Shown: positions 1 to 64,000 of the stretch, piece after piece | Layout of the letters: every line of letters starts with the position of its first letter | How positions within the stretch are numbered: the stretch's first letter is position 1 | NCBI GenBank assembly: GCA_027483465.1 | Contig: JAIXUQ010000005.1 | Span: 1 to 64,000 of the forward strand | Length of the DNA stretch: 64,000 bases | Direction of reading: 5' to 3' | Source: Sphingomonadales bacterium | GTDB taxonomy: Bacteria; Pseudomonadota; Alphaproteobacteria; Sphingomonadales; Sphingomonadaceae | Position numbers and translations under genes: made by a program | Notes under the pieces: generated by a model | What the model saw: only the letters and a program-made list of their open reading frames with translations | Databases searched by the model: none | Told to the model about the DNA's origin: nothing

Positions 1-482
1 GCGCCATACCAGGCCACCTTCAGCCCGGCGCGGTGCAGGCGCAAGGCGGCGTTCCAGCTCATCCAGCAATCGGCAAGGCAAAAGACGATCACCGGCCGCC
101 CGGCGGCCAGCGCCGGCACCCGGGCCAGAAAATGCCCGACGATGGCCGGATCGCCCGGCGCCCGGCCGGCTTCGGGAAACCACAGCGCGCCGGGGATCGA
201 TTGGGCCGCCTCGGCCAGCGCCCAGCGCCCGCTGGCGGGATCGCGGCGGCCGGCCACCACCGGGGAGACATCGATCAACAGCGCCCGCCCGGCCAGCCGG
301 GCGACGCCCGCATCATCCAGCGCCACCACGCCTTCGGGCGGGGCCGGCACCGGGCTGCGCGGCCGGTCGATGCGATAGAGGGTGACGGGATCATGGAAAG
401 GCGAGGCCCGCCAATCCGCCGGGCCGGCCGCGGTGAGCAGCGCGGCCAGACAGAGCGCGATCAGGTGCCGGCATCCTCCCAT
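1..482 (-). CDS. PQQ-dependent catabolism-associated CXXCW-type rhodanese-like protein, partial
   Basis: The gene reads on the minus strand from ATG at 482 and runs off the left edge, so only the first 160 residues are visible. Residues 1-20 form a signal peptide, which places the protein in the periplasm. The rest looks like a rhodanese domain. Its active-site loop, around residues 135-145, reads FCLADCWMSWNAA, with Cys135, Cys139 and Trp140. This motif is typical of the small proteins found beside quinoprotein (PQQ) dehydrogenases, called PQQ-dependent catabolism-associated CXXCW motif proteins. The divergent neighbour 46 nt away is a SoxYZ-like carrier from the same system, which supports the call. 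The biochemical role of this family is not settled; sulfur or redox handling is an inference. The missing C-terminus and the dehydrogenase itself probably lie beyond the left edge. Confidence 0.8.
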   Translation of the reverse strand, partial: MGGCRHLIALCLAALLTAAGPADWRASPFHDPVTLYRIDRPRSPVPAPPEGVVALDDAGVARLAGRALLIDVSPVVAGRRDPASGRWALAEAAQSIPGALWFPEAGRAPGDPAIVGHFLARVPALAAGRPVIVFCLADCWMSWNAALRLHRAGLKVAWYG

Positions 483-528
483 GGTCTGATGGTAGCAGCG
501 CCGGGATGGGCGTAACTTCGCCTTTGGT

Positions 529-1335
529 ATGAGATGGCGAACGGCCTTCCTGGGGATGATGCTGGCGGCGCGCGCGGCGGCCGGCCCGCTCGATGGGCCG
601 TTGCCGGGCGATCCGCTCAATTCGCCCAACCTGCCGGTGGTGCTGCAACTGGTGCTGCCCGAAGGCGCGCGCGTGCGTTTTGATGACCGGGTGAAGGTGA
701 GCTTCCCGGCCATCGCCGAGAACCAGCGCCAGTTTCCGGTGCAGGTGGATGCCCGCGCCGTGCCCGGTGTGCGGCGCATCATCATCTTTGCCGATCTCAA
801 CCCCATCCAGAAGGCGGTGGAGTTCACGCCCCATGCGGCCGAGGCCTTCATCGCCATCCGCATCAAGCTGGATCAGCGCACGCCGGTGCGCGCCGCCGTT
901 GAGGTGGCCGACGGCAGCTGGCTCCTGGCCGGCGGCTGGATCGATGCGGCCGGCGGCGGCTGTTCGGCCCCGCCGGTGAGCCGGGTGAAGGGCGATTGGT
1001 CCCAGGCGCTGATGCAGGTGCGCGGCCGGCTGTGGCCCAGCGGCGATGGCGGCCCGGCGCGGCTGGCGCTGGCGCTGCGCCACCCGATGGACACCGGCTT
1101 TGTCGACAATATCCCCAGTTACTGGCTGGAAACGCTGGCGGTGACGGCGGGCGGCCGGCGGCTGGCCGAACTGGCGCTGAATGCCTCGGTGGCCGAAGAC
1201 CCGTCGATCATGCTGATGCCGCACCTGCGGGAAGGCGAAAGCGTGGCGGTGGCAGCGCGGGACAGCGGCGGGCTGGATGTGGCGGTGCGCGTGGCCGGGC
1301 AGAGCCCGATCCCGCCCAGCCGCGAGGCACCATGA
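529..1335 (+). CDS. Quinoprotein dehydrogenase-associated SoxYZ-like carrier
   Basis: The 268-residue protein has a short signal peptide (about residues 1-19) followed by two small beta-rich domains. The first resembles SoxY. It ends near residue 145 in GGGCSAPP, equivalent to the GGCG(G) swinging-arm tail that carries the thiol-bound substrate in SoxY. The second resembles SoxZ and contains HPMDTG at residues 185-190, a SoxZ hallmark. A fused SoxY-SoxZ protein beside PQQ dehydrogenase genes is a recognised family. Its true substrate is unknown, and there are no other sox genes here. The stop overlaps the next start (ATGA at 1332-1335), so this gene and the zinc hydrolase are very likely translated together. 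ATG 529 gives a full signal peptide; a second ATG lies at 534 but in another frame. Confidence 0.8.
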   Translation: MRWRTAFLGMMLAARAAAGPLDGPLPGDPLNSPNLPVVLQLVLPEGARVRFDDRVKVSFPAIAENQRQFPVQVDARAVPGVRRIIIFADLNPIQKAVEFTPHAAEAFIAIRIKLDQRTPVRAAVEVADGSWLLAGGWIDAAGGGCSAPPVSRVKGDWSQALMQVRGRLWPSGDGGPARLALALRHPMDTGFVDNIPSYWLETLAVTAGGRRLAELALNASVAEDPSIMLMPHLREGESVAVAARDSGGLDVAVRVAGQSPIPPSREAP

Positions 1336-2264
1336 TCGCGCGGCGGCAGCTGCTGGGCGCGCTGGCCGGTGCGCCGCTGCTGGCCGCCGCGCCGGCCTAT
1401 CGCTTGCAGGCCGAGCCGGTGGCCGCCGGCCTGTGGGTGGTGCGCGGCGCCGATGCGCCGATCGCCATGGCCAACGGCGGCGCGATCGCCAATATCAGCA
1501 TCATCGCCACCGATGCTGGCCCGGTGCTGATCGATGCCGGCGCTTCCTTTGCCCACGGTCAGGCGCTGGCGGCGCTGGCCCGGCGGTTGACGGGCAAACC
1601 GGTGGCGCGGGTCTATCTCACCCATCTCCACCCCGATCACAGCTTTGGCATCGGCGCCTTTGCCCCCGGCATCGTGGCCGCCACGCCGCCGGTGGCGGCG
1701 CAGGTGGCCGGCGATGCGGCGGGCTTTTCCACCGGCCTCTATCGCCTGCTGGGCGATTGGATGCGCGGCACCGAACTGCCGGCCCCGGCGCTGGTGGCCG
1801 GCGATGGCCCGGTGGTGATCGGCGGGCGGCGGCTGCGCCTGCTGGCGCTGTCCGGCCACAGCCCGGCCGATCTGGCGGTGCTGGACGAGGCCAGCGGCAC
1901 GCTGATCACCGGCGATCTGGTGTTCCACAACCGCGCGCCCGCCACGCCGCATGCCGATCTGCCGGCCTGGCGGCGGGCGCTCGATCTGCTGGCCGGGCTG
2001 GGCCACCAGCGGCTGGTGCCCGGCCACGGCCCTGTAGATGCAACGCCCGGCACCGCCATCGCCCAGACGCGGGCCTGGCTCGATTGGCTGGAGCCGGCGC
2101 TCAAGGCGGCGATGGAGGCCGGGCTGACGATGGTGGAGGCCGGCGACATGCCGATCCCGCAGCGCTTTGCCGGGCTGGCCGTGGCGCGGCTGGAATTGCA
2201 GCGCAGCGTTTCCCATTACTGGCCGGCGCTGGAGGCGGCGCGGCTGCCGCGGGTTTCGGACTGA
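1332..2264 (+). CDS. Quinoprotein relay system zinc metallohydrolase (metallo-beta-lactamase fold)
   Basis: The 310-residue protein begins with an RR-containing signal peptide (residues 1-21) and then has a metallo-beta-lactamase fold. The zinc motif HLHPDH sits at residues 98-103. Later ligand motifs SGHSPAD, TGDLVFH and VPGHGP follow in the usual order. Members of this family co-occur with PQQ dehydrogenases, SoxYZ-like carriers and CXXCW proteins and are called quinoprotein relay system zinc metallohydrolases. Translation starts at ATG 1332, inside the stop of the carrier gene. The substrate is unknown; hydrolysis of a thioester or similar bond on the carrier is only a guess from the fold. 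The gene is followed by a hairpin that may end the transcript. Confidence 0.8.
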   Translation: MIARRQLLGALAGAPLLAAAPAYRLQAEPVAAGLWVVRGADAPIAMANGGAIANISIIATDAGPVLIDAGASFAHGQALAALARRLTGKPVARVYLTHLHPDHSFGIGAFAPGIVAATPPVAAQVAGDAAGFSTGLYRLLGDWMRGTELPAPALVAGDGPVVIGGRRLRLLALSGHSPADLAVLDEASGTLITGDLVFHNRAPATPHADLPAWRRALDLLAGLGHQRLVPGHGPVDATPGTAIAQTRAWLDWLEPALKAAMEAGLTMVEAGDMPIPQRFAGLAVARLELQRSVSHYWPALEAARLPRVSD

Positions 2265-2323
2265 CGATCCTGCCCTGTTGCGGTGCCGGCATGCGCCTGT
2301 GCGCCCCCTCCGCCCTGCGGGCA

Positions 2324-2342
2324 CCTCCCCCAGAGGGGGAGG
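2324..2342. terminator. Perfect 8-bp hairpin between convergent genes
   Basis: CCTCCCCC, a 3-nt loop AGA, and GGGGGAGG form a perfect stem between the metallohydrolase stop (2264) and the TonB receptor stop (2352), which face each other. There is no T-run on either strand, so intrinsic termination is uncertain. The C-rich/G-rich palindrome looks like a dispersed intergenic element. Confidence 0.4.
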
Positions 2343-2351
2343 ATCTTCTCC

Positions 2352-4742
2352 CTAGAACCGCACCCGCGTGGCCAGCCGCCATTGCCGGGGCGCGCCGGGG
2401 CCCAGGAAGGTGCCGCCCTGCGCCACGTCGGGGCCGGCCTGCAACGGGTTGAAGCGGCCCTGCGGATCAAACACGCTGGCCCCCAGCTGGGCGGCGGTGG
2501 CAAAGCGGGCATCCAGCACATTGTCCACCTGCACGATCAGGCTCAGCCATTTGAGCGGCTTCACCTCGGCGCCCAGGTTGAGCACGGCCCAGCCCTTGGT
2601 CTTGCCGGCACCGGGATAGAGGCCGCCATCGGGCCGGTGGGCGTTGTTCTCATTGCCGCGCGCAAACACGCCGCTGGCCGCCTGCACATCGGCGCTGAGC
2701 AGCAGCCAGGGCAGCGCCTGCCAATCGGCGCTGGCCTTGAACAGGTGGCGCGGCAGCAACGGGATGCGGTTGCCCGGCACGATGCGGATATTGCCTTCGC
2801 CGCCCGGCCCTTCGTCGTTGGTGCTGTTGCCGGCGCCGCCCACGGTTTCGGGGCTGCGGTAGGTGGCATCCAGCAGCGTGTAGCTGGCCGACAGGTTGAG
2901 CCGTTTCAGGCCGGCGCCGGCCACCAGTTCCAGCCCCTGCCGCCGGGTGCGGCCGAAATTGCGGAAATAGCCAAAGCCGGTGCGGGGGGAGGCCACGAAC
3001 AAGATGTCGTCAAGCGCGGTGGTGCGGAACAGGCCGGCGCGCAGGAAGATGGCCTTGGCCGGTTCCACGCGCACCCCGGCCTCGATGGTGCGGGCGATCA
3101 CCTGGTGCAGCGGCGGATCGCCGGCCAGCGCGTTGGGCAGGCGGCAGGGTGCTTCCGGATCGGCGCAGCCCAGCTCGATCGCCGATGGCGCCCGGCTGGT
3201 CTGGGCCACGGCGGCATCGATGCGCACCGCGCGGGCCGGCTGCCAGTTCAGCGACAGCGCCGGGTTCAGGCGGTGATAATCATGGTTGCCGGTCAGGCTG
3301 CCGGTGGCCGGGCCGGGATTGATGCGATCCAGATTGCGGATCTGCGTGGCATCCAGCCGGGCCGAGGCGTTGATGCCAAGGCTGGGCGTGGCGGTGATTT
3401 CGGCCAGCACATAGGCCGATTGGCTGCGGGTGCGCGACGACAGGTCAACCCGCACGTCCGTGTCCTCGCCCGGTTCGAAATCCTGGCTGCCATCGCCGAA
3501 CACGCCGGTGCCGATCACGCCGCGCACCGGCGTCAGATGGCCAAACTCGCTCGATTGGCCAAAGCTGGCGCGGCTGGTGGTGAAGGCCACGCCAGCCGTG
3601 AGGCGAGCGGCCTTGAGCTCCAGCGCCAATTCCAGCGTGCCGCCCCATTCGAACTGGCGGCTGGCGCTGCGGTTGAGCAGGCCGTTGCAGGCCTCCTGCG
3701 GCTCCTCATTCTCCGCCGCCTCCTCGATGCAGGCGGCCGACGGGAAGGGGGTGTTGAGCGCGGTCTCGCCGGGTTCATACACGTCATCATTGCCCAGCAC
3801 CTCGTCATTGGCATCGCCGTTCAATGTGCGGGTCGTCAGCCGCCGCCAGAAGGCGTTGGCCTTCAGGCTGAGCCGGTCGGACAGGCGATGCTCGCCGGCC
3901 AGATTGAGCAGCAGGGTGCGGTTCCACGTCGTGTCGGGGTGGGTATAGACGCTGGCGCGGCGGGCGTTCAGCAGCCGTTCCTCCTGCAGGCCATTGCCAT
4001 TCAGGCGCGTGTCGGCCGCCAGCGCCGAAAGGCTGATGCGGCTGTCCCCCCGGGTCCAGCCGGCCTTGGCCAGCCCGCTCCACGCCCGGCTGGGCGAAAA
4101 ATCGCGCCAGCCCGCCTCGGCGAAATGATTGCCGGCCAGATACCAGTCGATGGCGCCGCGCTGGCCGCCGGCCTCGGCCTCCAGCGTGCGGCGTTCAAAG
4201 CGGCCATAGCCGGCCTCGGCCCTGAAGCCGGGATCGCTGCGGCCATCCTTGGTGCGGATCACCAGGGCGCCGCCCAGCGCGTTGCGGCCAAACAGCGGGT
4301 TTGACCCCGGCACCAGGTTCATCGCGCGGATGGCGGCCTTGGGGATGAGATCCCAGCTCACCACATCGCCAAAGGGCTGGTTGACGCGCACGCCATCCAG
4401 CCACACCACCAGCCCCTGCGGCGTGCCCAGCAGCGGCGAGGCGCTGAAACCGCGGAAATTCACATCGGCCTGCAACGGGTTGCCGGTGATGTCGTTCAGA
4501 AACACGCCGGCGCCGCGCCGGCGCAGCCAATCGGTGGCATCGATGGCGCGGGCGGCGGCCACATCCTCGTCGGTGGCGCCCACGGCGGGCGCGGCCAGCA
4601 CGGTTTCGCCCACATCATGCAGCGGGGTGGCCACCACCAGCACTTCGGCATCGGCCGGGCCGGCAGCGGCATCGGCGGCTTTGGCGCCGGCGGCGGCCAC
4701 CAGCGCGGTGGTGGCCAGCAGGGCGCCGGTGATGATGTGCAT
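2352..4742 (-). CDS. TonB-dependent outer-membrane receptor (substrate unproven; cofactor or metal uptake suspected)
   Basis: This is a full-length 796-residue TonB-dependent receptor. It has a signal peptide (residues 1-22), a TonB-box-like EVLVVATP at 33-40 and a plug domain of about residues 55-165 that includes VNFRGFSASPLLGTPQG and the PGSNPLFGRNALGG stretch. A 22-strand barrel follows, ending in the aromatic C-terminal residues RVRF. A predicted surface loop is bracketed by Cys338 and Cys352 and holds six glutamates, and another acidic stretch (NGDANDEVLGNDD) lies just before it. The gene faces quinoprotein accessory genes and follows a two-component pair on its own strand, so uptake of PQQ or of a metal such as a lanthanide for a quinoprotein is a reasonable inference. 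It is not proven, and other substrates remain possible. Confidence 0.85.
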   Translation of the reverse strand: MHIITGALLATTALVAAAGAKAADAAAGPADAEVLVVATPLHDVGETVLAAPAVGATDEDVAAARAIDATDWLRRRGAGVFLNDITGNPLQADVNFRGFSASPLLGTPQGLVVWLDGVRVNQPFGDVVSWDLIPKAAIRAMNLVPGSNPLFGRNALGGALVIRTKDGRSDPGFRAEAGYGRFERRTLEAEAGGQRGAIDWYLAGNHFAEAGWRDFSPSRAWSGLAKAGWTRGDSRISLSALAADTRLNGNGLQEERLLNARRASVYTHPDTTWNRTLLLNLAGEHRLSDRLSLKANAFWRRLTTRTLNGDANDEVLGNDDVYEPGETALNTPFPSAACIEEAAENEEPQEACNGLLNRSASRQFEWGGTLELALELKAARLTAGVAFTTSRASFGQSSEFGHLTPVRGVIGTGVFGDGSQDFEPGEDTDVRVDLSSRTRSQSAYVLAEITATPSLGINASARLDATQIRNLDRINPGPATGSLTGNHDYHRLNPALSLNWQPARAVRIDAAVAQTSRAPSAIELGCADPEAPCRLPNALAGDPPLHQVIARTIEAGVRVEPAKAIFLRAGLFRTTALDDILFVASPRTGFGYFRNFGRTRRQGLELVAGAGLKRLNLSASYTLLDATYRSPETVGGAGNSTNDEGPGGEGNIRIVPGNRIPLLPRHLFKASADWQALPWLLLSADVQAASGVFARGNENNAHRPDGGLYPGAGKTKGWAVLNLGAEVKPLKWLSLIVQVDNVLDARFATAAQLGASVFDPQGRFNPLQAGPDVAQGGTFLGPGAPRQWRLATRVRF

Positions 4743-4803
4743 GGTCTGTTTCCCCCCAGGTTTTGGCGCGGCGTGCGGCCAATCATGGGGGCAAGCATAG
4801 AAA

Positions 4804-4816
4804 GCCGCCTTGCGGC
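4804..4816 (-). terminator. Small hairpin between response regulator and TonB receptor
   Basis: Read on the minus strand, GCCGC, loop AAG and GCGGC make a 5-bp stem followed by TTTCT. It lies downstream of the response regulator stop and in the leader of the TonB receptor. It could be a weak terminator or a leader structure; the stem is short. Confidence 0.25.
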
Positions 4817-4844
4817 CGGTCTTGAGCGGTTTCTGAGAATGGCC

Positions 4845-5552
4845 TCAAAACGGCTTGTGCTTTGGTCTGATGACGAAACCGACGCCGCGGATGCTGGCGA
4901 TTTCGGGTGCGCCGGCATGGCCGGCCAGATGGCGGCGCAGATAACCGATATAGACATCCACGGCATTTTCGGTGACGTCCCCGGCCGGGCCCCACGCGGC
5001 ATCGATCAGCGCGGCGCGGCTGATGGGCTGGCCCACCGCGCCGGCCAGCGCCGCCAGCACGGCAAATTCCCGGCGCGACAGCGCCAGCGGCTCCCCGGCC
5101 AGCGTCGCGACATGGGCCTTTGGATCAAGTTCCAGCCCGTCGATGCGGATGCGGTGGGCGGCGGCGCGGCGCGCCAGCATCACCGCCAGCCGGGCCAGCA
5201 GCTCGGCCAGGGCAAAGGGCTTGGCGACATGATCATCGGCGCCGCTGGCAAAGCCCTCCAGCCGGTCTTCCACCTCGCTGCGGGCGGTGAGCATCATGAT
5301 CGGCGTGGCAAGGCCGGCGGCGCGGGCATCGCGGCACAGCGCCAGCCCGTCACCATCGGGCAGGCCGCGATCCAGCAGCACGGCGGCAAAGCGCCGGGCG
5401 GCCAGCGCGGCGCGGGCGCTGGCGGCGCTCTTCACCCATTCCACGCCATAGGTTTCGGCCATCAGCGCCCGGCACAACACGCTGCCGATGGCCGGATCAT
5501 CCTCCACCAGCAGCAGGTTCAGCCCGCCAGCGGCAGACGGATCGTCATGCAT
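4845..5552 (-). CDS. OmpR/PhoB-type DNA-binding response regulator
   Basis: The 235-residue protein has a receiver domain (residues 11-125) with acidic residues in LLVEDD (17-19), the phospho-acceptor Asp61 in LLDRGLPDGDG, and the conserved Lys in HVAKPF. A winged-helix effector domain follows (about 140-232), with the typical VDVYIGYLRRHL and IRGVGFVI segments. This is an intact OmpR-family regulator. The start was taken at ATG 5552, which gives a normal N-terminus and overlaps the end of the histidine kinase gene by 34 nt, so the two are coupled. Upstream in-frame residues do not resemble the family. Its likely targets include the TonB receptor gene directly downstream, but this is an inference from position only. 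Confidence 0.9.
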   Translation of the reverse strand: MHDDPSAAGGLNLLLVEDDPAIGSVLCRALMAETYGVEWVKSAASARAALAARRFAAVLLDRGLPDGDGLALCRDARAAGLATPIMMLTARSEVEDRLEGFASGADDHVAKPFALAELLARLAVMLARRAAAHRIRIDGLELDPKAHVATLAGEPLALSRREFAVLAALAGAVGQPISRAALIDAAWGPAGDVTENAVDVYIGYLRRHLAGHAGAPEIASIRGVGFVIRPKHKPF

Positions 5553-6940
5553 AACCCCTCTCCTGCGCTGGCCGCGGTGATCGTGCCGCCGTGGGCGGTG
5601 ACGATCCAGTGCGCCAGCGCCAGCCCCAGCCCGCTGCCGCCATGGCTGCGGCCGGCGGCGCCCTGCACATGCGGTTCGAAGATGGCGGCGATTTCGGCCG
5701 TTGTCACGCCCGGCCCGCCATCGCTGATGCGGATTTCGGCCATGCCCGCCGTGGCCGCGCCGGCCAGCCGCACGCTGCTGCCGGGCGGGGCAAATTTGAT
5801 GCCATTGTCGATGATGGCGGCGATGGCCTGGAACAGGCGATCGGCATCGCCGGCCACCGGCAGCGCCGCCGGCAGCGCCCCGGCATCCAGGCCGATGCCG
5901 CACAACTGGGCATAGCGGCCGGTGCGGCGCACGGCATCGCGGGCGATGGCGGCCAGATCGGCCGGGGCCATCACCAGCGCCAGTTCGCCGCTTTCGGCGC
6001 GGGCCAGCGCCAGCAGATCATCCAGCCGGCGGCCCAGGAAGGCGCCGCTGTCGGCAATGCTGTCAAGCGCGGGCGCCGTGGCGGCATCGGCGCCGCGCCG
6101 GGCCAGCTCCGCCTCGGCCAGCAGCGCGGTGAGCGGGGTGCGCAGTTCGTGGCCCACCTTGGCCAGGAACAGGCGGCGGCGGGCATCGATCGCCTCCAGC
6201 TGCTGGCGCGCGGCCTCGATCGCGGCGGTGCGGCGGGCCACCTGGGCATCCACGGCGGCGGCCATGTGGTTCACCCCGGCGATCAGGCGATGGATTTCGC
6301 CGGGCCCGGCCAGCGGCAGCGCCACCGGCCCGGCCTCACGCGCCACCGCCTCCACCGCGCCGGCCAGCGCGCCCAGCGGCCGGCCGATGTGCCGCCACAC
6401 CAGCCAGCCGGCGAGCGCGGCCAGTGCAGCCAGCCCGGCCAGCCCCGCCCACATCAACCGGATCAGCCGCGCCCAGGCGGCGCGGGTGGCGGCGGTGGCC
6501 TGTTCGGCCTCGGCCAGTTCGGCGCGCGCGATGGTGGCGGCCAGCCGGCTGGCCCCGGCCAGCCGGGCGCGCGTGGGCGGCGCGCGGATCAGCGCGGCCA
6601 GCCGCGCGGCATTGGCACGTTCGCGCGCCTCGTGCCCGCCATCGGGGGCGGCCGGGCCGGGCAGCCGCCGCTCGGCCTCCAGCGTGGCCAGATAGGTGGC
6701 GAGCAGGCCGGCAAGGGCGGGGCCGGCGGGGGCCGGATCGGCCGCCTGGCGCGCCAGTTCGGCCTCGATCCGGGTGACGAGCAGGGCCTGGCGGTGGGCC
6801 AGCCCGGCGCGCGCCTCCAGCGCCTCGCTGGTCTGCTCCAGCCCGGCCAGCGCCAGCGCCAGCCCGCCCCAGCCGGCGGCCAGCACCAGCGCGGCGGCCA
6901 GCACCAGCGGGATCAGGCCGATCGGGCGGCGGGCAGACAT
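5519..6940 (-). CDS. Membrane sensor histidine kinase
   Basis: The 473-residue sensor kinase has a first membrane segment near residues 7-32, a periplasmic helical region of about 125 residues, a second membrane segment (about 162-185) and a HAMP-like linker. The DHp domain has the phospho-acceptor His at about residue 264 in VGHELRTPLTALL. The HATPase domain has an N-box (IIDNGIKFAPPG) and G-boxes (ISDGGPGV, GGSGLGLALAHWI). ATG 6940 was chosen over a TTG nine bases upstream because AAGGA lies nine bases before it. The response regulator follows with overlap. The periplasmic domain is rich in Ala, Leu and Arg and shows no ligand motif I recognise, so the signal is unknown. Confidence 0.9.
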   Translation of the reverse strand: MSARRPIGLIPLVLAAALVLAAGWGGLALALAGLEQTSEALEARAGLAHRQALLVTRIEAELARQAADPAPAGPALAGLLATYLATLEAERRLPGPAAPDGGHEARERANAARLAALIRAPPTRARLAGASRLAATIARAELAEAEQATAATRAAWARLIRLMWAGLAGLAALAALAGWLVWRHIGRPLGALAGAVEAVAREAGPVALPLAGPGEIHRLIAGVNHMAAAVDAQVARRTAAIEAARQQLEAIDARRRLFLAKVGHELRTPLTALLAEAELARRGADAATAPALDSIADSGAFLGRRLDDLLALARAESGELALVMAPADLAAIARDAVRRTGRYAQLCGIGLDAGALPAALPVAGDADRLFQAIAAIIDNGIKFAPPGSSVRLAGAATAGMAEIRISDGGPGVTTAEIAAIFEPHVQGAAGRSHGGSGLGLALAHWIVTAHGGTITAASAGEGLCMTIRLPLAG

Positions 6941-6991
6941 CGGGGCCAATCCTTGCGCATGGGGCCATGCTGCCCCGAAGGCGCGGCAAAC

Positions 6992-7025
6992 GCCAGATGG
7001 TTGCGGGGGCCAGATGGTTGCGGGG
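6992..7025. repeat. Perfect 17-bp tandem direct repeat
   Basis: GCCAGATGGTTGCGGGG occurs twice with no spacer, at 6992-7008 and 7009-7025. It lies between the divergent kinase and AIM24-family genes, about 50 bp upstream of the latter. It may be a regulator site or a recent slippage duplication. Confidence 0.85.
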
Positions 7026-7077
7026 CGGCCGTTGCTGCATTACATGGCCAGCACACCCCAAGCGCAGGAGCCTCCCC

Positions 7078-7902
7078 ATGCCCAACCCCTGGCAGCACAG
7101 CCGTTCCACCAGCCTGTCTGACGACATTGATTTCGAGATCAAGGGCCAGGAACTGCAATTCGTGGAGATCGAGCTGGACCCGGGTGAGAGCGCCGTGGCC
7201 GAAGCCGGCGCCATGGTGTGGAAGGATGCCGCCGTGGGCATGACCACGGTGTTTGGCGATGGTTCGGCCGAACAGGGCGGGTTCATGGGCAAGCTGCTGG
7301 GCGCCGGCAAGCGGCTGGTGACCGGCGAAAGCCTGTTCACCACCGTGTTCACCCACAATGGCGGCGGCAAGGCGCGCGTGGCCTTTGCCAGCCCCACGCC
7401 GGGCGCCATCCTGCCGATCAAGCTGGACAGCGTGGGCGGCACGCTGATCTGCCAGAAGGATGCGTTTCTGGCCGCGGCGCGCGGCGTTTCCATCGGCATC
7501 GAATTCCAGCGCCGCATCCTGACCGGCCTGTTCGGCGGCGAAGGCTTCATCATGCAGCGGCTGGATGGCGATGGCTGGGTGTTCGTGCAGATGGGCGGCA
7601 CCGTGGTGGAACGCCACCTGGCGCCGGGCGAGCAACTGCATGTCGATACCGGCTGCCTGGCGGCCTACACCCCCAGCGTGACCTTCGATCTGGTAGGCGC
7701 CGGCGGGGTGAAGAGCATGTTGTTCGGCGGCGAGGGCGCGTTTTTCGCGCGCCTGACCGGGCCGGGCAAGGTGTGGATCCAGTCGCTGCCGTTCAGCCGG
7801 CTGGCCGGCCGCATGATGCAGGCCGCCATGGGCCAGGGCCAGAACCGCGGCGAAGGCAGCATCCTGGGCGAACTGGGCGACCTCATCGGCGGCAACCGCT
7901 GA
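7078..7902 (+). CDS. AIM24/TIGR00266-family protein
   Basis: The 274-residue soluble protein belongs to the AIM24 family (TIGR00266 type). It shows the family features GAMVWKDAAV near residue 44, a GEGFIMQRLDGDG segment, a GCLAAYTPSV segment and a C-terminal half rich in beta strands. The GAG-rich Shine-Dalgarno sequence GCAGGAG lies seven bases before ATG 7078. The family forms double-stranded beta-helix trimers, and its bacterial function is not established. The gene stands alone: the kinase gene diverges from it and the toxin-antitoxin promoter follows 16 bases after the stop. No membrane segment or signal peptide is visible. Confidence 0.85.
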   Translation: MPNPWQHSRSTSLSDDIDFEIKGQELQFVEIELDPGESAVAEAGAMVWKDAAVGMTTVFGDGSAEQGGFMGKLLGAGKRLVTGESLFTTVFTHNGGGKARVAFASPTPGAILPIKLDSVGGTLICQKDAFLAAARGVSIGIEFQRRILTGLFGGEGFIMQRLDGDGWVFVQMGGTVVERHLAPGEQLHVDTGCLAAYTPSVTFDLVGAGGVKSMLFGGEGAFFARLTGPGKVWIQSLPFSRLAGRMMQAAMGQGQNRGEGSILGELGDLIGGNR

Positions 7903-7917
7903 GGCGTCGGGCGGCTC

Positions 7918-7943
7918 TGTCAAGTGTCAGGCGACGCTTGACA
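7918..7943. promoter_or_regulatory. Palindromic operator over the higBA promoter
   Basis: A 26-bp inverted repeat has arms TGTCAAGTGTC (7918-7928) and GACGCTTGACA (7933-7943), with 10 of 13 base pairs matching. The right arm contains the TTGACA -35 box of the promoter below. This is the usual layout for autorepression by the antitoxin; HigA as the binder is inferred. Confidence 0.6.
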
Positions 7944-7965
7944 GTTGCCGTGGCCGCGCTATCCT
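7938..7965 (+). promoter_or_regulatory. Sigma-70-like promoter of higBA
   Basis: A perfect -35 TTGACA (7938-7943), a 16-nt spacer and TATCCT (7960-7965) are seen. The expected transcription start is around 7972, which coincides with the GTG start codon of higB. The toxin mRNA may therefore be leaderless. Confidence 0.5.
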
Positions 7966-7971
7966 TCCGGC

Positions 7972-8262
7972 GTGGACATCGAAAGCATCCGGCACAAGCC
8001 GCTGCGGCGATATTTTGAAACCGGCAATCCCAAGGGTCTGGTCGGCGATGTGCAGCGGCTGCGCCGGATGCTGGCGTTCATCGCGGCCGCCGGCAGCCTG
8101 GATGAACTGCGGGTGCCGCCCAACTATGGCCTGCACCCGCTGGTGGGTGACCAGCAGGGCCGCTGGGCGATGACGGTGACGCGCAACTGGCGGCTGACCT
8201 TTGGCGTGAATGCGGATGGCGCGCTGATCGAGATGGATCTGGAGGATTATCATGGCGCTTAG
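7972..8262 (+). CDS. higB: HigB-type mRNA interferase toxin
   Basis: The 96-residue protein aligns by eye with HigB toxins of the RelE/ParE superfamily. It starts VDIESIRHKPLRRYFETGNPKG, compared with the family pattern IKSFRHKGLEKFFETG, has the PPNYGLHPL core, and ends in WRLTFGVNADGALIEMDLEDYH. HigB toxins cleave mRNA on the ribosome. The start was set at GTG 7972, not at a TTG 27 bases upstream, because family members begin at this point and the promoter would place the mRNA 5' end here. Toxin-first order with an 11-nt overlap into the antitoxin is typical of higBA. The pair is probably autoregulated through the palindrome upstream. Confidence 0.85.
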   Translation: MDIESIRHKPLRRYFETGNPKGLVGDVQRLRRMLAFIAAAGSLDELRVPPNYGLHPLVGDQQGRWAMTVTRNWRLTFGVNADGALIEMDLEDYHGA

Positions 8263-8554
8263 GATGCACAATTCGCTGGCCGTGCATGCCGGCGAATGGC
8301 TGAAGAGCGAGATTGTCGCGCCGTCGGGCATCAGCCTCACGGCGCTGGCTGCGCATCTGGGCGTGTCGCGGCAGGCACTGTCCACTGTGCTGAATGGCCA
8401 TGCCGGCCTGTCGGCCGACATGGCGATCCGCTTTGAAAAGGCCTTCGGGCTGAAGGCGGACACGCTGCTGCGCATGCAGACCGATCATGATCTGGCGCAG
8501 GCCCGCCAGCACGAAGCCATGATCAGGGTGACGCCGCTGGCCAGCGCCGCCTGA
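8252..8554 (+). CDS. higA: HigA-type antitoxin with XRE helix-turn-helix
   Basis: The 100-residue protein has a central helix-turn-helix of the XRE type (residues 27-75). Its recognition segment is SLTALAAHLGVSRQALSTVLNG, followed by LSADMAIRFEKAFG, which is characteristic of HigA/VapI antitoxins. It should bind and neutralise HigB and repress the operon. ATG 8252 lies inside the toxin gene, so the two are translationally coupled. The stop at 8554 abuts the stop of the convergent TonB receptor with no bases between them and no visible terminator, so transcripts from the two sides may overlap. Confidence 0.9.
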   Translation: MALRMHNSLAVHAGEWLKSEIVAPSGISLTALAAHLGVSRQALSTVLNGHAGLSADMAIRFEKAFGLKADTLLRMQTDHDLAQARQHEAMIRVTPLASAA

Positions 8555-10732
8555 TCAGCCCTTCCAGCCGATCGAGACGAAGACATTGCGGGGCAGGCCG
8601 GGATCAAAGCCGCCGCCGGCGCCAGGGCGCACCCGCGCGGCATAGCGTTCGTCGAGCAGATTGTTGATGCCGGCGCCCACGGCAAAGCCGGCGCCCACCG
8701 GCCATTCCACGCTGGCATCCACCACCTGATAGCCGGGCAAGGCGAAATCGGCGGCATTGTTGTCGGCCCCCTGCTGGTCGCCCACGCTGGTGAAGGTCAG
8801 CGCCGCGCGGGCGCCCTGCTTGCCGATATGCGCCAGGGTGACGCGCAGCAGGTGGCCGGGGGCATATTGCGGCGTGAAGCCGGCCGCCGCGCCGCGCGTG
8901 AAGGCGGCATCAAGCAGTTGCAGATTGGCCGACAGGCGCAGCGTGTCGCGTGCCGCAGCAAGGCCATCGGGGCCGACCAGATCCAGCCGCAGCGCCAGAT
9001 CGACGCCCTGGTTGCGCATCGCGCCCACATTCTGCCGGCGCGCGCCGCCGGCACCCACCGCACCAAAGGGGGCGGCGGCCGGCAGCGGCCCGGCGAGGAA
9101 GCCAACCTGATCCTCCAGCGTGACGCGGAACAGGCTGGCATCGATGCGCAGCGGCCGCGCCACCTGCGCCTGCACGCCGGCTTCCACGGTGAAGCTGTAG
9201 CTTGCCTCGAAGGTGCCGGCGGCATCCACCCCGGCCTGGAAGGTGACGCCGTCGTTGTAGAGCAGCGGCTTGAAGCCCCGGCTGGCATTGGCGACCAGCC
9301 GCAGATCGGGGCTGGCATCCCAGGTGGCGCCGATGCCCCACAGCGCGATGGTGCTGATGTTGCGGCGGTTGCCCGGCGTGCCGTTGGCCGCGCCGGGGCC
9401 GCCACCGGTGGCGCTGCCGATGCCCAGATCGAGCGTTTCGGCCACGCGCTGGCGCAGCCGTTCCAGGCGGAAACCCGGCACGATCTGCACATCGCCCAGC
9501 CCCAGCTTCACCTCGCCAAACAGCGCGGCGGCATCGCCCGACCGGGTGGCGCGGGCCAGCGCGCCGGCGGTGCCGGTGAAATCCTGGTTGCTGCTGCCCT
9601 TGTCCACCGCCACCGGCGCGTTGGATGTGTGGCCCAGCGCCCCGATCGTCAGGCTGTGCTGGCCGCTGCCGCCGAAATCGCGGCGCAGGCGCACATCGAT
9701 GCCGGCGGTGTCGAACGTTTGCAACTGGCGGATCAGCACGTTGGCGGCCGGGGTGATCTGGCCAAAGCTGCCGCCGGCCTGCCGCCAGCTTTCCCGCTCG
9801 AACCGGCTGTAGAAGGCGCGGGCGGTGATCTGGGTGGCGTCGTCCAACTGCCAGTCCAGCCCCAGCGAGGGGGCGATGCGCTGCAGGCGGATGCGGTCAA
9901 ACGCGGTGGAACTGTCCCACCGGTCAGCCGCCATCCGGGTGCGGCTGAGGCCGCCGGGCTCGCCGAAATCGCCCTGGTAATAGTCCAGCGCGAGGGTGAG
10001 GGTGACATCATCGCCCAGCACATGCCCGCGCAGCCGGCCGGTCAGCTGTTCGGCATCGCTGTTCACCCGGCGCGGGCCGTCGCCGGCGGCATAATGCACC
10101 AGCGCATCGGCCGCCAGCCGCCCGTTGGACACGGCCAGCGTGGCGGCGCCCTGCCGGCTTTCCCAACTGCCGAGCGTGAGGCGGGCGCTGCCGTCCACGC
10201 CGCTTTCACGGCGCGGGCCCTTCATCACATAGTTGATCGCCCCGCCCGGCTGCGGGCCATAGAGCAGGCCGGCGGCGCCGCGGATGAACTCCACCCGTTC
10301 AACGGCTTCCAGCGGCGGGATGAAATAGGCCGCCGGATAGCTGTACATGTCGGGCACCGCCGGCACCGCATCCTGCAGGGTGAGGATGTTCCAGCTTTCG
10401 TGCGGCTCCCCCAGCCCGCGATACGAAAGCGAGGCCCAGGAGCCGTTGGAGACTTCGGAGACGAGGATGCCGGGGATATCGGCCAGCGCCACGCGCAGGT
10501 TGCGGCTGGCCACCGGCGGCAGATCGCCCAGCAGCGCGACATCGCCCAGCTTGCCGGCAAAGATCAGTGTGCCGGCCAGATCGGGCAGGCGATCCTGATC
10601 GCGCCGCGCCGTCACGATGATGGTGGCGGCGGCCCCGGCATCGGCATCGGCTTCGGCCGCAGCGGCGGCCAGCGCGGGGCTGGCGGCCGTGCCCAGCAAC
10701 AGGGCGGCCAGCAGGCGGGCGGAACGGCGCAT
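8555..10732 (-). CDS. TonB-dependent receptor, FecA-like (iron-siderophore type)
   Basis: This is a 725-residue outer-membrane receptor. Residues 1-22 form the signal peptide, and ATG 10732 has GAGGAG six bases upstream. The plug domain (about 40-165) contains LRVALADIPGILVSE, SYRGLGEPHESWN and the IRGAAGLLYGPQPGGAINYVMK segment, which resembles FecA and other siderophore receptors. There is no N-terminal signalling domain, so it is not a FecIR-type transducer. The barrel ends in NVFVSIGWKG. A candidate Fur site lies 36 bp upstream of the start, supporting iron regulation. An upstream in-frame extension to 10810 would cross that site and destroy the signal peptide, so it was rejected. The ferric ligand cannot be named from sequence. 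Confidence 0.88.
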   Translation of the reverse strand: MRRSARLLAALLLGTAASPALAAAAAEADADAGAAATIIVTARRDQDRLPDLAGTLIFAGKLGDVALLGDLPPVASRNLRVALADIPGILVSEVSNGSWASLSYRGLGEPHESWNILTLQDAVPAVPDMYSYPAAYFIPPLEAVERVEFIRGAAGLLYGPQPGGAINYVMKGPRRESGVDGSARLTLGSWESRQGAATLAVSNGRLAADALVHYAAGDGPRRVNSDAEQLTGRLRGHVLGDDVTLTLALDYYQGDFGEPGGLSRTRMAADRWDSSTAFDRIRLQRIAPSLGLDWQLDDATQITARAFYSRFERESWRQAGGSFGQITPAANVLIRQLQTFDTAGIDVRLRRDFGGSGQHSLTIGALGHTSNAPVAVDKGSSNQDFTGTAGALARATRSGDAAALFGEVKLGLGDVQIVPGFRLERLRQRVAETLDLGIGSATGGGPGAANGTPGNRRNISTIALWGIGATWDASPDLRLVANASRGFKPLLYNDGVTFQAGVDAAGTFEASYSFTVEAGVQAQVARPLRIDASLFRVTLEDQVGFLAGPLPAAAPFGAVGAGGARRQNVGAMRNQGVDLALRLDLVGPDGLAAARDTLRLSANLQLLDAAFTRGAAAGFTPQYAPGHLLRVTLAHIGKQGARAALTFTSVGDQQGADNNAADFALPGYQVVDASVEWPVGAGFAVGAGINNLLDERYAARVRPGAGGGFDPGLPRNVFVSIGWKG

Positions 10733-10767
10733 CACGACTCCTCGAACAACGTGGGTCGCTGTCATCT

Positions 10768-10788
10768 TGATATTGCGAATGATTGTCA
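10768..10788 (-). promoter_or_regulatory. Candidate Fur box upstream of the FecA-like receptor
   Basis: On the minus strand the 20-nt core GACAATCATTCGCAATATCA (preceded by T) resembles the Fur consensus of repeated GATAAT hexamers. It is AT-rich in an otherwise GC-rich region and sits 36 bp before the receptor start. Match quality is moderate. Confidence 0.45.
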
Positions 10789-10857
10789 ACAGCGGAAATC
10801 GCCTGACCATGCCGCCCGCGTTGACGGCCTGCCCGCCGGCAGCGCATGGAAGCGGCG

Positions 10858-11442
10858 ATGGCCAAGCTCTATTTCTATTTCGCCTCGATGAACGCCGGCA
10901 AATCCACCGTGCTGCTGCAATCCAGCTTCAATTATCGGGAGCGCGGCATGGCCACCTTGCTGTTCACCGCCGCGCTGGATGATCGCGCCGGGGTGGGCAT
11001 GATCGCCTCGCGCATCGGGCTGAGCGCGCCGGCGCAATTGTTCGAGCCGGGGCTCGATCTGTTTGCCGCCGTGGCCGACGCGCGCGGGCGCGGCCCGGTG
11101 GATTGCGTGCTGGTGGACGAGGCGCAGTTCCTCACCAAAGCCCAGGTGTGGCAGCTGGCGCAGGTGGCCGATGAACTGGGCATTCCCGTGCTCTGCTATG
11201 GCCTGCGCACCGATTTCCTGGGGCAATTGTTCGAAGGCAGCGCCACGCTGCTGGCCATTGCCGATGTGCTGTCGGAAATGAAGGCGGTGTGCCATTGCGG
11301 GCGAAAGGCCACCATGAATATGCGCATTGACAGCGCGGGCCGTGCCGTCACCACTGGCCAGCAGACCGAGATTGGTGGCAATGATCGCTATGTCGCCCTG
11401 TGCCGCCGCCATTTCAGCGCGGCGCTCAAGGGGCCAGCTTGA
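10858..11442 (+). CDS. tdk: Thymidine kinase (type II)
   Basis: The 194-residue enzyme phosphorylates thymidine to dTMP in the salvage pathway. The P-loop ASMNAGKST is at residues 9-17, the Walker-B-like VLVDEAQF follows near residue 84, and the lasso/zinc region contains CHCGRKA and, near the end, CRRHF. These are the standard type II thymidine kinase features, and the length is normal. ATG 10858 gives the family start MAKLYFYF. An ATG 12 bases upstream is also possible. The gene is divergent from the FecA-like receptor and is followed after 11 nt by glutathione peroxidase. Confidence 0.93.
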
Positions 11443-11453
11443 GGGGAACCAGG

Positions 11454-11942
<489 letters not shown>

Positions 11943-11943
11943 G

Positions 11944-11982
11944 GGCAAAGGGCTGAAGGCAAAGGGCTCAAGGCAAACAGGG
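11944..11982 (+). repeat. Imperfect 14-bp tandem repeats before the aminotransferase
   Basis: GGCAAAGGGCTGAA (11944-11957) and GGCAAAGGGCTCAA (11958-11971) are followed by a partial third copy GGCAAACAGG. The array fills most of the short gap between glutathione peroxidase and the aminotransferase. Confidence 0.7.
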
Positions 11983-11992
11983 GGGCCGAACC

Positions 11993-13315
11993 ATGGCAAC
12001 ACATGCACCCAATGATCTGGCCAATTGGTGGATGCCGTTCACCGACAACCGCTATTTCAAATCCAATCCGCGCCTGCTCGCCGCCGCGCGCGACATGCAT
12101 TACACCACCGCCGATGGCCGCCGTATCCTGGATGGCACCGCCGGCCTGTGGTGCGTGAACGCCGGCCATGGCCGCGAACCCATCGTGAAGGCCATCCAGC
12201 AGCAGGCCGCCACGCTGGATTTCGCCCCCACCTTCCAGCTGGGCCATCCGCTGGCGTTCCAACTGGCCGCCAAGCTGGCCGGCATCATGCCCGAGGGGCT
12301 GGACCGCATCTTCTTCACCAACTCCGGTTCGGAGAGCGTCGACACCGCCCTGAAAATCGCCCTGGCCTATTGGCGCGCGCGCGGGCAGGGGCAGCGCACC
12401 CGGCTGATCGGGCGGGAGCGCGGCTATCACGGCGTTGGCTTTGGCGGCATTTCGGTGGGCGGCATCCTGGCCAACCGCCGGGTGTTTGGCCCCGGCCTGC
12501 CGGGCGTTGACCATCTGCCCCACACCCATGATGCGCGCAACCTGTTCACCCGCGGCCAGCCCGCCCACGGCGCCGAACTGGCTGACCGGCTGGAGGCGCT
12601 GATCGCGCTGCACGGGGCCGATACGATCGCCGCCGTGATCGTCGAGCCGCTGGCCGGCTCCACCGGGGTGCTGGTGCCACCGCAGGGCTATCTGGAACGG
12701 CTGCGCGCCATCACCGCCCAGCATGGCATCTTGCTGATTTTTGACGAGGTGATTTCCGGCTTTGGCCGGCTGGGCGCGGCCACCGCAGCGGAGCGTTTCG
12801 GCGTCACCCCCGATCTCATCTGCCTGGCCAAGGGCCTCACCAACGCCGCCGTGCCGATGGGCGCGGTGGCCGCGGCCCGGCATGTGCATGATGCCATCGT
12901 GGATGCGCCCGGCGATGTGCCGGGGATCGAGCTGTTTCACGGCTATACCTATTCGGCGCATGCGCTGGCCTGCGCCGCCGGCATCGCCAGCCTGGATGTT
13001 TATGCCAGCGAGGGCCTGTTTGCGCGGGCCCGCAGCCTGGAAGACACCTGGGCGGAGGCGATCCACAGCCTGGCCGGCCTGCCGCATGTGGTGGATATCC
13101 GCAATTTCGGGCTGGTCGCCGCCATCGAACTGGCGCCGCGCCCCGATGCGCCGGGCGTGCGCGGCCAGGCGATTTTCCGCGCCCTGTTCGATGCCGGCGT
13201 GCTGATCCGGGTTTCGGGAGACACGATCGCCCTGTCACCCCCGCTCATCATCAGCCCGGCCCAGATTGACGAGATTCGGTCCGCGCTGGACGCAGGACTG
13301 CGGCAACTGGCTTGA
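11993..13315 (+). CDS. Omega-amino acid:pyruvate aminotransferase-like class III aminotransferase
   Basis: This is a 440-residue PLP enzyme of aminotransferase class III. The PLP-binding Lys280 is in ICLAKGLTNAAVPMG, and Asp251 is in LLIFDEVISGFGR. NSGSESVDTALK near residue 110 binds the phosphate. The opening NDLANWWMPFTDNRYFKSNPR is characteristic of beta-alanine/omega-amino acid:pyruvate transaminases, which convert beta-alanine and pyruvate to malonate semialdehyde and alanine. The exact amine donor cannot be fixed by eye, because diamine and omega-transaminases are close relatives. No malonate semialdehyde dehydrogenase gene is next to it. The gene is preceded by short tandem repeats and a G-rich stretch that may serve as ribosome binding site. 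Confidence 0.85.
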   Translation: MATHAPNDLANWWMPFTDNRYFKSNPRLLAAARDMHYTTADGRRILDGTAGLWCVNAGHGREPIVKAIQQQAATLDFAPTFQLGHPLAFQLAAKLAGIMPEGLDRIFFTNSGSESVDTALKIALAYWRARGQGQRTRLIGRERGYHGVGFGGISVGGILANRRVFGPGLPGVDHLPHTHDARNLFTRGQPAHGAELADRLEALIALHGADTIAAVIVEPLAGSTGVLVPPQGYLERLRAITAQHGILLIFDEVISGFGRLGAATAAERFGVTPDLICLAKGLTNAAVPMGAVAAARHVHDAIVDAPGDVPGIELFHGYTYSAHALACAAGIASLDVYASEGLFARARSLEDTWAEAIHSLAGLPHVVDIRNFGLVAAIELAPRPDAPGVRGQAIFRALFDAGVLIRVSGDTIALSPPLIISPAQIDEIRSALDAGLRQLA

Positions 13316-13348
13316 CCGGGCGGGGCGGGATGACGCAGTCTGCCGCCC

Positions 13349-14917
13349 ATGTTGCACCGCATCATGCCCCGCCTGCGCTGCCTGCTGCCGGCCACGGCGG
13401 CCCTGCTGCTGTGGGGCTGCGCGCCGGGGGCCGGTGCCGGCGGGCCGCCGCTGTCGCCTGAGGATGTGGCCTGGCTCAACCGGTTGACCTGGGGGGCCAG
13501 CCCGGCCGATCTGCCGGAATGGCGGCGGCTGGGCCGGCAGGGCTGGATCGCGGCGCAACTGGCCTCGCCGCCCGATCAGGTGCGGCTGCCGGCCGATGTG
13601 CGGCCGATTTATGATGCGCTGGCGGTGCCGCCGGCCGGCGGGCAGGAGGATGGCAATGCCGCGATGGTGCGGCTGATGGGCCTGCGCCGCCAATCGGTTG
13701 CGGAAAAGGCCGCCGGCAAGGCCGAGGCCAGCCGTGCCACCTACCGCCGCGCCAGTGGCGAGGCCAAGCTGTGGTTTGACCGGGCGGTGCACCGCAGCCT
13801 GCTGCGCGATATCCATTCGCCCGACCAGTTGCGCGAGCAGATGAGCTGGTTCTGGTTCAACCAGTTCAACATCCGCTTCATCGGCACCGGCTTTGGCCCC
13901 CTGGCCAGCGATTATCTGGAACGCGCCATCCGCCCCCACGCGCTGGGCCGCTTCTGCGATCTCGTCCACGCCACCCAGCGCCACCCGGCGATGCTGCTCT
14001 ATCTCAACAACGCCCAAAGCCGCAAAGGCCGCATCAACGAGAATTATGCCCGCGAACTGCTGGAACTGCACACCATGGGGGTGGGCAGCGGCTATTCCCA
14101 GGCCGATGTGCAGGAACTGGCCCGCGTGCTGACCGGGTTGACGGTTGACACCGATCATTGGCCGGCGCCGCCGGCGCCGCCCGGCGGCTGGCGCGACGGC
14201 CTGGCGCTGTTTGATCCGGCCCGCCACGATGCCGGGCCCAAGCGGGTGCTGGGCCGCACGATCACCGCCACCGGCATGGCCGGCATCGAACAGGCGACCG
14301 AACTGGCCTGCCGGCATCCCGCCACCGCCCGGCGCACGGCGCGGCGGCTGGCGCAATATCTGATGGCCGATGCGCCGCCGCCGGCGGTGGTGGCGGCGAT
14401 GGCGGCCGAATTCACCCGCACCGATGGCGATATCGCCGCCGTGCTGCGCGTGCTGTTTGCGCGGCCCGAATTCGCCGCCTCGCTGGGCCGGCTCTACAAG
14501 GATCCCAATCATTATCTCCTCTCGGCGGTGCGGCTGGTGCAGGCCGGCCAGCCGCGGGCCAACATGGAGATGCTGGCCCGCGATCTGCGCCACCTGGCCC
14601 AGCCGCGCCTGGAACGGGTGACGCCCGATGGCTGGCCGCTGGAAACCGCGGCCTGGACCTCGTCGGGCCAGTTGGAGGCGCGCTTCGTGCTGGCCGGATC
14701 GCTGGGCAAGGGCGGCACCCGCAACTGGGTGTTCACCGTGCCCGCCCTGATCGAGCGGGCGCGCAACTGGCTGCTGGCGCCCGAACTGGCGGTGGTCCGC
14801 GCCGAAACCGGCATTTATGGCCAGCTCAGCCCGACGACCTCGGCCGAACTGGCCAAGGCTAATTGGCGGGAGGCCAATGTGCTGTTCCTCTCCTCACCGG
14901 AGTTCATGCGCCGATGA
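13349..14917 (+). CDS. DUF1800 family lipoprotein
   Basis: The 522-residue protein of the DUF1800 family begins with a lipoprotein signal peptide whose lipobox LLLWGC ends near residue 29. The family signature runs through the middle: LREQMSWFWFNQFNIR, a long helical segment, INENYARELLELHTMG, and LARVLTGLTVD. The C-terminal part has VLFARPEF, typical of the family. DUF1800 genes are almost always followed by a DUF1501 gene, as here with an ATGA overlap at 14914-14917. The biochemical role is not known; the pair is secreted or surface-linked. A second, unrelated-looking DUF1800 copy sits at about 31 kb in this window. The start at 13349 gives the lipobox at a normal distance; ATG 13364 is an alternative. 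Confidence 0.88.
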   Translation: MLHRIMPRLRCLLPATAALLLWGCAPGAGAGGPPLSPEDVAWLNRLTWGASPADLPEWRRLGRQGWIAAQLASPPDQVRLPADVRPIYDALAVPPAGGQEDGNAAMVRLMGLRRQSVAEKAAGKAEASRATYRRASGEAKLWFDRAVHRSLLRDIHSPDQLREQMSWFWFNQFNIRFIGTGFGPLASDYLERAIRPHALGRFCDLVHATQRHPAMLLYLNNAQSRKGRINENYARELLELHTMGVGSGYSQADVQELARVLTGLTVDTDHWPAPPAPPGGWRDGLALFDPARHDAGPKRVLGRTITATGMAGIEQATELACRHPATARRTARRLAQYLMADAPPPAVVAAMAAEFTRTDGDIAAVLRVLFARPEFAASLGRLYKDPNHYLLSAVRLVQAGQPRANMEMLARDLRHLAQPRLERVTPDGWPLETAAWTSSGQLEARFVLAGSLGKGGTRNWVFTVPALIERARNWLLAPELAVVRAETGIYGQLSPTTSAELAKANWREANVLFLSSPEFMRR

Positions 14918-16080
14918 ACCCTGCCGCTGCCAAGCGCTTCAGCCGGCGCGCGTTCCTGGCCGGAAGTGGCAGCCTGTTTGCCGCCGGCGGTTGGGCGATG
15001 CCGGCCGGCAAGCCGCGCCTGCTGCTGATCTTCCTGCGCGGCGGCTATGACAGCGCCAGCCTGCTAGTGCCGCACGCCAATGATTTCTATCGCCGCAGCC
15101 GGCCCGGCATCGCGGTGCCGCCGGCGCAACAGATCGCGCTGGCCGATGGCTGGGCGCTCACCCGCAGTGCCGATGCGCTGAAGCCGCTGTGGGATGCGCG
15201 GCAACTGGCCTTCATCCCCTTTGCCGGCTCGCCCGACCTGTCGCGCAGCCATTTCGAAACGCAGGACATCATCGAATATGGCCATGCCGGGCGGAACCGC
15301 AGCGAGACCAGCGGCTTCCTGAACCGGCTGGCAGCGGAAATCGGCGCGCGCGGCGATGCCATGGCCTTCACCCCGGCGCTGCCCATCGCCCTGCGCGGGC
15401 CGGTGGCGGTGGCCAATGTCGATCTGGGCCGGCGCACCGCCCTGCCCGAAGCGCGCCAGGCCGCGATCGCCGCCATGTATGCGCGCGATCCGCTGCTGGG
15501 CGGGCAGGTGGCCGCCGCGCTGGAGGCCGGCGCTGCGGTGTCGGCGGCGTTGCAGGCCGAAATGTTCGCCTCGGGCCGCAAGGCCGGCGGGGTGGCGGCG
15601 TTTGAGGCCAATGCGCCGCGCATGGGCGCGCTGCTGCGCGAGAAGGTGACGCTGGCCTTTGCCGATATCGGCGGGTGGGACACGCATGTCGGCCAGTTGG
15701 GCGCGCTGGATTACAAGCTGGGCGTGCTGGCGCGCGGGCTGGCCGGGCTGGCCGCCGCCATGGGCCCGGTCTGGCGCGACACCGCGGTGCTGGTGATTTC
15801 CGAATTCGGCCGCACCTTCCGCCAGAATGGCTCGGGCGGCACCGATCATGGCCATGGCACCACCTTCCTGCTGGCGGGCGGTGCCGTGGCCGGCGGGCGC
15901 ATTGGCGGCCGCCAGCAGGCGGTGACCGAGGCCGGGCTGCACCAGAACCGCGATTTCCCCGTGCTCAACGACGTGCGCGATGTGGCCGGCGGGCTGTTTG
16001 CCCGGCTCTATGGCCTGTCGCCGGCGGCGGTGCAGCGCATCTTCCCGGCTTCGCGCCCGTTTGATCTGGGCCTGTTGTGA
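14914..16080 (+). CDS. DUF1501 family Tat-exported protein
   Basis: The 388-residue protein has a twin-arginine signal (RFSRRAFLAGSGS, residues 8-20) and then the DUF1501 fold, related to alkaline phosphatase/sulfatase-like enzymes. Recognisable segments are LLLIFLRGGYDSASL, RSHFETQDIIEYG, DIGGWDTHVGQLG, VISEFGRTFRQNGSGGTDHG and LLAGGAVAGGRI. The metal-binding-like residues in GWDTH and GTDHGHG are kept. It is translationally coupled to the DUF1800 gene by ATGA. The two products are assumed to act together in the envelope, but no reaction is established for the family. Confidence 0.88.
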   Translation: MNPAAAKRFSRRAFLAGSGSLFAAGGWAMPAGKPRLLLIFLRGGYDSASLLVPHANDFYRRSRPGIAVPPAQQIALADGWALTRSADALKPLWDARQLAFIPFAGSPDLSRSHFETQDIIEYGHAGRNRSETSGFLNRLAAEIGARGDAMAFTPALPIALRGPVAVANVDLGRRTALPEARQAAIAAMYARDPLLGGQVAAALEAGAAVSAALQAEMFASGRKAGGVAAFEANAPRMGALLREKVTLAFADIGGWDTHVGQLGALDYKLGVLARGLAGLAAAMGPVWRDTAVLVISEFGRTFRQNGSGGTDHGHGTTFLLAGGAVAGGRIGGRQQAVTEAGLHQNRDFPVLNDVRDVAGGLFARLYGLSPAAVQRIFPASRPFDLGLL

Positions 16081-16118
16081 GCGGGCCGCGCTTCAGGCCG
16101 GGTTCAGCCGGGGTCATC

Positions 16119-16134
16119 ATTACGCCCATGTAAT
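16119..16134. promoter_or_regulatory. ATTAC-N6-GTAAT inverted repeat upstream of the export operon
   Basis: A perfect 5-bp inverted repeat with a 6-bp spacer (ATTACGCCCATGTAAT) lies in an AT-rich patch 78 bp before the ABC gene. It has the T-N11-A form seen at LysR-type operators. Function is inferred. Confidence 0.35.
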
Positions 16135-16144
16135 CTTTTTTCCG

Positions 16145-16167
16145 CCCCGGCCTTGGCAAAGCCGGGG
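16145..16167. other. 7-bp hairpin in the leader of the export operon
   Basis: CCCCGGC and GCCGGGG form a perfect stem around a 9-nt loop. A T-run precedes it instead of following it, so it does not look like a terminator on either strand. It may be a 5'-leader structure. Confidence 0.3.
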
Positions 16168-16211
16168 TGCGCCCCTAAATGCCCGCAGGCACGCGCACCC
16201 ACAGGAGACCC

Positions 16212-17930
16212 ATGGCCGCCAAGGACCTTTCGCAGATGGATCTCAACCGGCTGGTCTGGCGCTGGTTGAAGGACATCGTGTGGCCGGAGAAGAATTATTT
16301 CTGGCTGGCGATCGTCTATGGCCTGGGCATCGCGCTGCTGGGGCTGGCGGTGCCGGTTTCGGTGCAGCTGTTGATCAACAGCATCGCCAACACGGCGCTG
16401 CCGGTGCCGCTGTTCACGCTGTCGGCGCTGCTGTTCGCGCTGCTGGTGATTTCCGGCCTGCTGTCGGTGCTGCGCATCCATCTGATGGAATTGTATCGCC
16501 GCCGCTTCATGGCGCGGCTGGTGGCCGATCTCACGCTGCGGGTGATCAATGCCGCCGATCCCTTCTTTCAGGACACCCGCCGCTTTGACCTGTTCAACCG
16601 CTATTTCGAACTGGTCAACATGCAGAAGGCGATCCCGTCGCTGCTGATCGGCGGGTTCACCATCATCCTGGGCATGATCGTCGGCTTTGTCGTCACCAGT
16701 TTCTATCACCCGTTTTTCCTGGCCTTCAACCTGGTGCTGATCGCGCTGCTGTGGGCGGTGTGGGCGCTGTGGTCGAAGGGGGCGATGAAAACCTCGATCA
16801 ATCTGAGCCACGAGAAATACAACGCGGCGCATTTCCTGGAAACCATCGGCGCTTCCAACGGCTTCTACAAGTCGGCCCGGCACATCGATTATGCGCTGAA
16901 CGGCGCGGAGCGGGTGACGGCCAATTATGTCAAGGCCCATGCCGCGCATTTCAGTTACCAGTTCCCGCAGACGATCGCGCTCTATTTCCTCTATGCCGCC
17001 GCCAGCGCCGGCCTGTTGGCGCTGGGCGGCTGGCTGGTGATCCAGGAGCAATTGTCCATCGGCCAGCTGGTGGCGGCCGAGCTGATCCTGTCGGGCGTGT
17101 TTGCCGGCATGAACAGCCTCTATTCCTATCTTGATGATCTTTATGATGCGGTCGCCTCGGTGGAGGAATTGTCGCTGCTCTATGGCCTCACGCAGGAGCC
17201 GCCGGTGCCAGCCGGGGTGGCGCCGCCACGGTCGGGCGCGCTCAGCTTCGCCCGCGTCCGCACCCGGTTGCTGGCCGGCGAGGCCGAGCTGAATTTCGAA
17301 ATTCCCGAAGCCAGCCGCCTGATCTGCCAGGGCGTGCCGGGCATGGAGCGCGCCTTTGCCGATCTGATGAAGCGGCTGGATCGGCCGGCCGCCGGCATGG
17401 TGACGATCGGCGGGGTGGACATGGCGGTGATGGACCCGCTGGCGCTGCGCAGCCAGGTGATGGTGCTGGACCGTGCCGCCATCGTCGAATCCACCATCAC
17501 GGATTATCTCACCCTGGCCAATCCCGATCGCACCGCCGCCGATCATCTCGAGGCGCTGCGGCTGGTGGGGCTGGATGACCGGGTGGCGATGCTGCCCGAT
17601 GGCATGCAGACCAAGCTGTCCTCCACCGGCGCGCCGTTCACGGTGGCCAAGATGATGCAGCTGAAACTGGCGGCCTCCATCCTGTCGGAACCGCGCATCC
17701 TGGTGATGTCCCCGCTGTTCGACACGGTGCCGCTGGCCCGGCTGCGCGCGGTGTTCGAACGGCTGGCCGGCAGCCGCACCACCGTGCTTTACTTCACCAA
17801 CCGCCCTGAGGCGGTGACGCTGGATGGCTGGCTGTGGCTGGGCCTGAAACAGCAGCTGATCACCGCCGATCAGGCCGTGTTCGATGGCCTGCGCGCTGCC
17901 GCCGGCCGGGAGACCAGCGATGGCGATTGA
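16212..17930 (+). CDS. ABC exporter-like membrane protein with a degenerate (pseudo) nucleotide-binding domain
   Basis: The 572-residue protein has a typical type IV ABC exporter membrane domain (about residues 15-315, six hydrophobic segments near 28-50, 68-90, 140-162, 165-187, 252-275 and 285-305) and then an NBD-sized domain (340-572). Every ATPase motif is broken. Walker A reads GVPGMERAF (374-382) with the Lys, Gly and Ser/Thr lost. The signature reads LSSTGAPF (469-476) instead of LSGGQ. Walker B reads RILVMSPLFD (495-504) with both acidic residues lost, and the H-loop His is Asn530. The frame is intact and the spacing normal, so this is not a frameshift. The gene leads an operon with HlyD- and TolC-type genes. 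It probably cannot hydrolyse ATP by itself; a separate active partner or a non-transport role is possible. Confidence 0.88.
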   Translation: MAAKDLSQMDLNRLVWRWLKDIVWPEKNYFWLAIVYGLGIALLGLAVPVSVQLLINSIANTALPVPLFTLSALLFALLVISGLLSVLRIHLMELYRRRFMARLVADLTLRVINAADPFFQDTRRFDLFNRYFELVNMQKAIPSLLIGGFTIILGMIVGFVVTSFYHPFFLAFNLVLIALLWAVWALWSKGAMKTSINLSHEKYNAAHFLETIGASNGFYKSARHIDYALNGAERVTANYVKAHAAHFSYQFPQTIALYFLYAAASAGLLALGGWLVIQEQLSIGQLVAAELILSGVFAGMNSLYSYLDDLYDAVASVEELSLLYGLTQEPPVPAGVAPPRSGALSFARVRTRLLAGEAELNFEIPEASRLICQGVPGMERAFADLMKRLDRPAAGMVTIGGVDMAVMDPLALRSQVMVLDRAAIVESTITDYLTLANPDRTAADHLEALRLVGLDDRVAMLPDGMQTKLSSTGAPFTVAKMMQLKLAASILSEPRILVMSPLFDTVPLARLRAVFERLAGSRTTVLYFTNRPEAVTLDGWLWLGLKQQLITADQAVFDGLRAAAGRETSDGD

Positions 17931-18999
17931 GCCGCGGACCGCCCATGCGGCCAGCTTCCCCACGCTTGCCGGCCTGCAGCCGCCGCGCATCATGCGCGTG
18001 GTGGGCTGGACGGTGATGATCGGCCTGGTGCTGTTCGGGCTGTTTATCACGCTGGTGCCCTGGGTGCAGACGGCGCAGGGATCGGGCAGCGTGATCGCCT
18101 TTGATCCGCGTGACCGGCAGCAGAACATCACCGCGCTGGTGCCCGGCCGGCTGGAGCGCTGGTATGTGACCGACGGCGCCCGCGTGAAGGCCGGTGATCC
18201 CATCGCCCGCGTGGTGGACATCGATCCCGATTTCCTGGCCCGGCTGGGGGCGGAACGCGCGCAGAAAGTGGCCGAGATTGCCGCCACCGAAGCCGCCATG
18301 GCCACCGCCATGCGCGATGTGCGCCGCATGACCACCCTTTATGGCGAAGGCCTGGCGGCGCGGCGCGACATGGAACTGGCGCAGATCAAGGTGGCCGAAT
18401 TCCGCGCCAAGATCGCCTCCTCGCGCGCCGAGATCAACAAGATCGACGTGAACTTGCGCCGCCAGTCCGAACAGATGATCCGCGCGCCGCGCGCCGGGCG
18501 CATCATGCGCGTCTCCAGCATCGATACCGCCACCATCGTCAAGCAGGGTGATCTGCTCGCCACCTTCGTGCCCGAACAGTCGCGCCGGGTGGTGGAGCTT
18601 TATGTCGATGGCCGCGATGTGCCGCTGATCCATGTCGGCCGCCGGGTGCGGCTGGAATTCGAAGGCTGGCCGGCGATCCAGTTTTCCGGCTGGCCATCGG
18701 TGGCCAAGGGCTATTTCGATGGCCAGGTGGCGGCGGTGGATCTCAACGCCTCGCCCAACGGCCTGTTCCGCCTGCTGGTCACCGAAAGCCCGGATCGGGA
18801 TCCCTGGCCGGATGAACGCTCGGTGCGGCTGGGCGCCAAGGTGCGCGGCTGGGTGCAGATGAACACCGTGCCGATCTGGTTCGAACTGTGGCGGCTGCTG
18901 AACGATTTCCCGCTGCAATTCACCCGCCCGGGGGCCAGCCCGGCCGAAAACGGCATGCCCAAGGCTGATGCCAAGGCCGATGATGCCAAGGCGAAATAA
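17920..18999 (+). CDS. HlyD-family membrane fusion (periplasmic adaptor) protein
   Basis: The 359-residue protein has one membrane segment near residues 26-48 after a short cytoplasmic tail. An N-terminal lipoyl-like half follows (QNITALVPGRLERWYVTDGARVKAGDPIARV), then a helical hairpin of about 100 residues with a coiled-coil pattern, and the second half-lipoyl segment (IRAPRAGRIMRV, KQGDLLATFVPE). A beta-barrel domain completes it. This is the adaptor architecture of type I secretion and related exporters. It bridges the inner-membrane ABC protein and the outer-membrane channel. ATG 17920 overlaps the end of the ABC gene by 11 nt. The C-terminal tail is charged and repetitive (KADAKADDAKAK). 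Confidence 0.88.
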   Translation: MAIEPRTAHAASFPTLAGLQPPRIMRVVGWTVMIGLVLFGLFITLVPWVQTAQGSGSVIAFDPRDRQQNITALVPGRLERWYVTDGARVKAGDPIARVVDIDPDFLARLGAERAQKVAEIAATEAAMATAMRDVRRMTTLYGEGLAARRDMELAQIKVAEFRAKIASSRAEINKIDVNLRRQSEQMIRAPRAGRIMRVSSIDTATIVKQGDLLATFVPEQSRRVVELYVDGRDVPLIHVGRRVRLEFEGWPAIQFSGWPSVAKGYFDGQVAAVDLNASPNGLFRLLVTESPDRDPWPDERSVRLGAKVRGWVQMNTVPIWFELWRLLNDFPLQFTRPGASPAENGMPKADAKADDAKAK

Positions 19000-20509
19000 T
19001 CGGGCGGCGTGCGGGTTGGCGCTGCTGCTGCTGGCTGCCCCGGCGGTGGCTCCCGCGGCCGCGCAGGAGGCTCCGCGCGCCTCGCAGCCGCTCAGCGGCC
19101 GGCCGGCGGCCAGCCCGGCGCTGGAGGCGGCGGCCCGCACCGCAGCGGCGCCGCTGCCCGAGGCCGCCGCCGTCCTCAGCCTTGACGCGCTGCTGGCCAA
19201 CAGCCGCTATCACGCGCCGCAGGTGCTGGAAGCGCTGGCCCGGGTGCGCGGCGCCGAAGCCCGCCTGCTCACCACCGAAGGCGCGTTCGACACGCTGTTC
19301 AGCGCCAATGCCGACACGCGGCCCACCGGCTTTTTCGATGGCGCCACCGCCGGGGTCCGGCTCAGCCAGCCGCTCGTCGGCAATGGCGGCAATGTCTATG
19401 CCGGCTATGACATCGCGCGCGGGCGGTTTTCCAGTTCGCAGGCCAGCAGCAACACCGCGCTCTATGGCCGGGTCACGCTGGGCACGCTGTTTTCGCTGCT
19501 GCGTGACCGCGACATCGACGAGCGGCGCTTCAACCGGACACTGGCCATCGGCGATGTGGAACTGGCCGACAATGACCGGCTGGTGGTGGCGATCGGCGTG
19601 CAGGCGCGCGCCATTGCCGCCTGGAACAACTGGGTGATCGCCGGCCAGCGTCTCACCGTGTTCAAGGGCCTGCTGCAACTGGCGCTTGACCGGCAGGCCG
19701 GGTTCAAGCGGCAGGTGGCCGAAGGCCTGCGCCCGGCCGTGCTGCTCACCGAGAATGAGCAGAATATCCTGCGCCGGCAGACGTTGGTGGTGCAGGCCGA
19801 ACAATCGCTGCAACAGGCGGCGATCGCCCTGTCCTTGTTCTGGCGCGATGCCGATGGCAACCCGCTGGTGCCCGGCCCCGAGCAATTGCCGCGCAGCCTG
19901 CCCGCGCCGCTGCCGGTGGCCGAGGATGTGATGGCGGCGCTGGAAAACCGCCCTGATCTCAGGGTGGTTGACGTGCGCATCACCCAGGCCCGGCAGCGGC
20001 TGGCGCTTGATCGCAACAATTTCCTGCCCCGCCTCGATCTCAGGGCCGAGGTGAACCAGTATCTGGGCGAGGCCGGGCTGGCGGGCCGCGCCTATACCGG
20101 CACCGAAAGCCGGCTTGGCCTCACGCTCAGCGTGCCGATCCAGCAGCGCACGGCGCGCGGCCGGCTGGATCAGACGCGGGCCGATCTGGATGGCTTCCAG
20201 CAGCGCCGCCGCTTCATCGAGGACCAGATTCGCATCGAGATCGGCAATCTTTCGGTGGCCGCACGGCAGGCCCGCCGCCTGCTGGGCATCGCCATCGACG
20301 AGGCTGACCGGGCCCTGACCATGGCCAGCGCCGAGCGCCGCCGCTTCCAGGAAGGCGCGTCGGATTTCTTCGTCGTCAACCTGCGCGAGGAGGCCGCCGC
20401 CGATGCCCAGGTGCGGCGGCTGGATGCCGCCTTCCGCCAGATCGTCGCCCATGCCGATCTGGCCGCCGCCACGGCCGATCTGAAGGCGCTTGGCCTTTCA
20501 GGCAGTTGA
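18983..20509 (+). CDS. TolC-family outer-membrane efflux/secretion channel
   Basis: The 508-residue protein has a signal peptide (about residues 1-28, cleavage near AAAQ/E) and the duplicated helical/beta layout of TolC-type channels. It shows LSQPLVGNGGNVYAGYDIARG, RQVAEGLRPAVLLTENEQNILRRQ and the second-repeat ENRPDLRVVDVRITQARQRLALDRNNFLPRLDL, which is typical of the family. Its start overlaps the HlyD gene. ATG 18983 was preferred because AAGG lies six bases before it; ATGs at 18968 and 18980 are also in frame. Together with the two upstream genes it forms a complete envelope-spanning export apparatus. No linked substrate with RTX repeats or protease was seen. Confidence 0.88.
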   Translation: MPRRNNRAACGLALLLLAAPAVAPAAAQEAPRASQPLSGRPAASPALEAAARTAAAPLPEAAAVLSLDALLANSRYHAPQVLEALARVRGAEARLLTTEGAFDTLFSANADTRPTGFFDGATAGVRLSQPLVGNGGNVYAGYDIARGRFSSSQASSNTALYGRVTLGTLFSLLRDRDIDERRFNRTLAIGDVELADNDRLVVAIGVQARAIAAWNNWVIAGQRLTVFKGLLQLALDRQAGFKRQVAEGLRPAVLLTENEQNILRRQTLVVQAEQSLQQAAIALSLFWRDADGNPLVPGPEQLPRSLPAPLPVAEDVMAALENRPDLRVVDVRITQARQRLALDRNNFLPRLDLRAEVNQYLGEAGLAGRAYTGTESRLGLTLSVPIQQRTARGRLDQTRADLDGFQQRRRFIEDQIRIEIGNLSVAARQARRLLGIAIDEADRALTMASAERRRFQEGASDFFVVNLREEAAADAQVRRLDAAFRQIVAHADLAAATADLKALGLSGS

Positions 20510-20562
20510 CCTCGGCCGAAAGTGGGGTTGCAGCGGCCGGCCGGCAGTGGCAGGCAGAGGCC

Positions 20563-20910
20563 ATGGCCGCGCGCCCGCCCGGAGTGATGTTTGTTGCCGC
20601 CTGCCTGGCGGCGCTGCTGCTGCGCCTGCTGGTGCCGGCGGGCTGGATGCCGGTGGCCGGCAATCCGGCGCTGCTCAGCCTGTGCAGCACGGCGGCGGCC
20701 GGGCCGGCGGCCGATCTGCCCGGTGATGCCGATGCCGGCCCCTGCGGCTTTGCCCTGGCGCTGGGCCCGGCGCTGCTGGCCCCACCGCCGCTGCTGTTGC
20801 CGGCGCTGCTGCTGGCCGGCCTGTTGCTGCTGGCCGGGCCGCTGCCGATCGTGCCGCGCCGGGCCCGGCTGCGCCTGCGCCCGCCCGGCCAGGGCCCGCC
20901 CCTTTGCTGA
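20563..20910 (+). CDS. DUF2946-like small membrane protein
   Basis: The predicted 115-residue protein has an N-terminal hydrophobic stretch with LLLRLLVPAGWMPVAG, the hallmark opening of DUF2946 proteins. A Cys-containing middle (LLSLCST, GPCGFALAL), a second hydrophobic region rich in Leu and Pro, and a basic Pro/Arg tail follow. DUF2946 genes are often found beside copper-handling genes, and here a PCu(A)C-type chaperone follows after 53 nt. The function is unknown. ATG 20563 was chosen because AGAGG lies just upstream; an in-frame TTG further upstream would add residues that do not look like the family. Confidence 0.6.
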   Translation: MAARPPGVMFVAACLAALLLRLLVPAGWMPVAGNPALLSLCSTAAAGPAADLPGDADAGPCGFALALGPALLAPPPLLLPALLLAGLLLLAGPLPIVPRRARLRLRPPGQGPPLC

Positions 20911-20963
20911 ACGCCGCTGCCGGCCCGGTGCCGGCCTGTTGTGTGACGCAAGGGAGTTTTTCC

Positions 20964-21422
20964 ATGAAAGCATTGGCCTTTTTTCTGGCAGCCGGCCTTG
21001 CCGGCAGCGCTGCCGCCCATGAATATCGCGTGGGCAGCCTGCATATCGATCATCCGGTGATCCGGGTGGCCAGCCCGGTCTCCAAGACCGGCGCCGGTTT
21101 TCTGACCATCGTCAACCGCGGCAAGCAGCCGGACCGCTTGGTGGCGGTGATCACCGATGCCGCCAACCGCGCCGATCTGCACGGCACCATCCAGCAGGGC
21201 AATGTGATGCAGATGCGCGCCCAGGCCGATGGCGTGCCGATCCCGGCCGGCGGCACGGTGACATTCGCGCCCGGCGGCCTGCACGTGATGTTCATCGGCC
21301 TGAAAGCCCCGGTGCCCGATGGTCGGATGATCAAGGCCCGGCTGCAATTTGCCCGCGCCGGAGCCGTTGATGTGGCGTTCAAGGCCGAAGGCGCAGCGGC
21401 CGCTCAACACCACCAGCATTGA
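20964..21422 (+). CDS. PCu(A)C-type periplasmic copper chaperone
   Basis: The 152-residue protein has a signal peptide (residues 1-18, AAA/H) and the cupredoxin-like PCu(A)C domain. The copper ligand pattern is visible as ADLHGTIQQGNVMQM, giving a His and Met residues, and as GGLHVMFIGL, giving the His-x-Met pair. Proteins of this family deliver Cu(I) to the CuA centre of cytochrome oxidase. A His-rich tail (QHHQH) ends the protein and may add metal binding. A good ribosome site (AAGGGAG) precedes ATG 20964. It sits between a DUF2946-like gene and a cytochrome c gene, consistent with copper supply to respiration. Confidence 0.85.
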   Translation: MKALAFFLAAGLAGSAAAHEYRVGSLHIDHPVIRVASPVSKTGAGFLTIVNRGKQPDRLVAVITDAANRADLHGTIQQGNVMQMRAQADGVPIPAGGTVTFAPGGLHVMFIGLKAPVPDGRMIKARLQFARAGAVDVAFKAEGAAAAQHHQH

Positions 21423-21465
21423 TGTTCAACCCCAACCACGTGCAACCCAGACGAGGAGACTGACG

Positions 21466-21831
21466 ATGAAGATGATGATGACCGCCGCCGCCCTGGCCGC
21501 GGTGGCGCTGGCCGCCCCGGCCGCCGCCCAGGATGCCGCCGCTGGCGAGAAGGCCTTCGTGGTGTGCAAGGCCTGCCATGCCGTGGCCGCTGGCCAGAAC
21601 CGCATCGGCCCGTCGCTGGCCGGTGTCGTTGGCCGCAAGGCCGGCACCTATGCCGGCTTCAGCTATTCGGCCGCGATGAAGGGCAAGGGCGTGAGCTGGA
21701 CCGAGGCCAATCTCGACACCTATCTCACCAAGCCGTCGGCCTATGTGCCGGGCACCAAGATGGCCTTTGCCGGCATCGCCGATGCCAAGAAGCGCAAGGA
21801 CGTGATCGCTTACCTCAAGACGCTGAAGTAA
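21466..21831 (+). CDS. Soluble class I cytochrome c (cytochrome c2-like)
   Basis: The 121-residue protein has a signal peptide (about residues 1-21, APAAAQ) and a single heme-binding motif CKACH near residue 35. The axial Met is in PGTKMAFAGI, and the protein ends in a helix with DVIAYLKTLK. This is the standard mitochondrial-type cytochrome c/c2 layout. It should carry electrons in the periplasm. A GAGGAG ribosome site precedes ATG 21466. It may serve the terminal oxidase or accept electrons from periplasmic dehydrogenases such as the molybdenum hydroxylase encoded just beyond; that link is inferred from proximity only. Confidence 0.9.
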   Translation: MKMMMTAAALAAVALAAPAAAQDAAAGEKAFVVCKACHAVAAGQNRIGPSLAGVVGRKAGTYAGFSYSAAMKGKGVSWTEANLDTYLTKPSAYVPGTKMAFAGIADAKKRKDVIAYLKTLK

Positions 21832-21858
21832 GCCGACGCGGGCCGCCGGCCGGGCCTG

Positions 21859-22057
21859 GAGCATTTTCCGATCAATCTGGATCGGCGGCACGGCGCGGAA
21901 TTTGGTTTGTGGCAAGGAGCGAGGAGGGCGCGATGCGCAATCCATCGCAATGGGCATCGCAACCGACGAGCGACGCTGCCACAGGTCAAAGTCCGCCCGC
22001 CCCGCAGGGGTCGCCGGAACGGCGATGACGCTGGTTCAGATTGGTCGGGAAGTGCTC
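21859..22057. repeat. 199-bp non-coding element with inverted-repeat ends (MITE-like)
   Basis: The left end GAGCATTTTCCGATCAATCT (21859-21878) and the reverse complement of the right end (GAGCACTTCCCGACCAATCT) match at 17 of 20 positions. Inside, TGTGGCA and TGCCACA form a second inverted pair, and several GATGCG/CGCAAT patches can fold. No reading frame of note is inside. The right end touches the stop codon of the DUF2490 gene. Structure and composition suggest a dispersed non-autonomous repeat. Confidence 0.65.
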
Positions 22058-22722
22058 TAGCCCAGCCGGCGGTTCAGCGTGATGTTGATGACATGATTGC
22101 CCGGGTTGCGGCCCGGCCGGTTGACATATTGGTGCATATAGCCGGCCTCAAGATTGAGGCGCGGGCTGAGCGGTTGCAGCCAGCCGGCAAAGCTGCGCTG
22201 CTGGTCAAAGCCGGCGCGGGCACCCCAATCGGTGCTGTTCAGCGCCACGAACGTCTCGCTCATCAGCAAGGGCCCGGCCGTGCCCTTGCCGCGCAGCGGC
22301 AGTTGCAGCCGCCACAGCATGCGCAGCCGCCAGCCCAGATCATCGGCATTTTCAAATGTCCGCTCCTCCAGCCGCCAGCGGGTGATGAGGGCATGGCCAT
22401 TGCCGCGCCGCACCACGGGGGCCATGAACTGCTGCCACAGCCGATGCTCGTCACTGCTGATGCCCGGCGCCGGATTGTTGTGCTGGTAATGATAGCCGGC
22501 GTGCAGATCGATATCATGCTTCAGCCGCACGCCCAGCGCGCCGCGCGCCACGAACTGGCCAAGCCGGCCGGCATCGCTGGTGAAGCGCGGCTGCACCTCG
22601 GCCCACAGCAGCAGCTTGCCGTCCACCGGCCCCTGCAGCAGCAGCGTGTTCCAGCTTTGCACATCCTGTGCCGCCGCCGCTGTCGCCAGCAGCATCGCGG
22701 CCAGGGCCGCCAGCCTGCGCAC
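22057..22722 (-). CDS. DUF2490 family predicted outer-membrane beta-barrel protein
   Basis: The 221-residue protein has a signal peptide (RRLAALAAMLLATAAAAQD) and then alternating amphipathic strands typical of DUF2490. It shows LWAEVQPRFT, RGALGVRLKHDIDLHAGYHYQHN, RWRLEERTF, WRLRMLWRLQLPL and a final NHVINITLNRRLG. The last residues fit an outer-membrane barrel. The function is unknown. GTG 22722 lies only four bases after the stop of the molybdenum hydroxylase large subunit, so it is part of that operon. The signal peptide would also work from an ATG nine codons later. The stop codon shares a base with the end of the inverted-repeat element. Confidence 0.7.
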   Translation of the reverse strand: MRRLAALAAMLLATAAAAQDVQSWNTLLLQGPVDGKLLLWAEVQPRFTSDAGRLGQFVARGALGVRLKHDIDLHAGYHYQHNNPAPGISSDEHRLWQQFMAPVVRRGNGHALITRWRLEERTFENADDLGWRLRMLWRLQLPLRGKGTAGPLLMSETFVALNSTDWGARAGFDQQRSFAGWLQPLSPRLNLEAGYMHQYVNRPGRNPGNHVINITLNRRLG

Positions 22723-22726
22723 CGGT

Positions 22727-24889
22727 TCAGGCCTTGAGCGCGGAAAAATCGAACGGCAGCTTGCGCAGGCGCACGCCGGTGGCGGCAAAGATCGCATTGG
22801 CCAGCGCCGGGGCCACCGCCGGATAAGCCGGCTCACCCAAGCCGGTGACGGCATAATCGGGCGTGAGGAAGGCCACCTCGATCGGCGGCGCCTCGTCCAT
22901 GCGCAGCAGCGGCAGATCGCCGAAATTGCGCTGCTCGATGGCGCCATCGGCAAAGGTGACAGCGTGGTTGCGGCAGGCATTGAGCGCATCGAGCACACTG
23001 CCCTGCACCTGGTTGAGGGCACCGGCGGGATTGACAATCTGCCGCCCGACATCGCCGGCCACCCAGATTTTCGCCACCTTCACCTCGCCCGCCGTTGACA
23101 CGCTGGCCTCGATCACATTGGCGAAATAGCCCAGGTGGCTGAAATGGAAGCCGATGCCGAGCCCGGTGCGGGCCGGCAGCTTGCGGCCCCAGCCGGCCAT
23201 GGCAGCCGCCTTGTCGAGCACGGCGCGCATGCGGCCGGTGTTGTAGCTGCCGCGGCTGGCGGGATCGCCGATGATCCGCGCCGGGCCGAGGAAATCGCGG
23301 CGGAATTGCAACGGATCGGCCCCGGCGGCATGGGCCAGTTCATCGATGAAGCCCTGGGTGACAAAGCCGAAGGCGTTGTTGCCGGGGGCGCGCAGGAAGC
23401 CGGTGGTGTGGATCAGCGGCAGGATGGTGGCGCCCACGCGGAAATGATCGACCATGCCGGCCGGGAAATCGGCCGGGCCGATGCCGGCGGCGCGGGCGAA
23501 CTTGCCATCGCGGCCAAAGCTGATGAAATGATTGTCCCACGCGATGCAGCGGCCGGATGCGTCCAGCCCGGCTTCCAGATGGTGCCAGCCGCCGGGGCGC
23601 AGGAAATCCTGGGTCACGTCGTCCTCGCGGGTCCAGGTCAGCTTCACCGGCCGGCCGGCGGCGCGGGCGATCCAGGCCGCTTCCACCATGTAATCATTCT
23701 GCAGGCGCCGGCCAAAGCCGCCGCCCACGCGCAGCATGTGGATGGTGATGTTTTCCGGCGGCACGCCCAGCGCCTTGGCCACCGCCAGCCGGCCAGGTTC
23801 GGGATTCTGGGTGGGGGCCCAGATTTCCACCGTGGTGCCGCTCACCCGCGCCGTGCAGTTGATCGGTTCCAGCGGCAGGTGCGGGATGAAGGGATATTCA
23901 TAGGTGGCGCTCACCCGCCGGGCCGCGCCGGCCAGCGCCGCTGCGGCATCGCCGGCGCTGTGCACCGGCAGCGCCGGGGGCTTGCCTTTGGCGGCGGCGG
24001 CCATCGCCGCCCAGGCCGTTGTCGATTGCGCGGCGGCCGGGCTGTCGGTCCATTCCACCTTCAGGCCGTTGCGGGCGCGCTGGGCATGCCAGGTGGTGTC
24101 GGCCAGGATGGCCACGCCGCCGGCCAGCCCTTCATATTCGTCGCTGGCCGGCACGATGAAGGCATCGCGCACGCCCGGCATCGCCTTCACGGCATCCAGG
24201 TTGGCCGATTTCACCGCCGCGCGCTGCACGCCGGATTTGTGGAAGGCGGCGTGCAGCATCCCCGGCAGCACGGCATCAATGCCATAGGCCTGCTGGCCGC
24301 TGACGATGGCGCGGTTGTTCACGCCGGGCTGGAACGTTCCGATGAGGCGGAAACTCTTCGGGTCCTTCACCGCCACCTTGGCCAGATCGGGGGCCGGCAG
24401 GGCGCTGGCAGCGGCGGCAAAGCGGCCATAGGGGGCGCGGCGCTTGCCGTGGACCACCTGGCCGCGATCGGTTTGCAGTTCGGCCAGCGGCACGCCCCAT
24501 TCGCTGGCGGCCGCGCTCAGGATCATGGCGCGGGCGGCGGCGCCCACCCGGCGCATATTCTCATAATGGGTGGGCATCGCCTGTGAACCGCCGGCCACCT
24601 GCCGGCCATAGGTCTTGGCGTCGGCGATGGTCGGCACGATCTCCACAGCGGCCCAATCGGCGTCAAGCTCCTCGGCGATCACCATCGGCAGGCTGGTGCG
24701 GATGCCCTGGCCCACTTCGGGATTGCTGGCCATGATGCGGATGCGCCCGGTGGGCGGGATCACCACCCAGGCGTTGAGCTGGCCGGGTTCGGCCGCGTCG
24801 GCGGCGCCGGGCGACAGGCCAAGGCAGAGGCCTCCCCCCACGGCGGCACTGGCAAACAGGAAGCTGCGGCGGGAAAGCGCGATGGTCAT
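22727..24889 (-). CDS. Periplasmic molybdenum hydroxylase large subunit, IorB-like (copy 2 of the operon)
   Basis: The 720-residue protein has a twin-arginine signal (LSRRSFLFASAAVGG) and the full xanthine dehydrogenase/isoquinoline 1-oxidoreductase beta-type fold. Cofactor segments visible are [64 protein letters not shown] and the late [18 protein letters not shown]. It should bind molybdopterin-cytosine dinucleotide and hydroxylate an N-heterocycle or oxidise an aldehyde. It shares the same blocks with the copy directly upstream and looks about half identical to it, so the two are tandem paralogues. It starts eight bases after the first copy ends. Substrate is not predictable. Confidence 0.88.
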   Translation of the reverse strand: MTIALSRRSFLFASAAVGGGLCLGLSPGAADAAEPGQLNAWVVIPPTGRIRIMASNPEVGQGIRTSLPMVIAEELDADWAAVEIVPTIADAKTYGRQVAGGSQAMPTHYENMRRVGAAARAMILSAAASEWGVPLAELQTDRGQVVHGKRRAPYGRFAAAASALPAPDLAKVAVKDPKSFRLIGTFQPGVNNRAIVSGQQAYGIDAVLPGMLHAAFHKSGVQRAAVKSANLDAVKAMPGVRDAFIVPASDEYEGLAGGVAILADTTWHAQRARNGLKVEWTDSPAAAQSTTAWAAMAAAAKGKPPALPVHSAGDAAAALAGAARRVSATYEYPFIPHLPLEPINCTARVSGTTVEIWAPTQNPEPGRLAVAKALGVPPENITIHMLRVGGGFGRRLQNDYMVEAAWIARAAGRPVKLTWTREDDVTQDFLRPGGWHHLEAGLDASGRCIAWDNHFISFGRDGKFARAAGIGPADFPAGMVDHFRVGATILPLIHTTGFLRAPGNNAFGFVTQGFIDELAHAAGADPLQFRRDFLGPARIIGDPASRGSYNTGRMRAVLDKAAAMAGWGRKLPARTGLGIGFHFSHLGYFANVIEASVSTAGEVKVAKIWVAGDVGRQIVNPAGALNQVQGSVLDALNACRNHAVTFADGAIEQRNFGDLPLLRMDEAPPIEVAFLTPDYAVTGLGEPAYPAVAPALANAIFAATGVRLRKLPFDFSALKA

Positions 24890-24897
24890 GGCGGCCC

Positions 24898-27156
24898 TCA
24901 GGCGGTCAACTGGCTGGTGTCCAGCGGCAGGCTGCGCAGCCGCTTGCCGGTGGCCTGGTAAATCGCCATGGCCAGCGCCGGCGCCACCGATGGATAGGCG
25001 GGTTCGCCAAGGCCGGTGGTGTGGAAATCGGTGGAGAGGAAGGCCACCTCCACCGGCGGCGCGTCGCTCATGCGCGCCAGGCTGTAATCGCCGAAATTCA
25101 CCTGCTCCACCGCGCCGTCGGCAAAGCTGATGCGCTGGCCCAACGCGGCGCCCAGCGCATCGATCACGCTGCCCTGCACCTGGTTTTCCGCGCCCGACAG
25201 GTTGACGATGTGGCGGCCCACATCCACCGCCACCCACACGCGCTTCACCTTCACCTGCCCGCCCGGCGTCACTTCGGCCTCCACCACATTGGCGAAATAG
25301 CCCAGGTGGCTGAAATGGAAGGCGATGCCCATGCCGGTGCGCGGCGGCAGCTTGCGGCCCCAGCCGGCCATCGTGGCCGCCTTGTCGAGCACGCCGCGCA
25401 TGCGCCCGGTGTGATAGGGGGTGCCCTTGGCATCGGCGCCGGTCTCGCCGCTGAATTCCTCGGCGATCGGGATGGCGCGCGGTGCGCCCAGCAGGGCGCG
25501 GCGATATTCCAGCGCATCGCGCCCGGCCGCCAGCGCGCAATCATCAATGAAGCCCTGCGTGACAAAGGCAAAGGCATTGTTGATCGGCGCGCGCAGCCAG
25601 CCCAGCGTGGAGGCGATGGGCAGCACGGTCACATCAGCGCGGAAATCGCGGATCACCCCCGATGGAAACAGCGAGGCATCGATGACGGCGGTGGGATTGA
25701 GCACCCCATCGGCGCCAAAGCTGACGAAATGATCGGTCCAGGCGATGATGTCCCCCTTGGCATCCAGCCCGGCTTCCAGCCGGTGCCAGCCGCCGGGACG
25801 CAGCCAATCATGGGCGAAATCCTGGGCGCGGTCCCACGTCAGCTTCACCGGCACGCCGGCGGCCTTGGCGATCACCGCGGCTTCCACGGCAAAATCATTC
25901 ATCAGCCGCCGGCCAAAGCCACCGCCCGAGCGCATCAGGTGCAGCGTGACATCGGCCGGCTTGATCCCCAGCGCCAGCGCCACCATGCGGCGCGCATCCT
26001 CGGGGGTTTGCGTGGAAAGCCACAATTCGCAGCGGTTGCCCACCACGTGCGCGGTGGCGTTCATCGGTTCCAGCGCGGCATGGGCGATGAAGGGATAGGC
26101 ATAATCCGCCTTCACCCGGCGCGCGGCCCCGGCCAGTTTGGCCCCGGCATTGCCATGGTTGATATGGCCGGGCTTTTGCGGGCCGCTGGCCAGCGCCTTG
26201 GCGGCCGCAGCCTCCCAGCCGGCGGTGGACTGGAAGGCGGCATCGCCGCCCTCCCACACGCAGGCCAGCGCATCGCGCCCGCGCAGCGCCGCCCAGGTGC
26301 TGGTGGCGATCACCGCGATGCCCTGCGGCAGCACCTCGATGCCGGGCAGCGCCACGTCAATCTCGGTCTTCAGGTCGCGGCGTTCGGCAATGTCGATCAG
26401 TGTCTTCACGCCCGGCACCGCCAGCGCGGCGGCGCGGTTGGCGCTTTTCAGCCGGCCGCCAAACACCGGCGATTTGGCATAGACGGCATAGACGAGGCCC
26501 GGCGGCCGGGCATCGATGCCAAACAGCGGCTCACCGGTCACCAGCTTGCGGTTGTCCACGCCCGGCACGCGCGTGCCCAGGATGCGGAACTGCGCCGTGT
26601 CTTTCAGCGTCACCGTCTGGGGATCGGGCGCCGGCAGCAGCGCGGCGGCGGCGGCCATGTCGGCATAGCGGGCGGAGCGGCCCGAGGCCTTGTGGTGCAG
26701 CATGGCGCTGCCGGTGGTGATCTCGCCTGCCGGCACGCCCCAGGCGCGGGCCGCCGCCGCCACCAGCATGGCGCGCGCGGCGGCGCCCAGCCGGCGCATG
26801 CGTTCAAACTGGGTGGGCGTGGCCGACGAGCCGCCGGCGATCTGCATGCCATAGGTGGCGCGGTCGCCCATGGCCTGCACCACCGTCACCTGCGCCCAAT
26901 CCACGTCCAGTTCCTCGGCGATCATCATCGGGAAGCTGGTTTTCACGCCCTGGCCGATTTCCGGCTGGTGGGCGGTGATGCGGATGGCGCCATCGCTGGC
27001 GATCTGCACGAAGGCCGAAAGCGCCCCCGGCGTGGTGGCGGCGCGGGCCGGGCCGGTGGCCGACCAGCCCAGCGACAGGCCGCCGCCGGCCAGCGCCGCC
27101 GCCTGCAACAGGCCGCGCCGGCTGAGCGGCGGCAGCGCCTGGGTGGGCGCGCTCAT
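24898..27156 (-). CDS. Periplasmic molybdenum hydroxylase large subunit, IorB-like (copy 1 of the operon)
   Basis: The 752-residue protein has a twin-arginine signal ([15 protein letters not shown]) and the large-subunit fold of isoquinoline 1-oxidoreductase-like enzymes. It has [62 protein letters not shown] and [18 protein letters not shown]. It is about 30 residues longer than the second copy, partly from an insert around [21 protein letters not shown] 27156 overlaps the stop of the iron-sulfur subunit (ATGA). The pair with the small subunit is the normal alpha-beta layout; the extra beta copy downstream is unusual. Confidence 0.88.
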
Positions 27157-27602
27157 GCCCCGGCGGCCTGCTTGATGGCGGCGCGGATGCGGGTGTAGGT
27201 GGCGCAGCGGCACAGATTGCCACTCATCGCGGCATCGATATCGGCATCGCTGGGCTTGGGCGTGGCGCGCAGCAGTGCCTCGGCCGCCAGCAACTGCCCG
27301 GCCTGGCAATAGCCGCACTGCGGCACGTCCAGCGCCACCCAGGCATCCTGCAGCTTGCGCCCGATGGCCGAGGCCGAAAGCCCCTCGATGGTGGTGATCT
27401 TGGCGGTCCCCACCGCTGAAACCGGGGTCTGGCAGCTGCGCACCGGCTCGCCATCCAGCTGCACCGTGCAGGCCCCGCAAAAGGCCGCGCCACAACCGAA
27501 TTTGGTGCCGGTCATGCCCAGCACGTCGCGCAGCGCCCACAGCAGGGGCATGTCGGGCTCTGCCGCCACGTCCACCGGCTTGCCGTTGATGTTCAGCTTC
27601 AT
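27153..27602 (-). CDS. (2Fe-2S)-binding small subunit of molybdenum hydroxylase, IorA-like
   Basis: The 149-residue protein has a plant-type ferredoxin domain with Cys37, Cys42, Cys45 and Cys57 and a C-terminal helical domain with Cys96, Cys99, Cys131 and Cys133. These hold two [2Fe-2S] clusters, exactly as in the small subunits of isoquinoline 1-oxidoreductase, nicotinate and aldehyde dehydrogenases. It passes electrons from the molybdenum centre to an acceptor, in periplasmic systems often a cytochrome c. It has no signal of its own and is probably exported together with a Tat-tagged large subunit. The start ATG 27602 gives [12 protein letters not shown], normal for the family. It heads the operon. 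Confidence 0.92.
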
Positions 27603-27678
27603 CGCTTGCCCCTCCTGCTGGCGCACAGCATAACCACAGCCGGGCGGCCCGGCAATCGTGCCGCAAGGGGGAAGCGTG

Positions 27679-28467
27679 ATGTCTGCGGCGGGCGGTGTCA
27701 AATTGTCCCGGGCGCGGCTGCCGCGATCGGTGATGATCGCCACACCGATGCACGGCGGCCAATGTTCGGCGCTTTATGTGCAGGGCCTGCTGCTGACGAT
27801 GCAGCGGCTGCAACAGCTGGGCGTGGGCATGGCCTGGTGCCAGGTGACGAGCGACGCGCTGATCACCCGCGCCCGCAACGAACTGGTGCGGCTGTTCCTG
27901 GCCAGCGACAATGATCTGCTGTTGTTCATCGATGCCGATCAGGGCTTTGATGGCGATGCGATTGCCGCGCTGATCGCCGGCGGCCATGATGTGGCCTGCG
28001 GCCTGTGCCCGTCAAAGCAGATCAATTGGGACGCGGTGCGGCGCGCAGCGGCGGCCGGCCGGCTGGACGATCTTGCTGATCATGCCGGCCTGTTTGCCTT
28101 CACACCGCTGGCCGATGGCCCGGCGCGGCCCGATGCCGATGGCTTCATCGAAATCCGCCACGGCGGCACCGGGGTGATGGCGATCCGCCGGCGGGTGTTC
28201 GAGGTGATGGCCCCGCATGTTCCCGTTTATCGCATTTCGGGCCAGCGTGATCCGGCCAGCGGGGATTTTCTCCACCCGCTGACCCACGAATTTTTCGCCA
28301 CCAGCCGCGATGACGATGGCGTGCTGCTGAGCGAGGATTATCATTTCTGCGCCACCTGGCGGCGGCTGGGCGGCCGGGTGTTTGCCCAGCCCTTCCTGCG
28401 CTTCACCCATGTCGGCCCGCATGTGTTTGCCGGCGATATCGCCAAGAGCGGCGGGGCGGCGCGTTGA
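27679..28467 (+). CDS. Glycosyltransferase-like protein with DXD motif
   Basis: The 262-residue protein starts with a GT-A-like region. It shows [20 protein letters not shown], a [28 protein letters not shown] block with the DAD metal motif, [14 protein letters not shown], and a late [19 protein letters not shown] segment typical of glycosyltransferases that process glycan chains. It has no membrane segment. The sugar donor and acceptor are unknown. ATG 27679 has a strong AAGGGGGAA ribosome site, and the shorter reading matches the family start. It diverges from the hydroxylase operon with a 76-nt intergenic region that should hold both promoters. No other polysaccharide genes are adjacent. 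Confidence 0.7.
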
Positions 28468-28498
28468 ACCGCGCCGCCCTGTCGGCTAACGCGGCGTG

Positions 28499-29362
28499 AT
28501 GATGTCCCGCCGTGCGCTCGTGTCTGCTGCCGGCCTGTCCGCGCTGGCGGCGGCCTGTTCGCCGTTAGGGGCATTGAATGGCCTCAACCGGCTTGCTCCG
28601 GGCGATGGCGGGGTGCGCCTGCTGGTGGAGGGCGCTGCCTTTGGCGCCGATCCGCGCCAGCGGCTGGATGTCTATGCCCCGCGCGGTGCCACGGCGCCGC
28701 TGCCGGTGGTCGTGTTCTTCTATGGCGGCAGCTGGAATTCCGGCCTGCGCGATGGCTATGGCTTTGCCGCGCGGGCGCTGGCCGCGCGCGGTTTCGTGGT
28801 GGTGGTGCCGGATTACCGGCTGGTGCCGCAGGTGCGCTGGCCGGCCTTTGTGGAGGATGGTGCCGCCGCCGTGCAATGGGTGGCAGCCCAAATCGCTGCC
28901 CATGGCGGCGATCCGGCGCGCATCGCGGTGATGGGCCATTCGGCCGGCGCCCATATCGCCCTGCTGCTCAGCCTGGATCGCCGTTGGGGCGTGAGCGGGC
29001 AGATCAGGGCCGCCGTGGGCCTGGCCGGGCCCTATGATTTCCTGCCGTTCGTGGCCGGCGGCGTGGCCGAGGCCGCGCTGGGCAATGCGGCCGATCCGAA
29101 CGAGACCCAGCCGATCCATTTCGCCCGTGGCGATGCGCCGCCGCTGCTGTTGCTGCACGGCGCCCGCGACACCACGGTGCTGCCGCGCAACAGCACGCGG
29201 CTGGCCAATGCGGTGACCGATCTGGGCGGCCGGGCCGAAACGCGGCTCTATGCCGACATCGGCCATATCGGCATCCTGCTGGCGCTGTCCAAACCGTTTC
29301 GCGGCAAGGCGCCGGTGCTGGCCGATGCCAGCAATTTCCTGCTGAAAAGCCTTATGACCTGA
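28499..29362 (+). CDS. Alpha/beta hydrolase, carboxylesterase-like lipoprotein
   Basis: The 287-residue protein has a lipoprotein-type signal (SALAAACSP, Cys20) and an alpha/beta hydrolase fold of the BD-FAE/carboxylesterase type. The oxyanion region is VVFFYGGSWNSG, the nucleophile elbow is GHSAGAH, the acid is in HGARDTTVLP and the base is His in DIGHIGI. The natural substrate is an ester but cannot be named. Two in-frame ATGs (28499, 28502) and a GTG just before allow slight start variation. The stop overlaps the convergent DUF1501 stop by 11 bases. No terminator is visible between them. Confidence 0.8.
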   Translation: MMSRRALVSAAGLSALAAACSPLGALNGLNRLAPGDGGVRLLVEGAAFGADPRQRLDVYAPRGATAPLPVVVFFYGGSWNSGLRDGYGFAARALAARGFVVVVPDYRLVPQVRWPAFVEDGAAAVQWVAAQIAAHGGDPARIAVMGHSAGAHIALLLSLDRRWGVSGQIRAAVGLAGPYDFLPFVAGGVAEAALGNAADPNETQPIHFARGDAPPLLLLHGARDTTVLPRNSTRLANAVTDLGGRAETRLYADIGHIGILLALSKPFRGKAPVLADASNFLLKSLMT

Positions 29363-30494
29363 TCAGGCCGGCCATTGCCGGGGCCGGCGCGGCGGCAAAC
29401 ACCTGGGCCACCACCCGCGCGGGCTCCAGCCCGAACTGGCCCGCCACAGCGCCGGCCAGCACGGCGTTCAGGCTGGTGGTGGGCCGCAGATCGCGATCCT
29501 CGTGCAGGCGGGCCAGGCCAGGCCAATCGCCGTGCACGCGCCCGCCGGCCACCCGCCCGCCAGCCAGCAGCACCGCCGATGCGGTGCCATGATCGGTGCC
29601 GCCGGTGCCATTGGCGGCCACGGTGCGGCCGAATTCGGTGGCGCAGATCAGCAGGGTTTCGCTCCACGCCTGGCCCAACCCGGATTTCAGCGCGGCGATC
29701 ATCGCATCCAGCTGGCGCAGTTGCCCGGCCAGCCGCACCGCCTGGCCGGCGTGCGTGTCCCACCCGCCATGATCGAGCACGGCGATGCGCGGGCCGGCCG
29801 GCTGGGCCAGCAGCCGGGCGGCGGTGGCCGCCAGCGCCACCGGATTGCCGGGGCCATCCTGATTGCCGGCCATCATCTCGGTGGCCATCGCCTCGCCCCA
29901 CAGCCGGTGCAGCAACGGATCCTGCTCATACAGCGCCGCCACCCGCGCCTTCAGGCTGGCGCTGGCATCGGGCAGGCGGCTGGGGGCATAGCTGGTGGCG
30001 GGGGCATTGCCCTGCAGCAGGGTGGGCAGGGCGGCCGAAATCGCCACCGGTGGCGGGGCCGGCGGCAACAGCGGCAACAGCCGGTTGAGCCAGCCATCCT
30101 TGAGCGCATAGGCGGCGTTGCCGCCGGTTTCGAGCAGGTTCTGCGCATCGAAATGGCTGCGTTCGCGATAGGGGCTGGCAACGGCATGGACCACGCTGGC
30201 CTCACCGGCGGCAAACAGGCCGGCAAAGCCCTTGAGCGCCGGGTGGGCGGCAAAATCGCTGGTGAGCGGCAGCAGCGCGCCGATCTGCGCGGGCGGCTGT
30301 GCCAGTTGCGGGCGCAATCGTTCCAGCCGGGGATCGCCAACCGGGCTGATCGCCGCCAGCCCGTCCATGGCGCCGCGCAGGATGATGAACACCAGCCGGC
30401 GATCGCTGGCGGCGCCTGCCAGCGCCAGCGCGGGATGCAGGGCAAGGCCGCCCGCCAGGGCAGCGCGGCCAATCAGGGCACGGCGATCGATCAT
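29352..30494 (-). CDS. DUF1501 family Tat-exported protein (second copy)
   Basis: The 380-residue protein has a twin-arginine signal (IDRRALIGRAALAGG) and the DUF1501 blocks FIILRGAMDGLAAI, RSHFDAQNLLETGG, VLDHGGWDTHAGQ, ICATEFGRTVAANGTGGTDHG and LLAGGRVAGGRV. It is coupled to the upstream DUF1800 gene by an ATGA overlap at 30491-30494. It is diverged from the copy near 15 kb, so the two pairs are not a recent duplication. Function is unknown; metal-dependent envelope enzymes are assumed from the GWDTH and GTDHG segments. Confidence 0.88.
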   Translation of the reverse strand: MIDRRALIGRAALAGGLALHPALALAGAASDRRLVFIILRGAMDGLAAISPVGDPRLERLRPQLAQPPAQIGALLPLTSDFAAHPALKGFAGLFAAGEASVVHAVASPYRERSHFDAQNLLETGGNAAYALKDGWLNRLLPLLPPAPPPVAISAALPTLLQGNAPATSYAPSRLPDASASLKARVAALYEQDPLLHRLWGEAMATEMMAGNQDGPGNPVALAATAARLLAQPAGPRIAVLDHGGWDTHAGQAVRLAGQLRQLDAMIAALKSGLGQAWSETLLICATEFGRTVAANGTGGTDHGTASAVLLAGGRVAGGRVHGDWPGLARLHEDRDLRPTTSLNAVLAGAVAGQFGLEPARVVAQVFAAAPAPAMAGLIRS

Positions 30495-31924
30495 CGGCGC
30501 AGAAACTCCGGCGAAACCAGCAGCAGGGCCAGGCCTTCGCCGGGGCTTTCGGCCCGCGCGATGGCGCTGGCGGTGGCGGCAGACAGGATGCCGGGCAGTA
30601 CGCTGGCGGCCAGCCGGCGCGGATCGGTGCCGCCGGCCAGCCCCGCCAGCCGCCCGGCCACCTCCACCCGGCGCAGCAGCGCATCGGGCGCTGCCCAGCG
30701 GCTGGCGGCATCGGGCCAGCCCGCCGGCGATCCCGGCCGCCACACCGGCTGGCCCAGTTCGTTCAGCATGATCGCCACGCGGCCATTGCCCGGCCCATCC
30801 TTCAGGCCCAGCGCCCGCATCGCCGATATGGTCCAGTCCCACGGGCTCTTGAACTTGGGCAGCGGCACCGCCCAGGCTTCGGGCGCGGCCACCAGCGCCT
30901 GATACAGCGGCAGCAGCGCGCCGCCATTGGCCAGATAGAGCGCGGCCAGCCGATCGATCAGGGCCGGCGGCGGCACATCGGCGACGAAATGCCGGGCCAG
31001 CTTGGTGGCCAGATGCCGGGCGGTGAGCGGGTGGAGGGCCAGATCAGCGAGGATGTTGCGGGCCTGCGCCTCGCCCTCCTGATCATAACGGCGGCCGGCC
31101 ACCATCACCGGCCCCGGCTCGTGCCAGGCCGGCTGGAACACGAACTGGCCGGCCGGCGCATCCAGGCCCAGCGGCCGCCGCACAAAGCCGCCGACCGACC
31201 AGCCGGTGAGGGCGCGTGCCAGCCCGGCGACATCGGCCTGGCTGTAATGGCCGGCGCCCAGCGTGTGCAGCTCCAGGATCTCGCGCGCCAAATTCTCGTT
31301 CAGCCCCGGCTGGCGCGGGGCATTGCGGCGGCGGGCCGCCAGAGCGAGCAGGCTGTTGGGGCCGATCGATTGCGCCTGGTCCAGATAGAACATCATGCCC
31401 GGATGGCGGGTGACGGCCAGCAGCAGATCGCCAAAGCGACCGGCGATGTTGGGGCGGATCGCCTCGAACTCCAGCGGGCCGCCCATGGTGGCGGTGGCCA
31501 GCTTGTCGGTGGAAATGGCAAAATGGTTTGACCAGAAATGCACCAGCCGTTCGGCAAAGGGGGCCGGGCTGTCCAGCGCCAGCGCCAGCCGGGCGCGCAC
31601 CTGGCCGGCATAGGCGGCGCGAAAGGCCTCGCGCCGGGCCTTCTGCTCGGCTTCGGCCATGGCCTGGGCCTCAGGCCCGGTGGGCGGTTCGGGATCGCCG
31701 GGCTGGCGCGGAATCCCGCCGATGCCCAGCCGGCGCAGGTTGCGCAGATTGTCGCGATATTGCACCGTCATCGCGGCGGCATCGGGCAGCGCGGTGATGA
31801 TCGCCGGGCGGGGGGCAAAGCCATCGAATTGCGCCATCAGCCAGGCCGCCGGATCGGCCACCGCCCCGGCATCCGGGCGGGCTCCAAGGCCGAAGCGGTT
31901 GTGGGCGATGGCAGCGATGCTCAT
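30491..31924 (-). CDS. DUF1800 family protein (second copy)
   Basis: The 477-residue protein has the DUF1800 pattern: AIAHNRFGLGARPDAG at the start, LVHFWSNHFAIS, LNENLAREILELHTLGAG, LARALTGWSV, and the tail ALLLVSPEFLRR. Unlike the copy near 14 kb it has no signal peptide or lipobox, only a short cytoplasmic-like N-terminus, so its location differs or it travels with the Tat-exported partner. It precedes the DUF1501 gene and is coupled to it. No function is established for the family. Confidence 0.88.
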   Translation of the reverse strand: MSIAAIAHNRFGLGARPDAGAVADPAAWLMAQFDGFAPRPAIITALPDAAAMTVQYRDNLRNLRRLGIGGIPRQPGDPEPPTGPEAQAMAEAEQKARREAFRAAYAGQVRARLALALDSPAPFAERLVHFWSNHFAISTDKLATATMGGPLEFEAIRPNIAGRFGDLLLAVTRHPGMMFYLDQAQSIGPNSLLALAARRRNAPRQPGLNENLAREILELHTLGAGHYSQADVAGLARALTGWSVGGFVRRPLGLDAPAGQFVFQPAWHEPGPVMVAGRRYDQEGEAQARNILADLALHPLTARHLATKLARHFVADVPPPALIDRLAALYLANGGALLPLYQALVAAPEAWAVPLPKFKSPWDWTISAMRALGLKDGPGNGRVAIMLNELGQPVWRPGSPAGWPDAASRWAAPDALLRRVEVAGRLAGLAGGTDPRRLAASVLPGILSAATASAIARAESPGEGLALLLVSPEFLRR

Positions 31925-32063
31925 GCTGGCATAACGTCTGGCCCGGCCCGCTTCCCTCGCCGGCCTGCGACAAGCCGTGCCGCCGGCCCGGATTGTCCCC
32001 CTTTCATCTTTTTCACACGCCGGTTAATTTCGGTGCATCATTGGTTGTGTCGGGGGATTCACG

Positions 32064-33224
32064 ATGACGGGGCGGGCCATCTGGCTGGCGACTTTGGGAT
32101 GTCTGCAATTGGCGGCGGCGGCACCGGCGCTGGCCGCGCCGCCCTTCCCCGGCCCCGATGCCCATGAAAGCCGCACCTTTGCCAGCGGCACCTACAACAA
32201 TCCGCTGGGCGGCACCGAAACGGATTCCAAGAGCCAGACCCTGTTCAGCGCCGGCAACCAGGCGGCGTCCAGCCTGGGGCTGGGCGGCGGGATGGGGCCG
32301 GGCAATGTCTATCTGGGGGCGCTTGGCGGCCTGGCCCAGGGCACCAGCGGCAACGGCTTTGGCAAGGCCTTCAGCCAGGTGGTCGCCGATTTTGCCACCG
32401 GCGCCATCGAAGCGCAGACCAGCACGCGCTGGACGGTGGAAACCGTCGCCAACCACACCGCCAAGGTGGTGTTCAACACCTTGTTCGATCGCGTGGTGGC
32501 CATCACCGATCCGGTTGATTTCACGGTGCGGGCCGATCAGGTGCTGGCCGGCGCGATCAGCAGCAGTTTCGATGTGGGCAGCAATGCGCCCGAAGCCTTC
32601 GTGCTGGGCACGCAAACCCGCTTCACCTTCCGCGTGGAGGATCTCGACTCCGGCATCGATTGGCAGGTGGACGTGTTCGACATTGTCAGCCGCCAGATCA
32701 ACATCGGCTTTGATGCCGGGCTTGGCACCTATTTCACCTGGGGCGGGCTGGGCGATTTTGCCCAGACCCAGAAATTTGTCGGCCGCAGCGGCAGCTTCAT
32801 TGATCGCGCACGCACCGATGTGGTGATCGGTGCCGAAGGGGGTGTTGGCTTTGCCGCCACCGAAACGGTCACGCTGGCGACCGACATGATCCAGGGCAAC
32901 CGCTATCGCCTGACGATGGATGTGGCCTGCACCAGTTCGGTGCTGATCAACGGCACCATCCTGCCCAGCCTGGGCGAACGGGTGGGGGCCGGCTGCGATG
33001 CCAGCCGCTCCGGCTATTATGGCGGGGTGGCCAGCGCCCTTGGTGGCAACAACCAGCCGGTCCAGGGCTTCAGCCTCACCTCGGGCAGCGGCACCAATCT
33101 GGTGGTGCCCAGCCCGTCCTTCCCGGTGAGCGCGGTGCCCGAACCGGCCAACTGGGCGCTGCTGATCGCCGGCTTCGGCCTGACAGGCGCCGTCGCCCGC
33201 CGCCGCCGCGCCCTTCTGGCCTGA
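32064..33224 (+). CDS. PEPxxWA-CTERM sorted secreted protein
   Basis: The 386-residue protein has an N-terminal signal peptide (about residues 1-24, ALA/APP) and a C-terminal sorting tail, VPEPANWALLIAGFGL followed by a basic RRRR end. This is the PEPxxWA-CTERM variant common in sphingomonads. Such tails are processed by an exosortase, which was not seen in this window. The mature part is rich in Gly, Ser, Thr and Asn with beta-strand character and a pair of Cys (about 295 and 313). It resembles exopolysaccharide- or biofilm-linked proteins of this class but I recognise no catalytic domain. A strong terminator follows. The 139-nt upstream gap is AT-rich around 32001-32050 and likely holds the promoter. 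Confidence 0.8.
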   Translation: MTGRAIWLATLGCLQLAAAAPALAAPPFPGPDAHESRTFASGTYNNPLGGTETDSKSQTLFSAGNQAASSLGLGGGMGPGNVYLGALGGLAQGTSGNGFGKAFSQVVADFATGAIEAQTSTRWTVETVANHTAKVVFNTLFDRVVAITDPVDFTVRADQVLAGAISSSFDVGSNAPEAFVLGTQTRFTFRVEDLDSGIDWQVDVFDIVSRQINIGFDAGLGTYFTWGGLGDFAQTQKFVGRSGSFIDRARTDVVIGAEGGVGFAATETVTLATDMIQGNRYRLTMDVACTSSVLINGTILPSLGERVGAGCDASRSGYYGGVASALGGNNQPVQGFSLTSGSGTNLVVPSPSFPVSAVPEPANWALLIAGFGLTGAVARRRRALLA

Positions 33225-33243
33225 ACGCAACCCATCCAAACGC

Positions 33244-33278
33244 AAAAAGGCCCGGCTGTATCCAGCCGGGCCTCTTTT
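33244..33278. terminator. Bidirectional intrinsic terminator between the PEP-CTERM gene and ftsZ
   Basis: AGGCCCGGCTG (33248-33258), loop TATC, and CAGCCGGGCCT (33263-33273) form a perfect 11-bp stem. It is followed by CTTTT on the plus strand and preceded by AAAAA, which reads as a T-run on the minus strand. It should stop both the plus-strand gene and the minus-strand dcw transcript after ftsZ. Confidence 0.9.
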
Positions 33279-33294
33279 GTCGGTCGATTGCCGG

Positions 33295-34776
33295 TCAGCG
33301 GTTGTTCTGGCGGCGCATGAAGCCGGGCACATCATCATCGCTGGCGGCCGGCGTGGCCGGCGGCGGGGCCAGCGTGGCCGGCGGTTCCGGGGCGCGCGGC
33401 TTGCGGCTCATGCCCATCATCCGTTCAAACAGGGTGAGCGGGCGTTCCGGGGCGGCCGGTTCCGAAACCGGGGCCGGGGCAGGCACCTCGGCGGCCGGCC
33501 CGGGCAGCGGCGCCGCCGGCACGGCGGGCGTGAAGGTGAAGCTGGCGGCGGGCGCTTCGGCCACCGGTTCGTCGGCGCGCTGCATCTCGCCCAGATCGAT
33601 CACCTCTGCCGGTTCCGCCGGTTCGGCCTCGGGCAGATCGAGCGACAGGGCCACAGGCGTGGTGGCGGTCTGCGCGGCCGGCGCGGGCTCCGGTTCCGGC
33701 GCGGCATCCGCCGGCGGTTCGGCGGCGGCCGGAGCGGAGAAGATGCTGGGCTGGGCCAGGAAGGTGTTGCCGGCAGCCTTGCGTGCCGGGGCCGGCACCG
33801 GCATCGGCTTGGCCGAGGCATCGATGCCGGTGGCCACCACGCTCACCCGCATCACGCCATCCAGATCGCGGTTGAAGGCGCTGCCCACGATGATGTTGGC
33901 CTCGCTGTCCACCATGTCGCGGATGTAGGAGGCGGCTTCGTCCACCTCCATCAGTTTCAGGTCATCGCCGCCGGTGATGTTGATGATCACGCCCTTGGCG
34001 CCGCGCATCGACACTTCGTCCAGCAGCGGGTTGGCGATGGCCTTCTGCGCCGCCTCGATGGCGCGGCCTTCGCCGGTGGCCTCGCCGGTGCCCATCATCG
34101 CCTTGCCCATCTCGCTCATCACGGTGCGGATGTCGGCGAAATCCAGGTTGATCAGGCCGGGCATGATCATCAGATCGGTGATGCCGCGCACGCCCTGGTG
34201 CAGCACCTGGTCAGCCATCGCAAAGGCATCCTTGAAGGTGGTGCTGGCGTTGGCGATCAGAAACAGATTCTGGTTGGGGATGATGATCAGCGTGTCGACA
34301 TGCTTCTGCAGTTCGATGATGCCTTCTTCGGCAGCGCGCATCCGCTTGGTGCCTTCAAAGCTGAACGGCTTGGTGACGACACCAACGGTGAGAATGCCCT
34401 TTTCCCGCGCGGCGCGGGCCACCACCGGGGCAGCACCCGTGCCGGTGCCGCCGCCCATGCCGGCGGCGATGAAGCACATGTGCGCGCCATCCAGCGCGGT
34501 TTCCAGCTGATCCAGCGTTTCCTCGGCAGCGGCGCGGCCGATTTCCGGGCGGGCGCCGGCGCCCAGCCCCTGGGTGATCTTCATGCCCAGCTGGATGCGG
34601 GTGGCGGCCTTGCTCATCGCCAGCTGCTGGGCGTCGGTATTGGCCACGATGAACTCCACGCCCATCAGTTCGGCCTCGATCATGTTGGCGACAGCGTTGC
34701 AGCCGGCGCCGCCCACACCCACCACCGCGATGCGGGGCTTGAGCTCGGTCAATTCCGGCTTGGCGAATTCCAGCAT
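33295..34776 (-). CDS. ftsZ: Cell division GTPase FtsZ
   Basis: The 493-residue tubulin homologue forms the Z-ring. The GTPase domain is complete: [10 protein letters not shown] (20-29), GGGTGTG (108-114) and the T7-loop region NLDFADI. From about residue 320 a long linker rich in Pro, Ala and Glu runs to the C-terminal conserved peptide [10 protein letters not shown] near the end, which binds FtsA and other partners. The linker of roughly 155 residues explains the length above the 385 of E. coli and is usual in alphaproteobacteria. It is the last gene of the dcw cluster, 59 nt after ftsA, and is followed by a strong terminator. A GGGAG ribosome site precedes ATG 34776. Confidence 0.98.
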
Positions 34777-34835
34777 ATCGTGTCTCCCGTCGTTCAGGCC
34801 ATACTAGATGATGCGCGAATCGGTGGGAAGCGTCT

Positions 34836-36116
34836 TCACAGACTTCCCCACAGTTTTTCGAAAACGCCTGTCAAGCCACGTTTTGGGGTGGCTCGTTCGC
34901 CGGGCTGCGGCTGATGCCAGATATCGCCGCTGTCACCCAGCGACCACAGCACCAGCCCGGCCAGTGCGGCAAAGGCCGGCCCCTCCTGCGCTGCCGGCAG
35001 GCCGGCCAGCCCGCGCGGCCGGCCCACGCGCACATTGCAGCGCAAGACCGCGGCGGCATAATCGCTGATCGAGCGCAGATCGGCACCCCCGCCGGTCAGA
35101 ACCACGCGCCGCGCCTGCGGGCCCACAAAGCCCAGGCCCGAAAGCGCCTGGGCGATCTCGCCGAACAGCATGTCAAGCCGGGTGCGGATCACCGCCACCA
35201 GTTGCGCGCGCGGCACGCGGATCGGTTCGATGCTGCCATCATCCACCATCGGCGGGATGGTGATGGCATCGGTCTGGTCACGGGCGGTGGCCATGGCGGC
35301 GCCTTCCAGCGTCTTCAGCCGTTCGGCATGGCTGCGGCGTGTGGCAAAGGCCGCCGCGATATCATCGGTGAGATCGGCGCTGCCCATCGGCACGCTGGCC
35401 ACCCCCACCGGAATGCCAAAACGGTAGACGGCGATGCTGGTGCTGCCCGCGCCAATGTCGATCAGCGCCACGCCGATATCGCGCTCCTCGGGCTCCAGCA
35501 CGGCCAGGCCGGCGGCCAGCGGCGTCGCCACCAGCGCGGAAACGCCCAGATGCGCCTGGCCCACGGCGCGGCCGAAATTCAGCAGCGCCGGCTTGTCGGC
35601 ACAGATGACATGGATATCCACGCCCAGCCGGTCGGCGTGCAGGCCCAGAGGGCTTTCCACCCCCATCAGCCCATCCATGGCATAAAGCGCCGGCAGCGCG
35701 TGGATCACGCTGCGGCCCCTGGGATCGATGGCGGCGCGGCCGGCCTGGCGCAGCGTCACCATGTCGGTGGGGGTGATGCTGTTGCCGGCGATGTCGATCT
35801 CGGCCGAGGCCATGGTGCTGGACAGGCCACCGGCGGCAAAACTGGCGATCACCCCGTCCACCTGCACGCCGGCGGCGCGCTCGGCCTGGTCCATGGCGCC
35901 GCGGATGGCCATTTCGGTCTTGTCGAAATCGATCACCGTGGCGCGCTTCACGCCGCTGCTCGGCTTCTGGCCGCTGCCGATCACGCGCGGTTCGCCCTCG
36001 CCGCCAATCAGCGCGATCAGCGCTGCCACCTTGGAGGTGCCGACATCGAGCACGGCCACCGGCCGTTCGGTCTGGCCCCGGCCAAGGGCGGATGCGAGGG
36101 GAATGCGGGGGGCCAT
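34836..36116 (-). CDS. ftsA: Cell division protein FtsA
   Basis: The 426-residue actin-like ATPase links FtsZ to the membrane. ATP-binding blocks are AVLDVGTSKVAALI (20-33), VALIDIGAGSTSIAVYR and VVLTGGGADLRSI. The 1C domain lies between the first two. The C-terminal residues GLTGVFEKLWGSL form the amphipathic membrane-targeting helix. It lies 17 nt after ftsQ and 59 nt before ftsZ, the only sizeable gap inside the cluster. That gap may let ftsZ be expressed separately. Confidence 0.97.
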   Translation of the reverse strand: MAPRIPLASALGRGQTERPVAVLDVGTSKVAALIALIGGEGEPRVIGSGQKPSSGVKRATVIDFDKTEMAIRGAMDQAERAAGVQVDGVIASFAAGGLSSTMASAEIDIAGNSITPTDMVTLRQAGRAAIDPRGRSVIHALPALYAMDGLMGVESPLGLHADRLGVDIHVICADKPALLNFGRAVGQAHLGVSALVATPLAAGLAVLEPEERDIGVALIDIGAGSTSIAVYRFGIPVGVASVPMGSADLTDDIAAAFATRRSHAERLKTLEGAAMATARDQTDAITIPPMVDDGSIEPIRVPRAQLVAVIRTRLDMLFGEIAQALSGLGFVGPQARRVVLTGGGADLRSISDYAAAVLRCNVRVGRPRGLAGLPAAQEGPAFAALAGLVLWSLGDSGDIWHQPQPGERATPKRGLTGVFEKLWGSL

Positions 36117-36133
36117 GGTGCGCGGTGTCTCCT

Positions 36134-37006
36134 TCAGATCGCCTGGGCTTGTGCGGCGGCCCGGCGGGCCTTCTCGGCGTCGGCCAGCGCCTCGGCCACG
36201 GCCGGGCCGGCCACGGTCATGCGGCCGGGCACGCGCAGATCAAAACGGGTGAAACGGCCGCCCAGCAGCCGTTCCGGCCCCTTGGCATCCAGCCGGGCAA
36301 AACTGGCCAGCGCGGCGCGGGCCAGGCCGGGCTGATCGGGCAGGGCCACCACCTCGCCGCTGTTGAAACGCAGATCCCAGCGCCGGCCGCCGACCAGCGT
36401 GGCGGCAAACAGATCACGGCCCAGCGGCGTGGCGGCGATCAGCGCCAGCGCCTCACGCGCGCGCTGGTTGGCGCCGGGGCCGATCAGGATGGGCAGCTCG
36501 TTCCAGCGCTCCAGCCGTTCGCGCGCCAGCACGCGGCCGCTGATGTCGATGGCGCCCACCAGCCGGCGGTTGAGCTGCCACAGCGCCACCGGCCGGCGCT
36601 CGCTCACCTCGATCACCAGCGTGTCGGGCAGGCGGCGCTGCACGCTGGCATCGGCAATCCACGGCAGCGCACGCAGGCGGGTGCGCACTGCATCGAGATC
36701 GGTGGCCAGCATGGCGTTGCTGGGGCCGTTCAGCACGGCATTGTAGATGGCCAGCCGGTTCTGCTCGCGCGCGCCGGTCAGCTCGACATGGCGCACCTCC
36801 CAGCCGATCGCCGCCGTCCAGGTGACAAAGCCGGCCCACAGCCGCTGCGGCACGCCCAGCAGGATCATCACCACCAGCGCGAAGATCGCCAGCCCGCCGC
36901 TGCCCAGCGCCAGCTGGCGGCGGGTGACGGGCGGGGCCGCGGCGGGGCCGCGCGGGCGGGCGGCCCGGGGCGGTTTTGCGCCGCGCTTGAGCACTGCGGT
37001 CGTCAT
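36134..37006 (-). CDS. ftsQ: Cell division protein FtsQ
   Basis: The 290-residue bitopic protein has a basic cytoplasmic tail (residues 1-33) and one membrane segment (about 34-56). A POTRA domain (around 72-135; VRHVELTGAREQNRLAIYNAV) and the beta domain (YVAL-type strands, RPVALWQLNRRLVGAIDISGRVL) follow. It recruits FtsL/FtsB-type partners to the divisome. ATG 37006 overlaps the ddl stop by four bases. The Ala-rich C-terminal extension (ALADAEKARRAAAQAQAI) is beyond the usual domain. Confidence 0.93.
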   Translation of the reverse strand: MTTAVLKRGAKPPRAARPRGPAAAPPVTRRQLALGSGGLAIFALVVMILLGVPQRLWAGFVTWTAAIGWEVRHVELTGAREQNRLAIYNAVLNGPSNAMLATDLDAVRTRLRALPWIADASVQRRLPDTLVIEVSERRPVALWQLNRRLVGAIDISGRVLARERLERWNELPILIGPGANQRAREALALIAATPLGRDLFAATLVGGRRWDLRFNSGEVVALPDQPGLARAALASFARLDAKGPERLLGGRFTRFDLRVPGRMTVAGPAVAEALADAEKARRAAAQAQAI

Positions 37007-37944
37007 GCCGGGCTCCCCTTGCGTTGGCGGTGATCGGCGATGGCCAGATCGATCAGCCGCTGCACCAGTTGATCATAGCTGATGCCGCGGTGGCGGGCCT
37101 GTTCGGGCACCAGGCTGAGCGGTGTCATGCCCGGCTGGGTGTTGACTTCCAGCAGATAGAGGCCGGCCAGGCCCTGGGCCGGGTCCCAGCGGAAATCGCT
37201 GCGGCTGGTGCCGCGGCAGCCCAGCAGGCGATGGGCTGCAAGCGCATGGGCAAGGCAGGCGGCCTCCACCTCGGCCGGCAGCGCCGCCGGGCAGATGTGG
37301 CGGGTGAGGCCATCGGTATATTTGGCGGCATAATCGTAAAAGCCGCTTTCCGGCACCAATTCGGTCACCGCCAGCGCCTCGTCACCCAGCACGGCGACGG
37401 TGAGTTCCTTGCCGGCAATGAAGGGTTCGGCCAGCAGGGTGGCAAATTCATCCCACGGGCCGGGCACGTCACGCCGGATCGGCTGGCCGTAATTGCTCTC
37501 GTCGGTGACGATGGCAACGCCCACCGACGAGCCTTCGTTGACGGGTTTCAGCACATAGGGGCGGGGCAGCGGATCGGCTTCGAACAGGGTTTCGCTGGCC
37601 ACCAGCCGGCCCTGCGGCATCGGGATGCCGGCCGGCACCAGCATTTTCTTGGTGAGTTCCTTGTCGATGGCGATGGCCGAGGTGGTGAGCCCGCTGTGGG
37701 TGTAGGCCAGCCCCAGCAGGTCCATCACGCCCTGCACCGTGCCATCCTCACCGGGCACGCCGTGCAGCGCGTTGAACACCACATCGGGCGCGGCGCCGGC
37801 CAGTTGCGCACCCAGATTGCGGCCCATGTCGATCTCGGTCACGTCATGGCCCAGGCTGCGGCACGCCTCGGCAATGCCGCGCCCGGAGGTGAGCGAGACC
37901 TCGCGTTCGGCGGACCAGCCGCCCATCAGGACCGCCACCTTCAT
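37003..37944 (-). CDS. ddl: D-alanine--D-alanine ligase
   Basis: The 313-residue ATP-grasp enzyme joins two D-alanines for the peptidoglycan stem peptide. Visible features are VLMGGWSAEREVSLTSG at the start, ALHGVPGEDGTVQG, KPVNEGSSVGVAIV for ATP binding, GTSRSDFRWD and LEVNTQPGMTPLSLVPEQA at the active site. Length is normal. It overlaps both murB (37941-37944) and ftsQ (37003-37006) by four bases. No signal or odd residue is seen. Confidence 0.96.
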   Translation of the reverse strand: MKVAVLMGGWSAEREVSLTSGRGIAEACRSLGHDVTEIDMGRNLGAQLAGAAPDVVFNALHGVPGEDGTVQGVMDLLGLAYTHSGLTTSAIAIDKELTKKMLVPAGIPMPQGRLVASETLFEADPLPRPYVLKPVNEGSSVGVAIVTDESNYGQPIRRDVPGPWDEFATLLAEPFIAGKELTVAVLGDEALAVTELVPESGFYDYAAKYTDGLTRHICPAALPAEVEAACLAHALAAHRLLGCRGTSRSDFRWDPAQGLAGLYLLEVNTQPGMTPLSLVPEQARHRGISYDQLVQRLIDLAIADHRQRKGSPA

Positions 37945-38828
37945 GCCACCCGCCCCACGCGCTGGATTTCCCATTCCAGCGCCACGCCCGATTGGCGCAG
38001 CACATGGGCGCGCACCAGTTCGCCCAGCGCCTCGATGTCGGCGGCGCTGGCGCGGTGGCTGTTGATCAGGAAATTGCTGTGCTTTTCCGATACTTCGGCG
38101 CCGCCCACCCGCAGCCCCCGGCAGCCGGCATTGTGCACCAGTTCCCAGGCCTTGTGGCCCGGCGGGTTCTTGAAGGTCGAGCCGCCGGTGCGGGTGCGCA
38201 GCGGCTGGCTGGCTTCGCGGGCGGCGGCGATGCGGTCCATTTCGGCCTGGATGGCGGCCTTGTCGCCGGGCTGGCCCTTCAGGCGGGCGGCAACGACGAT
38301 CTCGCCATCGCGCAGTCTGGAATGGCGATAGCTGTAGCCGAGCGCCGCGGCCGGCCGGGTTTCGATGCCGCCAGCGCGGGTAACAATGTCCACGTCCACC
38401 AGCACATCGGCCACCTCGCGGCCATAGGCGCCGCCGTTCATCCGCACAAAGCCGCCCACCGTGCCCGGAATGCCGCGCAGGAATTCCAGCCCGGCAATGC
38501 CGGCATCGCGCGCCGCGCTGCTGACGGCGATGCCCGAGGCGCCGCCGCCCACGCGCAGCAGGCCGTCGACCGCGCTGACCTTGCCAAAGGCCTTGCCCAG
38601 CCGCACCACCACGCCCGGCACGCCGCCATCGCGCACGATCAGATTGCTGCCCAGCCCCAGCGCCATCACCGGCACGGCCGGATCGAGCGCGGCCATGAAC
38701 GCGGCCAGATCGTCCACGTCCGCCGGCTCGAACAGCCAGTCGGCCGGGCCGCCGGCCTTGAACCACAGCAGCGGCGCCAGCGGGGCAGCGGGCGTCAGCC
38801 GGCCGCGCGGGGTGGGCAGCGGGCTCAC
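37941..38828 (-). CDS. murB: UDP-N-acetylenolpyruvoylglucosamine reductase MurB
   Basis: The 295-residue flavoenzyme reduces UDP-GlcNAc-enolpyruvate to UDP-MurNAc. The FAD-binding region has [22 protein letters not shown] and [25 protein letters not shown]. The substrate part has [18 protein letters not shown], a hallmark of type II MurB. GTG 38828 was taken as start because it overlaps the murC stop as GTGA and gives a normal N-terminus; an upstream ATG would extend into murC without family similarity. The last gene before ddl, it is joined to it by ATGA. Confidence 0.95.
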
Positions 38829-40276
38829 CCCGCCTTCACCCGCGCGATGGCATCGGCCAGGCCGGCGGCCCATTTGGTGATGTCACCCGCGCCCAGGCAG
38901 ATCACCTGATCGCCCGGTGCGATCACGCCGGCCAGTTTCACCGCCAGATTGTCGGCGCCCGTCACCGTGTCGGCGCTGGGATGGCCGGCCGCCACCAGCC
39001 CGGCGGCCAGCGCGGCGGCATCAACACCCTCGATCGGCGCTTCGCCGGCGGCATAGACCGGCGCGACATAGACCATGTCGGCATCGTTGAAGCCCGAGCA
39101 GAAATCCGCCATCAGATCGCGCAGGCGGGTGAAGCGGTGCGGCTGGACGACAGCGATCACGCGGCCACTGGCGCCCTCACGCGCGGCAGCCAGCACCGCC
39201 TTGATCTCAACCGGGTGGTGGCCATAATCATCGATGATGGTGGCGCCCGCCACTTCGCCGACCTTGGTGAAGCGGCGCTTGACCCCGCCAAAGCGGCCGA
39301 GGCCGGCGCGCAAACCGTCGTCATCAACGCCCAGTTCCAGCGCCACGGCAATGGCGGCCAGCGCGTTCTGCACATTGTGGCGGCCCGGCATCGGCAGCAC
39401 CAGATCATCGATGCGCCTCTGGCCATCACGGGTGCGCACCAGCACGGCAAAGCGGTTGCCGCCCGGCACCGGCGTCACGTCAAGGCCGCGCACATCAGCG
39501 GTGGCGGCAAAGCCATAGGTGATGATGCGCCGGTCGCTCACCCGCGGGATCAGCGCCTGCACTTCGGGGTGATCGATGCAGAGGATGCCGGCGCCATAGA
39601 AGGGCACGGCGTTGACGAACTGGCGGAAGCCTTCGCGCACCTTCTCGAAATCGCCCCAGTGATCAAGATGCTCGGGATCGATGTTGGTGACGATGCCGAA
39701 CGTGCCGGTGAGCCTGAGGAAACTGCCGTCGCTTTCGTCGGCCTCCACCACCATCCAGTCCGACGCGCCCAGACGGGCGTTGGAACCGATCGCATTGATG
39801 ATGCCGCCGTTGATCACGGTTGGGTCAAGCCCGCCGGCATCCAGCAACGTGGCCACCATGCTCGTCGTGGTGGTCTTGCCGTGGGTGCCGGCCACCGCGA
39901 CGCAGCTTTTCAGGCGCATCAGCTCGGCCAGCATCTCGGCGCGGCGCACCACCGGGATGCGCTTGGCCCGCGCGGCCATCACCTCGGGATTGTCGGCCCG
40001 AATGGCGGTGGAGATCACCAGCACGGCGGCATTGGCGACATTTTCCGGCTTCTGCCCGATGAAGACGGTGATGCCCTTCTTGCGCAGGCCCTCGACCACA
40101 TAGGACTCGGCCGCATCGCTGCCCTGCACGACAAAGCCCAGATTGGCCATCACCTCGGCAATGCCCGACATGCCGATACCGCCGATGCCAACGAAATGGA
40201 TCACCCCGATATCGGTGCGGAAACCGGGGCGCAGGCGGATATTGGCGGCGCCGGAGACGGATTTGGGCGGGTTCAT
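38825..40276 (-). CDS. murC: UDP-N-acetylmuramate--L-alanine ligase MurC
   Basis: This is a 483-residue Mur ligase. The N-terminal domain opens with [21 protein letters not shown]. The ATP loop is [13 protein letters not shown], and [13 protein letters not shown] plus [14 protein letters not shown] are the MurC-specific blocks, the last lying in the C-terminal domain. It adds L-Ala to UDP-MurNAc. It overlaps murG upstream (ATGA) and murB downstream (GTGA). Length and motifs are normal. Confidence 0.97.
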
Positions 40277-41397
40277 GCGAGCAATCCCGTGGCAAGGACA
40301 AGGTTGGCCAGCCGGGCGGCGGCCTCCGGTTGCCCGGCGGCGCGCGCGGCGGTGGCGGCGGCGCTGAGCCCCTGCCGGTCAGCCAGCCACAGCGTCAAGG
40401 CCTGGGCCAGGCGTTCCGGGGTGAAATCGGCCTGGCGGATCATCTGCGCGCCGCCGGCCGCCACCAGCGCGGCGGCATTGTCGGCCTGGTGATCATCGGT
40501 GGCGATCGGCAGCGGCACCAGGATGGATGGGCGGCCCATCACCGCCAGTTCCGCCACGGTGGACGCGCCCGAGCGGGCAATGACGATATGGCTGCCGGCC
40601 ATTTCGGCGGGCAGATCGGGAAAATAGGCGGCCAGCACCGGCGTGATGCCGGCGGCGGCATAGGCGGCGCGCATCGCCGCATGATCGGCTTCGCGGCCCT
40701 GATGGGTGATGTCCAGCCGGGCGCGAAGATCGGCCGGCAGCAGCGCGACGGCGGCCGGCACCACCTGGTTGAGGATGGCGGCGCCCTGGCTGCCGCCGGT
40801 CACCAGCAGTTTCAGCCGCGGCGCATCGGCAGCGAACGGCAGGGCGGCGGCGGCCAGCACTTCGGGGCGCACCGGATTGCCAACAAAATGCACCCGGCGC
40901 TGCCACGATCCTTCCATCCGCCGCACCCGCGCCCAGCTGGTGGCGATGGCGCGCACGCGCGGCGCCAGATAGCGGTTGGTGCGGCCCAGCACGGCATTCT
41001 GCTCGTGGATCAGGCAGGGCAGATAGAGCGACAGGCCAGCGAGCAGGCCCGGCAGGGCGGGATAGCCGCCAAAGCCGATCACCGCGCGCGGCCGCAAGTC
41101 CCGGAACAGCCGCCGTGCCGCCTGCCGGCCGCGCCAAACCGCCAGCGCCACCTGCGGCAGCGCCATGATGCCGCTGCGTGCCGTGGAGGCCGCCTCCACT
41201 TGCGTGACCGGCACGCCGGGGAACAGGCCGGGAAAGCGCAGGCCGCGCTTATCGGTGACAAGATGGACATGATGGCCGCGCGCCATCAGTTCCAGTGCCA
41301 GGCAATGCGCCGGCACCATGTGGCCGCCGGTGCCGCCGGCGCACAGCACATAGGTGCCGCCGGGATCAGGGGTGCGCTGGCGGGGATTGTCGGTCAT
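40273..41397 (-). CDS. murG: UDP-GlcNAc:lipid I N-acetylglucosaminyltransferase MurG
   Basis: The 374-residue GT-B enzyme converts lipid I to lipid II on the inner face of the membrane. The first GGTGGH motif appears as [16 protein letters not shown] near residue 20. The donor-site segments [18 protein letters not shown] and [32 protein letters not shown] follow. ATG 41397 overlaps the ftsW stop and gives a slightly longer N-terminal tail ([12 protein letters not shown]) than usual. It is in the standard ftsW-murG-murC order. Confidence 0.96.
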
Positions 41398-42599
41398 GCC
41401 GGCAGGGCCCCGCGCGCCCAGGGCCGGCCCTTCAGGAAGGGATTGCAACGGGTGAAGGCCAGCAACATGCCCATGCCGATCGATACCGCAAGGAAGCTGG
41501 AGCCGCCGTGGCTGATGAACGGCAGGGTCATCCCCTTCGACGGCAGCAGCTTGATGTTGACCATCATGTTGATCATCGCCTGCAGGCCGAACTGCACGGC
41601 AAGCCCCGAGGTGGCGAGGAAGATGAACGGGTCTTCCTCCTCCATGGCCAGCAGCAGGGCGCGCAACACCAGCGCCAGGAACATGCCGGCCAGCATCGCG
41701 CAGGCGATCATGCCGAACTCCTCGCCGATCACGCTGAAGATATAGTCGGTCTGCGCTTCGGGCAGCTTGAACTTCATGCGGCCTTCGCCCGGCCCGGTGC
41801 CAAACAGGCCGCCGGCGCGGAAACAGTTGAGGGCCTTTTCGATCTGCGAGGTGTCACCGCTGTTGAACAGGAACTTGTCCACCCGGTCGGCAAAATGGCC
41901 AAGGGTGAAATAGGCCCCCACCAGCGCGGCAAGGCCAAGCCCGGCCAGCAGCGCGATGATGGTGAGCGACAGGCCGGCCAGCATCGCCTGCACCAGCCAC
42001 ACGGTGGCGATCAACGCCGATTGCCCCACATCGGGCTGGCTGATCAGGCAGATCAGCGCCATCGCCAGCAGCGCCGCGCTGATCTGCATGGTGGGCAGGC
42101 TGGCATCCTCCAGCTTGAGGCTGAGCAGCCAGGCGGTGGTGACGATGAAACAGGGCTTGAAGAATTCGGACGGCTGGAACTGGAAGCCCATGATCGGGAT
42201 CCAGCGTGCCGAACCGTTGGTGCCGCCACCCACGAACGGCACCAGCACCAGCGCCAGCAGGCAGAGCAGCGTGCCGGCCACCGCCAGCCGGCGCAGATTG
42301 CGGTGACTGATCATCGATGTGGCCAGCATCAGCGGCACGCCGGCAGCCACCCACAGCAACTGGCGATAGACGAAATGCATGTCGTCATAGCGCAGATTGT
42401 TGCCCGAAAGCCGCCGTGCCGCAGCCGGGGACGCGGCAAACACGGCGGAGATGCCGGCCGCCACCAGCGCCAGGATCAGCAACAGCAGGGTCTTGTCGAT
42501 CGTCCAGAACCAGCGGCCAAAGCCGGACCGGTCACCACGGGTGAAGGCGCTGCCGGGTGTTTGCACCAGCCGGCGGGCGGGGCGAGGATCAGGCGCCAT
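41394..42599 (-). CDS. ftsW: Peptidoglycan polymerase FtsW (SEDS family)
   Basis: The 401-residue SEDS protein has about ten membrane segments. It polymerises lipid II during septation with FtsI. Family segments are visible: ARWIPIMGFQFQPSEFFKPCFIV, FNAGGLFGTGPGEGRMKF-like region (CFRAGGLFGTGPGEGRMK), DYIFSVIGEEFGMI and LPFISHGGSSFLAVSIGMGMLL. The putative catalytic Asp lies in the large periplasmic loop. A cytoplasmic N-terminal tail of about 30 residues precedes the first helix. The gene starts two bases after the murD stop. Confidence 0.96.
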   Translation of the reverse strand: MAPDPRPARRLVQTPGSAFTRGDRSGFGRWFWTIDKTLLLLILALVAAGISAVFAASPAAARRLSGNNLRYDDMHFVYRQLLWVAAGVPLMLATSMISHRNLRRLAVAGTLLCLLALVLVPFVGGGTNGSARWIPIMGFQFQPSEFFKPCFIVTTAWLLSLKLEDASLPTMQISAALLAMALICLISQPDVGQSALIATVWLVQAMLAGLSLTIIALLAGLGLAALVGAYFTLGHFADRVDKFLFNSGDTSQIEKALNCFRAGGLFGTGPGEGRMKFKLPEAQTDYIFSVIGEEFGMIACAMLAGMFLALVLRALLLAMEEEDPFIFLATSGLAVQFGLQAMINMMVNIKLLPSKGMTLPFISHGGSSFLAVSIGMGMLLAFTRCNPFLKGRPWARGALPA

Positions 42600-42601
42600 G
42601 C

Positions 42602-43900
42602 TCAGGGCTCCCCGGTTGCCGACAGCGCCGCCACGGCCGTGCGAAAGGCGGCGCCACGCTGTTCGAAATCGCGATACTGGTCAAAGCTTGCGGCAGCCGG
42701 GCTGAACAGCACGACATCGCCGGCCTTTGCGCTGGCGAGGATGCCGGCAATGGCCGCATCCAGCGTGCCGGCCTGGGTGGTGGGCACAGTGCCGGCCAGT
42801 TCGGCGGCAAACAGCGGCGCGGCCTCCCCGATCAGCCAGGCATGGACCACCTGGCCCAGATTGGGCCGCACTGCCGACAGATCGGCGCGGCCGGCGCCAT
42901 CCAGCTTGGGCCGGCCGCCGGCAATCCAGTGGATGCGGCGGTAGGCGGCCAGCGCCGGGGCGGTGGAATCGGGATTGGTCGCCTTGCTGTCGTTCACCCA
43001 CAACAGCCCGCGCGCCTCGCCCACGGGCTCCATGCGGTGGGCCAGCGCCTGATAGCTGGCCAGGCCCTGCGCAATCACCGCATCATCCAGCCCCAGCGTG
43101 CGGGCGGCGGCCACGGCGGCGCGGGCATTTTCCCGATTGTGCGGCCCCTGCAGGCCGGGCCAATCGGCCTGGGCACCGGGCAGGCTGACATCCTCGATCA
43201 GGGTGACCGCCGCCGGGCCGGCGGCGACACGATACTGGCCCTGCGCGGCACGGCCCACAATGGCGGTGGCGCCGGGCTTCTGCATGGCAAACAGGCGGGC
43301 CTTGGCCCCGGCATAGCCGGCCATGCTGCCGTGCCGTTCCAGATGATCGGGGGTGATGTTGGTGAGGATGGCGATGTCACACGCCAGGCTGTGGGTGATT
43401 TCAAGCTGATAACTGGACAGTTCCAGCACCCACACACCGCCGGCCGGCAGCGGTTCCTGCGCCAGGATCGGCAGCCCGATATTGCCGCCCATCGCCGCCG
43501 GCACCCCGGCGCAAACCAGCAGATGGTGCAACAGCGCCGTGGTGGTGGATTTGCCGTTGGTGCCGGTGATGCCCACCACCCGCGCCGGCGGCAGGTGGGG
43601 CAGGGCCAGCGCGAACAGTTCCGTATCGCCCATCACCGGCACGCCGTGGCGGGCGGCCTGGGCAAAGATCGGTGCCGAGTGCGGCACGCCGGGAGAGACG
43701 ATGATGCCGGCAAAGCCCGTCAGATCGGCGGTGTTGAGATCAACCAGCGCGCCCTCATGAGCCGCGCGCGCCGCCGCGCCATCATCCCAGGCCGCCACCG
43801 TGCCGCCCGCGGCGACGAGCGCGGCCGCCACCGCCCGTCCGGTGCGGGCCAGGCCCAGCACGCCCCAGCCTTTGCCGGCAAAGGCGGGCGCGGTGATCAC
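42602..43900 (-). CDS. murD: UDP-N-acetylmuramoyl-L-alanine--D-glutamate ligase MurD
   Basis: The 432-residue ligase adds D-Glu to UDP-MurNAc-L-Ala. The N-terminal Rossmann part has [17 protein letters not shown], the ATP loop is [28 protein letters not shown] follows, and [16 protein letters not shown] is in the C-terminal domain. GTG 43900 was chosen: it overlaps the mraY stop as GTGA, and the protein then starts normally ([11 protein letters not shown]). A long open stretch upstream in the same frame lies inside mraY and is not part of it. Confidence 0.96.
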
Positions 43901-44970
43901 CTGAGCTTCAGCGTGGCAAGCCCGGCCAGCGCCAAGAGGATGGCGATGATCCAGAAGCGGATGACGACGGTGGATTCCTTCCAGCCCTTCTTCTCGTAAT
44001 GATGGTGCAGCGGCGCCATGCGGAACACGCGCTTGCCGGTCATCTTGAAGCTGGCGACCTGGATGATCACCGACAATGTTTCCAGCACGAACAGCCCGCC
44101 GATCACCAGCAGCACCAGTTCGTGATTGGTGATCACCGCGATGGTGCCCAGCGCGCCGCCCAGCGCCAGGCTGCCGGTGTCGCCCATGAACACCTGCGCC
44201 GGCGGCGCGTTGAACCACAGAAAGCCCAGGCAGGCCCCGATCAGGGCGGCGCAGAACACCGCCAGTTCGCCCGAACCGGGCACATGGTGGATGCCCAGAT
44301 AATCCGAAAAGCGGATGTTGCCGACCAGATAGGCGATGATGGCAAAGGCCCCGGCGGCGATGATCACCGGCATGGTGGCCAGCCCGTCCAGCCCGTCGGT
44401 GAGGTTCACCGCATTGCCAAAGCCGGTCACGATGAAGGCGGCGAAGCCGATGTAGAACCAGCCCAGATCCAGCCCGAAATCCTTGACCAGCGGCAGATAG
44501 AGCGAAAAGCCGGTGCGGCTGGCGATGAAGGTGCAGGCAAGGCCGGCGATGAGGAATTCGAGCGCAAGCCGCACCTTGCCGGAAACGCCCTTGTGGCTCT
44601 GCTTCGTCACCTTGTCATAATCGTCCATGAAGCCGATGGCGCCAAAGCCGAGGGTGACCGCCAGCGCCGCCCACACGAAGCCATTGGCCAGATCGGCCCA
44701 GAGCAGGGTGGACACGGCAAGGCCGATCAGAATGAGCAGGCCGCCCATGGTGGGGGTGCCGCGCTTGGTGAGCAGATGCCATTCCGGCCCATCCTCGCGG
44801 ATCGGCTGGCCCTTGCCCTGTTTCTGGCGCAGCATGTCGATGAAGCGCGGGCCAATCAGCAGCGCGATGGCCAGCGCCGTCACCAGCGCGCCAATCGCCC
44901 GGAAACTGATGTAGCGGAACAGATTGAACAGGCCTTCATAGCCTGCCAGATCGGCCAGCAGCTTGATCAC
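43897..44970 (-). CDS. mraY: Phospho-MurNAc-pentapeptide transferase MraY
   Basis: The 357-residue polytopic membrane enzyme makes lipid I from UDP-MurNAc-pentapeptide and undecaprenyl phosphate. Family blocks are [19 protein letters not shown]-like ([20 protein letters not shown]), [18 protein letters not shown] with the Asp pair, [13 protein letters not shown], and [15 protein letters not shown] near the end. About ten membrane segments are seen. Translation starts at GTG 44970, overlapping the murF stop as GTGA. Length matches the family. Confidence 0.97.
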
Positions 44971-46352
44971 GGCGCACTCTCCCCGGCGGCCAGCGCGGCC
45001 ACCACCCGGCCCAGCCCGATAGAGTTTGATCCCTTTGCCAGCAACACATCATCGCGCGCCAGGCTGCGGCGGATTTCCGCGAGCGCGGCATCGGCATCGG
45101 CAACGTGGCGCACATCGATGCGCCGGCCCAGCGCGGCGGCCAGCGGCGCCATTTCGGGGCCAACCAGCACGGCCAGCGCCACCTTCGCCTTCAGCAGGTG
45201 CGGCGCCAGCCCGGCGTGGAATTCAGCCGAAAGCGCCCCCAGTTCCTTCATGCCGCCCAGCAGCGCGAGGCGGCGACCATGCCCGGCCGGGGCCACGTCG
45301 CGCAGCACCGCCAGGCTGGCCGCCATGCTGGCCGGATTGGCATTATAGGCCTCGTCGATCACGATGGCCTGCCCATCGCCGGCCGCCACGCGCAGCCGGC
45401 GGCCCCGCCCCGGCAGGCCGTTCAGTTCGGCCAGCGCCAGCCCGGCCAGCGCCAGATCGCCGCCGGCGGCCTGCACCCCGGCCAGCACGGCCAGCGCATT
45501 GTTGACCCAGTGGCGGCCGGCCATGCCGATCTTGAAGGTGAGGCGTTCATCGCCGATCCGCGCCGTCACGCAGCTGCAATCCGGGTGCAGCGCCACCCGC
45601 TCGGCCTGGACATCGGCGCCGGCGCCCTCGCCAAAGCGCACCACCCGCGCGCCGGCGGCAGCGGCGGCGGCCGCCAGCAGCGGGGCGTGGACATTGTCGT
45701 GCGGGATGATGGCGGTGCCGCCCGCCGGCAGGCCGCCAAAGATTTCCGCCTTGGCGCGGGCGATATCGGCTTCGGTGGCGAAAAATTCGCGGTGGGCCGA
45801 TGCCACCCAGGTGACGATGGCGATGTGCGGCCGCACCAGCTGCGTGAGCGCCGCCAGTTCGCCGGCATGATTCATGCCCATCTCGAACACGCCAAAGCGG
45901 GCAGCGGCCGGCATGCGCGCCAGGCTGAGCGGCACGCCGGTGTGATTGTTGTAGCTTTTCACCGAGGCATGGACGGCATCGGGGGCAAAGCGGCCGAGCG
46001 CGGCTTTCAGCGCCTCCTTCACGCCGGTCTTGCCGACACTGCCGGTCACGCCGATGCGCAGGGCAGCGCTGCGGTCGCGCGCCGCGCTGCCCAGCGCGTT
46101 CAGCGCCGCCATCGTGTCAGCCACGCGCACGGCCGGGCCTTCAGCCGCGTCGCTCACCAGCAGGCCGGCGGCGCCGCGCGCCCGCGCCATCGCGACAAAG
46201 CGGTGGCCGTCGGTCGCCTCGCCCTTCAGCGCGATGAACAGGTCGCCGGGCTCCACCTCGCGGCTGTCGAAGGTGACGCCGCTGGCGCTGAATTCGCCCT
46301 GGGCCACGCCCTCGCAGGCGGCGGCAATGGCGGTGCTGGTCCACAGGCTCAT
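44967..46352 (-). CDS. murF: UDP-N-acetylmuramoyl-tripeptide--D-alanyl-D-alanine ligase MurF
   Basis: The 461-residue Mur ligase adds D-Ala-D-Ala. The N-terminal domain has [20 protein letters not shown]. The ATP loop is [15 protein letters not shown], and [27 protein letters not shown] and [16 protein letters not shown] are MurF-specific. ATG 46352 overlaps the murE stop as ATGA; an in-frame GTG nine bases upstream is also possible. The Ala-rich middle (around [11 protein letters not shown]) is a compositional feature of this genome. Confidence 0.96.
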
Positions 46353-47782
46353 GCCGCGCACGCCCGCGCCACGGCCACATCATCGAAGGGCAGGGTGCGC
46401 CCGGCGATGATCTGGCCCTGCTCATGCCCCTTGCCGGCGATCAGCACGATGTCTCCGGCCCCGGCGGCGGCCATGGCGGCGGCAATCGCCTCGCGCCGGT
46501 CGGGGACTTCGCGGGCCCCCGGCGCCCCGGCCGCCACGGCGGCGCGGATGGCGGCCGGGTCCTCGCTGCGCGGATTGTCGTCGGTGATGAACACCAGATC
46601 GGCATGGGCGGCAGCGGCGGCGCCCATCAGCGGGCGCTTGCCGGCATCGCGATCACCGCCGGCCCCGATCAGGATGATCAGGCGGCCGGTCACATGCGGG
46701 CGCAGCGCGGCACAGGCCGCCACGATGGCATCGGGCGTGTGGGCATAATCGACATAGACGGCGGCCCCGGCACGGGTGATCACCGCCCGTTCCAGCCGGC
46801 CGCGCACGCCGGAAACGCGGGCAAGTGCGGCCAGCGTGGCCGCCACATCGCCGCCGGTGGCGATCACCAGCCCGGCCGCCACCAGCGCATTGGCTGCCTG
46901 ATAGGCGCCGATCAGCGGCAGCGCGATGGCACGGCGGCGGCCATCGGCCTCTACCAGCAGATCCTGGCCCAGCGCGGTGGGCGTGCGGCTGATCAGTTTC
47001 AGCGTCTCGCCGGCCGCGCCCACGGTCAGCAGCCTGAGCCCGCGCGCGCCGGCCAGGGCGATCATCCGGGCCGACCATTCCCCATCATCGGCCCACACCA
47101 CGGCGCTGCCGTCGCTGGCCACCACCTCGCGCACCAGCCGCGCCTTGGCGGTGAAATAGGCCTCCATGCTGCCATGATAATCCAGATGATCACGGCTCAG
47201 GTTGGTGAAGGCGCAGGCCGCCACCGGCAGGCCCTCGGTGCGATACTGGTCAAGCCCGTGGCTTGAGGCTTCGAAGGCGGCGTGGCTGATGCCTTCGCGC
47301 GCCAGGCCAGCCATGGTGGCCAGAAAGGTCACCACATCGGGCGTGGTCAGCCCGCCGGTGCCATCGGCCGGGGCCACCCGTTCCTGCCCCGTGGTCACGC
47401 CCAGCGTGCCGATGCTGGCGGCGCGGTGGCCGGCCAGTTGCCACAATTGCCGGGTAAGCTCGGCGCTGCTGGTCTTGCCGTTGGTGCCGGTGATGGCAAC
47501 CGTGGTGGCCGGAAACGGCGCGAAGAAGCGTGCGGCGAGGGCGGCAAAGGCCCGGCGCGGATTGGCATCGGCCACGTGCAGCGCGCCGGCCACCATGGCT
47601 TGCGGCCGCGCCACCACGGCCACCGCCCCGGCGGCGATGGCGGCGGCGATATAATCCTCGCCATTCACCCGCGCGCCCTGGAAGGCGCCAAACACCGTGC
47701 CGGGCGCCACCTTGCGGTGATCCAGCGCAAAGCCGGTGACAACGGCCTCGCCGCCGCCGGGGATCAGCGCGCCCAGCCGCAC
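46349..47782 (-). CDS. murE: UDP-N-acetylmuramoyl-L-alanyl-D-glutamate--2,6-diaminopimelate ligase MurE
   Basis: The 477-residue Mur ligase has ATP loop AITGTNGKTSSAEL, FEASSHGLDQYR, and NLSRDHLDYHGSMEAYFTAK. The DDNPRSEDP motif near residue 400 is the signature for meso-diaminopimelate rather than lysine, as expected in a Gram-negative. GTG 47782 is four bases after the ftsI stop and gives MRLGALIP as N-terminus. No upstream in-frame start exists before the ftsI stop, so GTG is well supported. Confidence 0.96.
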   Translation of the reverse strand: MRLGALIPGGGEAVVTGFALDHRKVAPGTVFGAFQGARVNGEDYIAAAIAAGAVAVVARPQAMVAGALHVADANPRRAFAALAARFFAPFPATTVAITGTNGKTSSAELTRQLWQLAGHRAASIGTLGVTTGQERVAPADGTGGLTTPDVVTFLATMAGLAREGISHAAFEASSHGLDQYRTEGLPVAACAFTNLSRDHLDYHGSMEAYFTAKARLVREVVASDGSAVVWADDGEWSARMIALAGARGLRLLTVGAAGETLKLISRTPTALGQDLLVEADGRRRAIALPLIGAYQAANALVAAGLVIATGGDVAATLAALARVSGVRGRLERAVITRAGAAVYVDYAHTPDAIVAACAALRPHVTGRLIILIGAGGDRDAGKRPLMGAAAAAHADLVFITDDNPRSEDPAAIRAAVAAGAPGAREVPDRREAIAAAMAAAGAGDIVLIAGKGHEQGQIIAGRTLPFDDVAVARACAA

Positions 47783-47786
47783 CGCC

Positions 47787-49526
47787 TCATTCCTTCACGT
47801 CGGCGCCGGCCGGCAGCAGGCCGGCCAGGTTGACATCGCGGCCGGCATCCGGCGTCACGCCCAGCGGCGGCGCGATGCGTTCGATGATGCGGTGGATGCC
47901 GGGCGCCACCACCATGCCGGCGGTGCGGAAACCGGCGGTGGCCTTGGAACCGCGCGGATCATCGATCATCGCCACCACCACATAGCGCGGCGCATCCATC
48001 GGGAAGACGGCGGCGAAATTCACCACATTCTGGCCATGGACATAGCGGCCGCCCTCGATCTTTTCGGCCGTGCCGGTCTTGCCGCCCACGCGATAGCCCG
48101 GCACATCGGCCTTGCGCCCGGTGCCATTGGTCACCACCAGCCGCAGCAGGCGGCGCATCTCGCTGCTGGTGGCTTCGGAAAACACCCGCGTGCCGGCCGG
48201 CGCCTGGCCGGGCGCGCGCTTGAGGATGGTGGGCGCGCGATACAGCCCGCCATTGACCAGCGTGGCGTAGCCGCTGGCCAGGTGCAGCGGCGAGACGGTG
48301 AGGCCATGGCCATAGCTGATCGTCATCGTTGCGCTGTCCCCCCAGTTTGACAGGGCGGGATAGCGCGGGCGGGCCTTTTCCTTCAGCTCAAACTCCACCG
48401 GCTTCAGGAAACCCAGCCGGTCCAGAAAGGCGCGCTGGCGCTCGCGGCCCAGCTCCATGGCCATGCGGGCGGTGCCGATGTTGCTCGAATAGATGAAGAT
48501 TTCCGGCACGCTCAGCCAGCGGTTCTTGGCATGATCATCCTTGATGCGGAACCGGCCGACCATCAGCGGATGGGTGGCATCATATTGCTTGCGCAAACTG
48601 GTGACGACGCCGGTTTCCAGCGCGGTGGCGATGGTGAAGGCCTTGAAGGTGGAGCCCAGTTCATAGCCGCCCAGCGTCACCCGGTTGAAGCGGCTGCCAT
48701 CGTCATTGTCCCGGGTGTAGATGGCGCCATCGGCACGCTTGCCCGGCATGTTGGGGTTGAAATCGGGCAGGCTGACCATGGCCAGCACCTCGCCTGAATT
48801 CACGTCCATCACCACGCCGGCGGCGCCCTGGGCATGCTGATCGGCCACCAGGGCCGCCAGTTCGTGCTGCATCGCCTGCTGCACCCGCATGTCGAGGCTG
48901 AGCGCCAGCGGCGTGCCGCGCTGGGCGGGATCGGACAGGCGGGCATCAAAGGCCCGTTCGGCGCCGATCAGGCCGCGGCCCTGATCGTTGGTATAGCCCA
49001 GCGCCTGTGCAGCGAGCGCATAATTGGGATAGACGCGCTCCGCCTCGTGCGTCACCTCGATCGCCGGATCGCCCAGTTCGTTGATGCGCCGCGCCTGGCC
49101 GGGCAGCACCCGCCGTGCCAGATAGCGCAGGCCCTTGCGCGAGGTGAGATCGGCATAAATCTCGTCGCGGCTGCGTTCGGGCAGGATTTCGGCCAGCTTG
49201 TCGGCCAGGATGTCGGGATCGGAGGTGAGGCGGCTGGGGATCACGGTGATCGCCAGCGCTTCGAAATTGCGCGCCAGCGGCACGCCGTTGCGGTCAACAA
49301 TATCCCCGCGCGGCGGCGCGGCGCTGATCGTCGGCTGGCTGGCTTCGGGCAGCCCCTGCACCAGCGCCAGATCGATCAGGCGGGCCAGGATCGCCAGCAC
49401 CAGCACCGGAAACAGCATGATGATCACTGCCAGCCGCTGCTGGGCCTGGCTGCGCGCGCTGGCGCGGGCACCGGCGGCGGCCGGAATGGCGCGGATCAGC
49501 GGATCATCGCCGGGGATCGTGGCCAT
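47787..49526 (-). CDS. ftsI: Septal peptidoglycan transpeptidase FtsI (PBP3)
   Basis: The 579-residue class B penicillin-binding protein has a cytoplasmic tail and one membrane segment (about residues 33-55). A pedestal domain (APPRGDIVDRNGVPLARN) and the transpeptidase domain follow. The catalytic motifs are SxxK in LGSTFKAFT, SxN in YSSNIGTA and KTG in VGGKTGTAEK. It cross-links septal peptidoglycan with FtsW. ATG 49526 overlaps the ftsL stop by one base (TGATG); a TTG three bases upstream is possible but less likely. Confidence 0.97.
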   Translation of the reverse strand: MATIPGDDPLIRAIPAAAGARASARSQAQQRLAVIIMLFPVLVLAILARLIDLALVQGLPEASQPTISAAPPRGDIVDRNGVPLARNFEALAITVIPSRLTSDPDILADKLAEILPERSRDEIYADLTSRKGLRYLARRVLPGQARRINELGDPAIEVTHEAERVYPNYALAAQALGYTNDQGRGLIGAERAFDARLSDPAQRGTPLALSLDMRVQQAMQHELAALVADQHAQGAAGVVMDVNSGEVLAMVSLPDFNPNMPGKRADGAIYTRDNDDGSRFNRVTLGGYELGSTFKAFTIATALETGVVTSLRKQYDATHPLMVGRFRIKDDHAKNRWLSVPEIFIYSSNIGTARMAMELGRERQRAFLDRLGFLKPVEFELKEKARPRYPALSNWGDSATMTISYGHGLTVSPLHLASGYATLVNGGLYRAPTILKRAPGQAPAGTRVFSEATSSEMRRLLRLVVTNGTGRKADVPGYRVGGKTGTAEKIEGGRYVHGQNVVNFAAVFPMDAPRYVVVAMIDDPRGSKATAGFRTAGMVVAPGIHRIIERIAPPLGVTPDAGRDVNLAGLLPAGADVKE

Positions 49527-49966
49527 CAATTGCCCCCTTCATCGGCGCCAAAGCCGGTCTTCACCACGCGCGCGCCGGCCGCGGCTGGTGCGGGGGCGGC
49601 CGGCGGCGGCGCGCTCTCGGCAGCCAGCGGATTTTCAACCGCCACGGCCAGCCGGGCCTGGGGCGCGTCTGCCTCCGGCCGGGCGGCAAAGGCTGCCAGC
49701 TGCACCGGGGAGCGCAGGATCTGGCTGCTCTGCGGGGCGGCCATGTGGAAGGCGACATTGTTCCAGCGCTCCACCTGCGGCAGGCCGGCACGGGTGCCCA
49801 GTTCGGCCTCCAGCTCGCGGATGCGCATCTTGTTGTCCACCAGCGCGATGTTGAGCCGGGTGACGACGCGGCGTTCGGCCGCCGCGCGGCTGGTGATCAC
49901 CTGTGCGGTGCCCACGATCAGGGTGGTGGCGGCAATCCACAGCATGGCCGAAAGATATTGCTTCAT
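49526..49966 (-). CDS. ftsL: Cell division protein FtsL-like
   Basis: The 146-residue protein has one membrane segment (residues 5-25) and then a helical stretch with coiled-coil spacing (about 30-65; TRLNIALVDNKMRIRELEAELG). A Pro/Ala-rich periplasmic tail follows. Its place between rsmH and ftsI is diagnostic of ftsL, whose sequence is poorly conserved. It helps recruit and activate FtsW/FtsI. It is joined to rsmH by ATGA and to ftsI by TGATG. The tail of about 70 disordered residues is longer than in E. coli FtsL. Confidence 0.85.
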   Translation of the reverse strand: MKQYLSAMLWIAATTLIVGTAQVITSRAAAERRVVTRLNIALVDNKMRIRELEAELGTRAGLPQVERWNNVAFHMAAPQSSQILRSPVQLAAFAARPEADAPQARLAVAVENPLAAESAPPPAAPAPAAAGARVVKTGFGADEGGN

Positions 49967-50907
49967 GCCCGTGGCTCCCGGCTGTGCGGCCAGGCCGGCG
50001 CTGCGGTGCGCACGGCGCTGCGCAGCGTGGCGCTGCGGGCGCGCGGATTGGCGGCGATTTCGGCCGCCGAGGGCCTGACCGCCTTGGCCGGCCGTTCAAA
50101 GCTGGGCGCCGGGCCGCTGCTGGCCATCGGCTGGTGGCGCGATCCAGCCGGCGCGCTGCCCGAACGGTCGCGCAGGAAATTCTTCACCCGCCGGTCCTCG
50201 GCGGAATGGAAACTCACCACCGCCAGCCGGCCGCCAGGGCGCAGCAGCCGCTCGGCCGCCGCCAGGCCGGCATCCAGTTGGCCCAGTTCGTCGTTCACAT
50301 GGATGCGCAGCGCCTGGAAACTGCGGGTGGCCGGATCACGCCCCGGTTCGGCCTTGCCCACCACGCGGCGGATCAGCCCGGCCAGTTCGGCGGTGCGGGT
50401 GAACGGCCGGTCGGCCACGATTGCCCGCGCGATCCGGCGCGAGGCGCGCTCATCGCCCAGGCGGAACAGCACGTCGGCGATTTCGGCCTCGCTGGCGCTG
50501 TTGATGAAATCGGCGGCGCTCATGCCCTCCTGCGCCATCCGCATGTCAAGCGGGCCATCGGCCTGGAAGGAAAAGCCGCGCTCCGCCCGGTCGATCTGCA
50601 TCGACGAGACGCCGATATCAAAGGCAATGGCATCCACCGCCGCCACGCCCTGATCGGCCAGCCCGGCCTCCAGTTCGGCAAACGGCCGGCGGATCAGGGT
50701 GACATCGGCCAGCCCGGCCAGATCGGCGTTCAGGGCATGGGCATCCGGATCCCGGTCAAAGCCATAGGCGTGGGCGATGCCGTGGCGGCGGGCAGCGCGC
50801 AGATAGCCGCCGGCCCCCAGCGTGGCATCCACATAGGTTTCGCCCGGCGCCAGCGCCAGCGCCGCCATCACCTCGGCCAGCAGAACAGGAACATGCGGCG
50901 CGCTCAT
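49963..50907 (-). CDS. rsmH: 16S rRNA m4C1402 methyltransferase RsmH
   Basis: The 314-residue SAM-dependent enzyme methylates N4 of C1402 in 16S rRNA. It starts SAPHVPVLLAEVMAAL, has VDATLGAGGYLRAA for SAM, then AFDIGVSSMQIDRAERGFSFQADGPLDMRM, and the closing VSFHSAEDRRVKNFLR. All are strong RsmH (MraW) signatures. The start ATG 50907 overlaps the mraZ stop (ATGA). An upstream extension inside mraZ was rejected. Confidence 0.97.
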   Translation of the reverse strand: MSAPHVPVLLAEVMAALALAPGETYVDATLGAGGYLRAARRHGIAHAYGFDRDPDAHALNADLAGLADVTLIRRPFAELEAGLADQGVAAVDAIAFDIGVSSMQIDRAERGFSFQADGPLDMRMAQEGMSAADFINSASEAEIADVLFRLGDERASRRIARAIVADRPFTRTAELAGLIRRVVGKAEPGRDPATRSFQALRIHVNDELGQLDAGLAAAERLLRPGGRLAVVSFHSAEDRRVKNFLRDRSGSAPAGSRHQPMASSGPAPSFERPAKAVRPSAAEIAANPRARSATLRSAVRTAAPAWPHSREPRA

Positions 50908-51392
50908 GCGGGGCGCTCCAGCGGCAGGCCGCGCGCTTCCAGTTCGCCTTCCACCACAAAGCGCAGGCCCTCGCTGGTGCGCGGATTGGCGAGCAGGGCC
51001 CACGGGTCCCACAGTTCGAAATAGTCCCAGCAGCCGATCATCATCACCGGGCCGGTGAAGCCGCCGGCGCGCTTGTAGCCGGCGGGCAGCACGACGCGGC
51101 CGGCATCATCGATGCCCAGATTGGTGACCGGGCCGGCCAGATCGGCGCGTTCGGCCGTGGCGTCGGCGGCGATCGAGGCGCCGTGCCGGCTGTCAAAACC
51201 CTGGCGCAGGCTGTGGGCATAATCGGCGGCATAGCCAACCAGGCAGCGGCGGCCGGCGAAGCCGGTGCTGATCTTCAACTGGCGGCCGCCACCGCGGGCA
51301 GTGATGACATCGCGAAAGGCAGACGGGATCAGCAACCGACCCTTGGCGTCGATCGCATTCAACCACGGCCCTTCGAAGCCAACGTCGCTCAC
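50904..51392 (-). CDS. mraZ: Transcriptional regulator MraZ
   Basis: The 162-residue protein has two MraZ/AbrB-like repeats: LNAIDAKGRLLIPSAFRDVI near residues 9-28 and GIDDAGRVVLPAGYKRAGG near residues 85-105. MraZ forms a ring oligomer that binds TGGGN repeats and usually represses its own dcw promoter. Such repeats lie 115-180 bp upstream here. GTG 51392 is the best start: it gives SDVGFEGPWLNAIDAKGR, and AGGG lies eight bases before it; the frame upstream does not resemble the family. Confidence 0.9.
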   Translation of the reverse strand: MSDVGFEGPWLNAIDAKGRLLIPSAFRDVITARGGGRQLKISTGFAGRRCLVGYAADYAHSLRQGFDSRHGASIAADATAERADLAGPVTNLGIDDAGRVVLPAGYKRAGGFTGPVMMIGCWDYFELWDPWALLANPRTSEGLRFVVEGELEARGLPLERPA

Positions 51393-51486
51393 CCCAGTTA
51401 CCCTGCTTGGCCCTGGCTGGTGGCGGCTCCGGCCGGCGCCGGAAACCCGGAACGCCAGACAGAGGCCAAACCCCACCCATTGCCGC

Positions 51487-51495
51487 TGTGGATAA
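51487..51495 (-). promoter_or_regulatory. Perfect DnaA box 1
   Basis: TTATCCACA on the minus strand equals the E. coli DnaA consensus. It lies at the predicted transcription start of the dcw operon, 95 bp upstream of mraZ. Confidence 0.6.
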
Positions 51496-51497
51496 GC

Positions 51498-51526
51498 GGT
51501 CTACCATGGGATTAACTGGGCCTCAA
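51498..51526 (-). promoter_or_regulatory. Candidate dcw (mraZ) promoter
   Basis: On the minus strand TTGAGG (51521-51526) and TAGACC (51498-51503) are separated by 17 bp. The -10 is weak. It overlaps the TGG array, as known for MraZ-controlled promoters. The predicted start is near 51490, leaving a leader of about 100 nt. Confidence 0.35.
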
Positions 51527-51571
51527 TGGAGTCTGGTGGGCTGAAATGGTCTCAGCTGGGGAAATACTGGG
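51507..51571 (+). promoter_or_regulatory. Seven TGG(G) boxes at 10-bp spacing, probable MraZ operator
   Basis: TGG triplets start at 51507, 51517, 51527, 51537, 51547, 51557 and 51568. Five of the seven read TGGG; the others are TGGA and TGGT. MraZ is known to bind TGGGN repeats separated by 5-nt spacers, which is exactly this 10-bp period; E. coli has three. The orientation is opposite to mraZ. Confidence 0.75.
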
Positions 51572-51626
51572 AAAACCGCCTCCGGTCTGGAGGATGTTCT
51601 TGGCATGTATTTGCTCTGTTCTCCCC

Positions 51627-51635
51627 TGTGGATAA
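51627..51635 (-). promoter_or_regulatory. Perfect DnaA box 2
   Basis: A second TTATCCACA on the minus strand, in the same orientation as box 1 and 140 bp from it, flanks the other side of the TGG array. Confidence 0.55.
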
Positions 51636-51730
51636 AGCTGTGGGCTGCCGCCGGCCGGATGGGCCGGGCAGGATGGGCAAAGTGGCGGAATGGCGCGCCC
51701 GATTCGGCCGGAACCGGCGCATCAGGATGG

Positions 51731-51967
51731 TCAGGGTTCGGCCGGGCGGGTGGCCGGGCCGGGGGCGACCCCCAGCACGGCCAGCGATTCGCCGGTGCCG
51801 GGCTTGTCCGCGCGCGACTGTTCGGCACCCGGGGCCTGGCGCAGGCCGGCGGCCGTCACCATCACCAGCAGGAACACCGCCGCCAGGCCGGTCAGGCCCC
51901 AGCGCAGGCGATCCTGGCGCTGTGGCACGCGGCGGCTGGGGGCCGGCGGGGAAGGCGGGTTAACCAT
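51731..51967 (-). CDS. Small single-pass membrane protein, unknown function
   Basis: The 78-residue protein has a basic, Pro-rich cytoplasmic tail (residues 1-24). One hydrophobic segment (about 25-43; WGLTGLAAVFLLVMVTAA) follows, and then a short polar tail with KPGTGESLAVLGVAPGP. No family is recognised. It lies 22 nt after the cysteine synthase gene on the same strand and may share its transcript. The ATG at 51967 was chosen because the part upstream in the same frame does not look coding. Codon use fits the genome. Confidence that it is a real gene is moderate. Confidence 0.5.
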   Translation of the reverse strand: MVNPPSPPAPSRRVPQRQDRLRWGLTGLAAVFLLVMVTAAGLRQAPGAEQSRADKPGTGESLAVLGVAPGPATRPAEP

Positions 51968-51989
51968 CCGCTTATCATAACGGCGGCGA

Positions 51990-52964
51990 TCAGGCCGGGG
52001 CAAGCCCCTTGGCAGCCAGCCATTCATGGTTGTAAATCGTTGAAAGGTAACGCAAACCACTGTCACACAAGATGGTTGCGATGATATGGCCCGGCCCCAT
52101 CAGCCGCGCCAGCCGCACCGCGCCGGCCACATTGATGCCCGAAGACAGGCCCAGGCACAGGCCCTCCTCGGCGTTCAGCCGGCGCACCCAGGCCAGCCCT
52201 TCGCTGTCGGGCACGCGGAATTGCGCATCCACGTTGAGGCCATCCAGATTGCCGGTGATGCGCGACTGGCCGATGCCTTCCGACACGCTCGAACCTTCCG
52301 CCTTCAGTTCGCCATGGGCGAAATAATTGTACAGCGCCGCGCCTTCGGGATCGGTCAGCGCGATGGTGATGCCGGGCTTTTCGGCGCGCAGGCCCAGTGC
52401 CACGCCGGCCAGCGTGCCGCCGGTGCCCACCGCGCAGGTGAAGCCATCGATGCGCCCGCCCGTCTGCCGCCAGATTTCCGGCGCGGTGGTGCGGATATGC
52501 GCCAGCCGGTTGGCCACATTGTCAAACTGGTTGGCCCAGATGGCGCCCGGCGTTTCCTCGGCGATCCGGCGGCTGGTGTGCACATAATGGCCGGGATTGG
52601 CATAGGGCGCGGCCGGCACCAGCACCAGTTCGGCGCCCAGCGCGCGCAGCGTGTCCTGCTTCTCGCGGCTCTGGGTTTCGGGCATGACGATGATCGTTTT
52701 ATAGCCGCGCGCCGCCCCCACCACGGCCAGGCCGATGCCGGTGTTGCCGGCGGTGCCCTCCACGATGATGCCGCCGGGTTTCAACACACCGCGCTGTTCG
52801 GCATCCTCGATGATGCCCAGCGCGGCGCGGTCCTTCACGCTGCCGCCGGGGTTGAGGAATTCGGCCTTGCCCAGGATGGTGCAGCCGGTTTCGGCGCTGG
52901 GCCCCTTCAGGGTGAGCAGCGGCGTGTTGCCGACCAGCGCGATGATGTCGGTGGCGATGTCCAT
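51990..52964 (-). CDS. Cysteine synthase (O-acetylserine sulfhydrylase), CysK-like
   Basis: The 324-residue PLP enzyme of the cysteine synthase family makes cysteine from O-acetylserine and sulfide. The PLP Lys is in NPGGSVKDRAA near residue 44. The substrate loop is EGTAGNTGIGLA, the phosphate-binding loop is GTGGTLAGVA, and the late Ser region is LCDSGLRYLSTI. It matches the cysteine synthase A group, although the LSTIYNHEWLAAKG tail is also seen in CysK2-like and related beta-replacing enzymes. ATG 52964 is the normal start. It is monocistronic or paired with the small membrane protein. Confidence 0.88.
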   Translation of the reverse strand: MDIATDIIALVGNTPLLTLKGPSAETGCTILGKAEFLNPGGSVKDRAALGIIEDAEQRGVLKPGGIIVEGTAGNTGIGLAVVGAARGYKTIIVMPETQSREKQDTLRALGAELVLVPAAPYANPGHYVHTSRRIAEETPGAIWANQFDNVANRLAHIRTTAPEIWRQTGGRIDGFTCAVGTGGTLAGVALGLRAEKPGITIALTDPEGAALYNYFAHGELKAEGSSVSEGIGQSRITGNLDGLNVDAQFRVPDSEGLAWVRRLNAEEGLCLGLSSGINVAGAVRLARLMGPGHIIATILCDSGLRYLSTIYNHEWLAAKGLAPA

Positions 52965-53043
52965 GCCCCTCCATACGCGCGGGCACCGGTTTCCCACAAG
53001 CAAGCTTGGTTGAACAGCGGCCAAGACGCGCTAGGCTGTGGCC

Positions 53044-54477
53044 ATGCCCCTGATCCGTTTCCCGCGTGCCCTGGGATGGCCCGTTGCGGCGGCCCTGCTG
53101 CTGGCCGGTTGTTCCGCCGGCCCACCGGGTGGCACGCTGGCGGTGGCGGTGGCCGGCGAGGAGGCGGAGGCGGCGGCCGTGGCCGCAGCGCTCGCCGCCG
53201 AAGCCAGCGAAGCCACGCTGATCACCCGCGGCCCGGCCGGCGAACTGGCGCCCGGCCTTGCCACCAGCTGGCGGTTTCTGGATGAAGGCAGCGATCTGAT
53301 CCTGCGGCTGGCCCCGGTGCGCTGGCCGGCGGCCAACGGCGGCAATGGCGGCCGTGAACTGGCCGCGCGCGATGTGGTGGCCAGCCTGGCGCGCACGCCG
53401 GCGCCGCACCGCCGGGCGCTGGCCGCGGCCGGCCTGGCGGCGCGCGGCACCGCGCGGGCGCCGATCGCGCGGGTGGTGGAACTGGCGCCGCGCCCGGCAA
53501 CGCCGCACCTGCTTGATTGGCTGGCCGAACCGGCGCTGGCAGTGCGCGATCGGCGCGGCCGGGCCTTTCCCGGCCCCTATGCCGCGCGCCGTGCCGAAAC
53601 CGGCTGGCAGCTTGACCGGCGCGCCGATCTGCCCCAGCCCGCCGCCCGCGCCGCCCGCATCAGCCTGAGCGTGGAACCGGTGCCGGCCGCCATCCGGGCC
53701 TTTGTGGCGGGCGATCGCGCGCTGGTGCTGGGGGCCGGCCTGCCGGGCCTTGCGGATGCGCGCAGCAGCAGCCAGCGCGGTGCGCTGCGGGTGGAGGCGG
53801 TGGACGGGGTGATCGGCCTGGTGCTGCGGCCGGCGGGCGTGCTGGCCGATGCCCGCCTGCGCCGGGCGTTGGCGCTGGCCGCCGATGGTGCGCCGCTGGC
53901 CAACCGGCTGGCGCTGGCCGCGCTGGCGCCGCAGGCCCGGCTGTGGCCTGATCTGCCGCCGGCCACCGATGATCGCGCCCGCCCGCTGGCGGATCGCCGC
54001 GCCGCCGCCACAGCGCTGCTGGCGCAGGCCGGCTTTGGCCCGCAGCACCCGCTGATCCTGCGGATGGCGGTGCCGGCCGGCAATGAATGGCAGCAGATGG
54101 CCGATACGCTGGCCACCAGCCTGGCGCCGCTGGGCATCGCCATTGCCGCCGCCCCGCCGGCCCGGGCCGAACTGCGCCTGGTGGAGCAGGTGGCGCGGGT
54201 GCCCGATGCGGTGGCCTTTCTGGGGCGCTGGCGCTGCGGCGGCGGCCTCGCCTGCGTGCCGGCGGCCGATCGGCTGCTGGCGGCGGCGGCGCGCGCCGGC
54301 AATGATCCGGCCGAAAGGCTGGCCCAGGCCGGCGCTGCCGAGGCCGCGCTGATGGCCGATCCGCAATTCGTGCCGCTGTTGCGCCCGGTGCGCTGGGCGC
54401 TGGTGGGGCGGCAGCTTGGCGGCTTTCAGCCGAACCGGCTCGGCCGCCACCCGCTGGGGCGCATGGCAGCCGAATAG
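53044..54477 (+). CDS. Extracellular solute-binding lipoprotein, family 5-like (orphan)
   Basis: The 477-residue lipoprotein has a signal peptide with lipobox LLLAGCS (Cys near residue 23). The body resembles family 5 peptide-type binding proteins: GELAPGLATSWRFLDEGSDLILRL early and RELAARDVVASLAR next. DARLRRALALAADGAPLAN follows, and LLAQAGFGPQHPLILRMAVPAGNEWQQMADTL lies near residue 320, which is a typical lobe-2 block. No ABC permease or ATPase gene is next to it, so its transporter is elsewhere or absent. It is extremely rich in Ala and Arg, more than its neighbours. GTG 53038 is an alternative start two codons upstream. Confidence 0.65.
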   Translation: MPLIRFPRALGWPVAAALLLAGCSAGPPGGTLAVAVAGEEAEAAAVAAALAAEASEATLITRGPAGELAPGLATSWRFLDEGSDLILRLAPVRWPAANGGNGGRELAARDVVASLARTPAPHRRALAAAGLAARGTARAPIARVVELAPRPATPHLLDWLAEPALAVRDRRGRAFPGPYAARRAETGWQLDRRADLPQPAARAARISLSVEPVPAAIRAFVAGDRALVLGAGLPGLADARSSSQRGALRVEAVDGVIGLVLRPAGVLADARLRRALALAADGAPLANRLALAALAPQARLWPDLPPATDDRARPLADRRAAATALLAQAGFGPQHPLILRMAVPAGNEWQQMADTLATSLAPLGIAIAAAPPARAELRLVEQVARVPDAVAFLGRWRCGGGLACVPAADRLLAAAARAGNDPAERLAQAGAAEAALMADPQFVPLLRPVRWALVGRQLGGFQPNRLGRHPLGRMAAE

Positions 54478-54484
54478 CCGGGGT

Positions 54485-54826
54485 TCAGCACTGCTTGTTT
54501 TTCGATTTTGCCAGTTCGCGCCCGGCCAGGGCGCCGGCACCGGCAACCAGTGCGGTTTCCCCCACATTGCCGCCCAGCGCCGCCGTGGCCGCGCCGGCGA
54601 TCACGGCGCCGGCGATGGCGGCGCGGGCCTTGGCACGCTTCTTGGCGCGTTGGCATTCCTCCAGGGTCTTGTAGGTCTTGCCGCCGGTTTCATAGAGTTC
54701 CGGGATCGGGCTGGTGCCGGCCGCGCCGGTGGTGGGCGCCGCTGGTTGGCCGGTTTGCGCCATCGCCGGGGTCAGGCTGCTGCCGGCCAGCGCGAGGGCG
54801 GTGACAAGATGGATGATCGGGCGCAT
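54485..54826 (-). CDS. Small exported glycine-zipper protein
   Basis: The 113-residue protein has a signal peptide (residues 1-23, AMA/Q), a short linker and a basic segment (EECQRAKKRAKARAA). A Gly/Ala-rich hydrophobic stretch of small residues (IAGAVIAGAATAALGGNVGETALVAGAGALAGREL) with GxxxG spacing follows. This glycine-zipper pattern fits a small membrane-associated envelope protein. No function is known. A GAGGAG ribosome site precedes ATG 54826. It is convergent with the solute-binding gene and divergent from another glycine-zipper gene; C-terminal NKQC ends in Cys. Confidence 0.7.
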   Translation of the reverse strand: MRPIIHLVTALALAGSSLTPAMAQTGQPAAPTTGAAGTSPIPELYETGGKTYKTLEECQRAKKRAKARAAIAGAVIAGAATAALGGNVGETALVAGAGALAGRELAKSKNKQC

Positions 54827-54930
54827 CGGGGTCTCCTCTGGTGCCGTTGCCACGCCAGTGTGCGCCAGCCCGCGCCGGCCGGCAACAGGGTTCAGCAGGG
54901 GTTCAGCGTGGCGGGCGCAGCCTGCCGGCC

Positions 54931-55443
54931 ATGATCCACCGCCGCACCCTTGCCGTTGCCGCCCTGCTGGCGCTTGCCGGCACCGCGCCCGCCGCCGCCC
55001 AGCCTGCCGAACTGCTCCGCCCCGGCCAGCCGGTGGTGTTGCAACCCGGCATGGCTCCGCCCGATGCCACTTTCCCCCGCCCGCGCATCAGTGGCGCGGT
55101 CCCGGGCGCGGTGGCTCCCGGCGCGCTCTACCAGCTCTATGACCAGGCCGCCGCGCCAGCGCCGCTGGCACCGCCGCCGCCCTATGGCTATGCCGCGATG
55201 GGCTATGGCGATGGCCCGCCGCCGCTGGGTGCCGGCGGCTGGCGCAGCGGGCCCTATGCCCATGATGATCCCGGCTGCCGCCCGCCCAGTGGGCGCGGCG
55301 CGGCGGTGGGGGCGCTTTCGGGCGCGGCGCTGGGCTTTGGCCTGGCCAACCGGCGGGAACGCGGCGTCGGCCTGCTGATCGGCGGTCTGGTGGGCGGCCT
55401 CACCGGCGCGGCCATCGAACGCGGCGGCAATCCCTGCCGCTGA
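54931..55443 (+). CDS. Exported glycine-zipper protein
   Basis: The 170-residue protein has a signal peptide (about residues 1-23, AAAQ/P) and a Pro/Ala/Tyr-rich middle (GAVAPGALYQLYDQAAAP, PPPYGYAAMGYG). A C-terminal glycine-zipper segment (GRGAAVGALSGAALGFGLANRRERGVGLLIGGLVGGLTGAA) has repeated GxxxG spacing. Two Cys (CRPP and the last CR) may pair. This class sits in or near the outer membrane, but no reaction is known. It runs opposite to the other glycine-zipper gene 104 bp away. Its stop is nine bases from the convergent recQ stop. Confidence 0.7.
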   Translation: MIHRRTLAVAALLALAGTAPAAAQPAELLRPGQPVVLQPGMAPPDATFPRPRISGAVPGAVAPGALYQLYDQAAAPAPLAPPPPYGYAAMGYGDGPPPLGAGGWRSGPYAHDDPGCRPPSGRGAAVGALSGAALGFGLANRRERGVGLLIGGLVGGLTGAAIERGGNPCR

Positions 55444-55452
55444 TAACCTGCC

Positions 55453-57243
55453 TTAGCCGGGCGCGTTGATCGCCGCCAGAAAGGCCGCGCCCCAGCTTTC
55501 CAGCTTCACCGCGCCCACGCCCGGAATGCGGGCCATGCCGGCCAGATCGCGCGGCCGGCTGGCGGCCATGGCGCGCAACGTGGCATCGGAAAACACGATA
55601 TAGGGCGGCACCCCGGCTTCGGCCGCCAATTGCCGCCGCAACTGGCGCAGCCGTTCGAACAGCGGCTGATCGGCCGCCGCGATTTCCGCATTGCCGGCGC
55701 TGCGGCCGCTGGCGCTGCGGCGCGCGCTGGCCGGTTTTGGGGCCTGTTTCAGCGCGATCGGCACCTCGCCCTTCAGGATCGGCCGTGCCGCCGGGCCCAG
55801 CACCAGCCCGCCGCCTTCGGGATCCCGCTCCAGCGCGTCCACCGCCTCCAGCTGGCGGGCCAGGTTGCGCCATTGTTCGGCCGGCCAATCGCGGCCGATG
55901 CCAAACACGCTGCTGCGATCATGGCCGAATTTCGCCACCTTCTCGCTGGCCTTGCCGGCCAGCACATCGATCAGATGCGCAACGCCAAACCGCTGCCCGG
56001 TGCGATACACCGCCGAAAGCAGCTTGCGCGCCGCTTCGGTGGCATCCACCAGGCTGGGCGGGTTGAGGCAATTGTCACAATTCCCGCAGCGTTCGGCCGG
56101 GGTTTCGCCGAAATAGCGCAGCAGCGCGGCGCGGCGGCAGGCGGCGGTGTCCAGAAAGGCGATCAGCGCGTTCATCCGGCGCGTCTCGCTGGCCTTGTGC
56201 GCCTCGCTGCCTTCGCCGGCGGCGATGAAGGCGCGCAGCCGCGCCACATCCTCCCCGCCCCAGATCAGATGCGCCACCGCCGGATCGCCATCGCGCCCGG
56301 CCCGCCCGGTTTCCTGATAATAGGCCTCGATCGATTTGGGCAGGCCGGCATGGGCAACAAAGCGCACGTCCGGCTTGTCGATCCCCATGCCAAAGGCGAT
56401 GGTCGCCACCATCACCATGTCCTCGGCGGTGACGAAATCGGCCTGGTGGCGGCTGCGGGTGATGGCGTCCAGCCCGGCGTGATAGGGGCGGGCGCGGATG
56501 CCGGCCTCAGTCAGCCAGCCGCAAATGGTTTCGGTGGCGGCGCGGGTGGGGGCATAGATGATGCCGGCCTGCCCGGCCTGGCCGGCCAGAAAGGCCAGCA
56601 ATTGCCGGCGCAGATGATCGCGCCCGGCCACTTCATAACGGATGTTGGGCCGGTCAAAGCCCGAAAGCCGGATGCGATCGGGCGTGATGCCCAGTTGCAC
56701 GGCGATATCGCCGCGGGTTTCGCGATCGGCGGTGGCCGTGAGCGCGATGCGCGGCACCCCGGCCAGGCTGTCACACAGGCCGCGCAGCCGGCGATATTCG
56801 GGGCGGAAATCATGGCCCCACTGGCTCACGCAATGGGCTTCATCGATGGCGATCAGCGCGATTTCGGTGCGGGCCAGCAAGGTGCCGAACCCATCGGTGA
56901 GCGCGCGTTCGGGCGAGACATAGAGAAGATCAAGCTGGCCATCGGCCATGTCACGCCACACCTGCCCGGCATCGGCTGACTGGCTGTTGAGCGTGGCGGC
57001 GCGCACGCCGGCGGCCTTGAGCGCGCGCACCTGGTCTTCCATCAGGGCGATCAGCGGCGAAATCACGATGCCGGTGCCCGGCCGCATCAGTGCCGGCAAC
57101 TGATAGCAAATGGATTTGCCGGCGCCGGTGGGCATGATCGCCAGCACGTCGCGGCCGGCCAGCACATCGGCCACGATGGCTTCCTGGTCCCCACGAAATC
57201 CATCGTGGCCAAACACGCGCTTCAGCATTTCGCGGGGGGTCAT
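55453..57243 (-). CDS. recQ: ATP-dependent DNA helicase RecQ
   Basis: The 596-residue helicase unwinds DNA in the RecF repair pathway. Motif I is IMPTGAGKSICYQLPAL near residues 36-52, and the DEAH box is AIDEAHCVSQWGHDFRPEY. Motif VI is YYQETGRAGRDG. The zinc-binding Cys cluster (CRRAALLRYFGE...CGNCDNC) is complete. The winged-helix and the HRDC domain at the C-terminus (LFERLRQLRRQLAAEAGVPPYIVFSDATLR) are all present. ATG 57243 has no strong ribosome site but gives the family start. It is divergent from a phytase-like gene 48 bp away. Confidence 0.96.
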   Translation of the reverse strand: MTPREMLKRVFGHDGFRGDQEAIVADVLAGRDVLAIMPTGAGKSICYQLPALMRPGTGIVISPLIALMEDQVRALKAAGVRAATLNSQSADAGQVWRDMADGQLDLLYVSPERALTDGFGTLLARTEIALIAIDEAHCVSQWGHDFRPEYRRLRGLCDSLAGVPRIALTATADRETRGDIAVQLGITPDRIRLSGFDRPNIRYEVAGRDHLRRQLLAFLAGQAGQAGIIYAPTRAATETICGWLTEAGIRARPYHAGLDAITRSRHQADFVTAEDMVMVATIAFGMGIDKPDVRFVAHAGLPKSIEAYYQETGRAGRDGDPAVAHLIWGGEDVARLRAFIAAGEGSEAHKASETRRMNALIAFLDTAACRRAALLRYFGETPAERCGNCDNCLNPPSLVDATEAARKLLSAVYRTGQRFGVAHLIDVLAGKASEKVAKFGHDRSSVFGIGRDWPAEQWRNLARQLEAVDALERDPEGGGLVLGPAARPILKGEVPIALKQAPKPASARRSASGRSAGNAEIAAADQPLFERLRQLRRQLAAEAGVPPYIVFSDATLRAMAASRPRDLAGMARIPGVGAVKLESWGAAFLAAINAPG

Positions 57244-57291
57244 GCCGCCAGCGATAGCGGCAGCAGCGCCGGCCTGCTATGGGCTTGCGGC

Positions 57292-58296
57292 ATGGAGCGT
57301 GCGAAAAAGCCGTGGACCCGCCGGCTGGCCGGCTGGGCGGCGCCGCTGCTGCTGATCCCGGCGGCGCTGGCCGTGCTGTGGCTGGAACTGGTGCCGGCGC
57401 GGGCCGGGCCGTTGGCGCCGGAGCGGCCGGTGGCGGTGAGCGCCCGGCCGCTGGCCGGCAGCGGCAGCCGCATCGGCCCCTTCACCCTGCTGGCCGGGCT
57501 GGAACTGGGCAGCGATGATGCCGATTTCGGCGGGCTTTCCGGGCTGGCGGCGGCGGGCAATGGCCAGATCGTGGCGATCACCGATGCTGGCCAGTGGCTG
57601 GGTTTTGCCCCGGTGCTGGCCGATGGACGGCTGGTGGGTGTGGCCGGCGCGCGCATGGCCGGCCTGGTCGATGGCGAGACCAAGGCCGACCGGGATGCCG
57701 AGGCGGTGGTGCTGCTGCCCGATGGCGGCATGCTGATCAGCATGGAGCAGCAGCACCGCATCCTGGTGATGGCCGGGCAGCGCCCGCCGTTCCGGCCGCT
57801 GCCCACGATCTTCCACACGCTGGCGGCAAGCTGGCCACGCAACGGCGGCGGCGAATCGCTGGCCCGGCTGCCCGATGGCCAGTTGCTGTGGCTGTCGGAG
57901 GATGCGCGCCGGCCCGATGGGCTGGCGGTGGCGCTGCTGTGGCGGCCGGGCCAGCCGCCGCGCGCCATCGGCGTGCCGGTGCCGGCCGGCTTTGCCCCCA
58001 CCGATATCACGGTGCTGGATGATCACCGCCTGCTGGCGCTGCACCGCAAGTTCGATGGCACCACGGTGGCGGCGGCGATCACGCTGGTGGATCTGGCCCC
58101 GGTGCTGGCCGGCGGGGCGGCGGCGACCAGCACCGAACTGGCGCGCTGGGGGCCGGGCGGGCCGTGGCCGGTGGACAATATGGAGGGCCTCACCCTGGTG
58201 CGCGACGGCGCGCGCACCATTGTCTATGTCTGCTCCGACGACAATTTCAACCGCGCGCAGCGGAGCCTGTTGCTGCAACTGGAACTGGCAGACTGA
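57292..58296 (+). CDS. Phytase-like esterase-domain protein, membrane-anchored
   Basis: The 334-residue protein has a hydrophobic anchor or signal (about residues 12-33) after a basic start. A beta-propeller-like region of the esterase-like phytase family (PF13449 type) follows. Typical blocks are FGGLSGLAAAGNGQIVAITDAGQWLG, DREAEAVVLLPDGGMLISMEQQHRI-like (DRDAEAVVLLPDGGMLISMEQQ), ESLARLPDGQLLWLSED, and a tail with DNMEGLTLVRDGARTIVYVCSDDNF. Acidic residues in these blocks usually bind calcium. The substrate is unknown. A hairpin lies downstream. Confidence 0.8.
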   Translation: MERAKKPWTRRLAGWAAPLLLIPAALAVLWLELVPARAGPLAPERPVAVSARPLAGSGSRIGPFTLLAGLELGSDDADFGGLSGLAAAGNGQIVAITDAGQWLGFAPVLADGRLVGVAGARMAGLVDGETKADRDAEAVVLLPDGGMLISMEQQHRILVMAGQRPPFRPLPTIFHTLAASWPRNGGGESLARLPDGQLLWLSEDARRPDGLAVALLWRPGQPPRAIGVPVPAGFAPTDITVLDDHRLLALHRKFDGTTVAAAITLVDLAPVLAGGAAATSTELARWGPGGPWPVDNMEGLTLVRDGARTIVYVCSDDNFNRAQRSLLLQLELAD

Positions 58297-58319
58297 CATT
58301 CCGCCACAGACGCACGAAA

Positions 58320-58343
58320 GCGGCCGGAGCAGGGCCCCGGCCG
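58320..58343. terminator. GC-rich hairpin between convergent genes
   Basis: GCGGCCGG and CCGGCCGC form an 8-bp stem around an 8-nt loop between the phytase-like gene and rpmB, which converge. On the minus strand it is followed by TTTC only. A weak terminator for rpmB is possible. Confidence 0.4.
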
Positions 58344-58373
58344 CCATCATGCGCAAGGCGCGGCGCGCAGCCC

Positions 58374-58664
58374 TCAGGCCGCGGCGGCGAGCTTCTTGCT
58401 GATTTCCTTCTTCAGCTTGACGCAGCGGTCAGACAGCAGCTCGTCGCTGGTCTTCAGCAGCCAATTGTCCAGCCCGCCGACATGCTCCACCGAACGCAGG
58501 CCGTTCATCGACACGCGCAGCCGCACGCCGCGGCCCAGCGCATCGGAAATCAGCGTCACATTCTGCAGGTTGGGCAGGAAAGTGCGCTTGGTCTTGTTGT
58601 TGGCGTGGGACACGTTGTGGCCGATCTGGCGGCCCTTGGCGGTCAGTTCGCAAACGCGCGACAT
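58374..58664 (-). CDS. rpmB: 50S ribosomal protein L28
   Basis: The 96-residue protein is L28 of the large ribosomal subunit. It begins [24 protein letters not shown] and continues [13 protein letters not shown], followed by a basic C-terminal helix region. The sequence is full length for alphaproteobacteria. ATG 58664 is the family start; upstream residues in the same frame are leader. It is transcribed alone, away from the YciI gene; the 195-bp gap between them must hold its promoter. I see no zinc-binding CxxC in this version beyond the single early Cys. Confidence 0.97.
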
Positions 58665-58859
58665 GGGAAACGTCCTTGGTGCAAAAATCGTGAACCGAAT
58701 CTGTGGACGCAGCACGACCCGCAATCGGGGCGGTCTGCAACAGGGGGCGGCGCATAGCCCAGCCGGGCGCGGGCGTCAACCATGGCGGCGGCCCGGGCAT
58801 CCGGCCCCACCGCTGCCAAACTCTGGGGCTGGACGGGGCAGCGCTGCCGGTGCAGAACC

Positions 58860-59144
58860 ATGGCCATGCCCTGGTTTGCCATCCACTGCATCGACAAGCC
58901 CGATTCGGCCGATCTGCGCGCCGAAAACCGGCCCGCGCACCTCGCCCATATCAATGACCACAAGGATCAGGTGTTGGTGGCGGGGCCGCTGCTGCGCCCT
59001 GATGGCCGGGCGATGGGCAGCCTGTTGATCATGGAATTTGATGATCGCGACGCCGCCATCGCCTTTGCCAATGCCGATCCTTATCATCAGGCCGGCCTGT
59101 TCGAAAGCCGGTCGATCACCAACTGGCACAAGGTGTTGCCGTAA
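58860..59144 (+). CDS. YciI-like (YCII-related) protein
   Basis: The 94-residue cytoplasmic protein has the YCII-related ferredoxin-like fold. It opens with PWFAIHCIDKPDSADLRAENRPAHLAHI, has VLVAGPLLRPDG and ends with ANADPYHQAGLFESRSITNWHKVLP. His and Asp residues of the putative active site (HLAHI, DPYHQAG) are kept. The catalytic role of such proteins is poorly defined. ATG 58860 and ATG 58866 are both possible. The stop lies two bases before the convergent hydrolase stop. Confidence 0.85.
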   Translation: MAMPWFAIHCIDKPDSADLRAENRPAHLAHINDHKDQVLVAGPLLRPDGRAMGSLLIMEFDDRDAAIAFANADPYHQAGLFESRSITNWHKVLP

Positions 59145-59146
59145 GA

Positions 59147-60286
59147 TCAGCCGGTGCGGGCCAGCCAGTCGGTCACCAGCCCCGCTGCCGTGCGCAGATG
59201 ATCGGGCTGGAAGGCATAATAATGGGTGGCGCCCTTCACCTCGTGCAGTTCGCGCGATGCGGCATTGGGCACGCACGCAAACAGGCGCCGCGTGTGGCTG
59301 GGCGTGCAGGCATCATCGGCGCTGTTGCCCACCACCAGCACCGGCACGCGGATGCGGTGGCCCACCTTCAGTGCACAGGCGTTGGATTTCAGGCTCCATT
59401 GCGACAGCCATGAGCGCAGGGTGGTGAAGCGGCCCAGCCCGCCGGGCGAATCGTTGATCAGCCGGGGATCGCCCAGATAGCAGCGGCCCGGCGCGCGGTC
59501 GTTGGCATCCACCGCCGGATCGAGCCAGCAGGGCGCCGCCATGGTGCCGTGCACGATGAAGGCGCGTTCGGCATGCGGGCCCTCGTTGGCTTTCAGCGCC
59601 GCCAGCTGCGCTTCAGCCCAGGCGGTGATGCGATTGGATCGCGCCACCTGCCGGGTGGCATAGGCGGCCAGAAATTCCGCGCTGTATGGCGGCTGCGGGC
59701 ATTCGCGGCTGTAGAGATGCCACTGGGGATCGCGCACCGGCCCGGCCTCGTCGATCACCGCGGCATCCAGCCATTCGGTGAGCGTCTGGCTGCGCGAGAC
59801 ATGGGCGGCCAGCAGCATGATGCCATCCACCGGCGGCAGTTTCGCCGCAGCCAGCGGGAAGGGCTCACCGGCCGGCGTGTGGGTCACCTGCGGGTCGGCC
59901 GCCTCGGCCTGGTAGAACAGCGCCAGGCTGCCGCCGCCCGACCAGCCGGCCAGCACCACGCGGGCATAGCCCAGCACCTCGCGGCAATGCGCCACCCAGC
60001 GCCCCAGATCGACCGCGACCTTTTCCATGATCAGCGCCGAATCATTGTTGGGATAGCGCGAGACGGCGGTGAGCACATGGCAGCCGGCCTCGGCCAGCGC
60101 GCCGGGCAGCGGCAGATAATGCATGATGCCCATCGGGTGCATGAAGATCACGATGGTGTCAGACGGCGTCTCGGGCTTCAGATGATGCGCCTGCAACGCC
60201 ACCACGCCATCGATGCCGCCATAGGTGTCGCGCAGGCCCACCGCCTCGCGAAAGGCGATCAGCAGCGGGATGCGGGCAAAGCTCAC
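59147..60286 (-). CDS. Alpha/beta hydrolase, unknown substrate
   Basis: The 379-residue protein has an alpha/beta hydrolase core. It shows IVIFMHPMGIMHYLPLP, the nucleophile elbow VLAGWSGGGSLALFYQ with Ser in GWSGGG, VLVVGNSADDACTPSHTRRLF giving the acid, and His in GATHYYAFQPDH. Between them lies a large cap region with many Trp and Cys. It has no signal peptide. GTG 60286 overlaps the stop of the upstream glyoxalase gene as GTGA, so the two are coupled and probably act on related compounds, perhaps in catabolism of an aromatic or cyclic substrate; this is inferred only. Confidence 0.75.
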   Translation of the reverse strand: MSFARIPLLIAFREAVGLRDTYGGIDGVVALQAHHLKPETPSDTIVIFMHPMGIMHYLPLPGALAEAGCHVLTAVSRYPNNDSALIMEKVAVDLGRWVAHCREVLGYARVVLAGWSGGGSLALFYQAEAADPQVTHTPAGEPFPLAAAKLPPVDGIMLLAAHVSRSQTLTEWLDAAVIDEAGPVRDPQWHLYSRECPQPPYSAEFLAAYATRQVARSNRITAWAEAQLAALKANEGPHAERAFIVHGTMAAPCWLDPAVDANDRAPGRCYLGDPRLINDSPGGLGRFTTLRSWLSQWSLKSNACALKVGHRIRVPVLVVGNSADDACTPSHTRRLFACVPNAASRELHEVKGATHYYAFQPDHLRTAAGLVTDWLARTG

Positions 60287-60810
60287 GCGGCGCGCCCTTC
60301 GGCGCGGGCGGCGGCCTTGCGCGCCGTCCAGGCCTGAAGCACGGCATGGGCGGCCTTGGCGTCTTCCGCCAGAATGGCATCATGGCGGGCCACGCGCGCA
60401 GTGATCTCAAGGGGCAGGCCGTTGGGATCGGCGAAATAGACCGATTTCACGAAGCCATGATCGATCGGCCCGAAACAGGGCACCCCGGCGGCGTTCAGTT
60501 TCGCCTGCCATTCCAGCAGCCGCGCCTCGTCCTCGGCTTCGAAAGCGACATGCCGGTCAAAGCCGTGGACCAGCGCAAAATCGCCGTCCTTCACGCTGTT
60601 GGGGGCATCGAAGAAGGCGATGAACTTGCCATCGCCCATGCGGAAAAACAGGTGGACGAACGGGTTGGGCAGGCGCGATCCGGGTTCCTGCTCCTCCTGC
60701 ACGACGGCGGCCAGCGGCAGGCCCAGCACATCCTCATAGAAGGCGCGCGTTTCCTCGGCATCGCGGCAGCGATAGGCGCTGTGGTGGATGCCGGTGAGCG
60801 GGGTGGTCAT
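60283..60810 (-). CDS. Glyoxalase/dioxygenase-superfamily (VOC) protein
   Basis: The 175-residue protein has the vicinal oxygen chelate fold. It begins TPLTGIHHSAYRCRDAEETRAFYEDVLGLPL, has FVHLFFRMGDGKFIAFFD in the middle and DPNGLPLEITARV at the end, with His in HHSAY, His in HVAFEAED and Glu in PLEIT as metal ligands. Members include glyoxalases and ring-cleaving dioxygenases; the exact reaction is not clear. It is coupled to the hydrolase gene downstream. ATG 60810 gives the family start. Confidence 0.82.
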   Translation of the reverse strand: MTTPLTGIHHSAYRCRDAEETRAFYEDVLGLPLAAVVQEEQEPGSRLPNPFVHLFFRMGDGKFIAFFDAPNSVKDGDFALVHGFDRHVAFEAEDEARLLEWQAKLNAAGVPCFGPIDHGFVKSVYFADPNGLPLEITARVARHDAILAEDAKAAHAVLQAWTARKAAARAEGRAA

Positions 60811-60921
60811 GGCGCGTATCCTCCAATCCTGACTTTTCCGCCAGACTTGCACAGGGTTGATGCCGCGCCAAGCCTGCCCAAGTTGCGAACGGGTGCGGGC
60901 ACAGCCGCCGGGGGGAAGGCC

Positions 60922-62073
60922 ATGATGATCAATCGCCGCCAGATCGCGCTGGGTTTCGCCGGGCTGGCCGCCGCCCCGGCGTTGGCCCAGGCCGGCTTTG
61001 CCCCGCGCGCCGCCATCGCGCCGCTGGATGCCCGGCCTGGCCGGCTGATGCGGATCAGCGTGTGCCTGCGCCCGTTCCGCGCCGCCGGCCCGCGCATTGC
61101 CGCCGAACGCCTGGCCGGCCGGCTGGTGATCCATCATTATGGCCATGGCGGCAGCGGCTGGTCGCTGGGCTGGGGTTCGGCCGCCGCCGCCGTGCCGCTG
61201 GCGTTGCAGGCCGGGGCGAAAGCGGTGGCGGTGGTGGGCGCCGGCGCCATCGGCCTCACCACCGCGATCACCGCCCAGCGCATGGGCCTGGCTGTCACCA
61301 TCTATGCCCAGGATCGTTTTCCCGATGTGCGCTCGGCCCGCGCCACCGGCACCTGGACGCCGCACAGCCGCATTGCCATGGACGGCGCGGTGGATGCCGG
61401 CTTTGCTGCCCGCTGGGAGGCGATGGCCCGGCGCAGCTGGGCCGTGCACCAGGCCTATCTGGGCCGCGCCGGCACGCCGGTGGCGTTCATGGACCGCTAT
61501 ATGCTCTCCGATGCGCCGCCACAGCGCCGGCCCAAGGATGCGGTGCCGCTGCCCGGTGGCGGCACCGACACCTTCGTGAATTACGAGGAGCGCATCGCCG
61601 ACATCAGCCCGCGCAGCGAAACGCTTGGCCCCGGCGCGCATCCCTTTGCCGTGGCCCATGCCCGCCGGGGCAGCATGATGACGTTCAATGTCGCCCAGCT
61701 GGCAGCGACGCTGGAACAGGAATTTCTCGCCGCCGGCGGCCGTTTCGTGCCGATCACGCTGGCCAGCCCGGCCGATTTCGCCCGCATCCCCGAACGGGTG
61801 ATCTTCAACTGCACCGGCTATGGCGCCCGTGCCCTGATGCGGGATGACAGCATCATCCCGGTGCGCGGCCAGATCGGCTGGCTGCCGCCGCAACCGGAAC
61901 TGACCTACGGGCTCTATTACCGCGACATCAACATGGTGCCGCGCCCGGATGGCATCGTGGTGCAGGATGTCGGCGCCAGCGAGGCGGTGGGCTTCAACGA
62001 TGCCGACGAGGCGCCCGATCCGGCCGCCGCGGCGGCTGCGGTGGCGGTGATCGCCGGGCTTTACCGCGCCTGA
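60922..62073 (+). CDS. Exported FAD-dependent oxidoreductase, D-amino-acid-oxidase fold in circularly permuted order
   Basis: The 383-residue protein has a Tat-like signal (INRRQIALGFAGLAAAPALAQA). In normal D-amino-acid oxidases the GxGxxG Rossmann motif is at the N-terminus and the HNYGHGG block near the C-terminus. Here the order is reversed: LRPFRAAGPRIAAERL and HHYGHGGSGWSLGWG come first (about residues 49-86), then VAVVGAGAIGLTTAITAQR (102-120), and the chain ends after the PRPDG strand and a helix. The fold is thus a circular permutation with both halves intact. It is probably secreted. Substrate is unknown. A GGGGGAAGG ribosome site precedes ATG 60922. Confidence 0.75.
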   Translation: MMINRRQIALGFAGLAAAPALAQAGFAPRAAIAPLDARPGRLMRISVCLRPFRAAGPRIAAERLAGRLVIHHYGHGGSGWSLGWGSAAAAVPLALQAGAKAVAVVGAGAIGLTTAITAQRMGLAVTIYAQDRFPDVRSARATGTWTPHSRIAMDGAVDAGFAARWEAMARRSWAVHQAYLGRAGTPVAFMDRYMLSDAPPQRRPKDAVPLPGGGTDTFVNYEERIADISPRSETLGPGAHPFAVAHARRGSMMTFNVAQLAATLEQEFLAAGGRFVPITLASPADFARIPERVIFNCTGYGARALMRDDSIIPVRGQIGWLPPQPELTYGLYYRDINMVPRPDGIVVQDVGASEAVGFNDADEAPDPAAAAAAVAVIAGLYRA

Positions 62074-62804
62074 GCTTTCGTGGCGGTGAGGAAATAATTC
62101 ACCGAAACATCGCGGCCGATCACGAAGCCCTTGCCCGGCCGCCAGCTGAGGCCGGCCGGTTCGCCCGGCGTCAGGCCGGCGTGGGTGAGGGCCTCGGCCA
62201 GTTCGGCCGGGGTGAAGAACCGGTTCCAGTCATGCGCGCCCCGGGGGATGGAGCGGGTGACATATTCCGCCCCGGCGATCACCACCGCCCAACTGGCCGG
62301 CGTGCGGTTGGGCGTGGAAAACACCGCCAGGCCGCCGGGCTTCAGCAGTTGCGCGATGGCGGCGAAAAACGCATCGCGCCCAGCCACATGCTCCACCACC
62401 TCAAGGCAGGTGATCAGATCAAAGCGCGCGCCGCCGGCGGCCAGCTCCTCGACGGCGATGCACTGATAATCAATGGCCAGGCCCTGGCCATCGGCATGGG
62501 CGCGGGCGGCGGCGATATTCTCCGCCGCGGCATCGATGGCGCTGGTGGCGGCGCCCATGCGCGCCAGCGGCTCGGCCATCAGCCCGGCGCCGCAGCCGAC
62601 ATCCAGCGCCGCCAGTCCGGCCAGCGGCCGCCGGCTGCGCGCATCCAGCCCGAAATGCGCCAGCGCCAGCCCACGGATATGCGCCACCCGCACCGGGGTG
62701 ATGCGGTGCAGCATCGCCGATGTGCCCCTGGGGTTCCACCAATCGGCGGCAAGCTTGCCGAAGAAGGCGGCTTCATCGGGGTTGATGCTGGCGGCTTGAG
62801 ACAT
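62061..62804 (-). CDS. ubiG: Ubiquinone biosynthesis O-methyltransferase UbiG
   Basis: The 247-residue SAM methyltransferase catalyses the two O-methylations in ubiquinone synthesis. It begins SQAASINPDEAAFFGKLAADWWNPRGTSAMLH, the UbiG hallmark. The SAM motif is LDVGCGAGLMAEPLARMGA, with ITCLEVVEHV and the membrane-binding region STPNRTPASWAVVIAGAEYV following. ATG 62804 was chosen because an extension to 62900 adds residues unlike the family and would crowd the lysC promoter. The divergent lysC gene is the usual alphaproteobacterial neighbour. Confidence 0.95.
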   Translation of the reverse strand: MSQAASINPDEAAFFGKLAADWWNPRGTSAMLHRITPVRVAHIRGLALAHFGLDARSRRPLAGLAALDVGCGAGLMAEPLARMGAATSAIDAAAENIAAARAHADGQGLAIDYQCIAVEELAAGGARFDLITCLEVVEHVAGRDAFFAAIAQLLKPGGLAVFSTPNRTPASWAVVIAGAEYVTRSIPRGAHDWNRFFTPAELAEALTHAGLTPGEPAGLSWRPGKGFVIGRDVSVNYFLTATKAQAR

Positions 62805-62834
62805 TTTCTTGCGTCCGGTTGGAACAGGGCTTTC

Positions 62835-62863
62835 TTGCCAATGCCCCTCCACGTTCCTATCAG
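62835..62863 (+). promoter_or_regulatory. Candidate lysC promoter
   Basis: TTGCCA (62835-62840), a 17-bp spacer and TATCAG (62858-62863) lie 46 bp before lysC. CTTGCC and GGCAAG (62834-62839, 62863-62868) also form an inverted repeat there. Both are moderate matches. Confidence 0.3.
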
Positions 62864-62908
62864 GCAAGGGCAATAGTGTAGCAGGCTTATCGAAGGACAT
62901 TGCCGGCC

Positions 62909-64000
62909 ATGGCCCGGATCGTGATGAAATTTGGCGGCACCTCGATGGCGGGGACTGAGCGGATCCGCAATGTCGCCGCCCGCGTGAAGCGCGAGGTTGA
63001 TGCCGGCAACGAAGTGGCGGTGGTGGTTTCCGCCATGGCCGGGGAGACGGACCGGCTGGTTGGCTATTGCCGCGAAGCCTCCCCGCTGGCGGATCCGGCC
63101 GAATATGATGTGGTGGTGGCCGCCGGCGAACAGATCACCTCGGGCCTGCTGGCGATCACGCTGCAGGCGCTGGGCGTGAACGCGCGCAGCTGGCTGGGCT
63201 GGCAATTGCCGATCCACACCAGCGCCGCGCACAGCGTGGCCCGGATCGAGGAGATCGGCACCGAGGCGATCATCAGCAGCATGAAGGCCGGTGCGGTGGC
63301 CGTGGTGCCGGGTTTCCAGGGCATGACCCGCGATGGCCGGGTGACGACGCTGGGCCGTGGCGGATCAGACACGTCGGCGGTGGCGCTGGCGGCGGCGGTG
63401 AAGGCCGACCGCTGCGACATCTACACGGATGTGGACGGGGTTTACACCACCGATCCGCGCATCGTGCCGCGCGCCCGCAAGCTGATGAAGATCACCTATG
63501 AGGAAATGCTGGAACTGGCCAGCGTGGGTGCCAAGGTGCTGCAAACCCGGTCAGTCGAACTGGCCATGAAGGAAAAAGTGGTGGTGCAGGTGTTGTCGAG
63601 CTTTTCCGACGCGCCCGGCACGCTGGTGGTTGACGAGGATGACGAGATGGAACGCGAACTGATCGCCGGCGTGGTGGCCGACCGGGGTGAAGCCAAGGTG
63701 ACATTGGTGGGCGTGGCCGACCGGCCGGGCGTGGTGGCCAGCATCTTTGGCCCGCTGGCCGATGCCAATGTGAATGTGGACATGATCGTCCAGAACATCG
63801 CCAAGGAGGAAGGCCGCACCGATGTGACCTTCACGGTGCCGCGCGCGCAATTGCCGGCCAGCACCGATGTGCTGGAAAAGGCGCGCGAGGCCATCGGTTT
63901 CCAGAGCCTGATCGCTGATGACGACGTGGCCAAGATCAGCGTGGTGGGCGTGGGCATGAAGAGCCATGCCGGCGTGGCCGCCACCATGTTCCGCGCGCTG
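62909..64000 (+). CDS. lysC: Aspartate kinase LysC, partial
   Basis: The first 364 residues are visible; the gene runs off the right edge. The kinase domain starts VMKFGGTSMAG and has VVVAAGEQITSGLLA, TTLGRGGSDTSAVALAAAV and CDIYTDVDGVYTTDPR. From about residue 265 the regulatory ACT domains follow (VTLVGVADRPGVVASIFGPLADANVNVDMIVQN). It makes aspartyl phosphate, the entry to lysine, threonine and methionine synthesis and to meso-diaminopimelate for the cell wall. In-frame starts inside the gene may give a separate beta subunit, as in some bacteria; none is evident. ATG 62909 is the normal start, with GAAGGA about ten bases upstream. Confidence 0.96.
   Translation, partial: MARIVMKFGGTSMAGTERIRNVAARVKREVDAGNEVAVVVSAMAGETDRLVGYCREASPLADPAEYDVVVAAGEQITSGLLAITLQALGVNARSWLGWQLPIHTSAAHSVARIEEIGTEAIISSMKAGAVAVVPGFQGMTRDGRVTTLGRGGSDTSAVALAAAVKADRCDIYTDVDGVYTTDPRIVPRARKLMKITYEEMLELASVGAKVLQTRSVELAMKEKVVVQVLSSFSDAPGTLVVDEDDEMERELIAGVVADRGEAKVTLVGVADRPGVVASIFGPLADANVNVDMIVQNIAKEEGRTDVTFTVPRAQLPASTDVLEKAREAIGFQSLIADDDVAKISVVGVGMKSHAGVAATMFRAL

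Follow-up and report, generated by a model that had tools for sequence, protein, structure and literature searches.

A conserved ABC-HlyD-TolC export family whose ABC protein is predicted no longer to hydrolyze ATP

The closest described systems are the type I secretion ABC exporters (HlyB/PrtD/LssB class; TIGR01846/TIGR01842/TIGR03375), with which the transporter studied here shares near full-length similarity, an exporter-type membrane domain (TMD) plus an NBD-like domain, and adjacent HlyD and TolC genes. A hairpin-tip adaptor and a TolC-type duct are also features of the MacAB, EmrAB, and RND-type tripartite pumps. Degenerate nucleotide sites occur in the heterodimeric exporters TmrAB and TM287/288, in which a second subunit is present and one composite site stays complete. 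LmrA-MD and MsbA-MD are exporter membrane domains without an NBD; in LmrA, a TM6 glutamate is essential. SbmA/BacA (SLiPT) proteins have an ABC-type TMD without a working NBD and a conserved membrane-domain glutamate, and they resemble in particular one relative of our locus (in genome G093) in which the NBD is absent. The accessible part of a review lists ABC, RND, and MFS transporters as the energized inner-membrane parts of tripartite systems (PMC8277102).

The locus lies in a window of 64,000 nucleotides (the whole stretch of DNA analyzed) from a Sphingomonadales bacterium. An original prediction had described an export operon with an ABC protein devoid of any ATPase motif, and this description was upheld: Walker A reads GVPGMER, Walker B carries S500, and the H-loop position is Asn530. 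It had also placed HlyD-type and TolC-type genes downstream, and these were found at 17884-18999 and 18968-20509, as overlapping ORFs whose true starts may be further downstream. For the signature, the absence of LSGGQ stood, but the assigned LSSTG (residues 469 to 473) sits just upstream of the aligned position, F476-K480. The features are as follows.

16212..17930, + strand: pseudo-ABC exporter P0001, 572 aa (ORF; in-frame alternative start at 16179)
16269..17168, + strand: membrane domain, residues 20-319 (six TM segments by inspection; ABC_membrane match at residues 31-296)
16707..16709, + strand: H166 codon, YHP, TM3-TM4 loop (120/120 in the family; 11/20 canonical exporters)
17079..17081, + strand: E290 codon, TM6 (Glu in 120/120 family rows, near-duplicates included)
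17247..17867, + strand: pseudo-NBD, residues 346-552 (alignment with the HlyB NBD)
17328..17354, + strand: P-loop position, residues 373-381 (E379/R380 instead of Walker A Lys/Ser)
17637..17651, + strand: ABC signature position, residues 476-480 (FTVAK instead of LSGGQ; multiple alignment)
17694..17723, + strand: Walker B position, residues 495-504 (S500 instead of Asp, P501 instead of Glu)
17799..17801, + strand: H-loop position (Asn530)
17884..18999, + strand: HlyD-type periplasmic adaptor P0002 (ORF and profile match; internal ATG near 17920 may be the start)
18325..18363, + strand: adaptor hairpin-tip motif R-x3-L-x3-GL-x2-R, residues 148-160 (adaptor alignment)
18968..20509, + strand: TolC-type outer membrane factor P0003 (OEP, 84 bits; cut-off, 22)

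Residues 13 to 499 of P0001 matched the type I permease/ATPase model TIGR01846 (E value, 1.2e-32) with 113 bits against a cut-off of 725, and residues 17 to 501 matched HlyB in the PDB (E value, 1.6e-21). The ABC_membrane score (26 bits) fell just under its cut-off (28 bits), and no Pfam ABC_tran match was obtained at an E value of ≤1. The 371-aa adaptor scored 64 bits against a type_I_hlyD cut-off of 209. Its tip residues R148, L152, G156, and L157 were present in 44/44 adaptors and R160 was present in 39/44; by likeness to known adaptors, we take this motif to be TolC docking. With a hairpin-tip adaptor and an outer-membrane factor both present, the locus is predicted from its gene content to encode an envelope-spanning tripartite export system. 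A defense system was rejected as an identity for the locus, the three proteins having no match in PADLOC. A promoter and terminator scan of the locus found nothing above chance.

The nucleotide site was lost throughout the family. P0001 lacks the working site of a type I ABC exporter (Walker A, Walker B, signature, and H-loop). Among the 119 homologs with an NBD (near-duplicates included), none has Asp at the Walker B position, and Lys occupies the Walker A position in only one of the 119 rows of the window's own family; near-duplicates among the 120 family rows arise from the same genome being present in two collections. Neither SGG at the signature nor a complete nucleotide site occurred in the 52 tree rows. 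The original prediction had proposed that the losses would recur across the clade with HlyD and TolC neighbors kept, as is the case here, with the order ABC-HlyD-TolC found in 114 of 114 complete loci. Of the two signs of an isolated decayed copy that it had named, close homologs with normal Walker motifs were absent among the 119 and dN/dS was not near one, with NBD medians of 0.10 to 0.31 indicating purifying selection. Neither chance nor decay explains these losses, which recur across the family in a domain under purifying selection. From these sequences, we conclude that the locus encodes a conserved tripartite exporter in which ATP hydrolysis has been lost. Among the matches listed, from literature outside subscription, we found no report of such an ATPase-dead ABC-HlyD-TolC family. 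Of the 16 plasmid records found, five call the gene "ABC transporter ATP-binding protein," which is not borne out by its sequence. The operon also occurs in Novosphingobium aromaticivorans DSM 12444 (SARO_RS19820-19810).

Distant relatives (other classes and Bacteroidota) showed erosion of varying degree. The Walker A pattern was intact in L179, L190, and L167, and the Walker B Asp was kept in L179, L190, and L191; L179 and L190, which keep both, may still bind nucleotide. Within the family, the deepest forks of the tree were weakly supported, and the Walker A states require at least three changes. Because the Walker A-keeping rows group in one clade with Bacteroidota rows, they are not established as ancestral. 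The trees omit L051, L083, L085, L087, L090, and L095, and the 52-row tree also omits L006 and L004; L084, the ORF of which was not found, was dropped.

Conservation in the family is inverted relative to that in canonical exporters, the membrane domain being the better-conserved part. The NBD was more conserved than the TMD in 52 of the 55 pairs formed from 11 canonical sequences but in only 8 of the 946 pairs formed from 44 family sequences; in neither set are the pairs independent. The mean top-residue frequency of the P-loop was 0.48 in the family versus 0.80 in canonical exporters. The Q-loop and X-loop/signature segments, which face the TMD in ABC exporters, stayed conserved in the family (0.75 and 0.70, respectively). 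E290, which the alignment places in TM6, was found in 58/58 members of the wide family and in 0/20 canonical exporters. Acidic residues at positions 312 (49/58) and 319 (47/58) were likewise absent from the canonical set (0/20 each), of which 18/20 have Arg at 319. These 20 control sequences come mostly from type I secretion; of 30 canonical loci put through a motif filter, 11 passed for the TMD/NBD comparison and 14 in another alignment. TM6 acidic residues exist in other ABC exporters, such as E314 of LmrA. The acidic TM6 positions of the family are candidates for a proton-coupling role like that of the SbmA-type glutamate ladder.

A natural version without any NBD was found in genome G093 (250 contigs), the sole clean case of this kind. 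It encodes a 333-aa membrane-domain-only protein, with K and R at positions 308 and 312, whose stop overlaps the start of an intact HlyD gene followed by an intact TolC gene. No NBD remnant was found on the contig, and a relocated pseudo-NBD was rejected, the best candidate (in a 663-aa ORF) reaching only an E value of 2e-7 with 22% identity. This genome accounts for the single NBD-less member among 82 homology matches in the main scan and for the one among 11 matches in 29 genomes of its own family; no others were present in 36 matches across 298 genomes of the window's family, although G1456 has a frameshifted NBD, or in 3 matches across 177 genomes of the order of G781. Loss of the ATP-hydrolyzing machinery, total in G093, suggests a system powered by something other than ATP. 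The NBD-less form, the partly eroded relatives, and the invariant TM6 glutamate are all invisible from a single sequence.

No conserved cargo gene was seen in the neighborhood: within 9 kb, even the most common flanking ORF cluster, LysR, reached just 20 of the 45 groups, followed by signal-transduction-like ORFs (14/45) and, as classified by eye, acyl-CoA-dehydrogenase-like (9/45) and TonB-receptor-like (8/45) ORFs. LysR lay less than 500 bp away in 17 of 44 groups, six of which score best to OxyR, below its cut-off. Between Xanthomonas and Sphingomonas, the LysR, ABC, HlyD, and TolC proteins are 74 to 88% identical, and the arrangement is shared.

Three energy options had been put forward originally: an active NBD encoded elsewhere, another energy source, or a gated conduit. 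The first has become less likely, because Walker A, Walker B, and the signature are all lost and pairing with one competent NBD would be expected to complete neither composite site, whereas sequence does not divide the other two. A Walker A plus LSGG[QEM] ORF lay within 5 kb in 16 of the 102 loci having 5 kb of sequence on both sides (near-duplicates included; variant signatures would escape). Eleven of these, all Xanthomonas, have an exporter-like ORF (MsbA type by eye) about 1.1 to 1.2 kb upstream, and five have ORFs of 977 to 1,054 aa that we took, by eye, as UvrA. A linked partner ATPase was rejected, there being no second exporter-like LSGG subunit within 5 kb in the other 91 loci. It is quite unlikely that a canonical ABC exporter or lone NBD acts in trans, even though the window's genome has 32 PF00005 matches (31 above the cut-off), the Xanthomonas ORFs would suit such a role, and a universal ATPase partner shared by the carriers could serve. 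P0001 has lost both half-sites, so that no complete composite site would be expected to form. The listed Sphingomonas members share the cassette with Xanthomonas but lack the upstream exporter, and PrtD-type exporters (E value, ≤1e-80), the one ABC class scanned for in 99 genomes, were present in 16 of the 19 carriers but absent from G005, G012, and G093. The NBD-less version in the last of these also makes an active partner NBD less likely.

A rather doubtful alternative is that the ABC fold serves as a gated pore or facilitator beneath the adaptor/TolC tube, forming a conduit, passive or ligand gated, in which the substrate moves down its own gradient without energy coupling. It requires no energy machinery and agrees with the loss of the NBD and with the NBD-less form, and gating alone would account for the strong conservation of the TMD and adaptor; the invariant glutamate and acidic end of TM6, however, would seem to resemble coupling residues more. 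We consider it unlikely that a nucleotide or other small ligand binds the pseudo-NBD without hydrolysis and so gates the conduit: the Walker motifs of the distant relatives and purifying selection on the NBD speak for this, as does the accessible text of PMC6155054, in which LmrA currents are said to start on ATP binding rather than hydrolysis, but the near-complete loss of the Walker A Lys and total loss of the Walker B Asp in the window's family, together with low P-loop conservation, speak against it. A decayed pseudogene operon is extremely improbable. The NBD frameshift in G1456 and the membrane part split over two frames in G355 would fit decay, and either may be a sequencing error; the low dN/dS, the invariant gene order, and relatives in two phyla oppose it. 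Isolated decay was rejected on the basis of the homologs, gene order, purifying selection, and family-wide motif loss.

We tentatively favor a tripartite exporter (ABC-fold transporter, HlyD adaptor, and TolC-like duct) whose transporter became a secondary transporter, with an ion gradient as the most likely drive; both this energy source and the substrate are what we infer. P0001 would homodimerize, and alternating access would be driven by protons (or another ion) moving via E290 and the acidic stretch at the cytoplasmic end of TM6. A small amphipathic compound is a more probable substrate than a large protein, and it would leave the cell by way of the adaptor and TolC. The pseudo-NBD would clamp the coupling helices structurally and could be dispensed with altogether. 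This secondary-transporter reading draws on the lack of any complete site, the NBD-less version, the inverted conservation, the abandoned P-loop, and the TM6 acidic residues, as well as on the Xanthomonas/Sphingomonas cassette identity and, in the text available from each source, the activity of NBD-less MsbA (PMC4979069) and the proton drive of SbmA (PMC13316013). An ion-gradient drive, most likely here, would parallel what others have concluded about SbmA and about LmrA and MsbA lacking their NBDs. Counting against the ion-driven reading are the single NBD-less case, the Walker motifs of L179 and L190, the basic residues (K308 and R312) of the G093 form, the bias of the canonical set toward type I secretion, and the acidic TM6 residues of other ABC exporters. 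Also against it, the accessible part of PMC4979069 gives full-length MsbA with a broken Walker A (deltaK382) an erythromycin IC50 near the non-expressing control (0.051 uM), with both NBD-less (0.094) and wild-type (0.393) MsbA above deltaK382, so retaining a dead NBD can be more detrimental than having no NBD. The ATP-triggered current of LmrA was absent in LmrA-MD, according to the available text of PMC6155054, which likewise counts against the secondary-transporter reading.

If the secondary-transporter reading is true, an ABC-fold family without ATP hydrolysis would suggest that the membrane domain couples to other energy in nature, and members from partly eroded to NBD-less would be material for studying how primary transport turns into secondary transport. 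Somewhat more tentatively still, the family may represent a fourth way to power tripartite exporters, an ABC fold turned ion-driven, with members ranging from Walker A-intact through dead NBD to none. In contrast to type I exporters, P0001 matches below the cut-offs, has lost Walker A, Walker B, the signature, and the H-loop, and shows inverted conservation. Unlike in MacAB, EmrAB, and RND types, the inner-membrane part is not a working ABC ATPase, MFS, or RND transporter, and, unlike in TmrAB and TM287/288, there is no complete site and no partner linked in the window. SbmA membership was rejected: P0001 and the NBD-less form had no match to the SbmA family in Pfam (presumably PF05992, SbmA_BacA) at an E value of ≤1, and the window protein keeps its pseudo-NBD. 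Whereas LmrA-MD and MsbA-MD are laboratory truncations, the loss in this family is natural and occurs within a tripartite operon, which, if the reading is true, would provide a natural counterpart of those disputed experiments; in MsbA, on the text available, a dead NBD left in place failed (PMC4979069). SbmA is an importer, whereas nearly all members seen here retain the pseudo-NBD and are linked to HlyD and TolC, which implies export, so that the family would be, if true, a second case, in the export direction, of what SbmA did for import.

The export operon comprises three genes, each frame overlapping the next:

16212-17930, + strand: ORF of the pseudo-ABC exporter P0001 (572 residues)
17884-18999: HlyD-type adaptor, downstream of the P0001 gene
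18968-20509: TolC-type outer-membrane factor (P0003), third gene

Nearly the entire P0001 protein aligned to type I secretion exporters, with E values of 1.2e-32 for TIGR01846 and 1.6e-21 for HlyB from the PDB. The Pfam ABC_tran model had no match (E ≤ 1) to its C-terminal domain, which has the size of a nucleotide-binding domain (NBD) and is here called the pseudo-NBD. The Walker A Lys/Ser, Walker B Asp, and H-loop positions are occupied by E379/R380, S500, and N530, respectively, so that the losses claimed for these motifs in the original prediction stand; its placement of the signature does not, because LSSTG lies just upstream of the signature position (residues 476 to 480), which reads FTVAK. 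Directly upstream of the operon, on the same strand, are two ORFs (13349-16080) that we take from their appearance to be DUF1800/DUF1501-like.

Within its order, 82 of the 396 genomes searched contain relatives of P0001 (E ≤ 1e-40). A named genome collection contained at least 592 stretches matching the patterns, 563 of which encode a relative; the best 80 of these 563 were kept and are mostly labeled sphingomonads, together with Xanthomonas, Caulobacter, Parvularcula, Kordiimonas, and a few MAGs. Relatives also occur in 16 plasmid records, of which 15 are from sphingomonads. When 398 genomes from across the phylum were scanned (E ≤ 1e-45), the 15 matches comprised 11 members of the P0001 family and 4 canonical exporters, with a gap in scores from 404 to 169 bits. 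The original prediction had left it to homologs whether the losses and the HlyD and TolC neighbors persist across the clade, and both do. After one of 121 inspected loci was set aside for want of an ORF, the order ABC-HlyD-TolC was present in 114 of 120, the other six being truncated by contig ends. Among 119 NBD-bearing homologs (near-duplicates included), the Walker B Asp was retained in none, the Walker A Lys in 1, and the H-loop His in 2. Among the matches listed, no open-access publication described a family of this kind.

Sphingomonad-like copies in MAGs labeled Steroidobacteraceae (L096) and Rhodospirillaceae (L126) are possibly binning errors or recent transfers. The pseudo-ABC gene of genome G355 (L055, 9041-10721) lies in two frames, split near the start. 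Separate from the family, pairs of closely spaced PrtD/LssB-like exporter genes occur in several genomes of the order (G001:C18, G016:C179, G033:C221, and others).

Beyond its own class, the family has distant members elsewhere in the phylum and in Bacteroidota (plasmids of Persicobacter, Aureibacter, and Riemerella). An HlyD-like gene adjoins the ABC gene at all 14 distant loci inspected, and BLAST detected a P0003-like TolC at 11, the exceptions being L167, where a TolC gene is annotated, and L184 and L195, where a third ORF is present. Walker A and the Walker B Asp persist in two distant members (L179 and L190), which have lost the catalytic Glu, the His, and the signature; L191 keeps the Walker B Asp, and L167 keeps a Walker A pattern. 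None of the 52 family rows of the membrane-domain (TMD) tree has SGG at the signature or a complete site, and single ATPase residues recur (Glu after Walker B in 6, His in 2). The tree separated the family from four canonical exporters on long branches (SH-aLRT of 100, or 93 after two outgroup rows were added) and did not resolve the order of losses within it. Some distant members have an N-terminal extension of about 150 amino acids or more preceding the membrane domain (L165, 6500-8671; L191, 1447-3774).

The pseudo-NBD is under selection, yet more relaxed than the TMD. Its dN/dS was not near one, the value named in the original prediction as contrary evidence: the medians in three sets (15, 21, and 21 pairs) were 0.307, 0.097, and 0.142, versus 0.134, 0.087, and 0.067 for the TMD. 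The constraint pattern is turned over relative to canonical PrtD-type exporters of the same order, in which the NBD was more conserved than the TMD in 52 of 55 pairs (11 sequences, from 30 loci fetched), compared with 8 of 946 pairs in the family (44 sequences). Loss was greatest in the P-loop (mean top-residue frequency of 0.48, versus 0.80 in canonical exporters); the Q-loop (0.75 versus 0.65) and the X-loop/signature segment (0.70 versus 0.67) were retained.

One genome, G093, encodes a form lacking the NBD. Its ABC gene (333 residues; ABC_membrane, 44.6 bits against a cutoff of 28) ends after TM6, its TGA overlaps the HlyD ATG (ATGA), and TolC follows. The protein keeps 59 of the 65 TMD positions that are ≥95% conserved in the core family. 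No NBD remnant was detected on the contig (best tblastn E value of 0.04), nor a relocated pseudo-NBD in the genome (best E value of 2e-7, a 663-amino-acid ORF). G093 was the sole such case among the 82 matches of the order scan and among 11 matches in its own family (29 genomes), and two further genome scans yielded no other. In G1456 (one contig; L253, 3419-5100), a frameshift that could be a sequencing error splits the NBD part, the TMD part and the HlyD-like and TolC-like ORFs being still present.

Because Xanthomonas arboricola (L137) and Sphingomonas echinoides (L136) share high identity in ABC (83%), HlyD (81%), TolC (74%), and the upstream LysR gene (88%), the sequences at these loci suggest that the cassette moved between classes as a block. 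An OxyR-like LysR gene lies <500 bp from the operon in 17 of 44 groups, and the residues of the adaptor tip do not vary (44/44). The other neighbors vary (MFS and RND efflux genes, a DUF2309 gene, TonB receptors, and a radical-SAM peptide maturase pair), which mildly favors a small-molecule exporter. On Sphingobium sp. KCTC 72723 plasmid pHAL16 (L163, 1362-3914), the DUF2309 gene, presumably DabA-like, immediately precedes the operon, and a carbonic anhydrase is encoded close by. On a Sphingobium baderi plasmid (NZ_CP128178.1; L249, 1-2063), the operon is ~4 kb from the His-Xaa-Ser radical SAM maturases HxsB/HxsC; a peptide is a possible cargo in that genome alone.

It is very probable that P0001 does not hydrolyze ATP. 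An ATPase acting in trans is less likely, since no composite site could be complete and, outside Xanthomonas, no partner was detected within 5 kb of the operon, although a universal partner is possible. The best reading would be a tripartite exporter driven by ions, its main rival being a passive or gated conduit. Position 290, in TM6, is Glu (E290) throughout the 58 rows of the wide family, and the NBD-less form has it too; the 20 canonical exporters have Ser, Asn, or Val there. Position 312 is acidic in 49/58 family rows and position 319 in 47/58, versus 0/20 canonical exporters for both (Arg at 319 in 18/20); Q253 and K202 are likewise invariant. These five positions are candidates for coupling residues.

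In PMC6155054, the LmrA membrane domain was concluded to act as a secondary-active translocator, and E314 (TM6 of LmrA) was found essential for proton-coupled transport; a residue count backward from the Walker A Lys would place E314 at about residue 305, nearer 308 to 312 than 290. PMC4979069 describes NBD-less MsbA as active, below wild type, and a Walker A mutant of full-length MsbA as near the control. The latter result counts against a simple reading of the retained dead NBD and lowers our confidence in ion coupling, to which we give slightly less than an even chance. SbmA is described in PMC13316013 as a proton-driven relative considered to have lost its NBD.
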